DNA of 64,000 bases from an uncultured Gammaproteobacteria bacterium. GTDB lineage: Bacteria > Pseudomonadota > Gammaproteobacteria > JAADHQ01. Positions 1 through 64,000 of the stretch are shown one piece after another. The translations under genes were made by a program, and so were the position numbers. The stretch's first letter is position 1, and the number at the start of each line of letters is the position of its first letter. The notes beneath the pieces are model-generated. The model made no database searches. It was not told the origin of the DNA and worked only from the letters and a program-made list of their open reading frames with translations. Location of the stretch: positions 1 through 64,000 of the forward strand of contig CAMYJO010000018.1 in assembly GCA_947258755.1 (NCBI GenBank), in the 5' to 3' direction.

Positions 1-652
1 CCTCTAGTGATTGTTCTGCATCTATTTTACATTGCATCTTTTGCACAAAATCGTCATCGCCAAGATAAACCTGGTTTCTTAAACAGCTCCATATCGAAGG
101 TTGACCCTTCCCTTCCGCTACAAACTGCCGATATGACTGCCGGGCAATTTCACGTTTATTACCAAATACACCCAGTATACAATCTGTTGTAAGGAAACCT
201 GGCTTGGCTGTAATGCCGGCTATCGCCCTATAGCTACTCCAGGGCCAATCTTTTGCTGAACGTACCATGCGCGCTCGTACTGGATTGAGAACAATATAAC
301 GGGATAATTCCAGCAAGTAGCTATCTTTGTCTACCAAAATACTTTTATAACGACCCTGAAATAGATGCCCTACTCGATTATACCGCTTGTTATAGGCTTG
401 CGTATAATTTCCATTAAGGTGCTTCATTCCTCTAGACAATGTGGGACATTGTGTTTCTACAAGCAAATGATAATGATTATCCATCAAGCAATAAGAATGG
501 CATAACCAATCATATCGTTTAGTAACTTTCGATAAATACTCAAGGAATGTATGGCGATCCTCGTCATCTTCATAAATAACCTGACGAGCATTCCCTCTTG
601 CTGTTATATGATATAGCGCACCAGAAAATTCAATCCTTAATGGCCTGCTCAT
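1..652 (-). CDS. REP-associated tyrosine transposase (RAYT, IS200-like Y1 family), 3' end beyond window
   Basis: The minus frame is open from an ATG at 652 to the window edge, about 217 codons. The N-terminus has the YHITARGN motif (residues 14-21). The metal-binding HUH pair is visible as NHYH (H60, H62), followed by a YTQAYNKRYN segment likely holding the catalytic tyrosine and the family signature FQGRYKSILVD...LNPVRA. RAYTs are single-strand transposases thought to mobilise REP/REPIN palindromes. This matters because REPIN-like repeats occur elsewhere in the window (21854, 22095, 29781). A 38-bp tandem repeat lies just upstream of the start. No frameshift is visible in the part present; the C-terminus is missing only because the window ends. 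Confidence 0.9.
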   Translation of the reverse strand, partial: MSRPLRIEFSGALYHITARGNARQVIYEDDEDRHTFLEYLSKVTKRYDWLCHSYCLMDNHYHLLVETQCPTLSRGMKHLNGNYTQAYNKRYNRVGHLFQGRYKSILVDKDSYLLELSRYIVLNPVRARMVRSAKDWPWSSYRAIAGITAKPGFLTTDCILGVFGNKREIARQSYRQFVAEGKGQPSIWSCLRNQVYLGDDDFVQKMQCKIDAEQSLE

Positions 653-709
653 CGTTTATCATCCTTAATAAACTTTAGATTCGAAGTGATTTATTTTATA
701 AACTAATTT

Positions 710-845
710 GCTATCAATGTAAAATGTAAGACCTGACCCCGTGATTCGCTATCAATGTAAAATGTAAGACCTGACCCCGTGATTCGCTATCAATGTAAAA
801 TGTAAGACCTGACCCCGTGATTCGTAAGACCTGACCCCGTGATTC
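710..845. repeat. 38-bp tandem repeat, three full units plus a 22-bp partial unit
   Basis: Units start at 710, 748 and 786 and are identical. Each contains GTAAGACCTGACCCCGTGAT. A fourth partial copy of the last 22 bp runs 824-845. It lies 58 bp upstream of the RAYT gene and may be its recognition or mobilised repeat (inference). Confidence 0.9.
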
Positions 846-1157
846 GTGCTTTAGAAACATGCAGCTATTTATTTAGTTACAACCTAAATGTAGTCCACAC
901 CGGTTATCTGCTTGCTATCGTGTGTCTGCCAGTCATTTCAGTATCACTGCATACAACACCAGTTTCCTGAGTCTTGAACTTCAACAATAAGTCTCAGTCG
1001 CCTTCAGCTTCGACCTGCCGTCCCGACGCACCACCTGAATTTCCCGCCGTGATCCTTTCTTGATAATTGCGTGATTGCCACGTGAATCTATCTGGGGATG
1101 ATGTGTACCTGTCTATGAAGACAGTGTATTGATCATTTACTTAAACTGGAGGAGATT
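846..1157. other. Intergenic region, possible decayed gene
   Basis: There is no convincing gene here. On the minus strand a short stretch around 985-1105 reads as a basic peptide (SRREIQVVRRDGRSKL) that stops at about 985, which could be the tail of a decayed gene. A ribosome-binding site (GGAGGA, about 1149) for the next gene sits at the right end. Confidence 0.4.
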
Positions 1158-1616
1158 ATGAACACAAAAACAGTTAGCATCTTAATCAGTCTTGTTATGG
1201 GTCTTCTGCTGGCTAACGGCGCCCAGGCCGCACCGGGCCAGCCCGACTTTAGTGCCGCATTGTACGGCGATGGCGAGGTCTGGGGAACCAAGGCTACTAC
1301 CGAACTACCGGCACCGAATGAAAATAACACTCAGTCCTTTGACAAGCTGTTTGTCATCCTGAACGGAGCTGCGGGCCAGTTACCGGTATCGGAAGCCGCC
1401 CCGGGTAATCCTAACTATAACGGCGGCCGCTGGTTCACACATACCACTATTTGGACCGAGGAGGGCATGCAGGCTCACAATAATGATGTCCCCGTACTGA
1501 GGTCCTATGCTGAGATCATGGAACATTACCTGCTCGGTCACCTGGCTATTACACCAGGCTCATTTATGGGTGGACCACCCACATATTTCCAGTGCCCGCT
1601 GTTGCCAGTGAAGTAA
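1158..1616 (+). CDS. Secreted protein of unknown function
   Basis: 152 residues. I do not recognise the family. Residues 1-24 form a clear Sec signal peptide ending ANGAQA-A. The mature part is acidic to neutral, rich in Asn, Gly and Pro, with a single Cys near the C-terminus and several His and Trp residues (WFTHTTIW). The start is supported by a GGAGGA Shine-Dalgarno sequence 8 nt upstream. It stands alone and is closed by a good terminator. Most likely it is periplasmic or extracellular. It lies next to decayed bufB/bufC genes but does not resemble a Cys-rich bufferin precursor. Confidence 0.75.
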   Translation: MNTKTVSILISLVMGLLLANGAQAAPGQPDFSAALYGDGEVWGTKATTELPAPNENNTQSFDKLFVILNGAAGQLPVSEAAPGNPNYNGGRWFTHTTIWTEEGMQAHNNDVPVLRSYAEIMEHYLLGHLAITPGSFMGGPPTYFQCPLLPVK

Positions 1617-1635
1617 ACTCTTCAATTAAGGAAAG

Positions 1636-1667
1636 AAAAAGGGGCCGAATACATTCTGCCCCTTTTT
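1636..1667 (+). terminator. Rho-independent terminator after the secreted protein
   Basis: A 10-bp perfect stem (AAAAAGGGGC / GCCCCTTTTT) with a 12-nt loop, ending in a T run, lies 20 bp after the stop codon. It could work in both directions. Confidence 0.8.
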
Positions 1668-1737
1668 CGATTACCCTTCTTCAGTAGGCCATCAGAAAAC
1701 GGTTTCTGATCCTGGTAATCCTATTGAATACCGCTTA

Positions 1738-1958
1738 TCAATCCTTGAGTGATCCACCCTTTGAGCAGACCGGCAGCACAGCAGGATAATCATTCGCCAA
1801 TACTTCTTTTAAACCGCAGCATAGGCATGGGTGTAGATTGATAACTGGATTTCTGGGTCGGCAAGGCCACTGGCGCTGACCCATGCCGTGGATTTCGCAT
1901 TGCCGGGATTTAATACACAATCCTGAAACGTGAGTTGCAGTTTAGCCAGTTGTTTCAT
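1738..1958 (-). pseudogene. bufC/hvfC-like (DUF2063) remnant, frameshifted
   Basis: From an ATG at 1958 the minus strand reads MKQLAKLQLTFQ and continues to THAYAAV, then hits a stop at 1809-1811. The other frame continues as LKEVLANDYPAVLP. Joined, the two match the N-terminus of the DUF2063 family (HvfC/BufC), which has a leading LQxxF helix, an IYxxAYxxxL motif and then LxxDYPAL. The gene is thus frameshifted near 1811 and truncated at about 75 codons, where full members have about 250. BufC works with BufB in maturing small copper-binding peptides (family knowledge). The bufB tail directly upstream supports the reading. Confidence 0.7.
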
Positions 1959-1969
1959 GAGCGCCGATA

Positions 1970-2182
1970 TCAGGCAATCTGGATTTCAGAGACGGAGTCT
2001 TTAAAATGTTCTTCAGCAATGTGGCGCACCTGTTCCAGCTCTACAAGCAATTCAGACAGCGGAGGGATATGATCGCCACGTTCTATCATGGTGGATACCC
2101 GGCCAAAGTGCTGTACCGCGGCTGCGTACAATTCAAATACCGGGTTGGCAATGGGGTGGTCATGATAAATGGCGCCAGCTAG
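1970..2182 (-). pseudogene. bufB/hvfB-like (DUF692) C-terminal remnant
   Basis: About 70 codons of open minus-strand reading frame end at a TGA (1970-1972), 11 bp before the bufC start. The peptide has [21 protein letters not shown], then an IER..IPPL..LL.EL helix, typical of the C-terminal end of DUF692 iron-dependent enzymes (BufB/MbnB-like), which modify Cys-rich peptides. No start is present: the frame runs straight into the integrase remnant at 2183. The 5' three quarters of the gene were therefore deleted by a recombination event. Confidence 0.7.
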
Positions 2183-2338
2183 CAGGAGCTCATGGAGCTG
2201 GGTGGCTGGAAGTCGTATGAGATGGTCTTACGTTATGCCCATCTTGCACCGGAACATCTAGCTAACGCCGCAGCTCGAATTGAACTGCAATGGGAAACAG
2301 TAGAAAAAGACTCTACGATTTCTCTACGTTGTAAATAA
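2183..2338 (+). pseudogene. Tyrosine integrase, C-terminal remnant of an earlier element
   Basis: 51 codons of plus-strand frame ending in TAA. The peptide [26 protein letters not shown] is the end of a phage-type integrase, including the catalytic Tyr in [10 protein letters not shown]. It closely parallels residues 297-320 of the intact integrase at 9944-10996. The stop is followed 33 bp later by a copy of the att repeat, exactly as for the intact gene. It is a leftover from another element that used the same tRNA site. Confidence 0.85.
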
Positions 2339-2340
2339 AA

Positions 2341-2366
2341 AAGGCCTACGCAAAACGTAAGCCTTT
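2341..2366 (+). terminator. Hairpin after the integrase remnant
   Basis: An AAGGCCTACG / CGTAAGCCTT stem with a CAAAA loop sits directly after the remnant stop codon. It is only weakly T-rich downstream, so termination is likely but not certain. Confidence 0.5.
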
Positions 2367-2371
2367 GAATT

Positions 2372-2418
2372 TATGGCGCGCCCGACACGATTCGAACGTG
2401 TGACCGCCTGGTTCGTAG
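2372..2418. repeat. att site, left copy (47-bp tRNA-Arg 3' fragment)
   Basis: Identical to 11029-11075. It contains the acceptor stem, T-arm and variable region up to the anticodon-loop part of tRNA-Arg, read on the minus strand, but not the 5' half, so it is not a functional tRNA. Confidence 0.95.
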
Positions 2419-2777
2419 TCGTAATAAAATGAAATATTCTTACTTATAATCAATCACTTGCAACCTCAGCCGCATTTTAAATTAGATACACTTAGCTTTA
2501 ATTTTGGGGCAATTACCAATGATTTGTATCACTTTTGGCTACACTTTTATATATTTCAAAACAATAGTCTTAGCTAGCATTCAAAATGCTATTTACTTAT
2601 AGTAATTTAAATCTGACCTGACACTATCGAAAATAGAATTATATTTTTATTTGACGATTTACTAAAGCAGTTAAGGTCTCTGAACACCCTGTAGCAGACC
2701 TTCAAAGATATTTATCGATAGGCAGTAACCGGCCAGTAACGGTCATTCAGGCACTACGAAAACCAGCAAAAGCAGAC
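2419..2777. other. AT-rich intergenic region inside the element
   Basis: No ORF, tRNA or strong hairpin could be supported here. The segment is AT-rich and probably a decayed part of the element. Confidence 0.5.
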
Positions 2778-2842
2778 ATTCAACGTTAAAGCTGTGGGGC
2801 GCGGTAGCGAAGCAAGCACCCCGCACGAGCGCCTTGTTATGT
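2778..2842 (-). other. attC-like recombination site 1
   Basis: On the minus strand the site runs from ACATAAC to GTTGAAT (fits the GTTRRRY core), 65 bp long. It has inner blocks AAGGCGCTCGTGC and CCACAGCTTTAAC flanking a GGGG/CCCC stem. The TAA stop of the gene at 2837 lies inside the first core box, as is common in integron cassettes. Inner blocks match site 2 (4083-4162). No integron integrase is seen in the window. Confidence 0.5.
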
Positions 2843-3421
2843 GTTGTTTAACTCTACAACAATCCATGGAAATGGTTCCTCATATTGAATAACGAGCAGT
2901 TCATCCATGATTTGGCTGTACTGTAGTGTTAGCCACTGCTGTTCCGCATCATGCTCTCCTATTAACCTTTGCGCCCAAGAGTTATCTGGAACAATGACTT
3001 GAGTATTTCTAGGGTGAAAACGATAACCGTCTGTTTTTATTCGCCATTCACGCTCCCATGTAAAATCTATGCCAGGAAGTTCGAAACGCATATGTCTCCA
3101 ACTATTATAGACTGACAACTGAGAAAACTCGCTTTCTGGCTGGTAAATCACCGGGCGCCCACCAAGATTATAAATATACTCTTTTGTGGTCATGATGCCG
3201 AATGGTGAATATGGAGAATAGAAAGAAGGATTTGATAAGCCGTTTTTGAGGCTTGAATGAGGAGCTTCAGAAAAGCAAACACATTTTGAACCGTCCCTAA
3301 TTTTTGCACTAGATCCATGTACAACAGTTTGATCAATAATACTCTTTAGATTTTGATATGCGCCTTCCATATCTTCACCCTTGGTGAAGTGTATTAGAAA
3401 ATCAGACATATCTTCTCTCAT
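2837..3421 (-). CDS. DUF2971/AbiGi-like protein, possible defence cargo
   Basis: 194 residues. The pattern LIHFTK near residue 9, then a G..IRDGSKCVCFSEAPHSSLKNG block around residues 37-60, then FEREWR-like FTWEREWRIK near residue 124, is that of DUF2971-like proteins, some of which are abortive-infection proteins. The precise family is uncertain and the biochemical function is not known. The start is preceded by AGGAATATAA. The stop codon lies inside attC-like site 1, so the gene reads as a captured cassette. It may be a phage-defence component, but no partner is adjacent on the same strand except the membrane-targeted protein upstream. Confidence 0.6.
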   Translation of the reverse strand: MREDMSDFLIHFTKGEDMEGAYQNLKSIIDQTVVHGSSAKIRDGSKCVCFSEAPHSSLKNGLSNPSFYSPYSPFGIMTTKEYIYNLGGRPVIYQPESEFSQLSVYNSWRHMRFELPGIDFTWEREWRIKTDGYRFHPRNTQVIVPDNSWAQRLIGEHDAEQQWLTLQYSQIMDELLVIQYEEPFPWIVVELNNT

Positions 3422-3443
3422 TTATATTCCTTTCTTACTTATA

Positions 3444-3480
3444 ACTGTATGATAGCCGAGACCCGGGATCACATTATCAT
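3444..3480 (-). promoter_or_regulatory. Conserved 37-bp upstream element, copy 1
   Basis: It lies just upstream of the gene starting at 3421. It shares about three quarters of its bases with 5091-5128, which lies upstream of the nuclease gene. The shared core on the plus strand is GTATGATARCCG, then GACCC, then TCACRTTAT. On the minus strand it would lie in promoter position. Confidence 0.45.
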
Positions 3481-3492
3481 GTTTTATGTGAT

Positions 3493-4071
3493 TTAATTCT
3501 GAACTCCATACAAGGAATATGAAATATTGCTGTATTGGTTGTTTCTAAGCGACTCTGCCGCATCAGTGTGTATTTTAACTTCATTTTTATGATTAGATAG
3601 TACATCTATGGTAGGGTTAAAACGAACATCATAGTTCCACTTTTCTAATAAATTTTCTTTTTTAAGAATTTCAATAGCTATATCTTTTATCATTTTTTTA
3701 GAATAGTTTGACGCTCCTTTTAGGCCTGATGCCCATTCAATTTTTTCCTTTAATATTTCATCTCTAGCTAATTCAAGATGAAAGGTTATCCTTGTGATCG
3801 TTGTGTTTTTACTTTGATTCTGTATTAAATAGATAAAAGTATCCCTATTTGGGTGAAGTTTGCCGGTTATGTTAATTTCTAAAGACTCCATCAGATTTAT
3901 TCGCTCTTCAAATTTCGCCGCACAATTTGATAGAGCTTCAATCAGTTGATGATCGTAATGCTTGTGTTTCAGCTTGGCACTAGAAATGCATTTATTGTAC
4001 GTATAATCAAAATCACATGCGGATTTCAAGAAGGCAATAACTAACAAAAGTGCGATTGTATATTTATTCAT
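3493..4071 (-). CDS. Exported protein of unknown function
   Basis: 192 residues, family not recognised. Residues 1-19 form a hydrophobic export signal ending KSAC. The Cys at 19 could be a lipoprotein Cys, but the -3 position is Lys, so a plain signal peptide or inefficient lipobox is possible. The rest is predicted to be mixed alpha/beta, with a segment LEINITGKLHPNRDTFIYLIQN followed by TRITFHLEL that could be a beta sandwich. It lies between attC-like site 2 and the DUF2971-like gene, so it is probably cassette cargo. Confidence 0.6.
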   Translation of the reverse strand: MNKYTIALLLVIAFLKSACDFDYTYNKCISSAKLKHKHYDHQLIEALSNCAAKFEERINLMESLEINITGKLHPNRDTFIYLIQNQSKNTTITRITFHLELARDEILKEKIEWASGLKGASNYSKKMIKDIAIEILKKENLLEKWNYDVRFNPTIDVLSNHKNEVKIHTDAAESLRNNQYSNISYSLYGVQN

Positions 4072-4082
4072 TTATTTTATTC

Positions 4083-4162
4083 ACATAACGATAAAGCTGT
4101 ACTGCGTAAACAGGGCGCAGCGGAGTTTGTATCTGAACGAGCGTCTTGCTAGCTTGTTGCGG
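4083..4162 (-). other. attC-like recombination site 2
   Basis: On the minus strand the site runs from CCGCAAC to GTTATGT, 80 bp. The inner blocks AAGACGCTCGTTC and GTACAGCTTTATC match site 1 at most positions. It separates the nuclease gene from the exported-protein gene, the expected position for a cassette boundary. Confidence 0.5.
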
Positions 4163-4191
4163 TACTTGTTGTATATCATAATCTTGTGCTA

Positions 4192-5049
4192 CTAAAACTC
4201 TTCAATGAGTCTAAAGTCTACTTCATATCGAACGAAGTTGATGTTATCTAATGTGTGCAAGGCATTCTCTAGTTTCGTATCACTACTTAGAGCAACAATA
4301 CACCCTTTCACGGTTTGCTCTGCAGAGCAGAGATTTTTCTTTACCCATCCCATGTAACGTAGTGTTTGACCTACTACTTCGTCACTCGCTCTATCTCTTT
4401 TTAGTTCTACAACTAGAAATTCTTTGCCATCCTTACTTAGAGCTAGAATATCCAAAGGTCCAGTGTCAGTCCGATACTGCCTTCCTACCGGCAGACCATT
4501 TTCTTCATAAATCGAATACTTCTCACCTAGATGGGTCTGCTTCCAGTTTGTAATTAGGAAGTCCTCAAGGTGCCTCTCGAACATAAATGATGATTTAGCT
4601 TCTTGCTTTTCTTTAGAACTAGGCAAGATGTACTCAGCGTCATCAACGCTGAGTAGGAGTTTAATTGCTTTAATGCCACTTTTTGTCTCAGCAGCATCAT
4701 CATATTTAACAACAGAGCCTGTTCCTAGATAGGTAAACTTTGGGTCAGTGTTATCCCATCTTGCGAAGAAATGTGCCGTTAATTCTCTATTCAAGAGCTT
4801 CTTAAATAATGGTTGACCTGAATGTGTATTCGGCTTACCAAACCAGGTAATCAACCCGCTTTCTTCATTAAAGTCATTATCAAAGTCGTGGTGTGTTTTT
4901 CCCGGTACCCCAATGTTCATAAAAACGATAAGCAGGTCATCGACAGTTACGTATCCGGTATCCCATGCTCCACCTTTTGGACGCCCTGTCTCTGGGAGTA
5001 AGATCCATCCAACATCTTTTCTTGTGTATTTCGAACCTTTCTTGAACAA
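4192..5049 (-). CDS. NucS/DUF91-type PD-(D/E)XK nuclease domain protein
   Basis: 285 residues. The C-terminal half (about 150-280) is a DUF91-type restriction-like fold: conserved acidic residues in FERHLEDFL (157-165), then GPLD (D200) and VVELKR (E215, K217), which together make the D...ExK catalytic triad, then QTLRYMGWVK. The N-terminal 130 residues contain ITWFGKPNTHSGQPLF and FARWDNTDPKFTYLGTG, like the specificity-type module found in some restriction-related proteins. The family role suggests cleavage of foreign or modified DNA; this is inference. No methyltransferase is nearby, so a modification-dependent enzyme is more plausible than type II. The conserved element at 5091-5128 lies upstream. 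Confidence 0.7.
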   Translation of the reverse strand: MFKKGSKYTRKDVGWILLPETGRPKGGAWDTGYVTVDDLLIVFMNIGVPGKTHHDFDNDFNEESGLITWFGKPNTHSGQPLFKKLLNRELTAHFFARWDNTDPKFTYLGTGSVVKYDDAAETKSGIKAIKLLLSVDDAEYILPSSKEKQEAKSSFMFERHLEDFLITNWKQTHLGEKYSIYEENGLPVGRQYRTDTGPLDILALSKDGKEFLVVELKRDRASDEVVGQTLRYMGWVKKNLCSAEQTVKGCIVALSSDTKLENALHTLDNINFVRYEVDFRLIEEF

Positions 5050-5090
5050 AGTTACACCTTTGTTATGCAGAAATTCTTATAAAAAAGCTT

Positions 5091-5128
5091 ACAGTATGAT
5101 AACCGTGACCCAGACGTCACGTTATAAT
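5091..5128 (-). promoter_or_regulatory. Conserved 38-bp upstream element, copy 2
   Basis: Partner of 3444-3480, located 42 bp upstream of the nuclease start. Both copies precede minus-strand cargo genes, so a shared promoter or operator is possible. Confidence 0.45.
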
Positions 5129-5399
5129 GTTTACAATGTTTTGACTGCAACATTTATTTCTATATTTATCAGTTAGTTATAGAAATGATCCCCTCGTTTT
5201 CACTGTTAGTATTACGAGACCTGGTCAATAATCATGATTTTGAGGAGTTATACTCATGGGGTCAAGATCAAACACACCCCAAAAGTCCGCCTTCTAGACC
5301 CGGTTAAGGCTATATGCCGCTGAAGACTTAGGAAATTCACCAAAAGTAAAGTATGGTGGACCATTACCTAAGAAATAAAAAACATTGAACAAGAACTCG

Positions 5400-5439
5400 A
5401 ACTAACCGCTAAACGCGGTAACCGAGTTTAGCGTTAGAG
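5400..5439 (+). other. Short attC-like palindrome before the membrane protein gene
   Basis: An AACTAAC...GTTAGAG palindrome whose CTAACCGCTAAAC arm pairs with GTTTAGCGTTAG around a GCGGTAACCGA loop. The GCGTTAGA end resembles classical attC ends. At 40 bp it is shorter than most. It lies 22 bp before the next start codon. The gap 5129-5399 holds short decayed reading frames only. Confidence 0.4.
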
Positions 5440-5461
5440 ACTTCAAGGTAAATTATTTAAT

Positions 5462-6220
5462 ATGGAAGAAGATAAGAAAAAGAGAATAGCAGCCGTTCAA
5501 AAAGTGCTTGGTGAGCCAGTATTTTGTGAATTTGATACTAAAACACAAAAAATACGCACTACACTTTTTCTCCTTAGTGTAATAACCATTGCTTATGTTC
5601 TAGGTGGTTTAGAAGTAGAAAAAGGCTCATCCTTTCTTGGACTAAAGTTTGCCGGGTTAAATGATGGTTTATTCCGCAATCTATTATTAGGTGCAGTAGC
5701 TTATTTAGCTATGCACTTTATTTGGTGTGCAATAGATAGCTTACTGGAATGGAGGCTTCGGATAACTGGTACTAAGGTTGCCTATGTAACCACAGGCACA
5801 TTCGCAAGCGAACATGCAGATTACCCAAACGATCCACGACAATCTACCTTATATAATTGGTGGAAAAAAAAATCCCAGTCAGTTAGTGGTATTAACAAGA
5901 AATTCGAAGATATAGCTACAACTTTTGAAGATGTTAATAGGGAGATAGAAAAAGCAAAAGAGGAAGGGGAAACATTAAACATCAGCGTTCTAATTCAAAG
6001 CTTGTCTCATATAAGAGGTGAAATAGCTAATCTCAGAAGCAAGGTTGAAGATGTTAATAAAACCTTAGAGGCAGAAAGAGTGCCGGCTTCACTAGATAGA
6101 TTTGATACTTGGTTTAAGTATTTTTTGAAAAGCCAGAATACACGGTGGTTATTAATAGAGTTTTTATTACCGATAAGTTTAGCACTTTGGGCAATTTACT
6201 TATTAATGTGCAATCCCTAA
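5462..6220 (+). CDS. Membrane protein with cytoplasmic coiled coil, unknown function
   Basis: 252 residues, family not recognised. Two hydrophobic segments near residues 31-50 and 72-93 and a third at 230-250 suggest three membrane spans. The region 140-210 is rich in Glu, Lys and Leu heptads (FEDIATTFEDVNREIEKAKEEGE and following) and should form a coiled coil between span 2 and span 3. It is followed 61 bp later by a HEPN-like gene on the same strand, and both sit between attC-like palindromes. The two may form a membrane-effector plus RNase pair, but this is only inference from position. Confidence 0.6.
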   Translation: MEEDKKKRIAAVQKVLGEPVFCEFDTKTQKIRTTLFLLSVITIAYVLGGLEVEKGSSFLGLKFAGLNDGLFRNLLLGAVAYLAMHFIWCAIDSLLEWRLRITGTKVAYVTTGTFASEHADYPNDPRQSTLYNWWKKKSQSVSGINKKFEDIATTFEDVNREIEKAKEEGETLNISVLIQSLSHIRGEIANLRSKVEDVNKTLEAERVPASLDRFDTWFKYFLKSQNTRWLLIEFLLPISLALWAIYLLMCNP

Positions 6221-6246
6221 CAAAAGCTATCGCCTTTTTGTTAGCC
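6214..6246 (+). terminator. Short palindrome overlapping the stop codon
   Basis: CTAACAAAA pairs with TTTTTGTTAG around a 9-nt loop. It could be a weak terminator or a very short attC-like hairpin. It overlaps the TAA stop of the membrane protein gene. Confidence 0.5.
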
Positions 6247-6281
6247 TCTTAGCTTAAACATTAAATTTAATATTATATATT

Positions 6282-7331
6282 ATGACTCATAAAACAAAAG
6301 ACTTTACTGGATCATGGATCTACATAGTCCCAACAATAGGCCTGATTTTAACTGATGCAGTTAAAAATGAAATTACAATTAATAGAGTTACATTTATTTC
6401 AGTAGAAAAATTACCAAGAGTATTGAAGCGTTTTGGGATTCAAAAACGTATGTCTGAATTAAAGTCTACGCCTGAATATAAGAGTTTTTTTTCGGAATTA
6501 GAGGTTACAGTCGCACTTGTACGATTTAGCGGAAAACAATCTGAGGTTACAACCAAGGCTCTACGACTAATAGTTGAAGAACTAGAGATTTTATCTGTAT
6601 CTCAACTTGGATACAGCAGAAGAAGATTTAATTCATATCCATCAATATACATAAGCTCCACTACCAGCATTAGTTACTTATGCTTAAATTTAGAAAATGA
6701 TTTATTTGAATTGAGCTACCAACGCATTGGGAAAATTGGTGACTTAAGACTAGATGAGCATTGGATGAAATGGCAAAACGATATCTTTTTTACAAAATTA
6801 ATTAAAATATTTAAAAACGAAATTGTAGTTAATTCTTCTTGGAGAGGGGACTTATACAGAGCATCAAGATTAATTGGACAAAGCATTACAACAAATAATC
6901 TTGCTCAAGCATTCCTAGCAAACATGATAGCAATCGAACTATTGCTCACTAGACAGGGGGATAAATATACAGAAATTCTGCCAAAAAGAATAGAGGCGTT
7001 CATTGGTTGGATCGGCTATTGGGAGGTAGATAACTATAAAGAAAAGATTAAAGGAGCCTACAAGAAAAGGAGTCAATATGTTCATGATGGTGATGAATCA
7101 AATATTTTAATACAAGATTTATTATTAACGGATGAAATTTTATTAAATATTATGGTAAATTTGGTATCTCATCACGAAATATTTAAGTCTAAAGATAATG
7201 TTATAGATTTCACTAACAAGGTGGCTGCTGAGCATGTGTTAGGTATTATTGGAAATAAGTCAAAAATCAGACCTAAAACGTTAAGTTTTTTATCAGTTAG
7301 CTATACTAAAGATGATTTTAAAAAAATATAA
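6282..7331 (+). CDS. HEPN/Apea-like protein, probable RNase of a defence cassette
   Basis: 349 residues. The C-terminal third (about 210-315) is all-helical and contains YKKRSQYVHDGDES, where R263 and H268 give the R-x4-H motif of HEPN ribonucleases, in the form seen in ApeA-like HEPN domains (RSxxVHxG). The N-terminal 200 residues are mixed alpha/beta and not recognised; in ApeA-like proteins this region senses or binds a ligand. Low GC content relative to the chromosome fits recent transfer. The stop codon lies in an attC-like site. Function as a phage-activated RNase is inferred from the family, not shown. Confidence 0.65.
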   Translation: MTHKTKDFTGSWIYIVPTIGLILTDAVKNEITINRVTFISVEKLPRVLKRFGIQKRMSELKSTPEYKSFFSELEVTVALVRFSGKQSEVTTKALRLIVEELEILSVSQLGYSRRRFNSYPSIYISSTTSISYLCLNLENDLFELSYQRIGKIGDLRLDEHWMKWQNDIFFTKLIKIFKNEIVVNSSWRGDLYRASRLIGQSITTNNLAQAFLANMIAIELLLTRQGDKYTEILPKRIEAFIGWIGYWEVDNYKEKIKGAYKKRSQYVHDGDESNILIQDLLLTDEILLNIMVNLVSHHEIFKSKDNVIDFTNKVAAEHVLGIIGNKSKIRPKTLSFLSVSYTKDDFKKI

Positions 7332-7402
7332 CAATTACATCAGGTTGCTCGCTTCGCTCACTGGGGCACATCTGACGTCGTGCTTTTATGTAAACGTTAA
7401 CT
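7326..7402 (+). other. attC-like recombination site 3
   Basis: Runs from ATATAAC to GTTAACT, 77 bp. Outer arms TAACAATTACAT and ATGTAAACGTTA pair. The TAA stop of the HEPN gene lies in the first box. Sequence differs from sites 1 and 2, as expected for a different cassette source. Confidence 0.45.
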
Positions 7403-7530
7403 ATCCGAGTTACCCATTAAAAGATGACATTTTCTTTACTTAAGTTAGCATCTAAATGAAAGGCTCTCACAATGGCAAGAAGAAAACCGAATCCTATCTG
7501 TAGATAATCTTAGGAAGATCTCCAAAAGTA

Positions 7531-8316
7531 ATGCCTGATACTAAAGAATTCAATAAACTGACCAGGGAACAAATCTCTCTATTTCTTGAAGCTTACAGAG
7601 CGCTCAATAAAAAGCGTGAAGAAGCACTGCATGAATTCAGAGCACAACCCGATAAGTTAATACAGAAACTCACTTCACCGTTCTTCTGGTCTAAAATTTA
7701 TGAGTATACCATTCTTGAACATGTAACGATGATAGTACACGTTTTAGGACTCTCAGACCTAGTCAAGCATATTGCCATTCAAGAGGATCCACAACAGGCA
7801 GTAATAGATGATATTTTTGCTGGGAATGACATTGAATGGAACGGTGGCACTGGAGGTCAATTTAAGGAGATGCACGTAATTGTCATTCTATTCTCCATTA
7901 CTAAATCCCTCGATAGCCTCGTTGTTCACTCAAAGTTTCTCAATGAGCTAGTTACAGATGTCCGCAATGGTAATGATGGTGCACTATTCAAGGCAGTACA
8001 GATTGATCATTCGATATTATCATGCCCCACCATTGCTGATAGAGTTGCTCTTGCAGAGCTTATGGGAGATGAAGAATTTTTCAATAAACTATCAAACGCG
8101 ATCCATAAGCGACCTAAGAAGCCCAAGGAAGAATATACCGAATTAAGGCTTGCTTTATACCTTCTAGAAGAAGCCAACTCTCTCGATAATCTGAGCACTG
8201 ATACTGCCTATAGCTTATTTTCTGAGGACTTAGGCCTATATCCTACTGATACTGAAGACCCGGCAAGGAGTCTTTGGCAATTCATCTCGAGGTGGAAAAA
8301 AGCACGCTCTACATGA
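7531..8316 (+). CDS. Element-encoded protein of unknown function upstream of rep
   Basis: 261 residues, predicted mostly alpha-helical, with no signal peptide or membrane span. I do not recognise a family. It has charged ends and a central segment GNDIEWNGGTGGQFKEMHVIVILFSITKSLDSL. It precedes the replication initiator by 82 bp on the same strand and probably belongs to the core of the element (replication or immunity control) rather than to the cassette cargo. The ribosome-binding site is weak (AGGAAG about 13 nt upstream). Confidence 0.55.
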   Translation: MPDTKEFNKLTREQISLFLEAYRALNKKREEALHEFRAQPDKLIQKLTSPFFWSKIYEYTILEHVTMIVHVLGLSDLVKHIAIQEDPQQAVIDDIFAGNDIEWNGGTGGQFKEMHVIVILFSITKSLDSLVVHSKFLNELVTDVRNGNDGALFKAVQIDHSILSCPTIADRVALAELMGDEEFFNKLSNAIHKRPKKPKEEYTELRLALYLLEEANSLDNLSTDTAYSLFSEDLGLYPTDTEDPARSLWQFISRWKKARST

Positions 8317-8398
8317 AATGGCGATTTCATGTAGTCGTGATCACTGATTCATAATCTTACAGTTTCTCCTACTTTTTATTAATCATAGGAGAAATACC

Positions 8399-9730
8399 GT
8401 GTCTACCGACAAGATTGCACACCAAAACCAAGTAAAGAGAAGTAAAACGCGGGAGGGCTCCCCGGAGGGGAAGGCCCCGCGTTTACACGATGAGATTATT
8501 TCTGATGAGGGTACCAAGTCTAGTAACACAGTACCCTCTAATTGCATTAATGATAGCAATACCAAAATACTAAGAACTGGAATTGACAGTCTTTATCTCT
8601 CTTATCAGGGGGAGTTATTTGAAGAAAGCTCGATAAGGCTTAATGCCCTCAAGGAACTAGCACAATCAAAGAATCCTGATAAAGTGGCTCTAGCTCAATT
8701 TCCAGTATATGACCATCTATTCGATGTTAGTGATCGTGGTCGTCATCCATTTGCATTTATCCTGAATGATAATTGGTACCGTATTGAGGTAGCCAAATTA
8801 GGTGCCCTGCGCGCTCCCCTCGCCCATTCCCAACTCTCTAGTAAGCTCCTTACATTGAAAGGTGCTGAGAGCGCCGTAGAGAGCCTTACGTCCATAATTA
8901 AAGCACTAGGCTCACTCTCTGACGGCCCCAATACTAGCCGCGTCGATCTCTGTGTAGACTTTCTCACTGAGCATCCATTAGAGAAAATTATAGACATGGA
9001 CTGGGTTACCAAGGCTAAAGATATGGACCGCTACACGGTTCAACGTAAATTCTCTGGTTGGGTTATCGGTAGAGGCAGGATCTCTGCACGTTTGTATAAC
9101 AAGACATTAGAAATGGAGAAAAAATCCCGCCCTTATCTTGAAGACTTATGGCGTGAGTCCGGATGGGACGGAAAGCAATCTGTATGGCGTCTAGAATTCC
9201 AGATACGTCGAGACTGTTTGCGTGAGCTGGGTATTATTTCTTTCGATAGTCTGATGCAGAATCTATCAGGTCTATGGAAATACTCTACGCAAGACTGGCT
9301 CCGGTTATCCGTACCCAATCACAATGACAAGACTCAAACACGCTGGCCGACTGCACCCGTTTGGGAGTCGCTCCAAAACGCTAACTGGGCGGGCAATGAA
9401 AAGCTAACGCGAATTAAACCAGATAAAAGTAGACTGCCTTCGTATCATTATCTATTTCATAATGGTCTAAGTGCCTTCCATTCGTTCATGGCAATGGAGT
9501 GTATTAGTGACCCCATCGAAGGTGCCCATGCCTTCCATCAAGCCGCTAAAAAATATCATGATGAGCGTGAGTATTTCACGGGTTTGTCTTATTACGACTA
9601 TGTGACCCAAAAAGTGGCGCTAAAGGTAAAAGCCTATAACACCTTTCGTAACTTACCCACTGAAGATACGTTACATCCAGCAGATGAAGCGGTGGCAAAA
9701 GCCTATAGGAAACAGCGAGATGGCGAATAA
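8399..9730 (+). CDS. Replication initiation protein (Rep_trans-like)
   Basis: 443 residues from a GTG start with AGGAGA 6 nt upstream. The core shows TSRVDLCVDF, then ARLYNKTLEMEKK and VWRLEFQIRRDCLRELGI, the pattern of plasmid and phage replication initiators of the Rep_trans/replication-initiation-factor type that nick and start rolling-circle replication. The first 60 residues are polar and probably disordered. It overlaps the excisionase start by 11 bp, so rep, xis and int form one operon. It would replicate the excised circle of the element. Family assignment rests on pattern recognition only. Confidence 0.7.
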   Translation: MSTDKIAHQNQVKRSKTREGSPEGKAPRLHDEIISDEGTKSSNTVPSNCINDSNTKILRTGIDSLYLSYQGELFEESSIRLNALKELAQSKNPDKVALAQFPVYDHLFDVSDRGRHPFAFILNDNWYRIEVAKLGALRAPLAHSQLSSKLLTLKGAESAVESLTSIIKALGSLSDGPNTSRVDLCVDFLTEHPLEKIIDMDWVTKAKDMDRYTVQRKFSGWVIGRGRISARLYNKTLEMEKKSRPYLEDLWRESGWDGKQSVWRLEFQIRRDCLRELGIISFDSLMQNLSGLWKYSTQDWLRLSVPNHNDKTQTRWPTAPVWESLQNANWAGNEKLTRIKPDKSRLPSYHYLFHNGLSAFHSFMAMECISDPIEGAHAFHQAAKKYHDEREYFTGLSYYDYVTQKVALKVKAYNTFRNLPTEDTLHPADEAVAKAYRKQRDGE

Positions 9731-10034
9731 TGAATATCAGACACTGGACCTGTATGAGGCCGCCGATTTCCTCAAAATGCATTGGCAAACCCTACGGGAA
9801 AAGGCGGCGAATGGTGAAATTCCTGCTGCCAAGCCGGCCAAACAATGGGTATTTCTGGTGGAAGACCTTGTATCTTACCTACGTTCGCAATATTCTCGAC
9901 CACGGCTGGGGTTGCAAGTGCAGCACAATGGAGGAAGTTCTCTATGTTGTACAAACGACCTAAATCGAGGTTCTGGTGGTGCAAATTTACCGCGCCAAAC
10001 GGACGTCGAATACAACAATCTACTAAAACGGTAG
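9720..10034 (+). CDS. Excisionase / helix-turn-helix (MerR-like, HTH_17) protein
   Basis: 104 residues from the ATG at 9720. The N-terminal 60 residues are an HTH_17 domain: LDLYEAADFLKMHWQTLREKAANGEIP...KQWVFLVEDLVSYL. Such proteins bind the att region and direct integrases toward excision. The Ser/Gly/Asn-rich tail after residue 65 overlaps the integrase start in another frame by 91 bp, so translation is coupled. The upstream frame is open further, but a start inside rep at the overlap fits operon layout. Confidence 0.8.
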   Translation: MANNEYQTLDLYEAADFLKMHWQTLREKAANGEIPAAKPAKQWVFLVEDLVSYLRSQYSRPRLGLQVQHNGGSSLCCTNDLNRGSGGANLPRQTDVEYNNLLKR

Positions 10035-10996
10035 ATAAACGACAGGCTCAAGAGTTTGAAGATCGACTCAGAGCCAGTTTGTGGCGAGTCACACAACTGG
10101 GTGACAAACCACGAAGAACGTGGAAAGAAGCCGTTGTCCGTTGGTTTCAGGAAAATCAGGACAAGAAAAGTCGTATCGATGATAAGCGTCATATCCAGTG
10201 GGTTGACCCTTTCCTTCACGATCGTTTCTTGGACGAGATTAACCGCGAACTGCTGGACAAGATCAGTACTGCAAAGCTCAAGACTGGGGTGAAGCCGGCA
10301 ACGGTTAACCGCATGATGGAGGTGATTAGGGTTATCCTTAATCGTGCAGCCCGTGAATGGGAATGGATTGATCGCGCACCTTATGTTCGGATGCTTAAAG
10401 AGCCCAAACGCCGTATACGTTGGTTAACACACAATGAGGCACAAAGGTTACTGGCGGTATTACCCGAGCACCTGGTGGCGACTGTGAAGTTCTCACTCGC
10501 CACGGGATTAAGGGAAGCGAATGTCACCGGTCTGGAATGGTCTCAAGTAGATCTGACGAGACGTGTGGCATGGATTCATGCTGATCAGGCGAAGGCTGGG
10601 AAGTCTATTGGCGTTCCACTGAACAATGATGCGGTTGTGGTTCTTCGGGCGCAGATCGGGAAACATCCGACTGCTGTGTTTACCTACAAAGGTAATCCCG
10701 TTAAGAAGTGCAACACCAAGCTTTGGCGCAATGCCTTGGTTGAAGTCGGTATCACCGATTTTCGCTGGCATGATCTCCGTCATACTTGGGCGAGCTGGCA
10801 TGTTCAGAACGGTACCCCGCTCTACGCGCTTCAGGAGTTGGGTGGGTGGTCAGATGTTCGTATGGTGCAACGTTACGCACACTTGGCCCCTGAACATTTA
10901 TCGAAGTATGCGGACAAGCTGTGCGCTTTGTCAGAGGTCGGGGGTACATTATTGGCTACACCCGATCATAGGCAACAAAAAAGCAGCTACCGCTAA
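9944..10996 (+). CDS. Tyrosine recombinase integrase of the element
   Basis: 350 residues from the ATG at 9944, chosen because AATGGAGGAAG lies 8 nt upstream; the frame is open earlier but would overlap the excisionase almost fully. It has a short N-terminal Arg/Trp-rich DNA-binding part, a core-binding domain (about 57-145) and a catalytic domain with R190 (ATGLREAN), H276-x-x-R279 (HDLRH), W302 and the nucleophile Y311 ([10 protein letters not shown]). It catalyses integration into the tRNA-Arg 3' end. It is the last gene before the att repeat, 32 bp away, the standard arrangement. Confidence 0.95.
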   Translation: MLYKRPKSRFWWCKFTAPNGRRIQQSTKTVDKRQAQEFEDRLRASLWRVTQLGDKPRRTWKEAVVRWFQENQDKKSRIDDKRHIQWVDPFLHDRFLDEINRELLDKISTAKLKTGVKPATVNRMMEVIRVILNRAAREWEWIDRAPYVRMLKEPKRRIRWLTHNEAQRLLAVLPEHLVATVKFSLATGLREANVTGLEWSQVDLTRRVAWIHADQAKAGKSIGVPLNNDAVVVLRAQIGKHPTAVFTYKGNPVKKCNTKLWRNALVEVGITDFRWHDLRHTWASWHVQNGTPLYALQELGGWSDVRMVQRYAHLAPEHLSKYADKLCALSEVGGTLLATPDHRQQKSSYR

Positions 10997-11028
10997 AACA
11001 CGATAACTGCTTGATTGAGATTACTTAA

Positions 11029-11075
11029 TATGGCGCGCCCGACACGATTCGAACGTGTGACCGCCTGGTTCGTAG
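11029..11075. repeat. att site, right copy (inside intact tRNA-Arg)
   Basis: Perfect match over 47 bp to 2372-2418. This copy is part of the complete tRNA gene, so integration restored tRNA function. Confidence 0.95.
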
Positions 11076-11107
11076 CCAGGTACTCTATCCAGCTGAGCTA
11101 CGGGCGC
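11031..11107 (-). tRNA. tRNA-Arg(ACG)
   Basis: 77 nt with encoded CCA. The anticodon stem CCTGG/CCAGG encloses CTACGAA, giving anticodon ACG. The acceptor stem GCGCCCG/CGGGCGC and T-arm CACACGTTCGAATCGTGT are intact. It is the integration target of the element. In E. coli tRNA-Ser(GCT) and tRNA-Arg(ACG) follow csrA directly; here they are about 6 kb apart. Confidence 0.97.
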
Positions 11108-11220
11108 TTGGTTTCGGCGGTATTTCTTCAGGGGAAGGTGTCCCGATTACCGAAAGAAGCGGCATTATACTGATTAGCCCCTGATATGTCGAGAAATTCA
11201 GGGGCCTTGATCGGGGCTAT

Positions 11221-11505
11221 TTACTCAAATCCGGCGATGGTAAAGCGGTAGGTGCCTATAATGACGAAGTCGCCGGCCCGCAGTATATGTTGGTGAACTC
11301 GTTTTCCGTTGACATACGTTCCATTGGTGCTATCGAGATCCTGGATATAGGCCGTTTGGTTAAAGGCGATAATTTTTGCGTGAAACAGGCTGATGACCTT
11401 TTCAGGGATGACCAAGGTGTTGCTTTTACCCCTGCCGATCGTTGTTGTGCCCTGAGCGATATATATGCCATGGCTGCCTGATTCTTGGTAATTCACTGCA
11501 TTCAT
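11221..11505 (-). CDS. FHA domain protein
   Basis: 94 residues, almost entirely one forkhead-associated domain: TIGRGKSNTL (about 21-30), then SLFHAKI and the DLDSTNGTYVNGKRV signature (about 57-71), which recognises phospho-threonine peptides. It has no fused kinase substrate, membrane span or signal peptide. Stand-alone FHA proteins often act with a Ser/Thr kinase or a secretion system, but neither is in the window. It is monocistronic, 114 bp from tRNA-Arg. Confidence 0.9.
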   Translation of the reverse strand: MNAVNYQESGSHGIYIAQGTTTIGRGKSNTLVIPEKVISLFHAKIIAFNQTAYIQDLDSTNGTYVNGKRVHQHILRAGDFVIIGTYRFTIAGFE

Positions 11506-11762
11506 GTTTTTCCCCTGGAACGATTAACTAACGCCCTGATTATAGGTCAGTATTTCAGAACAATTTGTGAATAATTGTGCCATGAATATTGGCATGAAAA
11601 ATAGTATTTGCTTATATTTCAATAAATTAACTCTGAAAAACCGGAAAGTCCACATGGTTCACAATGTTAACAATTGTTAATGCAGTGTGCGCCGGCTTGC
11701 TTTAGTGATTAGCATTCGGTGAAAACGATATGGGCCCGTCCCTGGGCTCATGCGTCACCACC

Positions 11763-12854
11763 CTATAGGCTTGGGTAGTCGGTATAACCGTGCTCATCGC
11801 CACCATAGAAGGTAGTTTGGTCCGGGGTGTTGAGCTCGGCATCAGCCTTGAAGCGTTTGACCAGATCCGGGTTGGCTATGTAGAGCGAACCGAACGCGAC
11901 CATGTCGGCATTGCTCTGTGCCAGTGACGCCTGCGCCTTGTCTTGGGTGTAGCCACAGTTGGCCATGTACGGGCCATCGAAATGGTCGCGTATCTGGCGG
12001 TAGTCGATACCGCGTTCGCCAGTCATCATGTCGCCTTCGACCACATGCAGATAAGCGAGGCCTTTACCGCTGAGGGTCTTGGCAACGTAGTTGAAGGTCG
12101 CCTGGGGTTGGGAGTCACGGATGTCGTTGAAGCCGTTCTCGGGCGAGATGCGTACACCGACCTGGCCCGGTTCCCAGACCTCGGTCACGGCTGCGATGAT
12201 GTCCTGTAACAGGCGCACTCTGTTTTCCAGTGAGCCGCCGTATTCGTCATCACGTTGGTTGGTGCCATCACGCAGGAACTGGTCGATCAGATAACCATTG
12301 GCGGCATGCACTTCAATGCCATCAAAGCCGGCGGCCTTGGCATTGCTGGCGGCCTGACGGTACTGGTCGACGAGGCCGGGCATCTCCTCCAGGTTCAGTG
12401 CACGCGGTACAACATAGGGCTGCATACCGGTGTAGGTAATCGCCTCGCCTTCGGGTTTGATTGCCGACGCGGATACCGGAGTCTGGCCTTCGGGTAGCAA
12501 GCTCGGGTGCGAGATGCGTCCGACGTACCATAACTGCAGGAAGATATGGCCTCCCTGTTCATGTACGGCCTTGGTGACGTTCTTCCAGCCGTCGATCTGT
12601 TCCTGGCTATGAATGCCAGGGGTGGCCGGGTAACCGACACCTTGCGGTGATACCTGGGTGGCCTCGGTGATGATCAGCCCGGCACTGGCGCGTTGCTGGT
12701 AATAGGTCACATTCATGGCTTGCGGTACATTACCCTCGCCGGCGCGGTTACGCGTCAGTGGTGCCATAATGATGCGGTTAGATAGCTCCAGTTTACCGAT
12801 CGTGATGGGTGTGAACAGGTCCGGTTTATCAGTACTGCTTTGCTTTGCTTGCAT
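11763..12854 (-). CDS. nemA: Old yellow enzyme family flavin oxidoreductase (NemA-like)
   Basis: 363 residues, normal for the family. It shows LFTPITIGKLELSNRIIMAPLTRNRA at the N-terminus, the substrate-binding HAANGYLIDQFLRDGTNQR block (about 183-201) with DEYGGS, and the FMN-phosphate-binding end near MVAFGSLYIANPDLVKR. Members reduce activated alkenes, N-ethylmaleimide and nitro compounds with NADPH. It lies 12 bp downstream of the peroxiredoxin gene on the same strand, with a TetR regulator upstream, so the three probably form an electrophile or redox-stress unit similar to nemRA. Confidence 0.9.
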   Translation of the reverse strand: MQAKQSSTDKPDLFTPITIGKLELSNRIIMAPLTRNRAGEGNVPQAMNVTYYQQRASAGLIITEATQVSPQGVGYPATPGIHSQEQIDGWKNVTKAVHEQGGHIFLQLWYVGRISHPSLLPEGQTPVSASAIKPEGEAITYTGMQPYVVPRALNLEEMPGLVDQYRQAASNAKAAGFDGIEVHAANGYLIDQFLRDGTNQRDDEYGGSLENRVRLLQDIIAAVTEVWEPGQVGVRISPENGFNDIRDSQPQATFNYVAKTLSGKGLAYLHVVEGDMMTGERGIDYRQIRDHFDGPYMANCGYTQDKAQASLAQSNADMVAFGSLYIANPDLVKRFKADAELNTPDQTTFYGGDEHGYTDYPSL

Positions 12855-12866
12855 CTTTGTTCCTTT

Positions 12867-13532
12867 TTATGATGAATGGATTGTTGTCAGTGATGTCAGC
12901 GCCTGGAGTATTGCCTCGGGTTCCATGCGCTGGGTGTAATCTTTATTGATATAGGCCGTGTGAATGCAACCCTCCCTATCGATGACATAGGTGGCAGGTA
13001 TGGGCAGTAAATAATTTTCATCGCCATTGACTTCAGGCAGATTAAAGCCCCATTGCAGGTAATAGTTGCGCAAGGTCGGATGCACATACATCAGTAATCC
13101 ATATTGCCAGGCCACTTGGTTGCCGATATCACTGAGCACCTCAAATTGCAGTTGATGGCGTTCAACGGTTTGCAGGCTATGATCCGGTTTTTCCGGTGAG
13201 ATGCCGATTAGCTGCGCACCATAGGATTTAATTTGCGGCAGGATGTCGTGCAACGCCTTGAACTCCAGGTTACAAAATGGACACCAGCCACCGCGATAAA
13301 AGCTGAGCACCACCGGTCCTTTTTCCAGCAGTGCGTATAATGAGGCGTCCTCTCCGTTGGCGTTTTGCAGTGTGAAGTCGATGGCCTTGTCACCGGTGTT
13401 CAGCGCCTGCTCTCCGAGGCAGGACTGCATCAATTCGTCGAATGCTTTTGCCATCACAGCCTGAGCATGGTCCGGCTTGCTGCTGATGAATGCATCAGCG
13501 GCTTGTCTGATTTGCTTTGACAGCGTCGACAT
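12867..13532 (-). CDS. Peroxiredoxin-like (AhpC/TSA) protein
   Basis: 221 residues. The thioredoxin-fold core begins around residue 50 (DFTLQNANGED). The active site YRGGWCPFCNLEFKAL (about 79-94) has a CxxC pair, with the first Cys expected to be peroxidatic. LIGISPEKPDHS and TYVIDREGCIHTAY are typical of AhpC/TSA proteins. It reduces peroxides, probably with thioredoxin. The 12-bp spacing to the downstream flavin reductase indicates co-transcription. Confidence 0.88.
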   Translation of the reverse strand: MSTLSKQIRQAADAFISSKPDHAQAVMAKAFDELMQSCLGEQALNTGDKAIDFTLQNANGEDASLYALLEKGPVVLSFYRGGWCPFCNLEFKALHDILPQIKSYGAQLIGISPEKPDHSLQTVERHQLQFEVLSDIGNQVAWQYGLLMYVHPTLRNYYLQWGFNLPEVNGDENYLLPIPATYVIDREGCIHTAYINKDYTQRMEPEAILQALTSLTTIHSS

Positions 13533-13548
13533 GAAAATTTCCCTTTAT

Positions 13549-13563
13549 TTAGTTAGCTAACTT
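13549..13563. promoter_or_regulatory. Candidate TetR operator before the peroxiredoxin gene
   Basis: The palindrome AGTTAGCTAACT lies between the regulator and the peroxiredoxin start. A related TTAGTTAGTTGGTTGACTGAC stretch precedes the TetR gene itself (about 14157-14177), consistent with autoregulation. Inferred from symmetry and position. Confidence 0.5.
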
Positions 13564-13591
13564 ACTATTTAATATGAAAATAAAAAACCGT

Positions 13592-14149
13592 CTATAGCGA
13601 TTTGATCCACTTTTTCATACGCGTCGCCTCTTCCTTGATAATGGAAGGTTTGTTGAAGGTATTGGTCAACAAACTGGCGCCATGCATCGTCGCCATCAGG
13701 TGCTGGGCCAATTTGGCAGCATCTTTATGCCCCATGCATTTGAATTGTTTCGTGGACCATGTCAGTGCCTGTTGTAACAGTGCATCGGCCTTATCGGCCA
13801 GCGCCGTATCATTCTTGTTCAGCTCCTGACACAGACTACCAATCGGACAGCCGTATTTGGCGACATCACCGCTGAGGTCGGTCAGCACATCAAGGAAGCA
13901 AAGCAAGCTTGCCTGCGGTTCATTACCCTGCTCGCAATAGGCAAACATATCATTCTGATGATGGGTACGTTCGGTGATCACGGCATTGGCCAAATCATCT
14001 TTGGTTTTGAAGTAGTAATATACATTACCAAGCGGCACCCCAGACTGTTCGGCAATATCAGACAGTGAGGTCTGACCATAGCCGCGGTGATAGAACAGAG
14101 TGACGGCTGCATCGACGAGGCGTTCACGTTTATCGCTGGTTCTGGGCAT
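13592..14149 (-). CDS. TetR/AcrR family regulator
   Basis: 185 residues. The N-terminal helix-turn-helix is clear: RERLVDAAVTLFYHRGYGQTSLSDIAEQSGVPLGNVYYYFKTKDDL (residues 8-53). The ligand-binding half contains Cys residues (YGCPIGSLCQEL, KCMGHK), which could sense electrophiles as in NemR, but this is inference. It lies 59 bp upstream of the peroxiredoxin gene on the same strand, and short inverted TTAGTTAGCTAACT-like sequences around 13550-13562 and 14156-14176 are plausible operators. Confidence 0.9.
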   Translation of the reverse strand: MPRTSDKRERLVDAAVTLFYHRGYGQTSLSDIAEQSGVPLGNVYYYFKTKDDLANAVITERTHHQNDMFAYCEQGNEPQASLLCFLDVLTDLSGDVAKYGCPIGSLCQELNKNDTALADKADALLQQALTWSTKQFKCMGHKDAAKLAQHLMATMHGASLLTNTFNKPSIIKEEATRMKKWIKSL

Positions 14150-14261
14150 GCCTACTCTTAGTTAGTTGGTTGACTGACTTTTATTCTAGCAGGCTTTGAG
14201 GGCGTGTCAATGGGTGGGTGTGGAGAATTTTACTATACGCCCCCTTGAAAGAGGGGCGCTA

Positions 14262-15383
14262 CTACTTGCCACCGGCAGCTATGGCATCGGCTTTACTTTT
14301 TTCCAGGTTCGCTTGTTGCGCGTCGGCTTTATCCTGATCCAGTTCAGGCCAACCGCCTGCATTGTTGATGATCATGTCTGTCATCAATGACACATGCTCG
14401 GGCGAGGCATTGAGTGCAGGTACGTATTCGAATTGTTCGCCACCGGCTTTGATAAATTCCTCACGGCCTTCCATCGCAATCTCATCCAGGGTCTCCAGGC
14501 AATCAACTGCAAAGCCGGGGCAGACCACGGTCAGGTGTTTCACCCCTTCACCGGGGAGTTGCACCAGACGTTTTGCTATATAGGGCTTTAACCATTCGGC
14601 TTTACCAAAACGTGACTGAAAGGCCATTTCCCATTGCCCTTCCTGCAAGCCGAGCTCGGCGGCGATCAGGCGCGCGCTTTTATGGCATTGACAGAAGTAT
14701 GGATCGCCGGCCTTCAGTGTGGCCTTTGGCATACCATGAAAGGACATTAATAATTTATCGCCCTGCCCCTTCTCCGCCCAGTGAGTGCGTATCGAATCGG
14801 CAACGGCCTTAATGTAGGCAGGATCATCGTGATACGCACCGAGTAATCTTAGTTCGGGTACCCAACGCCACTTTGACAGGTTGGTAAACACGGCATCGGC
14901 AACGGTGCCGGTGGACGCTCCCGAATATTGAGGGTACAAGGGCAGTACCATGATGCGTTCCGCGCCTTCGGACTGCAATTGCAGCAGCCCGTGTTGTATC
15001 GACGGTTGGCCATAACGCATAGCCAGTACCACATGGCTTTTACCCGGAATACGGGCCTGGATTTCCTTGTCGATTTGCATGGTCAGGCCGGCGGATTCCA
15101 CCATTAACGGCGAGCCTTTATCAGTCCAGACGCGCTGATAGGCCTGCGCCGATTTGGCCGGGCGGGTACGCAGGATAATGCCATGCAATATAATCTTCCA
15201 TAACAGCTTGGGTATCTCGATAACGCGCGGATCAGACAGGAACTCGGCCAGATAAGTCCTGACGGCTTCTTTGGTCGGCTCATCGGGCGTACCGAGATTG
15301 ACGACCAGCACTCCCATGCCGGGCAGTTGCCCATGCTTGAAATGATCCTGGCCCTTGAATCGACGCCTGAATAATTTACCCAT
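14262..15383 (-). CDS. hemH: Ferrochelatase
   Basis: 373 residues, the normal size for bacterial ferrochelatase plus a short polar tail. It inserts ferrous iron into protoporphyrin IX, the last step of haem synthesis. Visible features are VLVVNLGTPDEPT (about 26-38), LPLYPQYSGASTG (about 148-160), the catalytic LMSFHGMP (about 212-219) and VVCPGFAVDCLETLDEIA (about 304-321). The sequence DPYFCQCHKSA and the Cys in CPGF are of interest because some ferrochelatases bind an Fe-S cluster. The C-terminal 40 residues are Ala/Lys-rich and dispensable-looking. It is monocistronic. Confidence 0.95.
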   Translation of the reverse strand: MGKLFRRRFKGQDHFKHGQLPGMGVLVVNLGTPDEPTKEAVRTYLAEFLSDPRVIEIPKLLWKIILHGIILRTRPAKSAQAYQRVWTDKGSPLMVESAGLTMQIDKEIQARIPGKSHVVLAMRYGQPSIQHGLLQLQSEGAERIMVLPLYPQYSGASTGTVADAVFTNLSKWRWVPELRLLGAYHDDPAYIKAVADSIRTHWAEKGQGDKLLMSFHGMPKATLKAGDPYFCQCHKSARLIAAELGLQEGQWEMAFQSRFGKAEWLKPYIAKRLVQLPGEGVKHLTVVCPGFAVDCLETLDEIAMEGREEFIKAGGEQFEYVPALNASPEHVSLMTDMIINNAGGWPELDQDKADAQQANLEKSKADAIAAGGK

Positions 15384-15721
15384 ACTTTATTGCTCTCATT
15401 GACGACACAGTGCTTTGTAGAGTTTAAGGCCCTGTAAAGACCTACATATTACCCCGGTATTCTGCACACATACCAGTGCTCATGTAACATTGATACAGTC
15501 TACAACCCGGGATTGCTTCATTCAAGCAATGCCGGGGCCAGCGCTGCTTTGAATATCATGCGCTGATAGCAATGATGCACTTGCATTGCGTAGTTTTGCC
15601 ATGCTTGTTTTGGCATAATCATGTACATCTCATCCTGAATCATCCAGGCCGGGTTCTACTCACAGGGAATAATGATGTCTGATACGCATACAGAGTTCAT
15701 AAATACAGGAATACGACACTA
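15384..15721. other. Intergenic region between hemH and the CbiX-like gene
   Basis: This divergent promoter region has one strong hairpin at about 15508-15537 (CCCGGGATTGCTT / AAGCAATGCCGGG with a single mismatch and a 5-nt loop), not followed by T residues. No riboswitch could be recognised. Confidence 0.5.
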
Positions 15722-16546
15722 ATGGCAGTCATCATGCTCTGTGATAATGGCTCGGTGCGCGCCAATGCGACACTGCAACTGCGCCGCTTAGCGAAAGACC
15801 TCGGTGAACAAAGCGGACATGAAATTCATGCGGTTTCGTTCAAACATGCCGACCGTATTGCCGCCGAAGATCTGCACGGCATGCCAGCGCAGGTCTTTCG
15901 TCATTTTATGACGCAACAACTGACACAAGGACAACGCGATTTCATACTTCTGCCGCTGTTCTTTGGCAATAGCAAGGCATTAACATCCTTCGTGCCAGAT
16001 GAAGTCGCCGCATTGAAAGAAAAATTCGGTGATTTCACGGTACAGGTCGCCGAGGTCATTTATCCACTCCCGCAGGGTGAGCCGATACTGACGGCTATCA
16101 TTGATCAACACATCCATGACACTGCCAGCAAACATAACCTACCACTGCAAAATCTGGTGTTGGTTGATCATGGCTCGCCGATACCACGGGTGACCGAGGT
16201 ACGTAAACACCTCGCAAAAACCGTGCAGGAAAAACTACCGGCGGGCTGTCAGTTGGAACAAGCGGTGATGGAACGCCGTGAAGGCAAGGAATATGATTTC
16301 AACGGCGCGCTACTGCAAGACTGGCTGACAGAAAAAGCACAGGCCGGTGAAAGCAGTGCCATTGTCATCCTGATGTTCTTTCTGGCCGGACGCCATGCAG
16401 GGGACGGTGGCGATATTGTCGAGATATGCAATACGGTGATGGAGCAAAACCCCGGCTTCAAGGTGGCGATCAGTCCGCTGATTACCGAGCACCTGGATTT
16501 TGTCGCTATTTTGCAGAAGCGTTTGCGGGGCGTGTTGGAAGGATAA
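15722..16546 (+). CDS. CbiX/SirB-like chelatase family protein
   Basis: 274 residues, the size of a long-form CbiX with two related halves. The N-terminal half has LCDNGSVRANATLQLRRLA and FILLPLFFGNSKALTSFVP; the second has LVLVDHGSPIPRVTEVR with the metal-site His (DHGS) and MFFLAGRHAGDGGDI with a second His. Such proteins insert cobalt or iron into sirohydrochlorin for cobalamin or sirohaem. The N-terminal half lacks the usual HGS His (DNGS), so only one half may be catalytic. In sulfur oxidisers a sirohaem need (for Dsr or sulfite reductase) would fit, but that is inference. Confidence 0.8.
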   Translation: MAVIMLCDNGSVRANATLQLRRLAKDLGEQSGHEIHAVSFKHADRIAAEDLHGMPAQVFRHFMTQQLTQGQRDFILLPLFFGNSKALTSFVPDEVAALKEKFGDFTVQVAEVIYPLPQGEPILTAIIDQHIHDTASKHNLPLQNLVLVDHGSPIPRVTEVRKHLAKTVQEKLPAGCQLEQAVMERREGKEYDFNGALLQDWLTEKAQAGESSAIVILMFFLAGRHAGDGGDIVEICNTVMEQNPGFKVAISPLITEHLDFVAILQKRLRGVLEG

Positions 16547-16606
16547 GTGTTTAGTCACTTATTTGATGGAGGCTTTCTTGTGTAAGCCTGTTTTGATCAC
16601 CACCCC

Positions 16607-16632
16607 CTAGCCCCCTCCTTGAAGGAGGGGGA
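16607..16632. repeat. GC-rich hairpin after the CbiX-like gene
   Basis: CCCCCTCCTT/AAGGAGGGGG stem with almost no loop. It may act as a terminator or be a dispersed palindromic repeat. Confidence 0.5.
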
Positions 16633-16647
16633 ATTGAAGGCATTTTG

Positions 16648-17056
16648 TCGAACCGTCTTAATATAATCGAGGTCGCTCTCGCACTTCCGTGTGCTTCGCG
16701 ACACCAGTCCTTCCTTGGGCAATGGGTTCTAATCCCTCGCGTTATATTTACTCGTCTTTTCCTAGCAACTAGCTACTCGCCACTAGCTACTATTTTATAT
16801 GGCGGAGAAGAATTATAAAGATCGATGAATATGACTTTCTGGAAGTGATATATCCCAACCAACGCGAGGGATTCACTCGTTCCATCGTGGAACTCGCCCC
16901 TTCGGGGCAGCGCTAGCGCGCTGTGAAAAATGCCTTCCGTGGCATTTTTTCGAACCGGCTTAATATAATCGAGGGTTCAAATCCCTCGCAATTAATTTAC
17001 TAGTCTTTTCCTAGCAACTAACAACTCGCCACTAGCTACTATTTTGTATGGCGGAG
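16648..17056. repeat. Degenerate tRNA-Ser 3'-end copies interrupted by small hairpin inserts
   Basis: Two related blocks (about 16648-16809 and 16946-17056) each end with a near-identical 50-bp sequence that runs into TATGGCGGAGA, the 3' end of tRNA-Ser. Each has a T-arm-like motif; in the second it is GAGGGTTCAAATCCCTCG. In the first block the motif is split by about 52 bp of hairpin sequence (CGCACTTCCGTGTGCTTCGCG). A third split motif (GCGAGGGATT...CGAACC) surrounds 16871-16949. They look like leftovers of repeated insertions at the tRNA. Confidence 0.6.
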
Positions 17057-17138
17057 AGCGAGGGATTCGAACCCTCGATCGGGATTAACCGATACTCCCT
17101 TAGCAGGGGAGCGCCTTCAGCCGCTCGGCCAGCTCTCC
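17049..17138 (-). tRNA. tRNA-Ser(GCT)
   Basis: 90 nt with encoded CCA and a long variable arm (class II). The anticodon stem CTCCC/GGGAG encloses CTGCTAA, giving anticodon GCT. Acceptor stem GGAGAGC/GCTCTCC, T-arm GAGGGTTCGAATCCCTC. It lies downstream of csrA on the same strand, as in E. coli (csrA-serV). Confidence 0.97.
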
Positions 17139-17218
17139 GAAACTCATTACAGCGTGAGTTTCCGGTTAAACGACTGTTTGCCGTCAGACCGGGCGCTAGA
17201 ATAGCAAAATGTGAGGCA

Positions 17219-17268
17219 TAAAAAAATGCCCATGACCCGATTAATTGGGGTTACATGGACATTTTTTA
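17219..17268 (-). terminator. Terminator downstream of csrA
   Basis: AAAAAATGCCCATG pairs with CATGGACATTTTTT across a loop that can itself fold (ACCC/GGGT). On the minus strand it ends in a T run. Confidence 0.75.
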
Positions 17269-17303
17269 ATTCGAGAAGGTTTTAAACAGTGAAAACCGGA
17301 AAA

Positions 17304-17495
17304 TTATTCGTTGCCCGCAGCGTCGGAATCATTTTCCTTCTGGATTCTGTCATAGATTTCTTCACGATGAACAGCCACTTCTTTCGGTGCATTGACACCA
17401 ATTCGAACCTGGTTGCCTTTAACACCTAGTACGGTCACTGTTACTTCGTCACCGATCATGAGGGTCTCGCCCACACGTCGCGTTAAAATTAACAT
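17304..17495 (-). CDS. csrA: Carbon storage regulator CsrA
   Basis: 63 residues. [51 protein letters not shown] is the canonical CsrA fold, with the RNA-contacting L4, R6 and the VHREE segment (R44) present. It is a dimeric RNA-binding protein that blocks translation by binding GGA motifs. AAGGAGATATGCA before the start is both the ribosome-binding site and a GGA site, so autoregulation is possible. It has the conserved place between lysC/alaS and tRNA-Ser. Confidence 0.97.
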
Positions 17496-17678
17496 TGCAT
17501 ATCTCCTTGCTTTACTTCAATCACCAAAATACTACAGTGAAACATTATCCCGTCAGCCAAAATTATCGGCCATTCCCAAGGAAACTGTAGCGCCATATTT
17601 TTATTATTACAAAACTATATTATTGATTTTTTTAATTTTACCTATTAACCACACACTAAACAGGCTGTTTGCATTACC

Positions 17679-18905
17679 TCATGCAGCTGGCTTTTTATCC
17701 AGCTCAAATGCTTCATGCAAGGCTCGAACGCCTAATTCGAGATACTTTTCATCAACAACGACCGACACCTTGATTTCGGATGTCGAGATCATTCTGATAT
17801 TAATGCCTTCATCAGCCAGGGCCTTGAACATGGTGCTGGCGATACCGGCATGCGAGCGCATGCCGACGCCGACCAGTGAGATCTTGATGATCTTATTGTC
17901 GCCTGCCACTTCGCGGGCACCCAGTTCTTCTGCTGTTTCATTCAGCACATACATGGCGCGATCATAGTCGTTGCGATGCACGGTGAAGGTGAAATCAGTG
18001 GTCGCGTCCTCGGCAATATTCTGGATAATCATATCCACTTCAATATTGGCGTTGGCAATCGGTCCCAGTATTTTCGAGGCGACACCGGGCTGATCCGGCA
18101 CACCGAGAATGGTGAGCTTGGCTTCATCGCGGTTAAAAGCTATGCCTGAAATGACTGCCTGTTCCATTCCTTCTTCCTCTAACGTTATCAACGTGCCTTC
18201 GCCGGGTTCAAACGACGACAATACGCGCAAGGGTACAGCATATTTACCGGCAAATTCTACCGAACGTATCTGTAATACCTTGGAGCCGAGGCTGGCCATT
18301 TCCAGCATCTCTTCAAAAGTGATGCGCTCCAGCTTGCGCGCCTTTGGCACCAATCTTGGGTCGGTGGTGTAGACACCATCGACATCGGTGTAGATCTGGC
18401 ACTCATCAGCATTCAGTGCCGCAGCCAGCGCCACGGCAGTGGTATCGGAACCGCCACGACCCAGGGTGGTGATATTACCGTGCTCATCCACACCCTGAAA
18501 ACCGGCGACGACGACAACCCGTCCCAGCTGCAGGTCTTCATGCATGCGGGCGCCATCGATATCCTTGATGCGGGCCTTGTTATGCGCGCTATCGGTCAGG
18601 ATATGGACCTGGGAGCCGGTATAGGAGCGTGCCGGACAACCGAGCTTCTCCAGGGCCATGCTGAGCAGGGCAATAGTTACCTGCTCACCTGTTGATAATA
18701 GTACATCCAGCTCACGCGGGGCCGGATTGTCAGTAATCTCACTGGCCAGGCCCACCAGGCGGTTGGTCTCACCGCTCATCGCCGATACGACGACCACAAT
18801 ATCGTCGCCCGCGTCGCGTGCAGCCTTTACCTTTTTGGCAACAATTTCAATACGTTCGATACTACCGACCGATGTGCCACCGTACTTTTGGACCAATAAT
18901 GCCAT
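17679..18905 (-). CDS. lysC: Aspartate kinase
   Basis: 408 residues, the single-function aspartokinase length. The N-terminal kinase domain begins ALLVQKYGGTSVGS (2-15) with the phosphate-binding KYGGTS. FQGVDEHGNITTLGRGGSDTTAVALAAAL (about 134-162) is the active-site block. Two C-terminal ACT domains (about 265-400) should bind lysine and threonine for feedback control. It phosphorylates aspartate, entering lysine, threonine and methionine synthesis. The order alaS-lysC-csrA is common in gammaproteobacteria. Confidence 0.97.
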   Translation of the reverse strand: MALLVQKYGGTSVGSIERIEIVAKKVKAARDAGDDIVVVVSAMSGETNRLVGLASEITDNPAPRELDVLLSTGEQVTIALLSMALEKLGCPARSYTGSQVHILTDSAHNKARIKDIDGARMHEDLQLGRVVVVAGFQGVDEHGNITTLGRGGSDTTAVALAAALNADECQIYTDVDGVYTTDPRLVPKARKLERITFEEMLEMASLGSKVLQIRSVEFAGKYAVPLRVLSSFEPGEGTLITLEEEGMEQAVISGIAFNRDEAKLTILGVPDQPGVASKILGPIANANIEVDMIIQNIAEDATTDFTFTVHRNDYDRAMYVLNETAEELGAREVAGDNKIIKISLVGVGMRSHAGIASTMFKALADEGINIRMISTSEIKVSVVVDEKYLELGVRALHEAFELDKKPAA

Positions 18906-19076
18906 TTTCGCCGGGTTCCAGCCACCAAAAAGCGGTGATTAAACACTAAAATGCGTTATAAATAAAGGATTTTGGCACATTTTACGCCAATCAGGTGCTT
19001 TCTTACATGCACATAACCCGGGCATAATGACAAATATAGCATAGATATGTTAAGTATCAACTAACATTTATCATTG

Positions 19077-21600
19077 CTAGGCCAATTGCTGTCCGACCCA
19101 GGCGGCGACATCGGCCAGGGCCTTGTCCAGTCCACTGGGATCATTGCCGCCGGCCTGAGCCATATCCGGGCGCCCGCCGCCCTTGCCACCGACCTGCTGG
19201 GCGACCACGTTGACCAGCTCACCGGCCTTGATACGATTGGTCTGGTCCTTGGTAACCCCGGCAATCAGACTGACCTTGTTGCCGTTGACGGCGGCCAGGA
19301 CGACGGCGGCCGAGCCGAGTTTGTTCTTTAACTGATCGACGGTATCGCGCAGTGATTTAGGGTCGGCGTCGTCCAGACGCGCGGCCAGGACCTTGATGCC
19401 ATCGACGTCCACAGCGGATTCGCTGAGTTCACTACCGGCCGAGCTGGCCAGTTTTGATTTAAGTTGTTCTAGCTCCTTTTCGAGCTTACGGTTTTTATCC
19501 AGAACCTGCTGCACCTTGTTGCCGACATCGTCCTGACTGGCCTTCAATAGCTGTGCAATATTGCGCAGCTTGGCCTCGGTCTGGGCGACATAGTCAATCG
19601 CTGCCTGTCCGGTCACTGCCTCGACCCGGCGCACGCCGGAGGCGATGCCGGTTTCGTTGATGATCTTGAACAGGCCTATGTCACCGGCATGGCTGACATG
19701 GGTGCCGCCACACAATTCAGTGGAGAAATCACCAATGCGCAACATGCGCACTTCATCGCCGTATTTTTCGCCGAATAGGGCCATCGCCCCGGCGGCTACG
19801 GCGCTATCATAATCGGTCACACGGGTTTCCACTTCGGCATTCAGCCGCACTTGTTCGTTAACCATGGCCTCGATATGTTGCAATTGTTCGCTGCTTATCG
19901 GTTCGAAATGCGAGAAGTCAAAACGCAGGCGTTCGGCATCGACCAGCGAGCCTTTCTGGGTAACATGATCACCGAGCTCGGTGCGCAGCGCGGCATGCAA
20001 TAAATGCGTAGCCGAATGGTTCAGGGCCGTGGCCTGACGTTTGTCCTGGTCCACCTGCGCCTTGACCTTGTCACCAACGCGCAGCTCGCCCTGTTCGAGT
20101 ATGCCGATATGCGTGAACACTCCACTGGCCTGCTTCTGCGTGTCCTGCACGGTGAATACGGCTTGCTCACTTTGAATGCGGCCGCTATCACCAACCTGGC
20201 CACCCGACTCTGCATAAAACGGCGTGCGATCCAACACCAGCATGCCCTGCTCGCCGGCTGCCAGTACATCGACCTGCTCGCCATCCTTGACCAGCGCCGT
20301 GATCTCGGCCTGGTCATCGATGTGATCATAGCCGGTAAAGTCAGTGCTGCCCTGCAGTTCAACGCTGTCATTGTAATCAACAGCAAAGGCGCTGGCCGAA
20401 CGCGCCATGTCACGTTGATGTTGCATGGCTGACTCATAACCCTGCATATCCAGGCTTAGATTTTTTTCACGAGCGATGTCGGCGGTCAGATCGACCGGGA
20501 AACCATAGGTATCGTATAAACGGAACACCGTTTCACCGGCAATCTCGGTGCCCTGCATGTCCTTGATGTCGGCCTCGAGTATTTTCATGCCCTGCTCGAG
20601 AGTCTCGGCAAACTTTTCCTCTTCCATGCGCAGGCTGCGTTTGACCTGCTCCTGCGCCTGGGTCAGTTCCGGATAGGCATCACCCATTTCCGTAACCAGG
20701 GCATCGACCAGCTTATAGAAGAAGGTCTGCTGCTGTCCGAGTTGATAACCGTGACGAATGGCGCGGCGGATAATACGGCGCAGTACATAACCACGGCCTT
20801 CATTGGAAGGCAGCACGCCGTCGGTAATCAAAAAGGCGCAGGCACGGATATGATCGGCAATGACCTTGAGTGAATTGTCTTGCAGGTCTTTGCAGCCGGT
20901 CTCTGTGGCCGCTGCCTTGATCAGGTTCTGGAACAGGTCGATATCATAATTGCTGTGACCCTGCTGCAGGATCGCGGCCAGGCGCTCCAGGCCCATGCCA
21001 GTATCGACCGATGGCTTTGGCAGTGGATTCAATACTCCGTCGCTGTCGCGGTTGTATTGCATGAACACCAGGTTCCAGATCTCGATGTAACGGTCACCGT
21101 CTTCATCCGGGGTGCCGGGAGGGCCACCGAAAATGCCTTCCCCATGATCGTAGAATATTTCCGAGCAGGGTCCGCAGGGACCTGTATCACCCATCGACCA
21201 GAAGTTATCGCTCTCATATTGTTTGCCGCCGGGCTTATCGCCGATGCGGCTGAAACGGGCCGGGTCGACCTTGATTTCCTTCAGCCAGATATCCGCGGCC
21301 TCATCGTCATCCTGGTAGATGGTTACCCATAATTTCTCTGCCGGGACGTGCGGTATAGCCGACGTTCTCCAGGTCGTTATGTTTACCACCGGCGCGGACA
21401 CATCGCTGTGATGAACAGGCACGGCTGTATACGCGCTGTTCACGACCGAGAAAGACATCCTTGAACTGCACCATACCGGCATTGGTAAACAGCAAGGTCG
21501 GGTCATTGGCAGGCACCAGCGGGCTACTAGGCACGACCTGATGGCCCTGCTCGGCAAAATAGTCCAGGAATTTTTTTCTTATGTCTGCGCTGCTAATCAT
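19077..21600 (-). pseudogene. alaS: Alanyl-tRNA synthetase, disrupted by an internal deletion with frameshift
   Basis: The ATG at 21600 starts [43 protein letters not shown] and runs normally to [15 protein letters not shown]. The next bases should encode the HHTFFEMLGNFSFGDYFK region, but the sequence jumps to [16 protein letters not shown] in another frame. About 37 codons are missing and the frame shifts at about 21345-21350. The rest is intact: the CxxCGPCSEI block, editing site [12 protein letters not shown], the CGGTHV zinc motif, and the C-Ala domain ending at 19077. The lost part belongs to class II motif 2, so neither fragment could charge tRNA-Ala. AlaRS is essential, so this is an assembly error, a strain mutation, or another copy exists. 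Confidence 0.9.
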
Positions 21601-21853
21601 TAATCCGCTTTCCCGCCTGACTGCTCTGGTCAATTCTGTGCTTTTATTTTGATGGTAAATCCCGACACGCCTGTTATTTGAGCAGGCGCGTTCTAAGACC
21701 GACCCTTCGCTTTCGCTGCAAGGATAGATCCAATAAGGTAGGCATTTTACCTGCACACTTCCGGAAACAGAAGTAAAAATACAATAACATCATGAAATCG
21801 TGTTTATCTGGAAGTAAAAGTCGGCCGACGAATACAATCCAGCCCAAGATTAG

Positions 21854-22003
21854 GTAGGAGCGGCCCTTGACCGCGATAAAACAGTAGCGAGTGGCTAGTG
21901 GCGAGTAGCGAGGTAAAACAGAGCCTAAATCTTGGTCTTTTTCTAGCTACTAGCTACTCGTCCCTAGCTACTCGAAAATCGCGGCCAAGGGCCGCTCCCA
22001 CAA
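21854..22003. repeat. REPIN-like 150-bp palindromic repeat, copy 1
   Basis: Outer arms GTAGGAGCGGCCCTTGACCG and CGGCCAAGGGCCGCTCCCAC are inverted. The interior carries a second imperfect palindrome of CTAGCTACTCG-type words. This pattern of two REP-like ends in inverted orientation matches a REPIN. Confidence 0.85.
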
Positions 22004-22094
22004 AAAATTTAGACTATTGTACCCATATCAGTCGGGTGGGAGCCTGCGCTATCCCTACTAACTTCTAACTTCCCCCTACCTTCAAACATCCTTC

Positions 22095-22244
22095 TGTGGG
22101 AGCTACCCTTGGCTGCGATAAAACAGTAGCGAGTGGCTAGGGACGAGTAGCGAGATAAAACAGAGCCTAAATCTTGGTCTTTTTCTAGCTACTAGCTACT
22201 CGTTACTAGCTACTTGAATATCGCGGCCAAGGGCCGCTCCCACA
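22095..22244. repeat. REPIN-like 150-bp palindromic repeat, copy 2
   Basis: Same structure and most of the same sequence as 21854-22003, only 91 bp away in direct orientation, between alaS and recX. One arm differs (GGGAGCTACCCTTGGCTGCGA). Confidence 0.85.
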
Positions 22245-22273
22245 AAACCACAATCCCATAAAGCTGCACTCCA

Positions 22274-22726
22274 TTAATCAAAATCCAAACCCAGACAGGA
22301 CTCGATCTGCTCCGTGGTGAAGCCGCGGTAATCGAGAAAGCGTGTCTGCCGGGCCTTCTCTTCCCAGTTGTCGGCCACCTGGCCCTTGAATTTCTTTTGA
22401 CAGACCTCGGCCACGCGCGCATACCAATCGACATCGGATTGTTCAAAACCGCTGTCAATCACATCGGCATCGACACCTTTCTGCTGCAACTCCAGGCGAA
22501 TACGCTTGGGTCCATAGCCCTTGCTGGCACGAAAACGGGTGAAATGCATGGCAAAACGCGCATCACTCTGGTAGCCATTGGCCAATAACTGATCCAGCAC
22601 GCTATCGATAATGTCCTCGGCAAATCCGCGTTGGGCCAATTTTAGCCGGATTTCCTTGCGTGCATATTCGCGCCGGCTCAGCAGGCGTACTGAGATGTTA
22701 AATGCCTCTTTTTCATTTTCGTCCAT
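22274..22726 (-). CDS. recX: RecX regulatory protein
   Basis: 150 residues, all-helical with the three tandem helical repeats of RecX: LLSRREYARKEIRLKLAQRGF, then VLDQLLANGYQSDARFAMHFTRFRASKGYGPKRIRLELQQKGV, then the C-terminal ARVAEVCQKKFKG block. It inhibits RecA filament growth. It normally follows recA directly. Here a GGDEF-EAL gene on the opposite strand separates the two. Confidence 0.95.
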   Translation of the reverse strand: MDENEKEAFNISVRLLSRREYARKEIRLKLAQRGFAEDIIDSVLDQLLANGYQSDARFAMHFTRFRASKGYGPKRIRLELQQKGVDADVIDSGFEQSDVDWYARVAEVCQKKFKGQVADNWEEKARQTRFLDYRGFTTEQIESCLGLDFD

Positions 22727-22884
22727 CGATCAGCTATTTACCTTATTTATATAATGGTGTATATTTTTTTGCATTAATTAAATGAATGACTTACCTTATC
22801 GCCCATGTTAAATAATAATCACATGTCAGCCTGTCTCAATCTAACTGAACCCTGCCTGTTAATGATGAGAGTCTCGCAATAATT

Positions 22885-24978
22885 ATGAAAGATAATGGCG
22901 ACCAAAGCTACAATCAACTGCGTTCACATCTGAGCGCAGAAGACGCCGAACTGATCATCAAAAACATGGAAGATACCCTGTACCGGGTCGATACTAAAGG
23001 GAATCTGATTTATGCCAGTCCGGCAGCGGAATCACTCACCGGCTACACACTTAAAGAACTCATTGGCAGCAAGGTCAGTGACCTTTATATGCAACCGCAA
23101 AAACGTAGCGAGCTACTAAAACAATTATCTCAGGCCAACGGCCATCTAACCAACTTTGAACTCGAACTCAAACACAAACAGGGCCATGGCGTCTGGGTCT
23201 TGATTAATGTCAGCTACATCCATGACGAAGAAAATAATGTTGCCGGTATTGAAGGATTAATTCGCAACGTTAGCCATTACAAACAGGCACTAAATAATGA
23301 GCGTGAAAAAGCACTGGTCACGCTACACTCGATTGCTGATGGTGTCATCACCACGGATATCAACGGTAAAATAGAATATCTTAATCCTATGGCACAGACC
23401 CTGTGCGGTTGTTCACTGGATGAAGCCAGGGGCAAAGATATTCGCGAGGTGTTCAACCCTGTGTCAGATAGTGACGATGAGGACATCGAGCACCCTGTTC
23501 TGACTTGCCTGGCACAAGGCGAAAATCTCACTGTACCCATGATTCGAATGTTGACTCGCCACGATCAGCAGGAGTTTGCTATCCGCGAATCTGTTTCACC
23601 TATCTGCGACAGTCAAGGTAATGTAGTCGGTGCAGTGCTGGCTATCCATGACATCACCCAGATCAGGGAGATGTCTCGTCGCCTGTCCTATCAGGCCACA
23701 CACGACTCACATACCGGACTGATCAATCGCCGCGAATTTGAAAAACGCCTGGACAAGGCCATCCAGCAATCACAACAGCAGGGTACGGAACATATTCTGT
23801 GCTATCTCGATCTTGATCAGTTCAAGATCATCAATGATACCTCCGGGCATATTGCCGGCGATGCGTTATTAAAACGTCTTGCCAACACCATGAACAGCCT
23901 GGTACGTGAACATGATACTATCGCCCGCCTCGGTGGCGATGAATTCGGCATCCTGATTGAAAACTGCCCACTTAATCAGGGCCTTCGTGTCGCCGAAACC
24001 ATTCGCAATACCATCAATAATTTCCGCTTCTCATGGAATAACAAACTATTTGAAATTGGCGCCAGTATTGGCCTGGTATGCGTGGACGAACAATCGAAAG
24101 GTGTCACTGAGGTATTGAGTATGGCCGATGCCGCCTGCTTCATAGCCAAGGACCAGGGTCGTAACCGTATCCATGTTTATCAATCGGACGACGCCGCGCA
24201 GAACAAGCAACACGACGAGATGCATTGGTCTTACAAGATCAAGCATGCGCTGGAAGAAAACGAGTTTACCCTGCATTGTCAGCCGATCCAGTGTGTCCAG
24301 CAGGCGCATGCCGATTTTCCGGCCTATACGGAAATCCTGCTACGCATGCAACAACAGGGCAATACCATTGCACCGATGAGTTTCATCCCGGCCGCAGAAC
24401 GCTATAACCTGATGCAACAAATCGATCGCTGGGTTATTAAAAATTTCTTTGCCGAATTACAAAAATGCGCGAGACAAACTAACACCCAGCAGATTTTTGC
24501 CATCAACCTATCCGGCTCTTCGTTTAATAACGAGGAACTTCTCGACTTTATCCTCGAAGAACTGGAACAAAGCAAAGTGAGCCCACAGTGCATCTGTTTT
24601 GAAATAACCGAAACAACAGCCATTTCCAATCTTGAATTTGCCAAGCGTTTTATTGAGGTACTAAAAGCCAAGGGCTGCTATTTTGCCCTGGACGATTTCG
24701 GCAGTGGTATCAGCTCATTCAATTATCTTAAATTCCTGCCGGTCGACTTTCTCAAAATTGATGGCAGCTTCGTACGCGAACTGATCAATGACAACATCAG
24801 CCAGGCCATGGTCGAATCCATCAATAAGGTTGGACATATCATGGGCCTGAAAACCATCGCTGAATATGCAGAGGATCAGGCTACCGTCGACATGCTGAAG
24901 AAAATTGGCGTCGATTATGTACAGGGCTTTAGCATTTCCAGGCCGGAACCATGGCATATAGAACAAACCGTTGCCTAG
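22885..24978 (+). CDS. PAS-PAS-GGDEF-EAL cyclic-di-GMP protein
   Basis: 697 residues with no membrane spans. PAS 1 spans about 22-135 (LYRVDTKGNLIYASPAAESLTGYTLKEL) and PAS 2 about 140-255 (ITTDINGKIEYLNPMAQTLCGC). The GGDEF domain (about 265-430) has RLGGDEF intact with the inhibitory REHD I-site just before it. The EAL domain (about 445-690) keeps INLSGSSF, the ITETTA and DDFGSG metal sites and the KIDG and GFSISRPEP segments, but the first motif reads TEIL instead of EAL. Both activities are possible. It lies between recX and recA on the other strand, so it was inserted into a conserved pair. Confidence 0.92.
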   Translation: MKDNGDQSYNQLRSHLSAEDAELIIKNMEDTLYRVDTKGNLIYASPAAESLTGYTLKELIGSKVSDLYMQPQKRSELLKQLSQANGHLTNFELELKHKQGHGVWVLINVSYIHDEENNVAGIEGLIRNVSHYKQALNNEREKALVTLHSIADGVITTDINGKIEYLNPMAQTLCGCSLDEARGKDIREVFNPVSDSDDEDIEHPVLTCLAQGENLTVPMIRMLTRHDQQEFAIRESVSPICDSQGNVVGAVLAIHDITQIREMSRRLSYQATHDSHTGLINRREFEKRLDKAIQQSQQQGTEHILCYLDLDQFKIINDTSGHIAGDALLKRLANTMNSLVREHDTIARLGGDEFGILIENCPLNQGLRVAETIRNTINNFRFSWNNKLFEIGASIGLVCVDEQSKGVTEVLSMADAACFIAKDQGRNRIHVYQSDDAAQNKQHDEMHWSYKIKHALEENEFTLHCQPIQCVQQAHADFPAYTEILLRMQQQGNTIAPMSFIPAAERYNLMQQIDRWVIKNFFAELQKCARQTNTQQIFAINLSGSSFNNEELLDFILEELEQSKVSPQCICFEITETTAISNLEFAKRFIEVLKAKGCYFALDDFGSGISSFNYLKFLPVDFLKIDGSFVRELINDNISQAMVESINKVGHIMGLKTIAEYAEDQATVDMLKKIGVDYVQGFSISRPEPWHIEQTVA

Positions 24979-25032
24979 CAAAAACCCACGGCGCGACACA
25001 TCTACTCTTATTATCTGACCATCATAAAATAA

Positions 25033-25058
25033 CCCACGCCCCAAAACAGGGGCGTGGG
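25033..25058. terminator. Bidirectional terminator between the GGDEF-EAL gene and recA
   Basis: A perfect 10-bp stem CCCACGCCCC/GGGGCGTGGG with an AAAACA loop sits between convergent genes. A/T-rich flanks (AAAATAA, TATTTC) on both sides fit termination in both directions. Confidence 0.85.
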
Positions 25059-25068
25059 TATTTCAACA

Positions 25069-26109
25069 TTAGGCCTCGACTTCCTGCTCCTGATCTGTCT
25101 CAGGTTTGGCGTTCTCATCGACACCCAGCAATGCACCTCTGATCTTTTCCTCGATTTCATCGGCAATGGCCGGATTGTCCTTGAGGAAGTTACGCACGTT
25201 GTCCTTACCCTGGCCGATGCGATCACCATTGTAGCTGTACCAGGCGCCGGATTTATCGACAAAGCCATGTTGCACGCCCAGTGAGATCAATTCGGCTTCA
25301 TGCGAGATGCCTTCACCATACAGGATTTCAAACTCGGCCTGCTTGAATGGAGGCGCGACCTTGTTCTTGACGACCTTGACGCGGGTTTCATTACCGAGGA
25401 TCTCATCACCCTTCTTGATCGCGCCGGTACGACGGATATCGAGACGTACGGATGAATAGAATTTCAGTGCATTACCACCGGTAGTTGTTTCCGGGTTGCC
25501 AAACATCACACCGATCTTCATACGGATCTGGTTAATAAAGATCACCAGCGTATTCGAGCGTTTGATATTGCCGGTCAGTTTACGCAGCGCTTGTGACATC
25601 AGACGTGCCTGCAGGCCGACATGATGATCACCCATGTCACCCTCAATCTCCGCTTTCGGCGTCAGGGCCGCAACCGAGTCAACAACGACAATATCCACTG
25701 CGCCCGAGCGTACCAGCATATCGGTAATTTCCAATGCCTGTTCGCCGGTGTCCGGCTGCGACACCAACAGGTCATCGACATCCACACCCAGCTTGCCGGC
25801 ATAGACGGGATCCAGCGCATGCTCGGCATCGACGAATGCGGCCGTGCCACCGAGCTTTTGCGCCTCGGCAATCACTTGCAGGGTCAACGTGGTTTTACCG
25901 GAGGATTCAGGACCGTAGATCTCGACGACACGGCCCTTCGGCAGACCGCCGACACCCAGGGCGATATCCAGGCTCAGCGAGCCGGTGGAGATGGCTTCGA
26001 TATCACGGCTGGCCGTTGAATCGCCCATGCGCATGACCGAACCTTTACCAAACTGCTTTTCTATCTGACCCAGGGCTGCACCCAGCGCCTTTTTCTTGTT
26101 TTCGTCCAT
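25069..26109 (-). CDS. recA: Recombinase RecA
   Basis: 346 residues from the ATG at 26109, chosen because GGAGAG lies 6 nt upstream; an in-frame TTG at 26121 is less likely. Walker [10 protein letters not shown] (about 66-74), [29 protein letters not shown] loop L1 and [23 protein letters not shown] loop L2 are all intact. The C-terminus ends in an acidic tail (DQEQEVEA). It forms ATP-dependent filaments on single-stranded DNA and triggers LexA cleavage. I found no clear CTGT-N8-ACAG LexA box upstream, so SOS control cannot be claimed. It is divergent from the WYL gene. Confidence 0.98.
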
Positions 26110-26189
26110 TTCTCTCTCCAAAGATGATCAATTTTAAGTAGTGCCAATCAACCGGATGGCTACGGTATGAGGTATACTCTAGTCTATAC

Positions 26190-26209
26190 TTTTCACTATG
26201 TCAATATTT
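26190..26209. promoter_or_regulatory. Imperfect palindrome between recA and the WYL gene
   Basis: The sequence TATACTCTAGTCTATA (approximate position) has dyad symmetry around CTAG. It lies upstream of recA in the divergent promoter region and could be an operator; the regulator is unknown. Confidence 0.3.
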
Positions 26210-26306
26210 TTTATCACCTTGGTATTTTTTATCATGTCACTATATTTTATAACTAAGTTACTCTATAATGCGTTATTATTACTCAGGTTTTTAACAGGAG
26301 CACTCA

Positions 26307-27197
26307 ATGGCATCGGCCGAGAAAACCGCTGAAGATATAAAATGGAACACCCGTCAACGCTTTCAATACATTGAACTGATGGCCTTTTATACCGGCGTGG
26401 TCACCCGCAGCGACATCGCCAGGACCTTTGGCATTTCTGATGCCGCCGCGACCAAGGACCTGAAACTGTATGGTCAGATTGCCGTCGATAACCTGATCTA
26501 CCGCCATAATGTATTCGGCTTTGTGCCGGCCGCCGGCTTCCAGGCGGTCTTCACCGACCTGTCGCCAGCCGCGGTGTTACCACTGATTGCCGATAACCTG
26601 CCGAGCCCCGGCGGCCCGGCCGAAAACTCGCTGGTCTATGGTGTGGCGGTTGAATCCCTGCCACTGCCGTCCAGACTCCCGGACAAGCAGGTGCTGGCAC
26701 AGATTATCCAGGCGATTAAAAATCATAAAAAATTGCTGGCCAATTATCGTTCTCTGTCTGACGACGATGCGCAACAACAACGCATCATTGAACCGCATTC
26801 ACTGGTCAACAATGGACTGCGTTGGCACGTACGCGCCTACAATGAACAGAGCTTTGATTTTCGCGATTTTGTGCTATCGCGTTTTGTTGATGCCCGCGTA
26901 CTAGAAGACGAGGCCGAATCCAGCCAGGTCTATGACGATGACTGGATGGAAACCGTCACCCTTAAGCTCGCACCGCATACCGGCATGAGTGAGCGCAAGC
27001 AACGCAACCTGATGATCGATTATGGCGTCAGCGATACCCATATTGAGATAGAAGTGCGCCGTGCCCTGCTCGGCTATGTATTGCAACGATTGTCGGTCGA
27101 TACCACGGCCGATCATTCACTGGATCCGAATGCCTATCAATTGATTGTGATCAACCGGGATGAGATAGAGCCGTATGCGGGCTGGGCGTTTTTGTAG
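26307..27197 (+). CDS. WYL-domain transcriptional regulator (BrxR/CapW-like)
   Basis: 296 residues. The N-terminal winged helix is seen at RFQYIELMAFYTGVVTRSDIARTFGISDAAATKDLKLYGQ (about 19-58). The WYL domain (about 130-205) includes ANYRSLS...RIIEPHSLVNNGLRWHVRAYNE, and the C-terminal WCX-like part runs from about 215. This order is that of BrxR/CapW repressors, which usually control BREX or CBASS defence operons. No such operon is adjacent here: divergent recA and the downstream thioredoxin gene are unrelated. It could be an orphan left by a lost island, or regulate its own gene or recA (inference). Confidence 0.85.
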   Translation: MASAEKTAEDIKWNTRQRFQYIELMAFYTGVVTRSDIARTFGISDAAATKDLKLYGQIAVDNLIYRHNVFGFVPAAGFQAVFTDLSPAAVLPLIADNLPSPGGPAENSLVYGVAVESLPLPSRLPDKQVLAQIIQAIKNHKKLLANYRSLSDDDAQQQRIIEPHSLVNNGLRWHVRAYNEQSFDFRDFVLSRFVDARVLEDEAESSQVYDDDWMETVTLKLAPHTGMSERKQRNLMIDYGVSDTHIEIEVRRALLGYVLQRLSVDTTADHSLDPNAYQLIVINRDEIEPYAGWAFL

Positions 27198-27488
27198 GAT
27201 CAGGGAAAAGGGAAAAGATACGAGGGGAAAGGGTTAAGTCTTAACTGGATTTATTATCTACATGACAAAATCATGTGATGATGAAGGTCGCAAGCAATTT
27301 TTAGCGGACCCTCAGAAATATCAGTTTAGTGGACGACTTCCGACCAGAAACAGTCCTACATTAACCTTGTCATTGCGAACGCAGTGAAGCAATCTGTCAA
27401 ATCACATATCCCACTTATATGCAGCCTAGATAGTTAAGTTAACAAATCGCCGCGGTAAAAACGCCTCGCGATGACTGGCTGTGTGTTT
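27198..27488. repeat. Intergenic region with dispersed repeat motifs
   Basis: It holds a purine-rich GGGAAAAGGGAAAAGATACG stretch (27203-27236), also found at 29645-29710. It also holds a GTCATTGCGAACGCAGTGAAGCAATC repeat (27367-27392) with an inverted partner CTCGCGATGAC (27464-27475), a common dispersed bacterial element. No gene is seen. Confidence 0.55.
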
Positions 27489-28016
27489 TTACTCTGACCC
27501 CAAATAGCTGGCGACGGTATTTTTCTTGATAAATTTCTCGATGTTTTCGGCAGGCACTGCGCCGCCCTGGGCTGCACGGATCTTGCCTTCCGGCGTAAAG
27601 ATGAGAAAGGTCGGCGTGCCGAGGAAGTAATCACCGATCAGGTCATAGTATATGCCGGAAATACCCTCGAGTGTCCCGGTCAGGTTCGGAAAATTCAGTT
27701 GATGCTCGTTGATATAGGCCAGGGCGGCTTCCTTGTTGGCCAGTCCGTCGGTCGTGATGCCAAGTACCTGGATATTTCCGTCTTCCTTGTGGCGCGCCTG
27801 CATGGCAACGTACTGGTGCGCTTCCTCGTTACAGATATGACAGCCAGACGCCCAGAACATCACAACAAGCCATTTACCCTTGCCGGCATAATCCTCAATA
27901 CTGGCCGGGTTACCGTCTAGGTCAGTGAGCGTGCTGGCATGGGCAACGGCCGCACCGAGATACAACAGCAGGGCTGTGAACAGGTTGATATACAAACGCT
28001 TCGATCGGTTCGCCAT
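27489..28016 (-). CDS. TlpA/ResA-like periplasmic thioredoxin
   Basis: 175 residues from the ATG at 28016 (GAGGGAG lies 6 nt upstream). Residues 1-27 are a signal peptide ending AAVAHA. The thioredoxin fold follows with active site FWASGCHICNEE (CxxC) and TPTFLIFTPEGKIRA with the cis-proline. It is probably a periplasmic reductase involved in cytochrome c maturation or thiol repair. It is monocistronic. Periplasmic thiol chemistry would matter in a sulfur-globule former, but nothing ties it to that cluster. Confidence 0.85.
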   Translation of the reverse strand: MANRSKRLYINLFTALLLYLGAAVAHASTLTDLDGNPASIEDYAGKGKWLVVMFWASGCHICNEEAHQYVAMQARHKEDGNIQVLGITTDGLANKEAALAYINEHQLNFPNLTGTLEGISGIYYDLIGDYFLGTPTFLIFTPEGKIRAAQGGAVPAENIEKFIKKNTVASYLGSE

Positions 28017-28230
28017 AGTGACTCCCTCGTATAAAGATACTAACAATACGACATTTTCTGTATTGCGTGGTTCAATGTAATTTCAGGCGATTCATGTCCC
28101 CAGACCAACCAACACCCTGTCGAGTAACACGGACCGGCGATTGCGCCTCTATGTGGACCAGTATCATCTTAATGACTACAGGATCTTCGATACAGGCAAT
28201 CACCTTGAATACATACACCCATACTTTCCC

Positions 28231-28786
28231 TTATTCGATTACATCCAACGGCCATGACTGCAACACCGGATACTCCACCCCATTCGGCGTCGACCGGGAT
28301 TCAACTAAACAAAAATCATGCACGGACCATGGGATGTTGATCGCAATATCCTGCGGCACTTGCTTGCGGTATTTACGGGCCACGGTCAGGTGCGGCACAT
28401 AGGGCTTGTTGTCCGGTGTGTAAGCACATGGTTGCAGCGCGCTATTCAGCCGCTGCACCAGCAACTGTAATTCCGCAGGCACCCGTGAACAACCCAGCCA
28501 CAGCACCTGGGCGCGTGAAAAAGTACCCACCTGATCCGCGTGAAAAAGTACCCACCTGATCCAGGGTGAGATCAAATGCCGAGGCCTGCACGGTTTCTGC
28601 CGCCTGCCGGTAGTCCTTCAATCTTGCTATTTCTATGTTACCGATAAAGGCCAGGGTCAGATGCAGGTTAGCACGAGGCACTACTTTTTTATGGGATTGT
28701 AACAGTGGCCCGACTTGTTGAATAATGGCACGCCGGACAGAATCCCGCGGCCATAGCGCAAAAAAGATGCGTACGTTGTCAGCCAT
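28231..28786 (-). pseudogene. thpR: RNA 2',3'-cyclic phosphodiesterase (2'-5' RNA ligase), frameshifted
   Basis: The frame begins MADNVRIFFALWPRDSVR at 28786 and has the first HxTx motif HLTLAFIG. After LDLTLDQVGTFSR-like sequence the frame is lost. The correct C-terminal half is in another frame (AQVLWLGC...PHLTVARKYRK, second HxTx) and ends at 28231. The break is exactly a 25-bp perfect tandem duplication (28512-28536 and 28537-28561). Removing one copy restores a normal protein of about 176 residues. It overlaps the pncC stop by 8 bp, so it is in the same operon. Confidence 0.9.
28512..28561. repeat. 25-bp perfect tandem duplication inside thpR
   Basis: Two identical 25-bp copies adjacent to each other (CGCGTGAAAAAGTACCCACC...). 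25 is not a multiple of three, so the duplication shifts the frame. Confidence 0.97.
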
Positions 28787-29273
28787 CGGCGGCAATGATA
28801 TCGATAATGCCCTGCAAGGCCGTCTGCACCGCCTGCTCTCTGACCTGTTCACGATCACCGCTGAACAATGCCTTTTGGGTTTGTAGCTGTTCGCCACTGG
28901 CCCAGGCCAGCCAGACAGTGCCGACCGGTTTCTCGGCACTACCACCATCCGGCCCGGCGATACCACTGATCGCTACGGCGACTTGGGCATGACTATGTTG
29001 GAGTGCGCCACGGGCCATTTCACCGACGGTCTGTTCACTGACCGCGCCGAATTGATCGAGTGTTGCCGCCGCTACACCCAGCATTTCCTGTTTGGACGTA
29101 TTCGTGTAGGTTACAAAACCGCGTTCAAACCACTCTGAACTTCCGGCGACCGCAGTCACTGCACAGGCAACCCAACCGCCGGTACAGGACTCCGCTGTGA
29201 CCATGCGCATGTTCGCCTGCACCAGGTCATGGCCGACACGCTCTGCCAGATGATGAATATCCTGCACTGACAT
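28779..29273 (-). CDS. pncC: Nicotinamide-nucleotide amidase (CinA C-terminal domain)
   Basis: 164 residues, one CinA C-terminal domain. MVTAESCTGGWVACAVTAVAGSS (about 23-45) and FERGFVTYTNTSKQEMLGV (about 49-67) are the conserved active-site blocks, followed by AISGIAGPDGGSAEKPVGTVWLAW. It deamidates nicotinamide mononucleotide to recycle pyridine nucleotides. The gene is next to recA or mutS in many gammaproteobacteria, as here. It overlaps thpR by 8 bp. Confidence 0.95.
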   Translation of the reverse strand: MSVQDIHHLAERVGHDLVQANMRMVTAESCTGGWVACAVTAVAGSSEWFERGFVTYTNTSKQEMLGVAAATLDQFGAVSEQTVGEMARGALQHSHAQVAVAISGIAGPDGGSAEKPVGTVWLAWASGEQLQTQKALFSGDREQVREQAVQTALQGIIDIIAADG

Positions 29274-29297
29274 CAGACGGACGACTCCTCAATATTC

Positions 29298-29594
29298 TCA
29301 GGATAAAAATTCTGTTATCTTACAACCGGCGCGATACTGCTGTGACTGTTCGTTGTCAACACGCAGGACTTTAAGCTTGGCATGCAATGGCGGTACCACC
29401 GCCTTCTCTGGAACGACCTGGATCTCGAGTTCATCGCCATCCGCGAGTGGAATTTGTGTACTCAGTAAAAGCCCGCCTGCACTTAGATCGGCGACGGTGC
29501 CTTGATGGTATTCATTATGACCATTGATTTTGAAACGTGCGCCGATCTCGACATGCATACGCATAAAATCGCGCTTATCGGAAGAATCCACCAT
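29298..29594 (-). CDS. PilZ domain protein
   Basis: 98 residues from the ATG at 29594. A single PilZ domain with the cyclic-di-GMP motif RxxxR (RDFMR near the N-terminus) followed by DLSAGG (D/NxSxxG), then a beta-barrel. It should bind cyclic-di-GMP and act as a small receptor. Its ligand could be made by WspR or the GGDEF-EAL protein of this window. It lies 24 bp upstream of pncC. Confidence 0.93.
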   Translation of the reverse strand: MVDSSDKRDFMRMHVEIGARFKINGHNEYHQGTVADLSAGGLLLSTQIPLADGDELEIQVVPEKAVVPPLHAKLKVLRVDNEQSQQYRAGCKITEFLS

Positions 29595-30068
29595 TATCTT
29601 CAACCTCTAGATTGCTGAATGCGTCTAAGTATCCATATTTCATTAAACAGGGAAAAGGCAAAAGGTACAAGAGGTCAGGGGAAAGGTACAAGATAAAAGG
29701 GGAAAGGGTGAGTAAGTTATAGGTTTTTCGCAAGGTTTACCTTTGTATTGGCAGATAGTTTATTAAGCACTGTTGCAGCTGTAGGAGCGGCCCTTGGCCG
29801 CGAAAAAACGGTGTCGAGGGACGAGTAGCTTGTAGCAAGGTAAAAACAGAGCCCAAATCTCAGTCTTTTTCTAGCCACTAGCGACTCGTCCCTAGCTACT
29901 CGATTTTTCGCGGCCAAGGGCCGCTCCCACAGATGAAAAAAGATCCGGGGACGACGGCGCAAGGAAAGCAGTCTTATAGTCGAGGCCATGCTTTGCCCTT
30001 GTATCTTCACCCTTTCCCCTGCCTTCAACATAGACCTGAATCGCTGATTTATATACACTGACAGGCTT
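29595..30068. other. Intergenic region between the PilZ gene and mutS
   Basis: It contains purine-rich direct repeats (GGGAAAAGGCAAAAGGTAC, then AGGGGAAAGGTACAAG, 29648-29707) and one REPIN-like repeat (29781-29932), then the mutS promoter region. An inverted copy of the purine motif (TGTATCTTCACCCTTTCCCC) is at 30002-30021. Confidence 0.6.
29781..29932. repeat. REPIN-like 150-bp palindromic repeat, copy 3
   Basis: Same outer arms as at 21854 and 22095 (GTAGGAGCGGCCCTTGGCCG ... GGCCAAGGGCCGCTCCCAC) and the same CTAGCTACTCG interior. About 7.5 kb from the other two. Confidence 0.85.
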
Positions 30069-32636
30069 ATGAGCACCGCGACGAAAAACAATAAATCACA
30101 CACACCGATGATGCAGCAATACTTGCGCATCAAGGCACAACACCCTGATATTCTTTTATTTTACCGGATGGGTGATTTCTACGAATTGTTTTTTGATGAT
30201 GCCCGCAAGGCCGCCAGGATTCTCGACATCACCCTGACCGCGCGCGGCCAGTCGGCCGGGGAACCGATCCCGATGGCCGGCATTCCCTACCATGCCGCCG
30301 ATAATTATTTGTCAAAACTGGTCAAACGTGGCGAATCGGTGGCCATATGCGAACAGACCGGCGATCCCGCCGCGAGCAAGGGCCCGGTGGAACGCGAGGT
30401 GGTACGCATTATCACCCCGGGTACGATTACCGAGGAATCGCTGCTGGAGGAACGCCGTGACAACCTGTTATGCGCACTGCAACAAGACAATGAGCAATTC
30501 GGCATCGCCTCACTGGACATCACCAATGGTCGCTTTATTGTCCTGCAAGTCAGCGGCGAAGAGGCGCTGCTGAGTGAACTGGAACGAATCCAGCCGGCCG
30601 AGTTACTGGTCAATGAAGAATGCGCTATTGCTTCCACACTAACGCACTGCCGCGGCTTCAAATATAGCCCACCATGGAACTTTGAACTGAAAACAGCAAC
30701 ACGCCTGTTAACAGAACAGTTTGGCACGCATGATTTAGCCGGCTTTGGTTGCGATGAGCTGCCACTCGCACTGAGCGCTGCCGGTTGCCTGCTGCATTAT
30801 GTCAGCGAAACGCAACGCTCCAGTCTGCCACATATTAATCGTCTCACGGTCGAACAACGGGACCAATCAGTGATCCTGGATGCGGCCACACGTAGAAACC
30901 TGGAGCTGGACCGCAGCCTGTCCGACCAACACGACTATACCCTGGCAGGAATACTGGATCGCTGCACTACCAGTATGGGTAATCGACTGATGCGGCGCTG
31001 GATTAACCGGCCACTGCGCGATACCGTCACGCTCAACCTGCGCTATGACTGTATCGAGGAGTTATACCTGCAACAGACCTATGACCCCATTCAACAACTA
31101 TTGAATGGCATGGGTGATATCGAACGCATTCTGACGCGCATCATCATGGGCAGCGCACGCCCACGTGACCTGACCACGCTGCGCCATTCACTGTCGCAAT
31201 TACCCGAGCTGCAGAAACATCTGGACTCGTTGAGCAATAGCATGGCGCAAACGCTGGCCAAGGATATAGGTCAACATCCGGACATCGTCACACTGTTAAC
31301 ACGCGCCGTGATCGAACAACCACCGATGCTAATCCGTGATGGCGGCGTTATCGCCGAAGGCTTCGATGCGGAACTCGATGAACTGCGTGCCTTAAGCCAA
31401 CACGCCGATCAATTCCTGATCGACCTCGAAGAGAATGAGAAAAAGCGCACCGGCATCAACACCCTGAAGGTTAGCTATAACCGTGTGCATGGCTACTATA
31501 TCGAGATATCCAAGGCCCAGGCGGCCAATATCCCGGATGACTATATTCGCAGACAAACCCTGAAAAATGTCGAGCGCTATATCACTCCTGATTTGAAGGC
31601 CTTCGAAGACAAGGTTCTTAGTGCGCGCGAAAAGGCACTGGCACGAGAAAAGTTTTTGTATGAGGAATTACTGAAAACCCTGGCAACATCGCACCAGCCA
31701 TTGTCCGCTTGCGCCACGGCGCTGGCCGAACTCGATGTGATCTGCAATCTGGCAGAACGTGCGCAAACCCTTAATTATGTGCGCCCGACACTGACCGACC
31801 GAGCCGGACTCAGTATTCACGGTGGTCGCCATCCGGTGGTCGAAATGGTGTCGGAACAGGTGTTTGTACCGAATGATACCGTGCTCAATGATAGCCGCCG
31901 TATGCTGATGATCACCGGGCCTAATATGGGCGGTAAGTCCACCTATATGCGACAGACCGCGCTGATCTGCGTAATGGCCTACATCGGTAGCTTTGTACCG
32001 GCCGAGCGTGCCGAGATCGGCATGCTCGACCGCATTTTTACCCGTATCGGCGCCTCGGACGATCTCGCCAGCGGACGTTCGACCTTCATGGTGGAGATGA
32101 CTGAGACGGCCAATATCCTCAACAATGCCAGCGCCAACAGCCTGGTGCTGATGGATGAAATCGGCCGCGGCACCAGTACCTATGATGGCCTGTCGCTGGC
32201 CTGGGCCTGCGCCGAATACCTGGCCGACAAGATCAAGGCATTCACATTGTTCGCAACACACTACTTTGAACTCACTGATCTTGAGAATAGCCACGCCAAC
32301 ATTTGCAATGTCCATCTCGATGCCGTTGAACATGAGGAAAGCATTATTTTCCTGCATGCGGTCAAAGACGGCCCGGCCGACCGCAGTTATGGCCTGCATG
32401 TCGCCGCCCTCGCCGGCGTCCCGCGCGATGTCATTCGCTTTGCCAATGAACGCTTGCTCGAGCTGGAAAATAACCACGCTCAGCAGCCGACACAGGCTGA
32501 CAGCTCCCTCCAATATTCCCTGTTTAACCAGCCACAACCGAACCCCATTCAGGAACAGCTCGATGCCATCGATGCGGACGATTTGACCCCAAAACGCGCT
32601 CTGGAACTCATTTATCAGTTAAAAAAACAACCCTAA
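30069..32636 (+). CDS. mutS: DNA mismatch repair protein MutS
   Basis: 855 residues, full length. The mismatch-reading Phe-x-Glu is visible as GDFYELF (F37, E39). Domain order is normal: connector, core (with [12 protein letters not shown]), clamp (about 430-550) and C-terminal ATPase with Walker [11 protein letters not shown] (about 617-626), Walker [17 protein letters not shown] and the [11 protein letters not shown] His switch. The C-terminal end includes the short dimerisation tail. It recognises mispairs and recruits MutL. It is monocistronic on the plus strand, divergent from the pncC/PilZ group. Confidence 0.98.
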
Positions 32637-32703
32637 AATTAATATAATTATATTAATCATATAGTTATAGCTTTTCCGTACCCGAATAAACACCCTAGCA
32701 TTC

Positions 32704-32731
32704 TAAAGTTTTTCCCTATTTAAGCCGATGA
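32704..32731 (+). promoter_or_regulatory. Candidate sigma-28 (FliA) promoter for the Wsp operon
   Basis: TAAAGTTT at 32704-32711 matches the -35 consensus fully. GCCGATGA at 32724-32731 matches the GCCGATAA -10 consensus at 7 of 8 bases. Spacing is 12 bp instead of 11. It lies 103 bp upstream of the wspA start with no other gene between, suggesting co-expression with flagellar and chemotaxis genes. Confidence 0.55.
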
Positions 32732-32834
32732 TGCCTATGTAAAACCCATATATTGGGTCGTTGATTAATTTACATACGCCGTTCGTGCGCCTGCCATGCA
32801 GACCAGTCACGACGCTCACTTTAAGGAAAAAATA

Positions 32835-35084
32835 ATGTCATTGCTTGGCAAAATCAGTGCTTTGGGGATTAAACAGAAAATGCTGTTCGGCTTTGGTGCG
32901 ATGTTCATCGTACTAGTATTAATTGCCGCACAAACATTCTACAGCTTGCATGGCATTAAGGAATCGGTCAGGGATGTGGTCGAGGAACGTCAGGATTCAG
33001 TGATTACCGCGATGACCTTGTCAAAAACCATCGAAAAAACACTGGCTGGTTTGGGCCTGTACCTGCTCAGTAAGGAGGCGGCTTACAAAGAAAACTTTAA
33101 CACCGGCATCAATGAAGCCGACAAACTGATCAAGACACTGAAAGACCAGCATACAATCAGTTCCAACGCCGATAGTGCCAGCCTGCTTGATCAAATTGAA
33201 ACTGACTTCAATACTTTCAAGTCTTACCAACAAACATTGCTCGTACTGGCTACTGATAGCCAGAAAAACTATCCCGGCATGAGTAACTCAACCCAGAATA
33301 TCAACCCAATAAGCCAGAGTATGCTACATAATCTCGAGGCCATGATCCAGTCGGAGGAAGACCGCGGCAAGCAGGAACACGGCATCAAGATGCTCAATGA
33401 ATTGCAGAATATGCGTTACTCATGGACGCGGATAATGAATGGCATCCGTGCCTACCTGGGTTTCCGTAATGCTACGGCACTGGATGAAATCAATAACTAC
33501 CGGCAAAGTTTTACAGAACAGTTTGTAGCGTTTAAAAACAAATATTCCAATGCATTGACGCTGGAGCAGGAAGAGGCAATGGAAAATATCGATAACAATC
33601 TCAGCCTGTACCCGGAGATACTGGATAAGGTCATCCAACTACATGGCAGTGATGAATGGCGTCAGGATGCCTACCTGATACGCAGTAAGCTAGGCCCGAT
33701 TCTAGCGCGCCTGAATAATAATTTGAATAAACTGACCCAGGGTGAGATCGCCGATATCAGTGGTATTAGTGCCGACCTGGTTAAAAATGCTGACACTACC
33801 AATACTTCCGTACTGCTCTACTCCTCTCTTGCAGTCTTGGGCATCGTACTACTCGCCTATCTATTGATAAGCGGCATTATTAATCCAATGTCAAAAGCCG
33901 TGAACAGCGGCATCACTTCACTTCAAAAAGTCATGGAAAGCTTTTCATCAGATGACGCCAAAGATTTCGAGACCACGTTTTCGAAAGATGATGATGCCAT
34001 TAATAATGTTGAGAAAGCACTTGGCATTATGAGTACCGCACTTGAAAATACCATCGTCCGTGAACAACAAATCAACGAAGACTTGAAGGGAAGAATTGAG
34101 ATCATTCACGATGTGGTCAGACGTGCTACAGAAGGCGACTTGACCGGACAGATTATGAAATTTTCTGGTAAAGAACCGATTGATAAGCTCGCCAACGATA
34201 CGCAAAAGATGGTCGACAGCCTATGTGAGTTGGTTTCGAAAGTACAACGTTCTGGCATCCAGGTTAACTCCAGCGCCACAGAAATTGCCGCCACGTCGAA
34301 ACAACAAGAAGCTACCGTTACTGAACAAGCCGCCAGTACCAACGAGATCATGGCTACTGTCACTGAAATTTCAGCGACATCAAAGGACCTACTGCATACC
34401 ATGGAAGAAGTCACCACTGTTGCAGAGAGTACTGCCACATCGGCTACCGACGGCCAGGAATCGATGGTACGCATGGAAAATGCTATGCAGAAAATGCGCA
34501 AGTCTACAGACTCAATCGCCGCCAAACTGGCCGTACTGAATGATAAAGCTGCCAATATCAATACTGTGGTAACGACCATCAACAGAGTTGCGGACCAAAC
34601 TAACCTGCTGTCGTTAAACGCTGCAATAGAGGCGGAAAAAGCTGGAGAATATGGCAAGGGCTTTGCCGTGGTCGCTAATGAAATCAGACGCCTCGCAGAT
34701 CAGACTGCCGTGGCCACCTGGGACATTGAGCAAATGATCAAAGAAATGCAATCGGCAGTCTCGGCCGGAGTCATGGGCATGGACAAATTCTCCGACGATG
34801 TCAGCCGTGGCGTTGACGAGATAGGATTAATAGGTGGACAGTTGGGCAATATCATTGATGAAGTGCAAGCCTTGACGCCACGCATAGAAACAGTGACTGA
34901 AGGTATGCAGTCACAATCCCTAGGTGGCGAGCAAATCAGCGATAGTATGATTCAGCTCAATGAAACTGCCCAACAGACCGCCGATTCACTGAAACAATCG
35001 AATCAGTCAATCCAACAGCTAAAAGATGCTGCTAATGGCCTGCAAACTGCCGTCTCTATCTTTAAAGTACGAAGAAATGACTGA
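32835..35084 (+). CDS. wspA: Methyl-accepting chemotaxis protein, WspA-like
   Basis: 749 residues from the ATG at 32835, preferred because AAGGA lies 8 nt upstream. TM1 is about residues 15-37 and TM2 about 328-350 ([20 protein letters not shown]), leaving a long periplasmic helical domain of about 290 residues. A HAMP-like region follows, then the signalling domain with the hairpin [35 protein letters not shown]. It is longer than typical WspA (about 540) because of the large sensor domain. WspA senses surface contact or envelope stress in Pseudomonas; the signal here is unknown. It overlaps wspB by 8 bp. Confidence 0.92.
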
Positions 35085-35541
35085 AAAATTATTCATGTTG
35101 TTCAGCCTGGATGACAGTCGATTTGCTGTGAGCACAGAGATGATCAAAGAAGTCATGCCTTTGTCGACATTAACCACGGTACCGAAGACAGAGCCCTACA
35201 TTGCAGGCTTGATACACTACAATGGGAAATCAATACCTGTCATCGATAGCGTCATGTTACTTTATAAAAAACCACATAAACGTAAAATCTGTACTCGCAT
35301 TATCATTCTTAATTACAAACACAGCGATGTAATTCCACATGTCGGATTAATCGTTGAGAGTGCAAACAAAACCATAAAATATGATGCCGATAATATTGAC
35401 GAACATAATCTGACAAAACAACATACAAGTTATCTTGGTAAAATAATTAACGTCAATAACGAAGAGATTCAATTGATTGATGTAGATGCGCTGATACCTC
35501 AGGAAGCCGCTCATTTACAGTCAGCAGCGTCTTGCTCATGA
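35077..35541 (+). CDS. wspB: CheW-like coupling protein, WspB-like
   Basis: 154 residues from the ATG at 35077, overlapping the MCP stop. CheW fold: [58 protein letters not shown] is typical, with the conserved G-x-I-x-Y-N-G-x-x-I-P-V-I-D core. It links the receptor to the WspE kinase. In Wsp systems two CheW proteins (WspB and WspD) are present, as here. Confidence 0.9.
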
Positions 35542-36821
35542 GTATAGACAAAATAATTCATATGCTTCACACCGAAACGGGCATGGATGTCAGTATCACG
35601 GGCGAGTTCACCTATCGTAGTTCGATACGAACACGCATGCAGGATCTTAACATTGAATCCACAGATGCCTATCTGAAATTATTAGAAAAATCTGCAGAAG
35701 AAATGGGTCTGCTAATAGATGAGGTCATTGTACCTGAGACCTGGTTTTTCAGGGAAAAGCATGCATTCGATGCCATGCTGAAAAACCTGCGAAACAATAA
35801 CAGTGAAACCTCGCAACATAAGAGAATACTGTGCCTACCGTCTTCTAGCGGTGAAGAAGCGTACTCGATAGCCATTAAACTACTTGAATCGGGCTATAAA
35901 ACGGATGAATTCATTATAGATGCTCATGACATCAGTCAACGGAATATACTGACAGCGAAACATGGTATTTACAGAAAACACTCATTCCGCAAGGCGGTCC
36001 CCAGCAGGATAGTCAATAAATATTTTACAAAATACGATAATGAGTATCAGATTGCTGATGAAATAAAACATTCGATAAACTTCAGTCAAGCGAATCTTTT
36101 CGACGCTACGACACTAACACGAAAACAACATTATGATGCTGTTTTTTGCAGAAACCTGCTGATTTACTTCAATAGAGAAGAGAAAAAAATAGCCGTTGAA
36201 AAACTTGATGCCACATTAAAAAATAACGGCATATTGTTATTAGGGCATTCAGAGTCCTCCATTATCCCAACAGATGCATACACGCCATGCAACACAGCTC
36301 ATTCATTTGGCTTCATAAAGGCGAAGAACGAAAAATCAAAAAGAAAACGTAGCATTATTAAAAATGCATTCATTAATACCATGCCAAAGGCAGATATAGC
36401 TAAAAACAAAAATAAGAAACAGAGCAAGATTGTTCGCACTCCTCAAGTCGATACACGCCCACCTATACCTCATGCAATAGAGGTACGGCCGACTAAGGAC
36501 AGCCTTAAGCACGCTAACCAACTGGCTAACTCGGGTGATCTAGATCAAGCCCTCGACACACTACTCACTACACCCGAGGACCTGCATAACTGCGAATATT
36601 TTACCCTGGCAGGAACGATTTATAGCGCTCTACATAATCCCGAAGAAGCAGAAAAGTACTTTAGAAAGGCACTTTTCCTTGAACCCGATTATTATGATGC
36701 GCTTATGCAACTTTCCCTGCTACTACAGAACAAGGGTGATGATAAAAACGCACGACTTCTTCGTAAGCGTGCCGAGCGAAATCATAATACAAAAATAAAT
36801 AGCGGACTGATAAATGAGTAG
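35538..36821 (+). CDS. wspC: CheR methyltransferase with TPR tail, WspC-like
   Basis: 427 residues from the ATG at 35538 in the ATGA overlap with the wspB stop. The methyltransferase part (about 1-270) has VPETWFFREKHAFD, LCLPSSSGEEAYSIAI (SAM site) and AVFCRNLLIYFNREEKK. After a basic linker, TPR helices occupy about 320-425 (HANQLANSGDLDQALDTLLTTPEDLHNCEYF and so on). This MTase-TPR fusion is the WspC design. It methylates WspA to reset sensitivity. Confidence 0.92.
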   Translation: MSIDKIIHMLHTETGMDVSITGEFTYRSSIRTRMQDLNIESTDAYLKLLEKSAEEMGLLIDEVIVPETWFFREKHAFDAMLKNLRNNNSETSQHKRILCLPSSSGEEAYSIAIKLLESGYKTDEFIIDAHDISQRNILTAKHGIYRKHSFRKAVPSRIVNKYFTKYDNEYQIADEIKHSINFSQANLFDATTLTRKQHYDAVFCRNLLIYFNREEKKIAVEKLDATLKNNGILLLGHSESSIIPTDAYTPCNTAHSFGFIKAKNEKSKRKRSIIKNAFINTMPKADIAKNKNKKQSKIVRTPQVDTRPPIPHAIEVRPTKDSLKHANQLANSGDLDQALDTLLTTPEDLHNCEYFTLAGTIYSALHNPEEAEKYFRKALFLEPDYYDALMQLSLLLQNKGDDKNARLLRKRAERNHNTKINSGLINE

Positions 36822-37485
36822 CAGTATCGACAAAATTACGAATTGTTGGAGCCGAATTGGCGTATGGCGCCAGGATGAAGAAGTTTGCCCGAAGCTCGCT
36901 GAGGTCATACATTGCCGTAACTGTACTACCTATATCGATGCAGGTTTAATCTTACTTGATCGTGAGCTGCCTGATAATTACGCTGAAGACTACCTGAAAA
37001 CATCCCAGATAAACACTCAGCAGGATGATGACAACGCCACTTCATGCCTTATATTTCGCGTTAACAATGAATGGTATGCACTAAAAGCAAGCGTGCTATC
37101 TGAAATCAGTGAAATAACCGTCAGACATTCTATTCCACACAATCGAAATTCGATTATGGATGGATTGGTGAATATACGTGGCGAAATGGAGATCTGTATC
37201 TCTTTCCCTAATCTAACTGGCAACGCAAAAAATGACATCAGTGCAAAGGGTAGTAACAAAGCACGCATCATCATCATAAAACTTGTTTCCGGGAAATATG
37301 CATTTCAGGTTGATGAGGTCATGGGGATAATGAAAATCAATGATCATACTATCAAGCAGCCACCAGCATCATTAAGCAAATCTAATTCAGTCTTATGCCA
37401 AGGTATATTTGATTACAACCAGGAAAACATAGGTCTTGTCGATGAGCTCCGCATGGACAATATCTTAGTAGAGTCACTCTCATGA
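36814..37485 (+). CDS. wspD: CheW-like protein, WspD-like
   Basis: 223 residues. The N-terminal 60 residues contain CWSRIGVW, then CPKLAEVIHCRNCTTYIDAG, the Cys-rich head characteristic of WspD, followed by a CheW domain (about 70-220) with FRVNNEWYALKASVLSEISEITVRHSIPHN and GLVNIRGEMEICISF. It is the second coupling protein of the pathway. It overlaps wspC by 8 bp and wspE by 4 bp. Confidence 0.9.
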   Translation: MSSSIDKITNCWSRIGVWRQDEEVCPKLAEVIHCRNCTTYIDAGLILLDRELPDNYAEDYLKTSQINTQQDDDNATSCLIFRVNNEWYALKASVLSEISEITVRHSIPHNRNSIMDGLVNIRGEMEICISFPNLTGNAKNDISAKGSNKARIIIIKLVSGKYAFQVDEVMGIMKINDHTIKQPPASLSKSNSVLCQGIFDYNQENIGLVDELRMDNILVESLS

Positions 37486-40229
37486 ACGAATTAGCCCTGG
37501 ATATAGACAACGGCATGTACGCTATTTATGTCAGTGATGCAGACAATCATATTAGTGTACTGACATCCATATTGGCGAATATATCGAGCAATGAAGCTAC
37601 AGATGACATGATCAATGAGGCAGTCAGTGCCGCAAAATCATTAAGTAGCGGAGCCAAGCTATCCAAAATTCCGCGCATACCTGAAGTAGCAGATAATATT
37701 GCACAGGCATTAACCATGCTTGTCAGTAAAAAAATTAATTCAGACACTTCTCTGCACGACACGCTGTCACAAGCGATCGACTTGATTGGCGATTTAAATA
37801 AAACATCAGCCAATGATATTCCGCCATGGCTAACGGTCAATGACGCCGATCTCAGTCAAGTTCTTGAAGACTTAAACTTATTATCCAGCAAAGAGAATAT
37901 AGAAAACGCTAGCGCCTCAGCCGTTAAAGCTAAAGAGGATAACAAAGCAAAATCCGCCAGGAAAGTCAGCAATATCGATATGAGCATGCTCGAGCTGTTC
38001 ATGGTTGAGGCGGAAGCACAAGCCAAGAGCATTGATGAAAACCTGTTAGCGCTTGAAATTGAGCCTGACAATAATGCATTGATTGAGCCACTCATGCGTG
38101 CTTCACACTCTATTAAAGGCGCAGCACGCATGATTGGGTTTGAGGAAATTGTTGCTGTATCTCATCGCATGGAAGATTGCTTTGTGTATACACAAAAAGG
38201 CAAGCTTGATCTTGATAAGCAAGCCATCGATCTGCTCTTGTACTGCAATGATATCCTTAAAACCGTATCCATTATGGCCAAGGAGCAGTTATCAACATGG
38301 CTGCAGCTTAACCAGTCAGCATTTGATGCTTGTCTAATCATGCTTGAAGCCTTAGCTAACAACAGTGACTATGACGTCTCTACGCTGCCAGCCCTTGTGA
38401 CTACCGATCAAAATACTACGAATGATACCGATGACCAGCAGCCATCATGTCCTACACCTAAGACTAGCCAGGCGCAAACAGACAATACTGTCCGCATACA
38501 ATCTGAACATCTAAACAAAATGCTCGCTGTTTCTAATGAATTATTAGTCTCTCAAAACTGGATACAGGAACATCATGATTCGTTGCAGATCCTTAAAAAA
38601 CGACAAACGGAACTTGCCACCAGCACGACGAAACTACGCCATGTACTCGAGCAATTGGACCTGCCAGAAGAGGTATTTGCAGCCCTACTTGAAACTGAAA
38701 ATCGTATTGATACCTGCAGACAGTCACTACATCAGGATATAAGCAAAGTCGATGATTATGACAGGAAAACTTATGTACTTTCATCACGATTGAATCAACA
38801 GGTAATAGCCAGTCGTATGCGCCATTTTTCCGAGGGTACCCATGGATTCAAGAGAATGGTGCGTGACGTATCGCAATCACTAAATAAGGAAATAAAACTG
38901 GACATTGAAGGTCTCGATACTCTCGTTGATAGTGATATTCTTGATAAAATTGAAGCGCCATTGACCCATCTCATTCGTAATGCGATTGATCATGGAATTG
39001 AAGATCCGAGTACACGTCTACAGAAAGGAAAATCCAAGCATGGTCACATCACGGTTTCTGCATTCCATAAATCTGGTCTACTCAACATATCTGTGTCAGA
39101 TGACGGTAAGGGTGTCGATTTAAATGCATTAAAAGAAAAGATCATAAACAAAGGAATGGTCAATCAGAAAATGGCTGAGCGCCTGTCTGATTCTGAACTA
39201 CTCGAATTCCTGTTCCTACCCGGTTTTTCGACAAGGGATAACGTAACCGAATATTCCGGGCGTGGTGTCGGCCTTGATGTCGTACATAGTGTCGTTACGA
39301 CTATGCGCGGGCAATTACGCAGTAGCACTAAAGTTGACCAAGGACTAAAAGTGCAATTACAGTTGCCGCTAACATTGTCTGTACTGCATAGTCTGCTAAC
39401 TGATATTGGCAACGAATATTACGCGTTCCCACTAACCAGAATACATGCAGTCATTAAAAAACAACCGAGTGATATCTTTACCCTGGAAAACAAACAATTA
39501 GTAAAATATGAAGGCCATGATGTCAGTCTTATTAATGGTCGCGAAATACTTGAAACCAGACACTCAGATCCCAGCGATAACGACATCGTAGATATTGTTA
39601 TCCTCAATGAACGTAATGACTACTATGGTATTGTGGTCGATAGCATCGTTGGTAAAGCCAATCTGGCCCTGCACCCCATTGATCCGCGTCTGGGCAAAAT
39701 AAAAGACATTAGCGCTGCCGCAATTGCCGATGATAGCAAGCCAGTCCTGGTTATAGACGTGGATGACCTCCTAATTAACATCCAGGAGCGTATCGGCATT
39801 AATAATCTTGGCACTATCGAGCGCCACGTTAGCCAAAAAAGTGAACAAAAGCTAAAGAAAATACTCGTTATTGACGATTCATTAACAGTAAGGGAGGTTG
39901 AGAAAAATCTCCTCGAGTCTAGGGGCTACTCTGTCGATATTGCTGTTGATGGCATTGATGGCTGGAACAGCGTCAAACAGCAGGATTACGATCTGGTTAT
40001 TACAGATATCGACATGCCTAGAATGAATGGTATAGAGCTTGTTAGCCAATTGAAAATGGATAAAAGACTCAGCAGTATTCCCGTCATGATTGTCTCCTAC
40101 AAAGATAACCCTGATGACCGAAAAAAAGGCCTTGATGCGGGTGCAGATTACTACCTGACCAAAGGCAGCTTTCACGATGAAGGCCTGATCACAGGCGTTA
40201 TAGACCTAATTGGAGAACCTGGAGAATGA
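37482..40229 (+). CDS. wspE: Hybrid CheA histidine kinase with receiver, WspE-like, with an extra N-terminal module
   Basis: 915 residues, about 160 longer than usual WspE. The active Hpt domain is at about 166-275 with H209 in MRASHSIKGAARMIGF. Then come the dimerisation and ATPase region (HLIRNAIDHGIEDP, VSDDGKGVDL, GRGVGLDVVHSVV), a CheW-like regulatory domain, and a C-terminal receiver with VITDIDMPRMNG. The extra residues 1-120 look like a second, degenerate Hpt: EAVSAAKSLSSGAKL aligns with the active motif but has Lys (K52) at the phospho-His place. It phosphorylates WspR and WspF. Confidence 0.92.
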   Translation: MNELALDIDNGMYAIYVSDADNHISVLTSILANISSNEATDDMINEAVSAAKSLSSGAKLSKIPRIPEVADNIAQALTMLVSKKINSDTSLHDTLSQAIDLIGDLNKTSANDIPPWLTVNDADLSQVLEDLNLLSSKENIENASASAVKAKEDNKAKSARKVSNIDMSMLELFMVEAEAQAKSIDENLLALEIEPDNNALIEPLMRASHSIKGAARMIGFEEIVAVSHRMEDCFVYTQKGKLDLDKQAIDLLLYCNDILKTVSIMAKEQLSTWLQLNQSAFDACLIMLEALANNSDYDVSTLPALVTTDQNTTNDTDDQQPSCPTPKTSQAQTDNTVRIQSEHLNKMLAVSNELLVSQNWIQEHHDSLQILKKRQTELATSTTKLRHVLEQLDLPEEVFAALLETENRIDTCRQSLHQDISKVDDYDRKTYVLSSRLNQQVIASRMRHFSEGTHGFKRMVRDVSQSLNKEIKLDIEGLDTLVDSDILDKIEAPLTHLIRNAIDHGIEDPSTRLQKGKSKHGHITVSAFHKSGLLNISVSDDGKGVDLNALKEKIINKGMVNQKMAERLSDSELLEFLFLPGFSTRDNVTEYSGRGVGLDVVHSVVTTMRGQLRSSTKVDQGLKVQLQLPLTLSVLHSLLTDIGNEYYAFPLTRIHAVIKKQPSDIFTLENKQLVKYEGHDVSLINGREILETRHSDPSDNDIVDIVILNERNDYYGIVVDSIVGKANLALHPIDPRLGKIKDISAAAIADDSKPVLVIDVDDLLINIQERIGINNLGTIERHVSQKSEQKLKKILVIDDSLTVREVEKNLLESRGYSVDIAVDGIDGWNSVKQQDYDLVITDIDMPRMNGIELVSQLKMDKRLSSIPVMIVSYKDNPDDRKKGLDAGADYYLTKGSFHDEGLITGVIDLIGEPGE

Positions 40230-41284
40230 ATATAGCGATAGTCAATGACGTGTCCATGATATGCATGCTCATGACCAAAATCATTCATGAAAACAGTCCG
40301 CACCAGGTTATCTGGACTGCTGAAAATGGCGCTGTGGCAATCGAGAAGGCCAAGCAGGATACACCCGATCTGATATTAATGGATCTGATCATGCCTATTA
40401 TGGATGGTATAACTGCCACGCAGAGGATCATGGAGGACTCTCCTTGTGCCATCGTCATCGTCACCGCCAGTGTCGATCAAAATGCAGATATGGTCTTTTC
40501 AGCTATGGCACATGGCGCACTGGATGCTATCTCAACTCCGACACTGGCAAGCGATGACAACAATGACGGCATCACGCCATTGATCAATAAATTGAATGTT
40601 ATCGATAGGCTTATTCTTCCGAACAAAACAAAGGATAATCCCGTCAAAGCACCCTTACGTCAAAGCAGTCATAACCATCGAAAGCATCCACTGATCAGTA
40701 TCGGCGCCTCTACCGGTGGTCCGGGCGCCCTGGCGACTGTCTTATCCGCACTACCTGATAATTTGGATAGCAGTATCGTTATTATCCAACATGTCGATGA
40801 GAATTTTACGGCAGGACTCGCCGACTGGCTCGATGGCCAGTGTAAGCTAGACGTCTCTGTTGCCATGAATGGTCAACCTATAGAAATTGGTAAAGTATAT
40901 ATAGCAGGCGGCTCAAGACATCTGAGACTCAACTCAATATTGAATTTTGAATATACCCCTGAACCCATCGATTACCCCTATCGACCATCCATTAATATCT
41001 TTTTTCAAACTGTGAACCAGTTCTGGACTGGACCTAAGACCGGCGTATTATTAACGGGCATGGGGAGTGATGGAGCACAAGGCCTACTAGCTCTTAAAAA
41101 TAGCAATAATCCTACCATTGCACAAGATGAAAAGAGCTGCGCCGTATATGGTATGCCGCAAGCTGCAGTAAAACTGGATGCAGCCTCCATGGTATTACCA
41201 ATAGAAGGTATTTCGACTGCTCTTCTTAAGATATTATCTGATCAACAACAATCTGTTCTCTCCAGTACGGCACAAAGGCTATAG
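40226..41284 (+). CDS. wspF: CheB methylesterase with receiver, WspF-like
   Basis: 352 residues. Receiver domain about 1-120 with DLILMDLIMPIMDG. Methylesterase about 155-345 with the catalytic Ser in SIGASTGGPGAL, His in IIQHVDENF and Asp in TGMGSDGAQG. It demethylates WspA and dampens WspR output; loss of wspF in Pseudomonas gives high cyclic-di-GMP. Overlaps wspE by 4 bp. Confidence 0.93.
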   Translation: MNIAIVNDVSMICMLMTKIIHENSPHQVIWTAENGAVAIEKAKQDTPDLILMDLIMPIMDGITATQRIMEDSPCAIVIVTASVDQNADMVFSAMAHGALDAISTPTLASDDNNDGITPLINKLNVIDRLILPNKTKDNPVKAPLRQSSHNHRKHPLISIGASTGGPGALATVLSALPDNLDSSIVIIQHVDENFTAGLADWLDGQCKLDVSVAMNGQPIEIGKVYIAGGSRHLRLNSILNFEYTPEPIDYPYRPSINIFFQTVNQFWTGPKTGVLLTGMGSDGAQGLLALKNSNNPTIAQDEKSCAVYGMPQAAVKLDAASMVLPIEGISTALLKILSDQQQSVLSSTAQRL

Positions 41285-41295
41285 ATAGGGATGCC

Positions 41296-42306
41296 ATGAG
41301 CGAACAATTTAACTATGACGAAGATCCACTTAATCAACAACGCATAAAAGTGCTGCTAGTTGATGATCAACCCATGATCGCCGAAGGCATCAAGCGCATG
41401 CTCACTGAAGAAGAAGATATCGATCTGCATTACTGCCAGGACCCCGTCAAGGCCGTCAATCTTGCCAGTGAGCTGGAACCCACTATTATTCTGCAAGATC
41501 TGGTCTTACCTGATATTGATGGTATGACCCTGGTGCGTTTTTATCGTGGTAATGATACGACCAAGGACATTCCGATTATTGTACTTTCAAGCAAGGAAGA
41601 CCCTGCCGTCAAGAAAGAGGCCTTCCAGTATGGCGCGAATGATTACCTGGTAAAATTGCCAGATCAAATTGAACTAATCGCTCGTATCCGCTCACATGCC
41701 AAACATTATTTGTTACAGCTGGAACGCAATGCGGCTTTTTTTGCACTGCGTGAAATGCAACGACAATTACAGAAAACCAATGCCGAACTGGAACGCTTAT
41801 CATCACTGGATGGTCTCACCGGCATTGCCAATAGGCGCTCATTCGACAAGGCCATTGAAAAAGAATGGAAACGGGCAATACGCGACCAGACTTCACTCAG
41901 TCTGATTCTAATCGATATCGATTATTTCAAACCCTACAACGATACCTATGGTCACCTTCAAGGCGATGAGTGCCTATTAACTGTTGCCCAGACCCTGAAA
42001 GAACACGCCACACGGCCGGCTGATTTGTTGGCCCGTTATGGCGGTGAGGAATTTGTACTGATCGCACCATTAACATGCAAAGACGGTGCGATGAAACTGG
42101 CTGACAACCTACAGAACAGCATCAATAAACTGGCCCTGGAGCATCAATCCTCGAAAGTAGCTGACAATGTGACTATCAGCCAGGGGATTTCCACGTTCAT
42201 CCCGACTGACGACATGGATATAGAAGATATAATTAAGTTTGCAGACAAGGCCCTATATCAGGCCAAGGAACTTGGCAGAAATCGCTATATTTTTTATAGC
42301 TCATGA
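41296..42306 (+). CDS. wspR: Response regulator diguanylate cyclase, WspR-like
   Basis: 336 residues. Receiver with acidic pocket LLVDDQP (D23, D24) and phospho-acceptor D68 (ILQDLVLPDIDG), K at VLSSK. A helical stalk (about 140-172) joins it to the GGDEF domain, whose active site reads GGEEF and is preceded by an RPAD inhibitory I-site. Phosphorylation by WspE should activate cyclic-di-GMP synthesis. It is the last gene of the operon, 11 bp after wspF. Confidence 0.95.
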   Translation: MSEQFNYDEDPLNQQRIKVLLVDDQPMIAEGIKRMLTEEEDIDLHYCQDPVKAVNLASELEPTIILQDLVLPDIDGMTLVRFYRGNDTTKDIPIIVLSSKEDPAVKKEAFQYGANDYLVKLPDQIELIARIRSHAKHYLLQLERNAAFFALREMQRQLQKTNAELERLSSLDGLTGIANRRSFDKAIEKEWKRAIRDQTSLSLILIDIDYFKPYNDTYGHLQGDECLLTVAQTLKEHATRPADLLARYGGEEFVLIAPLTCKDGAMKLADNLQNSINKLALEHQSSKVADNVTISQGISTFIPTDDMDIEDIIKFADKALYQAKELGRNRYIFYSS

Positions 42307-42494
42307 TCACGATTCTCTATCCGTCCAGACATCTCAGCAACAACATACCCTCCCAGGATGGCATCCAACAAACACTTAAGCTGTAGCTCCGAATCCTATC
42401 TAAATAGGGCTATCATCATATTTGGCATTCCAAAAACTGCTCAGAACGAGTAACATAAACATTTATTTATTTCAGATATAGGGTCGAGCAACAA

Positions 42495-42818
42495 ATGACA
42501 TACGTGGTTACTGAAAACTGCATTCGATGCAAATACACCGATTGTGTAGAGGTCTGCCCGGTAGACTGCTTTCATGAAGGCCCCAATTTCCTGACGATTG
42601 ACCCTGAAGAATGCATTGATTGCAGCCTATGTGAACCGGAGTGTCCGGCCGAGGCTATTTTCGCCGAGGATGACCTACCTGAAGACCAAGTCCATTTTCT
42701 GGAACTGAATCGTGAGCTCGCCGAAAACTGGCCGGTGATTACCGAACAAAAAGACCCGCCTGCGGATGCTGAGGACTGGGACGGTAAGCCGGATAAATTA
42801 CAGTATTTGGAGAAGTAG
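42495..42818 (+). CDS. fdxA: Ferredoxin, FdxA type (7Fe)
   Basis: 107 residues. The N-terminal 60 residues contain two cluster motifs: [17 protein letters not shown] and [12 protein letters not shown], as in Azotobacter FdI-type proteins with one 3Fe-4S and one 4Fe-4S cluster. The C-terminal 45 residues are the usual FdxA extension ending DKLQYLEK. It is a low-potential electron carrier of unknown partner. The start ATG follows GGGTCGAGCAACAA. A strong terminator follows. Confidence 0.95.
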
Positions 42819-42867
42819 AGTGCTTGCCCTTGCGCGAGTGATGAATACTCTTAATGGATCACTCTAA

Positions 42868-42902
42868 GAACTAAAAAAGCCGCTTTCGCGGCTTTTTGTT
42901 TT
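42868..42902 (+). terminator. Terminator after fdxA
   Basis: AAAAAAGCCGC / GCGGCTTTTT stem around TTTC, followed by T residues, 50 bp after the fdxA stop. Confidence 0.9.
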
Positions 42903-42930
42903 ATATGTCAGAGGCAAGGAGATAGTTGAG

Positions 42931-43250
42931 CTGAGACGCCGTTCCTGCGCTTCCGTGCGCCCGCGGCATAAGGCCAGTCCTCGGTGTGTTCAGGGCTATC
43001 CATTATTGGCATCAGATATGAGCTGTGAGAGCCGCTACGCACTTCCCTGTGCTCTCGCGGCATAAGGCTAGTTCCTTGGCATGTTTAGGGCTTTCCAATA
43101 TTTGCATCAGATATGTGCTGTGAGAGCCGCTACGCACTTCCGTGTGCTCTCGCGGCATGTGCGGCTTTAATCTGCTAGTCCTTTTGGGGTGAGATACTAG
43201 CGTTGAGACGCCGCTCCTGCGCTTCCGTGCGCCCGCGGCATAAGGCCATC
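42931..43250. repeat. Array of two related hairpin repeats, partly a 95-bp tandem repeat
   Basis: Two hairpin types alternate as A-B-B-A. Type A (GCGCTTCCGTGCGCCCGCGGC) is at about 42935-42975 and 43205-43247. Type B (CGCACTTCCGTGTGCTCTCGC) is at about 43024-43065 and 43117-43157. The B units lie in a 95-bp tandem duplication that begins at ATCAGATATG (43011, 43106). A similar CGCACTTCCGTGTGC unit is at 16679-16693. Confidence 0.8.
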
Positions 43251-43257
43251 CATGGCC

Positions 43258-43295
43258 AAAAAAAAAGGCGGTCGAGTTATCGACCGCCTTTATCC
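43258..43295. terminator. Hairpin with A and T tracts
   Basis: An AAAAAAAAGGCGGTCG / CGACCGCCTTTAT stem-loop with an AGTTAT loop. It resembles a terminator, though no gene directly precedes it on the plus strand. Confidence 0.65.
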
Positions 43296-43613
43296 ATCTA
43301 GGAAATCCATATCCTCACAAGTCCTTTTGACATTTCCCTGGGTCACTCCCTCGCCACCCTGCTATGAACTTATTGTGAACTTTATCTAAAAGAATACAAG
43401 ACCAAGCCATGGCCACGCGACTATAATGCTTTTCTAATATAATGATTTTTAACTATATTAATTATATATAAATCATATGCTTTCATTGATTATTATACAT
43501 AATATAAATCCGTGTAGGAATATTCCTACACGGATTTCAGACTTTTCCCCTTAAAAAATTGTCGGAAAAAACAGATCTGATCGGCCTGGCTACGATATCA
43601 GCAGCACCAATCA
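43296..43613. other. AT-rich intergenic region with a perfect palindrome
   Basis: No gene is seen. It is AT-rich from 43420 to 43505 and contains a loop-free 32-bp palindrome at 43506-43537 (half site AAATCCGTGTAGGAAT). It ends at the stop codon of the dsbC-like gene. Confidence 0.7.
43506..43537. repeat. Perfect 32-bp palindrome
   Basis: Both halves match exactly with no loop (half site AAATCCGTGTAGGAAT). It lies 77 bp downstream of the dsbC-like stop (on the minus strand) and could be a terminator for that gene or a binding site for a dimeric protein. Confidence 0.85.
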
Positions 43614-44351
43614 CTATTTTGATGCGCGTGAACGCAATAATTTCTGCAATTCGGCAGCCGGGATATAGCTTTCTATCAATTCTCCAGAAGGTAAAATCAG
43701 GGCTGGCGTCCCTCTTAAGCCCAACTGTTTCACCAGTTGCATATGATCCTCTAACGGATTCTTACAATCCTTCGATTCTATCTTTTTACCCGCCTTGGCA
43801 TCTGTAAGGGCCTTCTTTTGATCCTTTTGACACCATACCGATCTGGCAGTCTTAAAGCTCGCTGAACCGATACCGGCACGTGGGTAGAACAGGTAACGTA
43901 TACCAATGCCGAGTTTATTATATTCACCCATCTCGTTATGCATTTTACGACAGTAGCCGCAATCGATATCGGTAAAGGCCGTAACGATGAACTCGGGTTT
44001 CTCGGGATAGAACGTGATCATATTGGCCTCACCAATACCATCAAGCGCATCCTGACGCGCCTTGTATACTTTCGGCATGGTCAGATTCTTTCCCGCCTTC
44101 AAATCAATAATGCTGGCGGTCATAAGATAGCGTGCATCCGGACTTATATAATAAACCTTGGGCCCAACAATCACCTCATACAACCCGCTGACCGGGCTTA
44201 GCTTGACGCTATCCGGCTTGATGCTCGGAACATACTGCTGGAGGTTCTGGGTGAACTTGAAAATATCAGGCTGTTGCTGCGCTTCCTCCGCCATCGAGGT
44301 GCTTGCTACAGACAGAAACCATAATGCAAAGATATTGGATAAAATTCTCAT
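43614..44351 (-). CDS. dsbC: DsbC-type thiol:disulfide interchange protein
   Basis: 245 residues. Signal peptide about 1-21 (ending TSMA-EEA). The N-terminal DsbC dimerisation domain spans about 30-100 (GLYEVIVGPKVYYISPDARYLMTASIIDL). The thioredoxin domain has TDIDCGYCRKMHNEM with the CxxC pair, and RGTPALILPSG with the cis-Pro. It isomerises wrong disulfides in the periplasm. It is next to xerD on the same strand, the classical xerD-dsbC arrangement. Confidence 0.92.
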   Translation of the reverse strand: MRILSNIFALWFLSVASTSMAEEAQQQPDIFKFTQNLQQYVPSIKPDSVKLSPVSGLYEVIVGPKVYYISPDARYLMTASIIDLKAGKNLTMPKVYKARQDALDGIGEANMITFYPEKPEFIVTAFTDIDCGYCRKMHNEMGEYNKLGIGIRYLFYPRAGIGSASFKTARSVWCQKDQKKALTDAKAGKKIESKDCKNPLEDHMQLVKQLGLRGTPALILPSGELIESYIPAAELQKLLRSRASK

Positions 44352-44553
44352 ATAAATTTATTTGACCTGAGACGTGAAAATAGTTCAAAAGGATGTCTAA
44401 CTCATTAAAACCAAGGGGATTATAACACTCGCCTGACTTCCGTCGCTAGTTATCGTTCCCTTTTAATCATTTATTACATTCAGCGAACTATTAACCCTGA
44501 TTGAGCTGCGTGATAACAAAATTCGCCCAATGTCGGTGACTGCGTCAAGCGCG

Positions 44554-45474
44554 CTAACCGCGCGGGTGATGTTCAGTATGCAGGTCTTTCAGACGCTCGC
44601 GGGCGACGTGGGTATAAATTTGTGTGGTCGATAGATCAGAGTGACCCAGCAGTAATTGCACAACCCTCAAATCGGCACCATGATTCAATAAGTGTGATGC
44701 AAAGGCGTGTCGTAGGGTATGCGGTGACAGGTCGCCGCTAATTTGGGCCACGCTGGCATAGCGTTTTAGCAGGTACCAGAAGGCTTGCCGGGTCATCGCT
44801 GAAGCACGTCGGGTCGGAAATAAGGCATCACAGGTCCGCCCTTTCAATAATGATTTACGCGCACCTTGTTGGTAACGAACCATCCAGTCCAATGCATCCT
44901 CTCCCAGTGGTACCAGGCGTTCCTTGTTACCTTTTCCGCTCAGACGCACAACACCCTGCCTGATATTAACTTGCCCTACCGTTAGCCCGACCAACTCGGA
45001 AACACGTAAGCCAGTAGCATATAGAACTTCCAACATGACCCTGTCCCGACAACCTTCAAGACTTTCTACATCCGGCGCAAGTAATAATTTTTCCACTTCT
45101 TTTTCGGTCAGGGTTTTCGGCAGGGGTCGGCCCAAACGTGGCGAGTCTATTTGCGCACTCGGGTCGGTCTGAATTAGTTTTTCACGGACTAGATAACGAT
45201 AGAAACGCCGCATACTGGATAACAGACGTGCCGTCGTTCTTGGGCTGTTTCCCTGCTTGACCCGAAGAGCCAGATATCCCAAAAGCCGATCACGACCGGC
45301 ATCCGCTATACCCGTTTGTGATGGACTGAGCCATTCCGAGAGGCCGGATAAATCACTAATGTAGGAAGTCAGTGTATTTTTGCTAAGGCCGCTTTCCATC
45401 CACAAACTATCACAGAATCGTTCAATCAGCTCGCGATCATATTGCGGAATACGGTTTAATCTGGATTGAGCCAT
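44554..45474 (-). CDS. xerD: Tyrosine recombinase XerD
   Basis: 306 residues. SAM-like core-binding domain about 10-95 (FCDSLWMESGLSKNTLTSYISDL), catalytic domain with ATGLRVSELVGL (Arg), Lys in GKGNKERLVPL, HTLRHAFASHLLNHGADLRVVQLLLGH (H-x-x-R and His) and the nucleophile in TQIYTHV. It resolves chromosome dimers at dif with XerC and FtsK. Confidence 0.95.
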   Translation of the reverse strand: MAQSRLNRIPQYDRELIERFCDSLWMESGLSKNTLTSYISDLSGLSEWLSPSQTGIADAGRDRLLGYLALRVKQGNSPRTTARLLSSMRRFYRYLVREKLIQTDPSAQIDSPRLGRPLPKTLTEKEVEKLLLAPDVESLEGCRDRVMLEVLYATGLRVSELVGLTVGQVNIRQGVVRLSGKGNKERLVPLGEDALDWMVRYQQGARKSLLKGRTCDALFPTRRASAMTRQAFWYLLKRYASVAQISGDLSPHTLRHAFASHLLNHGADLRVVQLLLGHSDLSTTQIYTHVARERLKDLHTEHHPRG

Positions 45475-45505
45475 GCGTGCATCTTGCTAATATCCGGGCA
45501 AGCAA

Positions 45506-45904
45506 TCAAGCTGACAGCCCTTTTAACACCATATCTGTAAAACTGACAATACCGATTACTTTGCCGTTGTCAATAACTGGCGCACGCGACAGCTGAAAAC
45601 GCTCAAATAACCTGGCGCAGTATTTAATATCCATATCAGGGTCTACCTGGATGACGGGTTTGGCCATGATTTCATAGACGTTGACCCGTTGCGTTGACCT
45701 ATTTTGTGCCAGCACCAATCGGGCAATATCTGAAATCAACAACATACCATACTCGTCATCATTATGCCGTTTGTTGACGATGAGGCATTTAGTTTCGACA
45801 TGCTTCATGGTATTGAGCGCATCAGATACAGTTGCCATACCATCGACAACATCATATTTTTGTTTCATGACTTCACGCACTCGAACTATTTTACGTTCAC
45901 TCAT
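45506..45904 (-). CDS. CBS domain protein
   Basis: 132 residues, a tandem pair of CBS motifs (about 9-67 and 74-131): VREVMKQKYDVVDGMATVSDALNTMKHV and YEIMAKPVIQVDPDMDIKYCARLFERFQLSRAPVIDNGKVIGIVSFTDMV. CBS pairs bind adenine nucleotides and act as energy sensors. The gene overlaps the P-II-like gene by 4 bp and is last in an operon with two DUF1538 membrane proteins, so it probably senses nucleotide state for the transporter (inference). Confidence 0.92.
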   Translation of the reverse strand: MSERKIVRVREVMKQKYDVVDGMATVSDALNTMKHVETKCLIVNKRHNDDEYGMLLISDIARLVLAQNRSTQRVNVYEIMAKPVIQVDPDMDIKYCARLFERFQLSRAPVIDNGKVIGIVSFTDMVLKGLSA

Positions 45905-46254
45905 ATTTCCTCCTCGACGGCCTCAGACAATTTCTTTATCTGGTGTGCCACACCAACAGCATCCTCCACATCAATTTGAATAGCGATACCTGTTCCTGGA
46001 CGTTGCTCGAATTCACCCACCTCATTGATCAATTCAAGTATATTTCGACAGAGATGCTCTTCCACCAGAAACAAAACCACATCACGTTGGGTTTCCAGGC
46101 TCAAGCCAAAGAATGTCTTCGACTTCTTCAAGCCTTCACCACGCGCATGATTGATAACGGTCGCTCCCGTCGCCCCTCCTTCTCTGGCAGCCTCCATGAT
46201 TTTATTGGTCGTGTCATCTTCGACAAAAGCGATTATTAACTTAAAGTGCATCAT
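45901..46254 (-). CDS. P-II-like signalling protein
   Basis: 117 residues with the ferredoxin-like P-II fold: FKLIIAFVEDDTTNKIMEAAREGGATGATVINHARGEG, T-loop region LKKSKTFFGLSLETQRDVVLFLVEEHLCRNILELINEVGEF, then PGTGIAIQIDVEDAVGV. The T-loop lacks the Tyr51 uridylylation site of GlnB, so control is probably by ligand binding only. Its position between a DUF1538 pair and a CBS protein, with 4-bp overlaps, suggests it gates that transporter. It is not GlnB or GlnK. Confidence 0.85.
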   Translation of the reverse strand: MMHFKLIIAFVEDDTTNKIMEAAREGGATGATVINHARGEGLKKSKTFFGLSLETQRDVVLFLVEEHLCRNILELINEVGEFEQRPGTGIAIQIDVEDAVGVAHQIKKLSEAVEEEI

Positions 46255-47057
46255 TCATCTCCATTATCTTGATTATCTGATTTCTTGGATGCCTTATGCG
46301 CTCGCCACTCACTAATTTGAGCATAGAGCATTACCGACATAATAGGAAACAGACTGGCAAATGCGATCAGGCCAAAACCATCGATCAACGGATTTCTGCC
46401 CGGTATTGTTGAAGCAAGCCCCAAACCCAGGGCGGCCACCAGGGGAACCGTAACAGTGGATGTTGTTACGCCGCCAGAATCATAGGCCAGACCAATAATG
46501 ATACGTGGTGCGAAAAATGTCTGGATGACCACAATGATATAGCCCACAATAATATAATAGTGCAACGGTGTACCTGTCACTATCCTGAAAGAACCCAATG
46601 CAATGCCGATAGCAACACCTATTGCGACTGACACCCTTAAGCCATTCGCCTTAATGCTACCACCGGAAACATCATTGGCCATGATGGCCACCGCTATCAG
46701 TGACGGTTCGGCGATGGTAGTTGAAAAGCCGATCGCTGCGGCGAAAATATACACCCATGCATAGTCATCCCACTGCAGTACCTGGCCAACAGAGTCCAGC
46801 CCTGCCCGGATAAAGGCCGGGTCTGTGAGTTGCTGCGCCATGAGCCGCCCCAATGGGAATAAGGCCTCTTCCAGACCCAGCAGGAAGAACGACAGGCCAA
46901 GAATGACGTACACCATTCCAATAAACACTTTCTTCAGGTTAGGCAAAGGCTTTTTTATGACGAATAGCTGAAAGCCAAATATAATTACGACGATTGGCAA
47001 AACATCCCCGATCGTTGCCAGCGTAATAGAAAAGATATTTTGAAGAAATTCCATCAT
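46251..47057 (-). CDS. DUF1538 membrane protein, second subunit
   Basis: 268 residues with about seven hydrophobic segments and one DUF1538 unit: [21 protein letters not shown], then [32 protein letters not shown] and [28 protein letters not shown]1538 pairs (UmpA/UmpB) have been reported as a two-component cation/proton antiporter in Halomonas (from memory). It has the same conserved blocks as its neighbour, showing an ancient duplication. It overlaps both neighbours by 4 bp. Confidence 0.88.
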
Positions 47058-47788
47058 ATGATCATGCCGTAAGCCATCACGAAGATCATAGGCGTTAAGG
47101 ATGCAAAGGCAATCAGACCGAAGCCATCCACCATTGGGTTTCTACCGCTGATACTGGAAGCCAGGCCGACACCAAGTGCTGTCACCAGGGGCACCGTTAT
47201 CGTCGAGGTAGTAACGCCACCGGAATCATAAGCAATGCCGATAATCTCTTTCGGTGCAAACGCCGTCATGATCACGACGCCAACGTAACCCGTGCTAATA
47301 AGATAATGAATGGGCCAGCCTTTCAGGATCCTGATCACACCCACAAGAATGGCAAAACCGACCGACATCGCCACTGTTAATCGTAAACCGAGGGCATACT
47401 CATCCCTGGATGCCTCCGTCGCTTCAATCATACCGCCATTGGCGGCCACGGTAGCCGCTTCATCGGCCACCGCAATCAGCGCCGGCTCAGCAATCGTGGT
47501 TCCAAAGCCAAGCAAGAATGAAAATATCAACAACCATAACAGACTGCCTTTTTTTGCAAACGCATAGGCCATCGATTCACCAACTGGGAACAGACCCATT
47601 TCAAGACCACGAATAAACAGGGCCATGCCCAGCAAAACAAACAGCATACCGGTGACCATTTTGCCGAGATCAGGAAACGGTTGCTGCAATACAAATAATT
47701 GAAAAAAACTCACCACTAACACGATCGGTAGCAAGTCTCTGGCGCTGCTCAACAAGGGTGCTAATAGTCGCTTGATGGTTTGTATCAA
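47054..47788 (-). CDS. DUF1538 membrane protein, first subunit
   Basis: 244 residues, about seven hydrophobic segments. Conserved blocks match those of the downstream gene: [62 protein letters not shown] and [25 protein letters not shown]. It is the first gene of a four-gene operon (DUF1538, DUF1538, P-II-like, CBS). The GTTIAEP and DSGGVTT motifs occur once in each subunit and are likely parts of the transport path. Confidence 0.88.
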
Positions 47789-48055
47789 AGTGCTATAGGC
47801 CCTGCTTGCTATGGGAAAGCACTGGCTTTCATAGAGAGATGCGGCCAGCAGGATAGCTGGCCATGATATGATTGCTCGTTCTTAATAAAAACTGGGGCAG
47901 AATACGAATCGCCTGGATAACTAGAATGCTTTACAACTGCATCAAGTTGCAGTTCTCTAACAGTAAGACAGCGTTGCAGATATTGCAGCCGAATGCTATT
48001 GCTGTTCGAGGCATCCCACATTGTCTTGTCCAGCTCCTAGTCGAGTTGTTATACA

Positions 48056-48586
48056 CTACCAAGGCATGAAGGAATTCATGAAATTCATCGGTCTTGAAAC
48101 ATTGTTATTGAGCACCGACATATCCCGGCGCATCTGATTAACAGCCACCGTCATAATATGAACTGAACGGTTCATTTCGACGAAATTACCATTCATATTC
48201 CGCATCTCAGCCAACTGCAAACCCAACTCGCCATCCATCGATGCAACGGAAGCCGACATATTCTTTACATGACCGGACATTGTAACGACACTGCTGGACA
48301 TTCGATTGATGTTTTCTGATATCTGCACCATATTGGTGGAGATAGTCTTCATTTCACCAGTCACCTTATCAACATCCCTGGTCAAACTGAAAATCAGATA
48401 AAAGCCATAGACCGCCAGAAGTATAAAGGCAAACATCGAAGGATAAACTATTGCTTCCCAACGCTTGGCGCTTGCAGCAAAAACTTCGTATATTTTTTCG
48501 AGACTATTAACTGAAGCCTCGTCATCTAATAATAAATGACCTTCTTCAACTTCTTTTACATCATCGCTGGCTTTCTTTTCTGTCAT
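48056..48586 (-). CDS. Single-TM coiled-coil protein, unknown function
   Basis: 176 residues from the ATG at 48586 (GGTGGAAG lies just upstream). The first 45 residues are acidic and cytoplasmic-looking, then one membrane span (about 49-70, AIVYPSMFAFILLAVYGFYLIF), then a long helical region rich in Met, Ser and Asn with heptad-like spacing (MKTISTNMVQISENINRMSSSVVTMSGHVKNM). It resembles the HAMP/coiled-coil stalk of a chemoreceptor but has no signalling hairpin. It is the last gene of the minus-strand low-complexity cluster and is probably periplasmic after the span. Confidence 0.75.
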   Translation of the reverse strand: MTEKKASDDVKEVEEGHLLLDDEASVNSLEKIYEVFAASAKRWEAIVYPSMFAFILLAVYGFYLIFSLTRDVDKVTGEMKTISTNMVQISENINRMSSSVVTMSGHVKNMSASVASMDGELGLQLAEMRNMNGNFVEMNRSVHIMTVAVNQMRRDMSVLNNNVSRPMNFMNSFMPW

Positions 48587-48688
48587 ACTTCCACCCATCA
48601 TGGGTTAAATATCAATACTCAATTTTAATGCACTGGCAATAATTAAGCTATTGATATATTCATTACTTCAACAACATAAAAGGATTGC

Positions 48689-49276
48689 CTAGAAATCCCC
48701 TGATGCTCCACGTTTCATAATATCAGTTATAATCATTTTCACTTGTTCTGCATCTTTTTTCACTTCTTCTGGTAAGGGTTTGCCACCATGAATCATCAAG
48801 TCCATATTCATGGTGTATATCCACAATCGCCCTGTTTTATCTTCTATCAGACTGACTCGACAGGGTAAATAGGCTGAAAATGCATCATTATAATCCATCA
48901 TTCTTGATGCTGTCAGCGCGTCGCAAAACATAAATATCTTAGCGTAACGGTATGGCTTTCCGCTCATTGACTCTACTTGCTGATACAAGGGCAGCTCACC
49001 GACATTCTTGATATTATGCTCACTGGCGACTGATTTCATAACATCCTCAACATCATCGGCCGACATCCCTTCCTGCACTGATGATCGCCAGACAGTTGCT
49101 TCGACTGCACTGCCAGTCGCTGCCAGATTATTCGCAAGCTGCAGATAGACTTCTCCAGCCATAGGGTCCAAATCCGTTGTTAACCTCATCAGAGCTGAAT
49201 AGCGTGTAATCAGCACGATGGCCAGTATAATCACTGCCAAACCGATAAGTGCCAGTAAATTCCTTATTAGAGACAT
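48689..49276 (-). CDS. DUF302 domain membrane-anchored protein
   Basis: 195 residues. One N-terminal membrane anchor (about 5-26). The DUF302 fold follows: YRYAKIFMFCDALTASRMMDYNDAFSAYLPCRVSLIEDKTGRLWIYTMNMDLMIHGG, with the typical LPCR-V-x-E-D and Cys residues (FCDA, LPCR). DUF302 proteins occur often in sulfur-oxidising bacteria, but their role is unknown. It is probably periplasmic. It belongs to the minus-strand cluster, 91 bp downstream of the Pro/Gln-repeat TPR gene. Confidence 0.85.
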   Translation of the reverse strand: MSLIRNLLALIGLAVIILAIVLITRYSALMRLTTDLDPMAGEVYLQLANNLAATGSAVEATVWRSSVQEGMSADDVEDVMKSVASEHNIKNVGELPLYQQVESMSGKPYRYAKIFMFCDALTASRMMDYNDAFSAYLPCRVSLIEDKTGRLWIYTMNMDLMIHGGKPLPEEVKKDAEQVKMIITDIMKRGASGDF

Positions 49277-49366
49277 ACAGTTCTCCTGGTTTCAAATTAA
49301 TTTAGTTGCTACCTGAATCAGTAAAATATCCACAAGCGTATCCGCTCATCATAACCCACAGTTACA

Positions 49367-51004
49367 TTACCGGGCAGATCGCTGCCCTTGCAGTCGTTTC
49401 TCCAACTCATCAGCGCGTTTATGTTTTAAGCCGCGTATTATCGACAACATAGTAAAGGCCTTATCACTACGCCCATTTTCAATTAAACGTATAGCGGCCT
49501 GATACAGACTTTCACCCGCCTTATCCCACTCACCTTGATCGTAATATAGATTCCCAAGCTCTCCATGCGCATCAGGAGATTCCGGTAATAAATCAATCGC
49601 CTGCTGATAGTACTTTGCAGATTGGGGATACTGACCTTGCCAATAGGCCTGACGGGCCTTATTGATGATCTGTTGATATTCTTGACGCGAAGATTGCTCA
49701 GGTGTTTGCGCGGGCGCAGTTGCAGTAGGGGCTGGCCGTTGCTGACCGTATGCTCCTGGCCATCCAGGATAAACCCGACCTTGACCAGGGGATACGCCCG
49801 GTGTTGTCGGTTGTGGTTGTGGTTGTGGTTGTGGTTGTGACTGTGGTTGTTGCATGCCAGCAGTAGGGGCTGGCCGTTGCTGACCGTACGCACCCGGCCA
49901 CCCCGGATAAGCCCGACCTTGACCAGGGGATACGCCCGGTGTTGTCGGTTGTGGTTGTTGCATGCCACCAGTGGGGGCTGGTCGTTGCTGACCATACGCA
50001 CCCGGCCCAGGATAAGCTTGGTCTTGATCTGGTGATACGCCCGGTGCTGTCGATTGTGGCTGTGGCTGTTGCATGCCAGCGGCAGGGGCTGGCCGTTGCT
50101 GACCGTATGCTCCTGGCCATCCAGGATAAACCCGATCTTGACCTGGAGTTACGCCCGTTGCTGTCGACTGTGGCTGTTGCATGCCACCAGTGGGGGCTGG
50201 TCGTTGCTGACCATACGCACCCGGCCCAGGATAAGCTTGGCCTTGATCTGGTGAAGCTCCCGGCGTTGCCGTTTGAGTTTTTGTTTGCGCAGGGCTCTGC
50301 GCAGCAGCACTACTGTCGGGAGCCGACGGGTTGATCATACCTGACATTGCCTGTGATGGATTCTGCATCATGCCTGACATGCTCTTGATTGGATCTTTCA
50401 TCATCCCTGAAGCCATTTTCGCCGGATCTATGCTGCCTTTGTTGGGCGCTGCAGCGTCAGCTTGCTCTGAACCCGATGCTGCCACAGCCTTGTCCTGCTC
50501 TGGTTGTGCCGTTTTTACGTTTGCCTCCAGGCTACCTTGATCAGACATAGCCACACCAGAAGCTGGCTTGTCTATGGCAATACCGGCTTCGGTAGGAGTG
50601 GCTTTGATAACTGCTTGCGGCGGTGTCTCGGCAATATCGGCTACTTGCTGTTGAGGAGCTACTGTAGACGGAGGCATGGTTGCAGTCGACTCTACATGGG
50701 TCTGCTCAATTGGCGCTGTAACTACTGGTTGACGATCTGCAACTGGAGCTGGTGAAGCGGGCTCTGCGTGGCCGACTACAGGCAGGTCTTTGCTGTCAGA
50801 TGTAACACCAGCATCAGGCGTAACAACATCCTTATCGGAAGTAGTTGACGGAGCTTCGTCGGCTTTTTGAGCCACCGATATTTCCTCTGTTCCCGACTCG
50901 AAAAATTTCGGAAACAACTGTTGCCGGTATACATATACAATAGCGATACCAACAACGACTGCGACCACTAGCCCATGACGTAACAGAAACTTAAACCATT
51001 TCAT
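49367..51004 (-). CDS. Membrane-anchored Pro/Gln-rich repeat protein with TPR tail
   Basis: 545 residues. One anchor near residues 12-28 (LVVAVVVGIAIVYVY), preceded by basic residues, so the bulk should be periplasmic. Residues 40-245 are Ala/Pro/Thr-rich, with a Met-rich block (MASGMMKDPIKSMSGMM). Residues about 245-425 hold five tandem copies of a 35-45 residue unit (YPGxPGAYGQQRPAPTxGMQQPQ), some expanded by PQ pairs. The last 115 residues are TPR helices (ARQAYWQGQYPQSAKYYQQAIDLL and so on). It is a likely scaffold. It lies directly after the ParA-like gene (18 bp). Confidence 0.85.
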   Translation of the reverse strand: MKWFKFLLRHGLVVAVVVGIAIVYVYRQQLFPKFFESGTEEISVAQKADEAPSTTSDKDVVTPDAGVTSDSKDLPVVGHAEPASPAPVADRQPVVTAPIEQTHVESTATMPPSTVAPQQQVADIAETPPQAVIKATPTEAGIAIDKPASGVAMSDQGSLEANVKTAQPEQDKAVAASGSEQADAAAPNKGSIDPAKMASGMMKDPIKSMSGMMQNPSQAMSGMINPSAPDSSAAAQSPAQTKTQTATPGASPDQGQAYPGPGAYGQQRPAPTGGMQQPQSTATGVTPGQDRVYPGWPGAYGQQRPAPAAGMQQPQPQSTAPGVSPDQDQAYPGPGAYGQQRPAPTGGMQQPQPTTPGVSPGQGRAYPGWPGAYGQQRPAPTAGMQQPQSQPQPQPQPQPTTPGVSPGQGRVYPGWPGAYGQQRPAPTATAPAQTPEQSSRQEYQQIINKARQAYWQGQYPQSAKYYQQAIDLLPESPDAHGELGNLYYDQGEWDKAGESLYQAAIRLIENGRSDKAFTMLSIIRGLKHKRADELEKRLQGQRSAR

Positions 51005-51022
51005 GACACTTTCTCCAACAAT

Positions 51023-51679
51023 CTATTTTCTTCCTGTGTTTATTTTAGCTAATTCCGGAAACAGGCTACTTGCAAAAGCATCAAATTCCCTAGCGGCCTT
51101 ACAATTCGGCCAGATCTCGAATACTGCCATACCCTCACTCAGGGATCGGCGATAAATAGTCCTTTGGTACAAACGATGCGGCAGCACGGTTACGCCTGGC
51201 AGCATCCCTAAAGCCTCTTCTGCCTCGTCAGACTCACGTACAGCATGATGCGTATCGGCACGATTGATAAATGCCAATATTTCAGGATGATTATCCTTGC
51301 TCGCCGCATCCTTGATCATCGCCATGAAGCGTTGTGTAGCCCAGACATCTGGCTGACTCGGTGGTACCGGTATAATCACGCGATGGGCAACACTAATCGC
51401 TTCTTTCATTCGCGGCATATTCGCTACACCCACATCGACAATAACCTCACCCGGGTGATAACGCAGATGATCGGCCAGTGCCTCTTGCGCCAGATATACC
51501 TGCAAAGGTGGTGAGTAGCCTTCTTCACGCCTTACGGTTGCTATATCAGACAAGGTTAATTGCGGGTCTAGGTCATAAGCGGCCACCGGATGACCTTTTT
51601 TTAATAACCATACCCCCAGGTTAAACGCTACTGTACTCTTGCCTGAACCTCCCTTTAAATTTGCGATGACTGTTATCAT
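51023..51679 (-). CDS. ParA/MinD-like ATPase
   Basis: 218 residues, a small ParA-type ATPase. Deviant Walker A KGGSGKST (about 9-16) with both the signature and catalytic Lys, Walker A' AAYDLDPQ (about 33-40) and Walker B EVIVDVG (about 78-84). It lacks the N-terminal helix-turn-helix of plasmid ParA proteins and has no C-terminal MinD amphipathic helix. It is cytoplasmic. No ParB is encoded nearby. Small orphan ParA proteins position cargo such as carboxysomes or chemotaxis arrays. Its place beside a disordered Q-rich protein recalls McdA/McdB (inference). Confidence 0.92.
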   Translation of the reverse strand: MITVIANLKGGSGKSTVAFNLGVWLLKKGHPVAAYDLDPQLTLSDIATVRREEGYSPPLQVYLAQEALADHLRYHPGEVIVDVGVANMPRMKEAISVAHRVIIPVPPSQPDVWATQRFMAMIKDAASKDNHPEILAFINRADTHHAVRESDEAEEALGMLPGVTVLPHRLYQRTIYRRSLSEGMAVFEIWPNCKAAREFDAFASSLFPELAKINTGRK

Positions 51680-51712
51680 TGTTATTTAGCTTCTCATATT
51701 ATGGCCATTCAG

Positions 51713-52168
51713 TTAAAGCGGCCATTGGTCATTATTAAAAATACCTTGGTCGGGAATGACAGGCTGTGCGTTATCCAGCTGCATTTGCATGTTAGTAGAC
51801 ATCTGCATTAGGCCCATCAAGTATTGCAGGTCTCTGTAGTTACCACCCAAACGAACATTAACCCAGAAATTACCGTTCGCAGACACCCTACCATGGATAC
51901 TACCCCACGGTCGCTGATAGTTAAAAGTCCGATACATGGGTGAATTAAAATACGGTCTTGGCTGATTATACATCGGCCAATGAGGTGCATAGGCCTGCCC
52001 ATAGCCAGGCATGTATCCAGGATAGGGGGCTGCCGGAAATGGCTGGCCCCATGGATTGTATGGGTAAAACGCCAAGGCATCTGCGCCGGCAGTTAATAAC
52101 AGCGACATAACGATCAGGCACTTTACAATGCCTGATCGTTTACGACTGTCCGCTGTGATTCTCTGCAT
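51713..52168 (-). CDS. Secreted Tyr/Pro-rich protein
   Basis: 151 residues. Signal peptide about 1-33 (cleaved after ADALA), then FYPYNPWGQPFPAAPYPGYMPGYGQAY and further aromatic and Pro-rich sequence to about residue 95, then a more ordered end with GRVSANGNFWVNVRLGGNYRDLQYLMGLMQMSTNMQMQL. The aromatic/Pro composition matches its neighbours and, broadly, sulfur globule proteins. No family was recognised. An 11-bp stem hairpin lies inside its signal-peptide coding region (52109-52141). Confidence 0.75.
   Translation of the reverse strand: MQRITADSRKRSGIVKCLIVMSLLLTAGADALAFYPYNPWGQPFPAAPYPGYMPGYGQAYAPHWPMYNQPRPYFNSPMYRTFNYQRPWGSIHGRVSANGNFWVNVRLGGNYRDLQYLMGLMQMSTNMQMQLDNAQPVIPDQGIFNNDQWPL
52109..52141 (-). 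repeat. Hairpin in the signal-peptide coding region
   Basis: ACGATCAGGCA and TGCCTGATCGT form an 11-bp perfect stem with an 8-nt loop, immediately before an in-frame ATG. It may attenuate or control translation, or be a terminator of the gene upstream. Confidence 0.7.
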
Positions 52169-52180
52169 TCATATAGTCCA

Positions 52181-53023
52181 CTACCGCAGGTAATTGGCTC
52201 CCCTGACCGGTAGTTTTGTTGATGAGTAAGGCCTCTGCATTCGCAGACGATTTTTTGTTTGCCATGGAGATACTTGCAGCGGGCGTTTTGCAGCTGAAAG
52301 CCTTGTCATTGCCTGATGCTGTGTCGATGGTCTGTATTGTGCTCCAGGCTGATAAGGATTCCCCTGTGGCCATCTGTACATTTTTTGCGGTACCTGTGCC
52401 TGACGTGGCATACCTTGCTGGTATGGCCTGTTTTGCATCGGTGGGCGCATGGTCTGACGGGCCGGGTAATGTTGCTGGTTCCACTGTTGAGCCTGAGCCT
52501 GACGCGGCATCGGTGGGCGCATGGCCTGGCTGGCTGGATAGCGTTGCTGATTCCACTGCGGTGCCTGGGCCTGACGCGGCATCGGTGGGCGCATGGCCTG
52601 GCGGGCTGGATAGCGTTGCTGGTTCCATTGTTGAGCCCGGGCCTGTCGTGGCATTTGTGGTCGCTGCTGCATGTTCGGCATCGGTGGGCGCATGGCCTGA
52701 CGAGCCGGGTAACGCTGCTGGTTCCACTGCGGTGCCCGGGCCTGTCGCGGCATTTGTGGTCGCTGCTGTATGTTCGGCATCGGTGGGCGCATGGCCTGAC
52801 GGGCCGGGTAACGCTGCTGGTTCCACTGCGGTGCCTGCGCCTGACGTGGCTGTGAGCGTGGCGGCATCATATTGCCGCGCCACATCGGAGCAACACGCTT
52901 ACCGATTGGCCCATGGTTTAAACTGTTGTATCCCGGTGCCTTGGGTTTGAAACTGTTATCGGCCTGTGTCAGACCTGTAACAGCAATAAGTACAGTTACA
53001 GCAAGTGCAATGGTCTTTTTCAT
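52181..53023 (-). CDS. Secreted basic protein with 25-residue tandem repeats
   Basis: 280 residues. Signal peptide 1-21 (MKKTIALAVTVLIAVTGLTQA). The mature protein is Gln/Arg/Pro-rich, with five or six repeats of QWNQQRYPARQAMRPPMP units joined by PRQAQAP or by an NMQQRPQMPRQARAP extension. It has no Cys or acidic clusters and is very basic, so it should be disordered and could bind polyanions or polysulfide. The repeat leaves the other frames open too; this frame is chosen because it alone has a signal peptide. It is 12 bp upstream of the Tyr/Pro-rich gene. Confidence 0.85.
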   Translation of the reverse strand: MKKTIALAVTVLIAVTGLTQADNSFKPKAPGYNSLNHGPIGKRVAPMWRGNMMPPRSQPRQAQAPQWNQQRYPARQAMRPPMPNIQQRPQMPRQARAPQWNQQRYPARQAMRPPMPNMQQRPQMPRQARAQQWNQQRYPARQAMRPPMPRQAQAPQWNQQRYPASQAMRPPMPRQAQAQQWNQQHYPARQTMRPPMQNRPYQQGMPRQAQVPQKMYRWPQGNPYQPGAQYRPSTQHQAMTRLSAAKRPLQVSPWQTKNRLRMQRPYSSTKLPVRGANYLR

Positions 53024-53076
53024 TCCCTATTCTCCGGTTTGCGTATTATTTGGTCTTTATTCAATGCATCGATACT

Positions 53077-53838
53077 TTATTTCTCCGGCGTGGCCGATTT
53101 TACCTTTTTATAATCCGATGGCACCTGGAAAATGCTCTCAGATTGTTTACCCAACTTGATATCCTTAAGTTCTCGAATATAGCCGCCCGGCATCACTTCC
53201 TTGATGATAATACCTATTTCCGGATCATACCATTGAAAAGTTTTTTCGGTATGGCCATCGGGCCTGCTCATTTGAATAACCCATTTTTCCGTATTGCGAT
53301 TATCTATCTTTTCATTACCGGTTTGCAAAAGCTCGACAGCACTGCCATCAGGAAAAAACTGACGTAAGGCCTGTCCCCTGTCAACATCGACCCATATCAA
53401 CGCTTTTAGCGTTTTGCCTTGAACAACACGGCTTATTTCCCATTTATCAGCAAGACGTCCATTAATCTTTTCCTTAGCCAGTAATTTACAGCTCTCTTTA
53501 AGCTTACTTGTACAAGGATTAGTGGATTTAGGCCGTGATTTGCCCAAGCCAGTATCGACGGGCTGGTTTTTTGCGACTTCATAGATTTTTCGTTGCGGTA
53601 GGACCAGATATTGCAGGCCTTTACTTGGACGATAAATCTCTATGACGGTTTGTTGATTATGAATATATTCTCGACGAATGCCGTCGTTGCCAACATTCAT
53701 TTTAGCGATTTTTGACTGCCCTTGTGGAAACGTTTGAACGGCAGTGGCAGAAAATTCTACGGTGGCTGCAAAACCTTTATGGCTAAATAATAACAGAAAA
53801 AAAAGTTTAGCTATCAAGCGCAATCTTGCAGTCAACAT
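53077..53838 (-). CDS. LolA-like/DUF4412-like periplasmic protein
   Basis: 253 residues from the ATG at 53838. Signal peptide about 1-24 (ending SHKGFA). The rest looks like an incomplete beta-barrel of the LolA/LppX type: VEFSATAVQTFPQGQSKIAKMNVGNDGIRREYIHNQQTVIEIYRPSKGLQYLVLPQRKIYEV, later ALIWVDVDRGQALRQFFPDGSAVELL. Such folds carry lipids or other hydrophobic cargo. Two Cys (CTSKLKESCK) could form a disulfide. Here it may shuttle a hydrophobic component, perhaps sulfur-related (speculative). Upstream frame extension is an artefact of the sulfur globule gene. Confidence 0.7.
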   Translation of the reverse strand: MLTARLRLIAKLFFLLLFSHKGFAATVEFSATAVQTFPQGQSKIAKMNVGNDGIRREYIHNQQTVIEIYRPSKGLQYLVLPQRKIYEVAKNQPVDTGLGKSRPKSTNPCTSKLKESCKLLAKEKINGRLADKWEISRVVQGKTLKALIWVDVDRGQALRQFFPDGSAVELLQTGNEKIDNRNTEKWVIQMSRPDGHTEKTFQWYDPEIGIIIKEVMPGGYIRELKDIKLGKQSESIFQVPSDYKKVKSATPEK

Positions 53839-53905
53839 ATAGGATAAAACACCTTTATTGCTTGTCTCATTAATAGCACATCCCTGTGCTAGCATTATAC
53901 AGATA

Positions 53906-54322
53906 TTACTTGTCTGCTTTTGGTGCTGCTTGTGGTGCTGGTGGAGGTGGTGCGCCATAACCAGGATAGCCGCCACCATAACCAGGATAACCGCCATAAC
54001 CACCAGGATAGCCACCGTAACCGCCAGGATAACCACCGTAACCGCCAGGATAGCCACCGTAACCATAGCCAGGATAGCCGCCGTAACCATAGCCAGGATA
54101 GCCACCGTAACCATAGTGACGACCATCGCCATAACCGCTACCACGACCGCTCATATTGAATGACATACTACCATCACCAAAGCCATCGCCCCAGCCACTG
54201 TTATTCCACGGACCACCGCCGCCCCATGGACCACCGCCCCACCAGGCCTGGGCAGAACCCATCGGTGCTGCTGCAAAACCCAGAGCAGCAACAACAGACA
54301 ATACTTTCAGAGTTTTCTTCAT
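53906..54322 (-). CDS. Sulfur globule protein, Gly/Tyr/Pro-rich
   Basis: 138 residues from the ATG at 54322 (GGAGGTAC upstream). Signal peptide about 1-27 (AAPMGSAQA). The mature start WWGGGPWGGGGPWNNSGW leads to the core GFGDGSMSFNMSGRGSGYGDG, a motif shared by all three globule proteins here. Then come about ten GGYPGYG repeats and a Pro/Ala tail. Sulfur globule proteins form the protein envelope of periplasmic sulfur inclusions in Chromatiaceae. Function is inferred from this family resemblance. Confidence 0.88.
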   Translation of the reverse strand: MKKTLKVLSVVAALGFAAAPMGSAQAWWGGGPWGGGGPWNNSGWGDGFGDGSMSFNMSGRGSGYGDGRHYGYGGYPGYGYGGYPGYGYGGYPGGYGGYPGGYGGYPGGYGGYPGYGGGYPGYGAPPPPAPQAAPKADK

Positions 54323-54589
54323 TTTAAGTACCTCCAATCATTTATGGTTTTTATCCACAGTCTGATACCAGGCCATGAATACCTTAGCTCCTTGCGGCGC
54401 ATCAAACATATAACCGCCGGAGCCAGCCAGTTACATTGCACCTTTCCCAAACGCATAACCCGCTTATGTCTAGCAGCTAGCTGTTAAGCACAAATCCGGT
54501 TAGTACATATAAGAATTCTTATCTTCTGATTTAGTATAATCCTAATACTTCTATTCAATTATTGACCCATATCAGCAAAAATCAATAAA

Positions 54590-55027
54590 TCACCACCCCG
54601 GATATAGAAACATTGTCTCGGGCGCTGTTGGTCCGCCATGTAATCCAGGGTAAATGCCATTCATACCACCATACCCTGGCATTTGATAAGGATTATAGGG
54701 ATCCCCGTAACCGTAATATGGTGTTGTATAGGGTGGACTTCTATAACCAGAATACGGGTAGCCTGACTGAGGATACGGCTGGCCAACGGTAGGTTCACGC
54801 CATCCATTATATTGTCTGGGTGCCGCCCCTGGTGGCATATTGGCCCAGGGGCGGTTACCCGCGTCTAGCTGGCCATTAGTGCCTGGATAGGCCCAAGGAT
54901 TATAGCGTTGCCCATCAGCCAGTAATAAGCCCGGCAGCATTAACAAGGAAATAATAAACAACTGAGCACACCGGAACCTGCTTAGCATGTTGGCCGACGT
55001 TTTTTCCGGCATGGAGAAAAAAACCAT
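54590..55027 (-). CDS. Secreted Tyr/Pro/Gly-rich protein
   Basis: 145 residues from the ATG at 55027 (AAGGGGTG upstream). A signal peptide spans about residues 14-38 (LFIISLLMLPGLLLADG). The mature part is rich in Tyr, Pro and Gly (YPYSGYRSPPYTTPYYGYGDPYNPYQMPGYGG) and ends ETMFLYPGW. No family was recognised; composition resembles sulfur globule and glue-like matrix proteins. It lies 9 bp downstream of the next low-complexity gene, so the two are co-transcribed. Confidence 0.75.
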   Translation of the reverse strand: MVFFSMPEKTSANMLSRFRCAQLFIISLLMLPGLLLADGQRYNPWAYPGTNGQLDAGNRPWANMPPGAAPRQYNGWREPTVGQPYPQSGYPYSGYRSPPYTTPYYGYGDPYNPYQMPGYGGMNGIYPGLHGGPTAPETMFLYPGW

Positions 55028-55036
55028 ATACACCCC

Positions 55037-55456
55037 TTAACGTTGAGATCCATAAGAAGAATCGTAGGGTGATTGCCGATAAGGTGGATGGGCATCACGA
55101 TAAGGCTCTGCATATTGCGGGGCGTAGCCCCTTGGGGCTTGTGTCGGCGATGGATAGTATTGCTGCGCACCGGGATGAGGCTGTCCGCCAGGATGCGCCT
55201 GGTAAGGATCCATATACTGCTGATAGGGCGTAGGTATTTGCATATCATCAATATTAGCTGACTCCCACCCGGGTTCAAGCCAAAAGGGCCCCGGGGGCGG
55301 CGGAGCCATCTCAAATCCTGACTGAAAAGCCTCCTGCTCTGCGGCCCCTTGCATTTGTTGCGCTGGTAAATCACGTCCTTGCGCTACGACATTAGTAGAT
55401 ATTACGCAAACAAATAAATAAATCCATGGCCTGCAGGCTTTAAACATCGAAACCAT
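55037..55456 (-). CDS. Secreted Pro/Gln/Tyr-rich protein
   Basis: 139 residues. Signal peptide about 1-25 (ending TNVVA-Q). The rest is disordered, with PPPPGPFWLEPGWESANIDDMQIPTPYQQYMDPYQ and a Gln/Pro/Tyr tail (QYYPSPTQAPRGYAPQYAEPYRDAHPPYRQ). No family recognised. It is between the RND pump gene (36 bp upstream) and the Tyr/Pro/Gly-rich gene (9 bp downstream), so it is probably in the pump operon and exported to the same compartment. Confidence 0.72.
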   Translation of the reverse strand: MVSMFKACRPWIYLFVCVISTNVVAQGRDLPAQQMQGAAEQEAFQSGFEMAPPPPGPFWLEPGWESANIDDMQIPTPYQQYMDPYQAHPGGQPHPGAQQYYPSPTQAPRGYAPQYAEPYRDAHPPYRQSPYDSSYGSQR

Positions 55457-55492
55457 CTCTGTTAATACTCATTCAAACCCAATCGTCATCTA

Positions 55493-58400
55493 TTAATTAT
55501 CTAAATCTGTTTTAAGACGGATACCGCGACGCTTACGTCCACCCGACTTTGCTGCTGCCTTAGTCGCAGCGTTTGCGGTCGCGGTAACCGCCTCATTTTT
55601 CGCTGTGGCCTTCTTCACCGTTGTTTTCTTCGGCTCAGTTTTTTTGGCAGCCGCCTTTTTCGCTGCAGCCTTCTTCACTGCTGCTTTCGGTGCAGCCTTT
55701 TTCCCTGCTGTTTTCGGTGCAGCCTTCTTCGCTGTTGCTTTCGGTGCAGCCTTCTCCTCTGCTGCTTTCGGTGCAGCCTTCTTCGCTGTTGCTTTCGGTG
55801 CGGCCTTCTTCGCTGTTGTTTTCGGTTCGGCCTTCTCCTCTGCTGCTTTCGGTGCAGCCTTCTTCACTGCTGCTTTCGGTGCGGCCTTCTTCACTGCTGC
55901 TTTCGGCGCCGCTTTCTTTGCTACTGGCTTTTTGCTAACGACTACGTCAGCTCCTGGCTCTGATGTTACATCAGTCGTTACCGTAGAAACCTTGCTGCCA
56001 TCAGTGGACGCAGCCGCCTGTTTTAAATGACTTGCCTGGCCACCTCCGCCCGGATTGGATGGTGGCGTCCCCGCTGGGTTGTTACCCGGTGCATCCGGCC
56101 CAGGCTCATCAGTATGGCGACGAGAACGTACAAAAGCGATAAGCTTGTCCAGCAACATGCGTAGCACAAAATATATGGCACGCAAGACATAGAATATCCA
56201 GGTAACTACAGATACTGTACCTGACCAGATTGTCAGCCATAACGGGTTTTTAGGTTCACAGACTTCTGCAGTTTCTTCCGGCATTTCCCGTCCGGTCAGC
56301 AGGAAAAATTGTTTTTTAGCTGTAATGCAGCCGAGCGGGATAACAACCAGTGTCAACATAGTTGATACCGCAGTTCCAAATAACAGACTGACCGCCATCC
56401 CCTGGAAAATAGGGTCGGTAATGATTGCAAACGCACCCGCCATCAACGTCAATGCAGTAATGAAGATAGGGCGCATACGGATCTGGCCGGCTCGGATTAC
56501 CGCCTCCTTGATTTCGACACCACTACGTACCTCATTCATCACAAATTCTACTAGCAGAATGGAATTACGAACGATAATACCAGCCAGGGCAATAAACCCG
56601 ATCATCGACGTCGCGGTAAACTCGGCATTCATAATCCAATGACCCGGAATAATACCGATCAAGGTGAGTGGAATGGGCGCCATAATCAATCCACCCAGTT
56701 TAAAATTCTTGAACTCCCAAACAATCAGTCCGTAAATCAACAGCAATGCCGCCATAAACGCCAGGCCCATGTCACGGAAGGTCTCGTAGGTGACCGTCCA
56801 TTCTCCGGTCCATTCCATACCGGATTGATTGGTGGCCTCGGGTGGTCCGATCAGACCCATCGGCATGCCGCTTATCGTGACACCGTCCGGTGTCTCGTAA
56901 TTTTCCAATAGATCCTCGATATTAAACATGCCATAGATGGGTGCGCCGAGACGTCCTTCCATCTCGCCGGTCACATACTCAATACTGCGCAGGTCCTTGT
57001 GATAGATAATGTGCTCGGCCTGCGCCTTAACAAATCGTCCCAACTCGCCTAGCGGAATCGGTTCGCCACCACCCTGCCCCAGTATCGGCAGGGTTTCCAG
57101 CCTTTCAATCTCGGAACGCGCGGCCAGAGGCACCTGGATAACAATGAAAGTTGGCTCCAGTACCACACCCCTTTTCACATCGCCCAATTTGTAGCCACCC
57201 AAGGCCATTTCCAGGTTACGGTTGATCGTATCGACCGAGACACCGCGTCTAACTGCCTTTTCAGTGTCCACTTCGAAACGCCAGTACTGATGAGGTTCGA
57301 TCATGTAGTTGTCAACATCGACCACGCCCTCGGCATCTTTAAACATCTGGGTCATATCGCGTGCGACCTGACGGCGGGTTTCTGCATCAGGTCCATACAC
57401 TTCTGCAACGACCGTTTGCAGTACCGGTGGCCCCGGCGGCATCTCAACCACCTGGATACGGATACCGGAACGAATCAATTCCTGGTTCTGACTGATGAAT
57501 TCATTCAACTGAGTGCGGGCATCAACTGCAATATCATGACTGGGTCGCTCCCTGGCATCCTTGTCCAGCAACATGACCTGGATATCGGCTTCCCAGGGCT
57601 GCTGACGCATATAATAATGGCGCACCATACCATTGAAATTAAACGGAGAGGCTGTACCGACATAGGTCTGTAATGCGGTAACCTCGGGTATTTTTTTCAA
57701 TACCTCGGCCAACTGCGCCGTCACATTGGCCGTTTGTGGCATCGCTGTACCCTCGGGCATATTGATAACGACATTAAATTCCGGCTTGTTATCGAAAGGC
57801 AACATCTTGACCGTGACTGTCTTGGTATAGAACAACGCGCAGGCCAGGAAAGTCAAAATAATCAAGGTATACAGAAAGATTTTGGGTGTGCGCCCACCAG
57901 AACAGAGCGGATCCATACAGGGATTATAGAAGCGCCCGATCATTTCGTTGGTTCTGGCTTCCCTTCTCTCAGCATGCTCAAGTGCCTTTAGCTGCGGACG
58001 AACACGCATCGCCAGCCACGGCGCAAAAACAAACGCGGCAATCAGTGAGAAAAACATGGCCGAAGAGCCAAGTACCGGAATCGGGCGCATATAGGGACCC
58101 ATCAGCCCACTGACAACACCCATCGGTAACATGGCGGCGATAATGGCCAGTGTTGCCAGCACGGTCGGATTACCGACCTCACGTACGGCATCAATGGCGA
58201 TATCAACCGATGTCCGACCCGCCTTTAACCAGCGCCTGAAAATATTTTCAACCACCACCGTGGCATCATCCACCAGGATACCAATCGAAAATACCAATGC
58301 GAATAAACTAACACGATCAATCGTATAATCCAGCACCCACGCCGACCACACGGTGATCAGGATAACAATCGGAATGATGGTAATGACGACCGAGGCTGCG

Positions 58401-59587
58401 CGCACACCCAAACCGATCAAACAAAGCAAACTGACCGCGACTGCCGCTTCAAACAGCGCCATCAACAGTTCATTAACTTTATCATCGGCAGTTTTACCGT
58501 AGTCACGGGTAATACTGACCTGCACATCTGGTGAAATCAGCTCACCTTTCAGACTTTCTAGCCGCTTGAGTAAGGCGTGCGCAACAGTAACACCATTACT
58601 ACCGATCTTTTTTGCGACAGCAATGGTAACAGCCGCGGCAGCATCTGTTTTTGGTGCCGTACTGTCATCATGCGCACTACCTGTATAATAGGTGACCATA
58701 CGACCCGTTTCTTCCGGGGCTTCGATAACCGTAGCCACATCGCGGACATAGACAGGCATATTATTACGTATACCAACGACCAGGCGTGACACCTCCTCTG
58801 CCGAATACAGAAAAGCGCCAGTATAGACATTCATTGCTGTATTACCGCCCTCGACACTTCCGGCATGGCGCTCGGCATTGGCGGTACGAATGGTATTGGC
58901 GACCTGGTCAATGCTGACGCCGAAACCAGCCAGGCGCTCGGGTGAGACTTCAACACGAATCTGTTCCGCACGGCCGCCAACTACAAAGCCTTTGCCGGTA
59001 TCCGGGACTTCTTTCAGTCGTTGCAGAACATCCAGCGCCAGGGTGCGCAACAAAGCATCATCCTGAGTTTCAGACCATAAGGTCATCGTCACCACAGGGA
59101 CATCATCTATACCCACTGGTTTGACCAGCGGTTGCTTGACACCTGGAGGCATCTTATCCAGGTTCGACTGCAGCTTGTCATGGACCTTGACGATTGAATC
59201 CTCAAGATCTTCACCTACTTTGAAACGCACCGTGACGATGGCATCGCCGCGTCGACTCGCAGAGTATACGTGACGCACTCCCGGTATTTCGCTCATGATA
59301 CGTTCTAATGGATCCGTCACCAGACTGGCAACTTGTTCGCTGGAGGCCCCTGGGTACTGCACAAAAATATCTACCATCGGCACAGATATTTTAGGGTCTT
59401 CCTGACGTGGCGTAAAAAAGAGTCCGAGCAAGCCAATGGCCAGCGCCGCCATCATCAACAATGGCGTGACAGGTGAATTAATAAAGGCACGCGCCAGACG
59501 TCCAGCTAGCCCAAGGTGGGCCGTATCAAATACTTCCTGCTCGGGCGGATTCCCGGAAGATGCTTTTTTTTCTGATTGTTCGCTCAT
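55493..59587 (-). CDS. RND family transporter with histone-H1-like C-terminal tail
   Basis: 1364 residues; the family norm is about 1050. Residues 1-1080 are a standard RND permease: TM1 about 39-59, porter domain with YPGASSEQVASLVTDPLERIMSEIPGV, TM4 proton site GILVDDATVVVENIFRR, and a mirrored second half (IALAGIIVRNSILLVEFV). Two further hydrophobic segments occur near 1110-1150 (IWSGTVSVVTWIFYVLRAIYFVL). The last 210 residues are a soluble Lys/Ala/Pro tail: over a dozen KKAAPKA-type repeats and a final SGGRKRRGIRL. The tail should be cytoplasmic. Substrate is unknown. It is preceded by its adaptor gene. Confidence 0.93.
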   Translation of the reverse strand: MSEQSEKKASSGNPPEQEVFDTAHLGLAGRLARAFINSPVTPLLMMAALAIGLLGLFFTPRQEDPKISVPMVDIFVQYPGASSEQVASLVTDPLERIMSEIPGVRHVYSASRRGDAIVTVRFKVGEDLEDSIVKVHDKLQSNLDKMPPGVKQPLVKPVGIDDVPVVTMTLWSETQDDALLRTLALDVLQRLKEVPDTGKGFVVGGRAEQIRVEVSPERLAGFGVSIDQVANTIRTANAERHAGSVEGGNTAMNVYTGAFLYSAEEVSRLVVGIRNNMPVYVRDVATVIEAPEETGRMVTYYTGSAHDDSTAPKTDAAAAVTIAVAKKIGSNGVTVAHALLKRLESLKGELISPDVQVSITRDYGKTADDKVNELLMALFEAAVAVSLLCLIGLGVRAASVVITIIPIVILITVWSAWVLDYTIDRVSLFALVFSIGILVDDATVVVENIFRRWLKAGRTSVDIAIDAVREVGNPTVLATLAIIAAMLPMGVVSGLMGPYMRPIPVLGSSAMFFSLIAAFVFAPWLAMRVRPQLKALEHAERREARTNEMIGRFYNPCMDPLCSGGRTPKIFLYTLIILTFLACALFYTKTVTVKMLPFDNKPEFNVVINMPEGTAMPQTANVTAQLAEVLKKIPEVTALQTYVGTASPFNFNGMVRHYYMRQQPWEADIQVMLLDKDARERPSHDIAVDARTQLNEFISQNQELIRSGIRIQVVEMPPGPPVLQTVVAEVYGPDAETRRQVARDMTQMFKDAEGVVDVDNYMIEPHQYWRFEVDTEKAVRRGVSVDTINRNLEMALGGYKLGDVKRGVVLEPTFIVIQVPLAARSEIERLETLPILGQGGGEPIPLGELGRFVKAQAEHIIYHKDLRSIEYVTGEMEGRLGAPIYGMFNIEDLLENYETPDGVTISGMPMGLIGPPEATNQSGMEWTGEWTVTYETFRDMGLAFMAALLLIYGLIVWEFKNFKLGGLIMAPIPLTLIGIIPGHWIMNAEFTATSMIGFIALAGIIVRNSILLVEFVMNEVRSGVEIKEAVIRAGQIRMRPIFITALTLMAGAFAIITDPIFQGMAVSLLFGTAVSTMLTLVVIPLGCITAKKQFFLLTGREMPEETAEVCEPKNPLWLTIWSGTVSVVTWIFYVLRAIYFVLRMLLDKLIAFVRSRRHTDEPGPDAPGNNPAGTPPSNPGGGGQASHLKQAAASTDGSKVSTVTTDVTSEPGADVVVSKKPVAKKAAPKAAVKKAAPKAAVKKAAPKAAEEKAEPKTTAKKAAPKATAKKAAPKAAEEKAAPKATAKKAAPKTAGKKAAPKAAVKKAAAKKAAAKKTEPKKTTVKKATAKNEAVTATANAATKAAAKSGGRKRRGIRLKTDLDN

Positions 59588-59687
59588 CGAAACCTATGCC
59601 TAATAATGATTACTGTCCGGGCTCTTTTGATAAACAGCCACACAGCTTTCCAACTGCAAGGACATGTAATGCTAATGCTATTTGTCT

Positions 59688-61049
59688 TTATCTTTTTGCA
59701 GGATCCTGTGTAGACGAACCCGGGTTTCGACCCTGTTTTATGTTACTGGCCGGATTCACCAAAATACTGTCGTTATTATGCAGGCCAGATAACACAGTAA
59801 CCATATTACCGCTTATCTTTTCGCCTAGCCGCACATATCGGATATTTGGCTTATTTTGTTCATTCAGGCGATAGACGACAAACAGGCTGCCACGCTGACG
59901 CACTGCAGAGGACGGGATAATAATAACGTTTCTTGACGGTGCACTGACATTGGGTATCTTCACTTCGGCATACATACCAGGGCCGCCAGGCACACCTTTA
60001 GGCAAATCAAACTTCACGGTGACTGTATGGCGTTGCACATCTGCCATCGGGAAAATTTGCGCCACCTTGGCCTTAATATGCTTATCACCCACATCCAGTT
60101 TCGCATCGACAATCATGCCAGGCTGAATGCCGGGCATCAGACGTGCCGGTATATCCACCTGCAATTGTAGTGCCTGGGTATCAGCAAACTTTAATAACTG
60201 CTGTCCCGGCTGTACCGTATCACCGACCTCGACCAGCTTTTTAACGATCAAGCCAGAGAAAGGCGCAATGGCACGTGTATCCCTGAGCTTGGCATCAACC
60301 TCTTCCAGTTTCGAACGTGCTCGTAACATACGTGACTGCGCCGTATTAACAGCCGTACCCCGCGAATACAGATCTGCATGACGATCCATACCGGGATTAC
60401 CGTAACCCATTTGATTACCCATACCACGGGTAAAAAACTGGTCAAACATGGATGGCATGCCCATCCCCGGGCTACGATTAATGTTTCTCGATTGTGGGGA
60501 AATCAATTCACGTGAATATTGAACCTGCGCATTTCTGATCGCAGACTCTGCATTACTCAGTTCGGCTACAGCCGCACGACGCGCTGCTAGCAGATCATCA
60601 TCGTCAATTGAAACCAGGACCTCCCCTTCCTCGTGATAATCACCCTCGCTACCAGCGATGAACTCAATTCTTCCGGGGATTTGCGCCGACAAGGTGACGT
60701 CCTTAAATGGTATCACTGTGCCCCCTAGTTTTACCGTGCTGCTCATCGGTAGAGCACGCACTATAAACACGGGGTTAGCAGGGCTATTCGGGTTGTTGCC
60801 GTAGCCTTGCTGCGGCTGGTGCATCATACCCTGCTGAAATACAGGAGCAGGTTGGTAAGGCATCAATGGTGCGCTACCCATGCCTGCCGGCGGATAGCCG
60901 GCAGGCGGCTGAGCAACTACTGGATAGCCGGTATTCCCCTGCGTGTAGATTTGGCGGCTGTCCTGGTAATTAGGCGCAGCTTGCGCAACTGTGGTGACCA
61001 ACATAGTCGTAAAAAGTGTTACAGCTGTAGACAAGGTTTTTATTAGCAT
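59688..61049 (-). CDS. Membrane fusion protein (RND adaptor) with low-complexity insert
   Basis: 453 residues from the ATG at 61049. Signal peptide about 1-25 (TTVAQA). Residues 26-85 are Pro/Gln/Gly/Met-rich (GYPPAGMGSAPLMPYQPAPVFQQGMMHQPQQGYG), like the neighbouring secreted proteins and unusual for an adaptor. The lipoyl domain (IPFKDVTLSAQIPGRIEFIAGSEGDYHEEGEVLVSIDDDDL), helical hairpin and beta-barrel follow. The hairpin contains another Gly/Met-rich insert (SPGMGMPSMFDQFFTRGMGNQMGYGNPGM). No outer-membrane channel gene is in the window, so TolC is probably shared. Confidence 0.9.
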   Translation of the reverse strand: MLIKTLSTAVTLFTTMLVTTVAQAAPNYQDSRQIYTQGNTGYPVVAQPPAGYPPAGMGSAPLMPYQPAPVFQQGMMHQPQQGYGNNPNSPANPVFIVRALPMSSTVKLGGTVIPFKDVTLSAQIPGRIEFIAGSEGDYHEEGEVLVSIDDDDLLAARRAAVAELSNAESAIRNAQVQYSRELISPQSRNINRSPGMGMPSMFDQFFTRGMGNQMGYGNPGMDRHADLYSRGTAVNTAQSRMLRARSKLEEVDAKLRDTRAIAPFSGLIVKKLVEVGDTVQPGQQLLKFADTQALQLQVDIPARLMPGIQPGMIVDAKLDVGDKHIKAKVAQIFPMADVQRHTVTVKFDLPKGVPGGPGMYAEVKIPNVSAPSRNVIIIPSSAVRQRGSLFVVYRLNEQNKPNIRYVRLGEKISGNMVTVLSGLHNNDSILVNPASNIKQGRNPGSSTQDPAKR

Positions 61050-61134
61050 TGTATTTTTAACTCGAAACTCTCTAACATCGGCTGATATCCGCCAGCTATC
61101 GGCATGTAATCGGCATATGAAAAAAAACAAATTT

Positions 61135-61530
61135 TCAAGCCCGACCCATCACACCAAAGCTTTTGATAAATGGACCAGCCATGCGCGGATCTTTTACCAT
61201 CGCGGAATAATCGCCAACATTGAATTTCAGCTTACGTGAAGTATAAGCTATACCCAAGCCCATCATGCCCGGTGGCTTTTTCATCCATTTTTGCCAGTTC
61301 TCGGCAGTAGCCCTGAGGTCCCAGTTAAGCTCCTGATCCTGATAGCTGCCAGCACCGACCGCATGCCCATTCTCGATGACAAGCACCGCACGAGGATTTT
61401 CCTCACCATCAAACCCATAACCTATAACAGAGTTAAAATCGATGGCCGCCAGTTTTTCCGCCAATTCCGGTTCAGCATTCCATTGTCCCATGTAGGAGTT
61501 CATCCATTCATCTGAAAAAAGATCCGCCAT
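61135..61530 (-). CDS. SCP2 sterol-binding domain protein
   Basis: 131 residues. No signal peptide. SCP2-like fold: WNAEPELAEKLAAIDFNSVIGYGFDGEENPRAVLVIENGHAVGAGSYQDQELNWDLRATAENWQKWMKKPPGMMGLGIAYTSRKLKFNVGDYSAMVKDP. Members bind hydrophobic molecules; some are linked to sulfur metabolism gene sets. GGAGAAAATA precedes the start. It is 85 bp upstream of the adaptor gene start, so it could be the first gene of the pump operon. Confidence 0.8.
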   Translation of the reverse strand: MADLFSDEWMNSYMGQWNAEPELAEKLAAIDFNSVIGYGFDGEENPRAVLVIENGHAVGAGSYQDQELNWDLRATAENWQKWMKKPPGMMGLGIAYTSRKLKFNVGDYSAMVKDPRMAGPFIKSFGVMGRA

Positions 61531-61821
61531 TATTTTCTCCTTTAATTATTGATATATTTAAAGAAAGTAATCAGTCTGGAATTTCTATACGTATTACATT
61601 TATATTATGTGCAGAAACTTCATCTATATATTTGATTCAAATCAGTGTTTATTCAAGTATTAAGCAAATGCATTTTCTCCAACTAATCCCTTTGTGCCAG
61701 GACAAAGGCATTATGCCAAGAGTCACTTATTTGAGTGTTGCACAAGACCCCGTATACCGCAAATATTGGCGTTCATCAGGGCCAGATTCATCGTTTCTAT
61801 ATATTAGCAATAGGTGAATGA

Positions 61822-62109
61822 TCAGCAATTAGTGCAGTACAAGTGGTTCAACATATCCATCATATTCAGGATTCTGCGGTCTCGTAATTTATAATAGACG
61901 TTTTTCGCTTCCTTACTGGAAACAAGCACGCCCTTGTCACGCAAGGTAGATAAATGGTGCGAAACATTACTTTGTGAACTGCCCACTGTCGTTGCCAGAT
62001 CCCTGACCGAAAGTGCCTCATGACTCAATACATACAGTATTTTAAGTCGTATAGGATGTGACAGGGCCTTGATGGTCGTTGCCGCACAGTCAAATTCATT
62101 ATCTTGCAT
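61822..62109 (-). CDS. ArsR-family repressor with C-terminal CxxC
   Basis: 95 residues. Winged helix: KALSHPIRLKILYVLSHEALSVRDLATTVGSSQSNVSHHLSTLRDKGVLVSSKEAKNVYYKLRD (about 14-77). It has Cys8 near the N-terminus and a CTNC pair at the very end (C92, C95). Related ArsR proteins (SqrR, BigR, YgaV) sense persulfides through two Cys residues, so sulfur sensing is plausible but not shown. There is no arsenic CVC motif in the recognition helix. It lies between the SCP2 and sulfur globule genes on the same strand and is a good candidate regulator of the cluster. Confidence 0.9.
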   Translation of the reverse strand: MQDNEFDCAATTIKALSHPIRLKILYVLSHEALSVRDLATTVGSSQSNVSHHLSTLRDKGVLVSSKEAKNVYYKLRDRRILNMMDMLNHLYCTNC

Positions 62110-62213
62110 TATCTGCCTCCCTATCCATTAAATTAATTGTACTTATTGACCATCACCCATTGGTATGGTTCTGGCTCAACGTCATACTGGCCAAAACCTT
62201 TCTGTGCCTCTTT

Positions 62214-62438
62214 TCAGGTAAAATGATGGCCGTTTGTGAAACCCAGATCAGGCTTGCTATACCGCCCTAATGAAATCGAATTTGTATTTGCGATTGCTAT
62301 TGGATTGCGCAACCAGACAGTGGACTGTTCTGGGAAAAATACATCAGCCCCCTCAGCTTCAGTAAAAGTGTCGTCAGCGACTGGAGAGGCATTTGAAAAA
62401 TTCTTAAGGTCAGTTTGAAAATCTTTTGTTAAAGGCAT
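62214..62438 (-). CDS. Doubtful small ORF
   Basis: 74 codons on the minus strand beginning MPLTKDFQTDLKNFSNASPVADDTFTEAEGADVFFPEQS. It has no clear ribosome-binding site, no family resemblance and no signal peptide. It fills part of an otherwise gene-free stretch (62110-62534), so I list it at low confidence. It could equally be chance or a decayed gene. Confidence 0.2.
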   Translation of the reverse strand: MPLTKDFQTDLKNFSNASPVADDTFTEAEGADVFFPEQSTVWLRNPIAIANTNSISLGRYSKPDLGFTNGHHFT

Positions 62439-62534
62439 AGGCCTAAAATAATACTCATTCAGTAAACATTATAAAATGCATCTGCAAGCTATGTGACACA
62501 TCCCTGTGTACACATAATAGATGCAGTGATCTAT

Positions 62535-62885
62535 TTACTTTGCAGCCGGAGCAGCGGGTGCCGCAGGAGCACCGTAAGGAGCAGCACCATAAGGAGCGCC
62601 GTAAGGAGCAGCACCATAAGGAGCAGCGCCATAAGGGGCACCATAACCGTAAGGAGCGCCATAACCACCGTAGTAAGGGTTGCCATAACCATAACCATTA
62701 CCATACATACCGGTATTTGCACGTGAATTCATATTGAATGACATATTGCCATCACCAAAACCATTACCATTGCCCCAACCATTGTTACCATAGCCATTGT
62801 TCCAAGGATTCCAGCCCCAGGCACTGGCGGAACCAGCTGCGGCCAGCATTACAGTTGCGGCTACGAAAGTAGTTAGCTTTTTCAT
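62535..62885 (-). CDS. Sulfur globule protein, Gly/Asn/Ala/Tyr-rich
   Basis: 116 residues. Signal peptide 1-22 (AAAGSASA). The mature start [18 protein letters not shown] leads to the core [35 protein letters not shown], close to the other two globule proteins. The tail consists of [14 protein letters not shown] repeats and a final [23 protein letters not shown] precedes the start. Closest by feel to the small CV1/CV2-type sulfur globule proteins of Allochromatium; an exact ortholog cannot be named. A tandem ATATTGAT repeat lies in its upstream region. Confidence 0.9.
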
Positions 62886-62957
62886 TCTCTTTCTCCAGTT
62901 ATATTTATCGTATAAGGGTAGGCCCGAATCTGAACCTGAAATGATGATAATTCATAA

Positions 62958-62984
62958 ATATCAATATATCAATATATCAATATC
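62958..62984 (-). promoter_or_regulatory. Tandem AT-rich repeat upstream of the sulfur globule gene
   Basis: The minus strand has three or four ATATTGAT words spaced 9 bp apart, 73 bp upstream of the start codon. Regular spacing near one DNA turn suggests cooperative regulator binding; the regulator is unknown. Confidence 0.4.
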
Positions 62985-63182
62985 TTTTAATATATTAATT
63001 TATCAATAATTGACATTTATCAAGAAATAATCATATCTACTTGTTTTTTTTATAAATATTAGACAATTTTTTGTTGTTTTGTGCGCTGGTTAACAATCTT
63101 GCGCCAGATAAAAGCTTGAATTAAATCAATATAATACTATTATTATATTAGATATTACTTATTTTTAAATTGAGGTGGCTGT

Positions 63183-63290
63183 ATGTTTATCATTGACAAA
63201 ATTACACTGATCGGTATTGCATTTTTCTTTATCGTCGGTTACTTCGTAATCAAATTATGTCAAAAGGATGATTGCATATTCAAGAGATAA
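63183..63290 (+). CDS. Small single-TM protein (35 residues)
   Basis: MFIIDKITLIGIAFFFIVGYF begins the protein and the C-terminus reads KLCQKDDCIFKR, with two Cys. One hydrophobic span (about 7-24). GAGGTGG lies 7 nt upstream, a good ribosome-binding site, and a terminator lies 70 bp after the stop, so expression is plausible. It is the only plus-strand gene in the cluster, between two sulfur globule genes. Function unknown. Confidence 0.6.
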   Translation: MFIIDKITLIGIAFFFIVGYFVIKLCQKDDCIFKR

Positions 63291-63360
63291 TCTGTGAACG
63301 ATGCTGCCCTGCATAACCTGGTCTGTATGTAACTGCTCTCTGTAGACCTCATTGATCATA

Positions 63361-63392
63361 AAAAAGGCCTCACATTTCTGTGAGGCCTTTTT
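63361..63392. terminator. Bidirectional terminator between the small protein and the last globule gene
   Basis: AAAAAGGCCTCACA pairs with TGTGAGGCCTTTTT around a short TTTC loop. It lies between convergent genes and ends in T on both strands. Confidence 0.9.
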
Positions 63393-63446
63393 GCTTGTAA
63401 CGACTGTTACTTTTTTCACTGTTGATCATATTCGAACAAGCCGTGT

Positions 63447-64000
63447 TTATTTTACTTCATATCGCTTGTTCATCATCGCCATGTGCTCTTCATGGGCCTG
63501 CTTTTGCGCTTCGATTGCTGCCTTGCGTCGTTCCTGCATGCGCTCCATCATTGCAGTGCGGGCTTTTTGATGCGCCTCGAAAGCAGCCTTTTGCTGTTCT
63601 TCCATCTGCTTGAAGTAATCTGCTGATGCTTGCGGAGCCTGCATTGGAGCCTGACGTCGTTCCTGCATGCGGGCCATCATTTCCTTTTCAGCTTTTTGTC
63701 GCGCTTCAAAAGCCGCTTTTTGCTGTTCTTCCATCTTTTTCTGGTAATCCGCTGCTGCTTTCTGCTGCTCTGCCTGTTGTTCAGCAGTCGGAGCCGCTGC
63801 AGGTGCATAAGCGTAAGGGGCATAGCCGTAGTAAGGATTGTTATAGCCGTAACCATTACCTTGAACGTTAGAACGTGCATTCATATTGAAACTGAAATTT
63901 CCGTCACCATAACCATTTCCATTACCGTTACCAAAACCCGGTCCACCAAACCATGCACTCGAAACTGTACTGACACCCATAAGCGCTGCTGCAATTACAA
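63447..64000 (-). CDS. Sulfur globule protein with long coiled-coil tail (SgpD-like), 5' end beyond window
   Basis: At least 184 residues; the frame runs off the window through the end of a signal peptide (VIAAALMGVSTVSSAW). The mature start has FGGPGFGNGNGNGYGDGNFSFNMNARSNVQGNGYGYNNPYYGY, the same core as the two other globule proteins. From about residue 65 of the mature part it changes to Gln/Lys/Glu/Ala helices (AEQQKAAADYQKKMEEQQKAAFEARQKAEKEMMARMQERR), with an AFEARQKA/AFEAHQKA duplication. SgpD of Allochromatium is also a coiled-coil globule protein (from memory). The tail could link globule coats to one another or to other partners. Confidence 0.85.
   Translation of the reverse strand, partial: VIAAALMGVSTVSSAWFGGPGFGNGNGNGYGDGNFSFNMNARSNVQGNGYGYNNPYYGYAPYAYAPAAAPTAEQQAEQQKAAADYQKKMEEQQKAAFEARQKAEKEMMARMQERRQAPMQAPQASADYFKQMEEQQKAAFEAHQKARTAMMERMQERRKAAIEAQKQAHEEHMAMMNKRYEVK

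Follow-up and report, generated by a model that had tools for sequence, protein, structure and literature searches.

A seven-residue tip on the C-terminal tail of an RND permease is evolutionarily coupled to a ParF-type ParA ATPase

The pump operon and its ParA ATPase

The open reading frame at 55493-59587 on the minus strand of the window (the whole stretch of DNA analysed, 64,000 nucleotides of a contig from an uncultured Gammaproteobacteria bacterium) encodes an RND permease of 1364 amino acids. Its ACR_tran domain (PF00873) spans residues 32-1085 and is full-length by Pfam (E 2.5e-142; 476.2 bits against a curated cut-off of 28), and the core, residues 1-1090 (56318..59587, minus strand), is TriC/HAE-like, the closest solved relative by sequence being 6vej, a probable RND efflux transporter. 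As in RND efflux permeases of the TriC/HAE type, the full ACR_tran domain goes together with an adjoining periplasmic adaptor; unlike them, the pump family carries a tail of roughly 126-382 residues with a conserved tip, and the permease falls below the cut-offs of the named NCBIfam RND subfamilies (multidrug RND_permease_1/2 and CzcA/CusA; best score 413.7 bits vs 1250).

Neighbour clustering over 87 loci, with genes called by a simple longest-ORF rule, outlined an operon comprising a 131-amino acid protein, an adaptor, the RND permease, small secreted proteins, a DUF4412-like protein, a ParA-like ATPase, a TPR protein, a DUF302 protein and a coiled-coil membrane protein; the features located below all lie on the minus strand. 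The first gene (61135..61530) encodes the conserved 131-amino acid protein, which is found upstream on the same strand in 53/87 loci and has no Pfam or NCBIfam match. It is followed by the periplasmic adaptor, or membrane fusion protein, of the pump (59688..61130; TIGR01730, 168.7 bits vs 94.9), which adjoins the RND gene in 80 of the 87 loci. Downstream of the permease lies a gene for a secreted protein (53077..53838; conserved neighbour cluster c10), the longer reading frame of which runs over 53077-54144 with a start inferred at 53838; its similarity to DUF4412 is weak, PF14371 reaching E 0.0015, below the cut-off, in the homologue at locus L068, which belongs to the cultured Sedimenticola selenatireducens DSM 17993. 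The genes beyond parA encode a membrane-anchored TPR protein (49367..51004; PF13432, 39.6 bits), a DUF302 protein with an N-terminal hydrophobic segment (48689..49276; PF03625, E 2.2e-12; a conserved neighbour in 27 loci) and a membrane protein with a coiled-coil-like region and a weak DUF948 match (48056..48601; PF06103, E 3.1e-05, below the cut-off; a conserved neighbour in 33 loci).

The ParA-like ATPase reported for this cluster in an earlier note, made from the sequence alone, was confirmed at 51023..51679 on the minus strand, where PF01656 scores 53.2 bits against a cut-off of 25.4. The protein is a ParF-type ParA of 218 amino acids with the Walker A sequence KGGSGKS. Among 14 members of the family, the deviant Walker A motif with its signature lysine, KGG[ST]GKS, is invariant, as are residues K9, G10, G11, G13, K14, S15, P104 and D111, whereas the score against the ParA_partition equivalog NF041546 remains below the cut-off (130.8 bits vs 180). 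The predicted structure (pLDDT 90.3) shows a ParA fold over the whole chain, and profile and fold comparisons with the PDB both gave as best matches ParF and the TP228 ParA-AMPPNP-ParB complex 5u1g (TM 0.75-0.85), with BcsQ among the structural neighbours but well below ParF. No conserved membrane-targeting C-terminus was seen in this ParA, and the ATPase is therefore presumed to reside on the nucleoid; DNA binding is presumably shared with the ParA family. The relation to the TP228 ParF/ParG system is close in that ParF and its TP228 relatives are the nearest solved structures, the partner peptide there sits on a flexible tail, and P104 and D111, the residues named for ParF, are invariant in the pump-operon ParA. 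Unlike TP228, the pump operon contains no ParB/ParG gene or recognised centromere, and the putative partner is a transporter.

The C-terminal tail: helix, linker and tip

The extension beyond the RND core comprises residues 1091-1364 (274 residues) and is in frame, ACR_tran stopping at 1085, in agreement with the earlier description of a normal RND part followed by an extra tail. That a frame error had joined two genes, or that the tail was an oddity of one strain, had been put forward as the null explanation. Although repeat tails are prone to frameshift, and one such frameshift was found in G081, this explanation is refuted: the same-genus relative (L005/G002; 93% core identity) has an in-frame tail of 308 residues, most homologues of the pump family have in-frame tails, and tails that stay in frame down to this tip are present in dozens of genomes, both of Magnetococcales and of several Gammaproteobacteria families. 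In paralogues about 43% identical to the pump, no more than 10-29 residues follow the core, and none carries a tail.

An AlphaFold2 run on residues 950-1364 with 28 homologues placed one continuous 43-residue helix (residues 1116-1158; 56114..56242, minus strand) after the last transmembrane helices, followed by disorder to the C-terminus. The helix is modelled with a pLDDT of about 80-92 and is amphipathic, its hydrophobic moment reaching 0.51, so that the two extra hydrophobic segments previously proposed for this region are better read as a single, predicted interfacial helix. A thirteenth transmembrane helix with a periplasmic tail was also considered and judged unlikely: the helix is amphipathic, a Lys-rich tail outside would violate the positive-inside rule, and the helix is absent from the Magnetococcales proteins (L046, L055) and from L099, in which the tail directly follows TM12 and the tip is present. 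The C-termini of RND permeases are cytoplasmic, by established topology. The tip of these three helix-less proteins can thus be placed in the cytoplasm and, by homology with them, that of the 1364-amino acid pump is probably cytoplasmic too.

The disordered linker (residues 1159-1352; 55532..56113, minus strand) has low pLDDT throughout and contains the Lys/Ala/Pro repeats at 55658-55918, encoded by a 27-nt tandem repeat in 9.7 copies. The KKAAPKA-type repeats noted earlier are real and form about ten units of nine residues of the K-K-A-A-P-K type. Their resemblance to histone H1 and AlgP had suggested a DNA-binding tail, and a direct association of the Lys/Ala/Pro tail with nucleoid DNA, RNA or polyphosphate would be in keeping with the net charge of this linker (+27 over 187 residues) and with FrzCD of Myxococcus, the charged tail of which holds a signalling complex at the nucleoid (PMC5716589). 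The composition is, however, not conserved. Linkers of the homologues range from 70 to 323 residues and may be Lys-rich, Pro-rich, Pro/Ser/Thr-containing, acidic or of AEKAAAEKA or PPPPREMPP type; among 72 tip-bearing tails, Lys makes up at least 15% of residues in 23 and less than 8% in 13, while 11 have linkers with a net charge of zero or below. G203 has kept a Lys-rich tail in a genome lacking both tip and ParA. Since length and composition vary in this way, the H1-like composition is, on the sequence comparison, a local flavour of a variable linker. A histone-like DNA-binding tail was rejected as the conserved function, as composition varies while the tip stays constant, and nucleic-acid binding as the role of the tail appears very improbable, although it might be an additional property of the Lys-rich tail of this particular pump.

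The element that is kept is the C-terminal tip RRGIRLK (residues 1353-1359; 55511..55531, minus strand), which the earlier note had missed and which, from its conservation and its tracking of ParA, is proposed as a ParA-partner peptide. Identity to the 1364-amino acid pump over 28 diverse homologues is 0.74 for the core segment, 0.24 for the helix, 0.19 for the linker and 0.96 for the tip; within the tip, R, G, I and K never vary and L hardly does. RRGIRLK occurs once in the whole source genome, and the tip is as a rule confined to one protein per genome; in most genomes searched no other protein carried it, and pattern matches outside RND tails were chance or unrelated, with the exception of G141. 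In that genome, which has a ParA but no close RND permease of the pump family, a stand-alone membrane protein of 349 amino acids with hydrophobic segments at its N-terminus ends in KRRGIRLK. This single case suggests that tail and tip may form a module. No occurrence of RRGIRLK was found in the literature, nor did the literature search return any link between ParA and an RND pump.

The tip and ParA are evolutionarily coupled

Tips were classified by the relaxed pattern [RK]G[IV]x[LIM][KNDR], in which x is a basic or polar residue. Among 56 relatives, ParA was found in 10/10 genomes with a tip-bearing RND permease and otherwise only in G045. In a class sample of 369 genomes, 64 have ParA and 73 an RND permease of the family; both tip and ParA were found in 49 of the RND-bearing genomes, neither in 14, ParA without tip in three and tip without ParA in one (Fisher p 1e-10, kinship ignored), six RND-bearing genomes cut by contig ends standing outside this tally. 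A FastTree phylogeny of 84 RND cores, in which some deep branches are weak, requires at least 9 changes of the tip; across 8 phylogenetically independent pairs, ParA followed the tip in 7.5 on average and went against it in 0.0 (p about 0.008). Tip and ParA are thus evolutionarily coupled. Several of the genomes compared are draft MAGs, and frameshift or contig ends explain three of the four discordant genomes of the class sample. Looked at singly, the discordant cases lose weight: G081 has RRGIKLK in another frame, the second RND copy of G179 is cut at a contig end, the contig of G113 ends about 700 bases past the tail, and in G322 the sequence stops within repeats close to the end of a contig, its sister genomes having the tip. 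G045, G210 and G257 remain as genomes with a ParA in which no tip or RND permease of the pump family was detected.

The coupling extends to single gene copies. Some genomes carry two RND copies, one of which shares its contig with a ParA (G242 and its relatives G072-G073, and also G087, G217, G220, G278 and G314); in these, the tip is found only on the ParA-linked copy. Where a tip-bearing RND permease has no adjacent ParA (Beggiatoaceae, Magnetococcales and others), ParA lies at another site of the genome in 10 cases and was not found in five, which argues that the link between tip and ParA is not only operon hitch-hiking. DUF4412-like, TPR or coiled-coil genes are kept in G105, G229, G127, G342, G328, G203 and L039, in which ParA and tip are both gone, and no tip-coding sequence was found anywhere in the tip-less, ParA-less genomes searched. 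Correlation is not contact, and the tip could instead bind some other protein, with ParA only accompanying this operon variant. Outside the class sample, the family ParA was not found in five genomes that have the tip (L052, L073, L056, L067 and L093), perhaps due to incomplete assemblies. Another partner of this kind seems distinctly improbable, given that tip and ParA were gained and lost together while other operon genes stayed, including where ParA is unlinked to the RND gene yet co-occurs with the tip (G018, G035, Beggiatoaceae and Magnetococcales).

A candidate ParA cargo and its sulfur context

Partner motifs of ParA are short, combine basic and aliphatic residues and lie in disordered terminal regions (PMC12462528): the N-terminal 20 residues of McdB, with key lysines, engage its ParA-type partner (PMC12204374), and a flexible tail of ParG acts as the partner element for ParF (PMC7308502). 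RRGIRLK is likewise a short basic and aliphatic motif, placed where a tail of low pLDDT ends, with a cognate ParA in the same locus or genome. Its position differs, as the known motifs are N-terminal and the tip lies 0-30 residues from the C-terminus of tip-bearing homologues, a point counting against its being a partner motif. Because the tip is conserved, tracks ParA and fits the chemistry of partner motifs, the tail is considered, with a probability of roughly two in three, to be a tether presenting a ParA-partner peptide, the RND-adaptor complex being the cargo of a ParA/MinD-type positioning system. The amphipathic helix would pack at the inner membrane after TM12, and the disordered linker, free in composition and length, would reach into the cytoplasm with the putative partner peptide of the same-operon ParF-type ParA at its end, one per subunit of the pump trimer. 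ParA-ATP dimers, presumably located on the nucleoid, may then bind the tips of the trimer, which would stimulate ATP hydrolysis and subsequent release, and such a cycle could space or position the RND-adaptor complex as McdA does on McdB-coated carboxysomes and ParF on ParG-coated plasmids. We infer physical binding, ATPase stimulation and positioning from these comparisons. The nucleoid tethering of the pump envisaged in the earlier note is accordingly retained in part: the link between tail and ParA is well supported by co-occurrence, whereas the H1/AlgP-like DNA-binding route is unsupported as a conserved function.

The layout resembles that of McdA/McdB carboxysome positioning in pairing a ParA/MinD-family ATPase with a partner bearing a short basic terminal peptide and in a gene neighbourhood that names the cargo, but here the putative peptide is C-terminal and joined in one chain to the cargo, which is a pump of the inner membrane. 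As in FrzCD of Myxococcus xanthus, a chemoreceptor whose charged disordered tail is proposed to link its complex to the nucleoid, a tail may provide the tether; the FrzCD tail binds DNA directly, whereas the conserved element of the pump is the tip, which tracks ParA.

Partner ATPases of secretion machines, such as BcsQ, regulate assembly or activity, and ParA could similarly bind the tip and regulate the RND-adaptor complex without positioning it. The coupling of tip and ParA would be equally expected in that case, the ATPase gene belongs to an envelope operon that has no ParB gene or recognised centromere, and BcsQ is among its structural neighbours. Such a regulatory role is nevertheless unlikely, since ParF and the TP228 ParA with its partner peptide stand closest to the ATPase in both sequence and fold, the arrangement of a tether plus a short peptide is that of positioning partners, and tip-less pump copies persist without ParA, indicating that the pump as such can work without ParA.

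Known ParA/MinD cargos include chromosomes, plasmids, the divisome, flagella, chemotaxis clusters and carboxysomes. If the tether reading holds, a membrane pump would join this list as a transporter carrying its own ParA-partner peptide, and would illustrate a possible way of anchoring an envelope complex to the nucleoid; the seven-residue motif offers a clean removal test.

The pump family occurs mainly in sulfur-oxidizing bacteria. The dsrA gene was detected in 65/75 RND-family genomes vs 54/294 others (p 1.6e-28, kinship ignored), which ties an uncharacterised operon strongly to dsr-type sulfur oxidation. A role of the pump in sulfur-globule biology is plausible from the gene context. It is conceivable, if doubtful, that a nucleoid-based ParA grips the tips of the RND-adaptor complex and, through the inner membrane, arranges an envelope machine serving periplasmic sulfur globules, by export of globule proteins or by sulfur traffic. 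A periplasmic inclusion would then be positioned by a cytoplasmic motor of the DNA-segregation type. Sulfur-globule protein genes adjoin the operon in the window (PF17228, E 7.5e-17, at 62535-62885), and in Allochromatium vinosum sgpD adjoins a gene described as a hydrophobic/amphiphilic exporter (PMC10386293).

Variation at the tail end of the RND permeases

Two homologue loci from Rhodobiaceae/Pseudomonadota MAGs (L103 and L057) retain the operon and encode RND homologues with a long Ala/Pro tail and a basic end; both lack the RRGIRLK tip and the family ParA. Genome G018 carries three RNDs of the family (L011, L026 and G018:C30:12813-16043), and the two of the three tails that were read differ, one having the tip and the other lacking it. 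The RND tail of L230 (genome G081) contains an apparent frameshift, with an RRGIKLK tip in another frame; the shift stems either from slippage within the repeats or from an error in sequencing.

The tip outside an RND permease

Genome G141 encodes the family ParA and lacks a close RND of the family. Its locus L329 (G141:C341, minus strand) encodes a 349-aa stand-alone membrane protein ending in KRRGIRLK (tip at 9394-9414, minus strand), and this gene is divergently oriented to an RND paralogue of 41% identity.

Other genes in and near the operon

The operon's coiled-coil-like membrane protein (48056-48601) has a conserved C-terminal end of its own, SRPMxFxNxFxPW, common to its homologues at L035, L068 and L079. 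Additional long tandem repeats lie near the operon within ORFs of Pro/Gln-rich envelope proteins (49842-50254, 52435-52850 and 63526-63760). The operon is surrounded in the window by three genes for Gly/Tyr/Asn-rich small secreted proteins, of which that at 62535-62885 matches PF17228, the sulfur globule protein family (E 7.5e-17), and is resembled by those at 53906-54337 and 63447-63980. Upstream of the operon, an ArsR-family regulator with three Cys residues (61822-62109), similar to the sulfite-sensing BigR only weakly and below the cut-off, possibly responds to sulfur.
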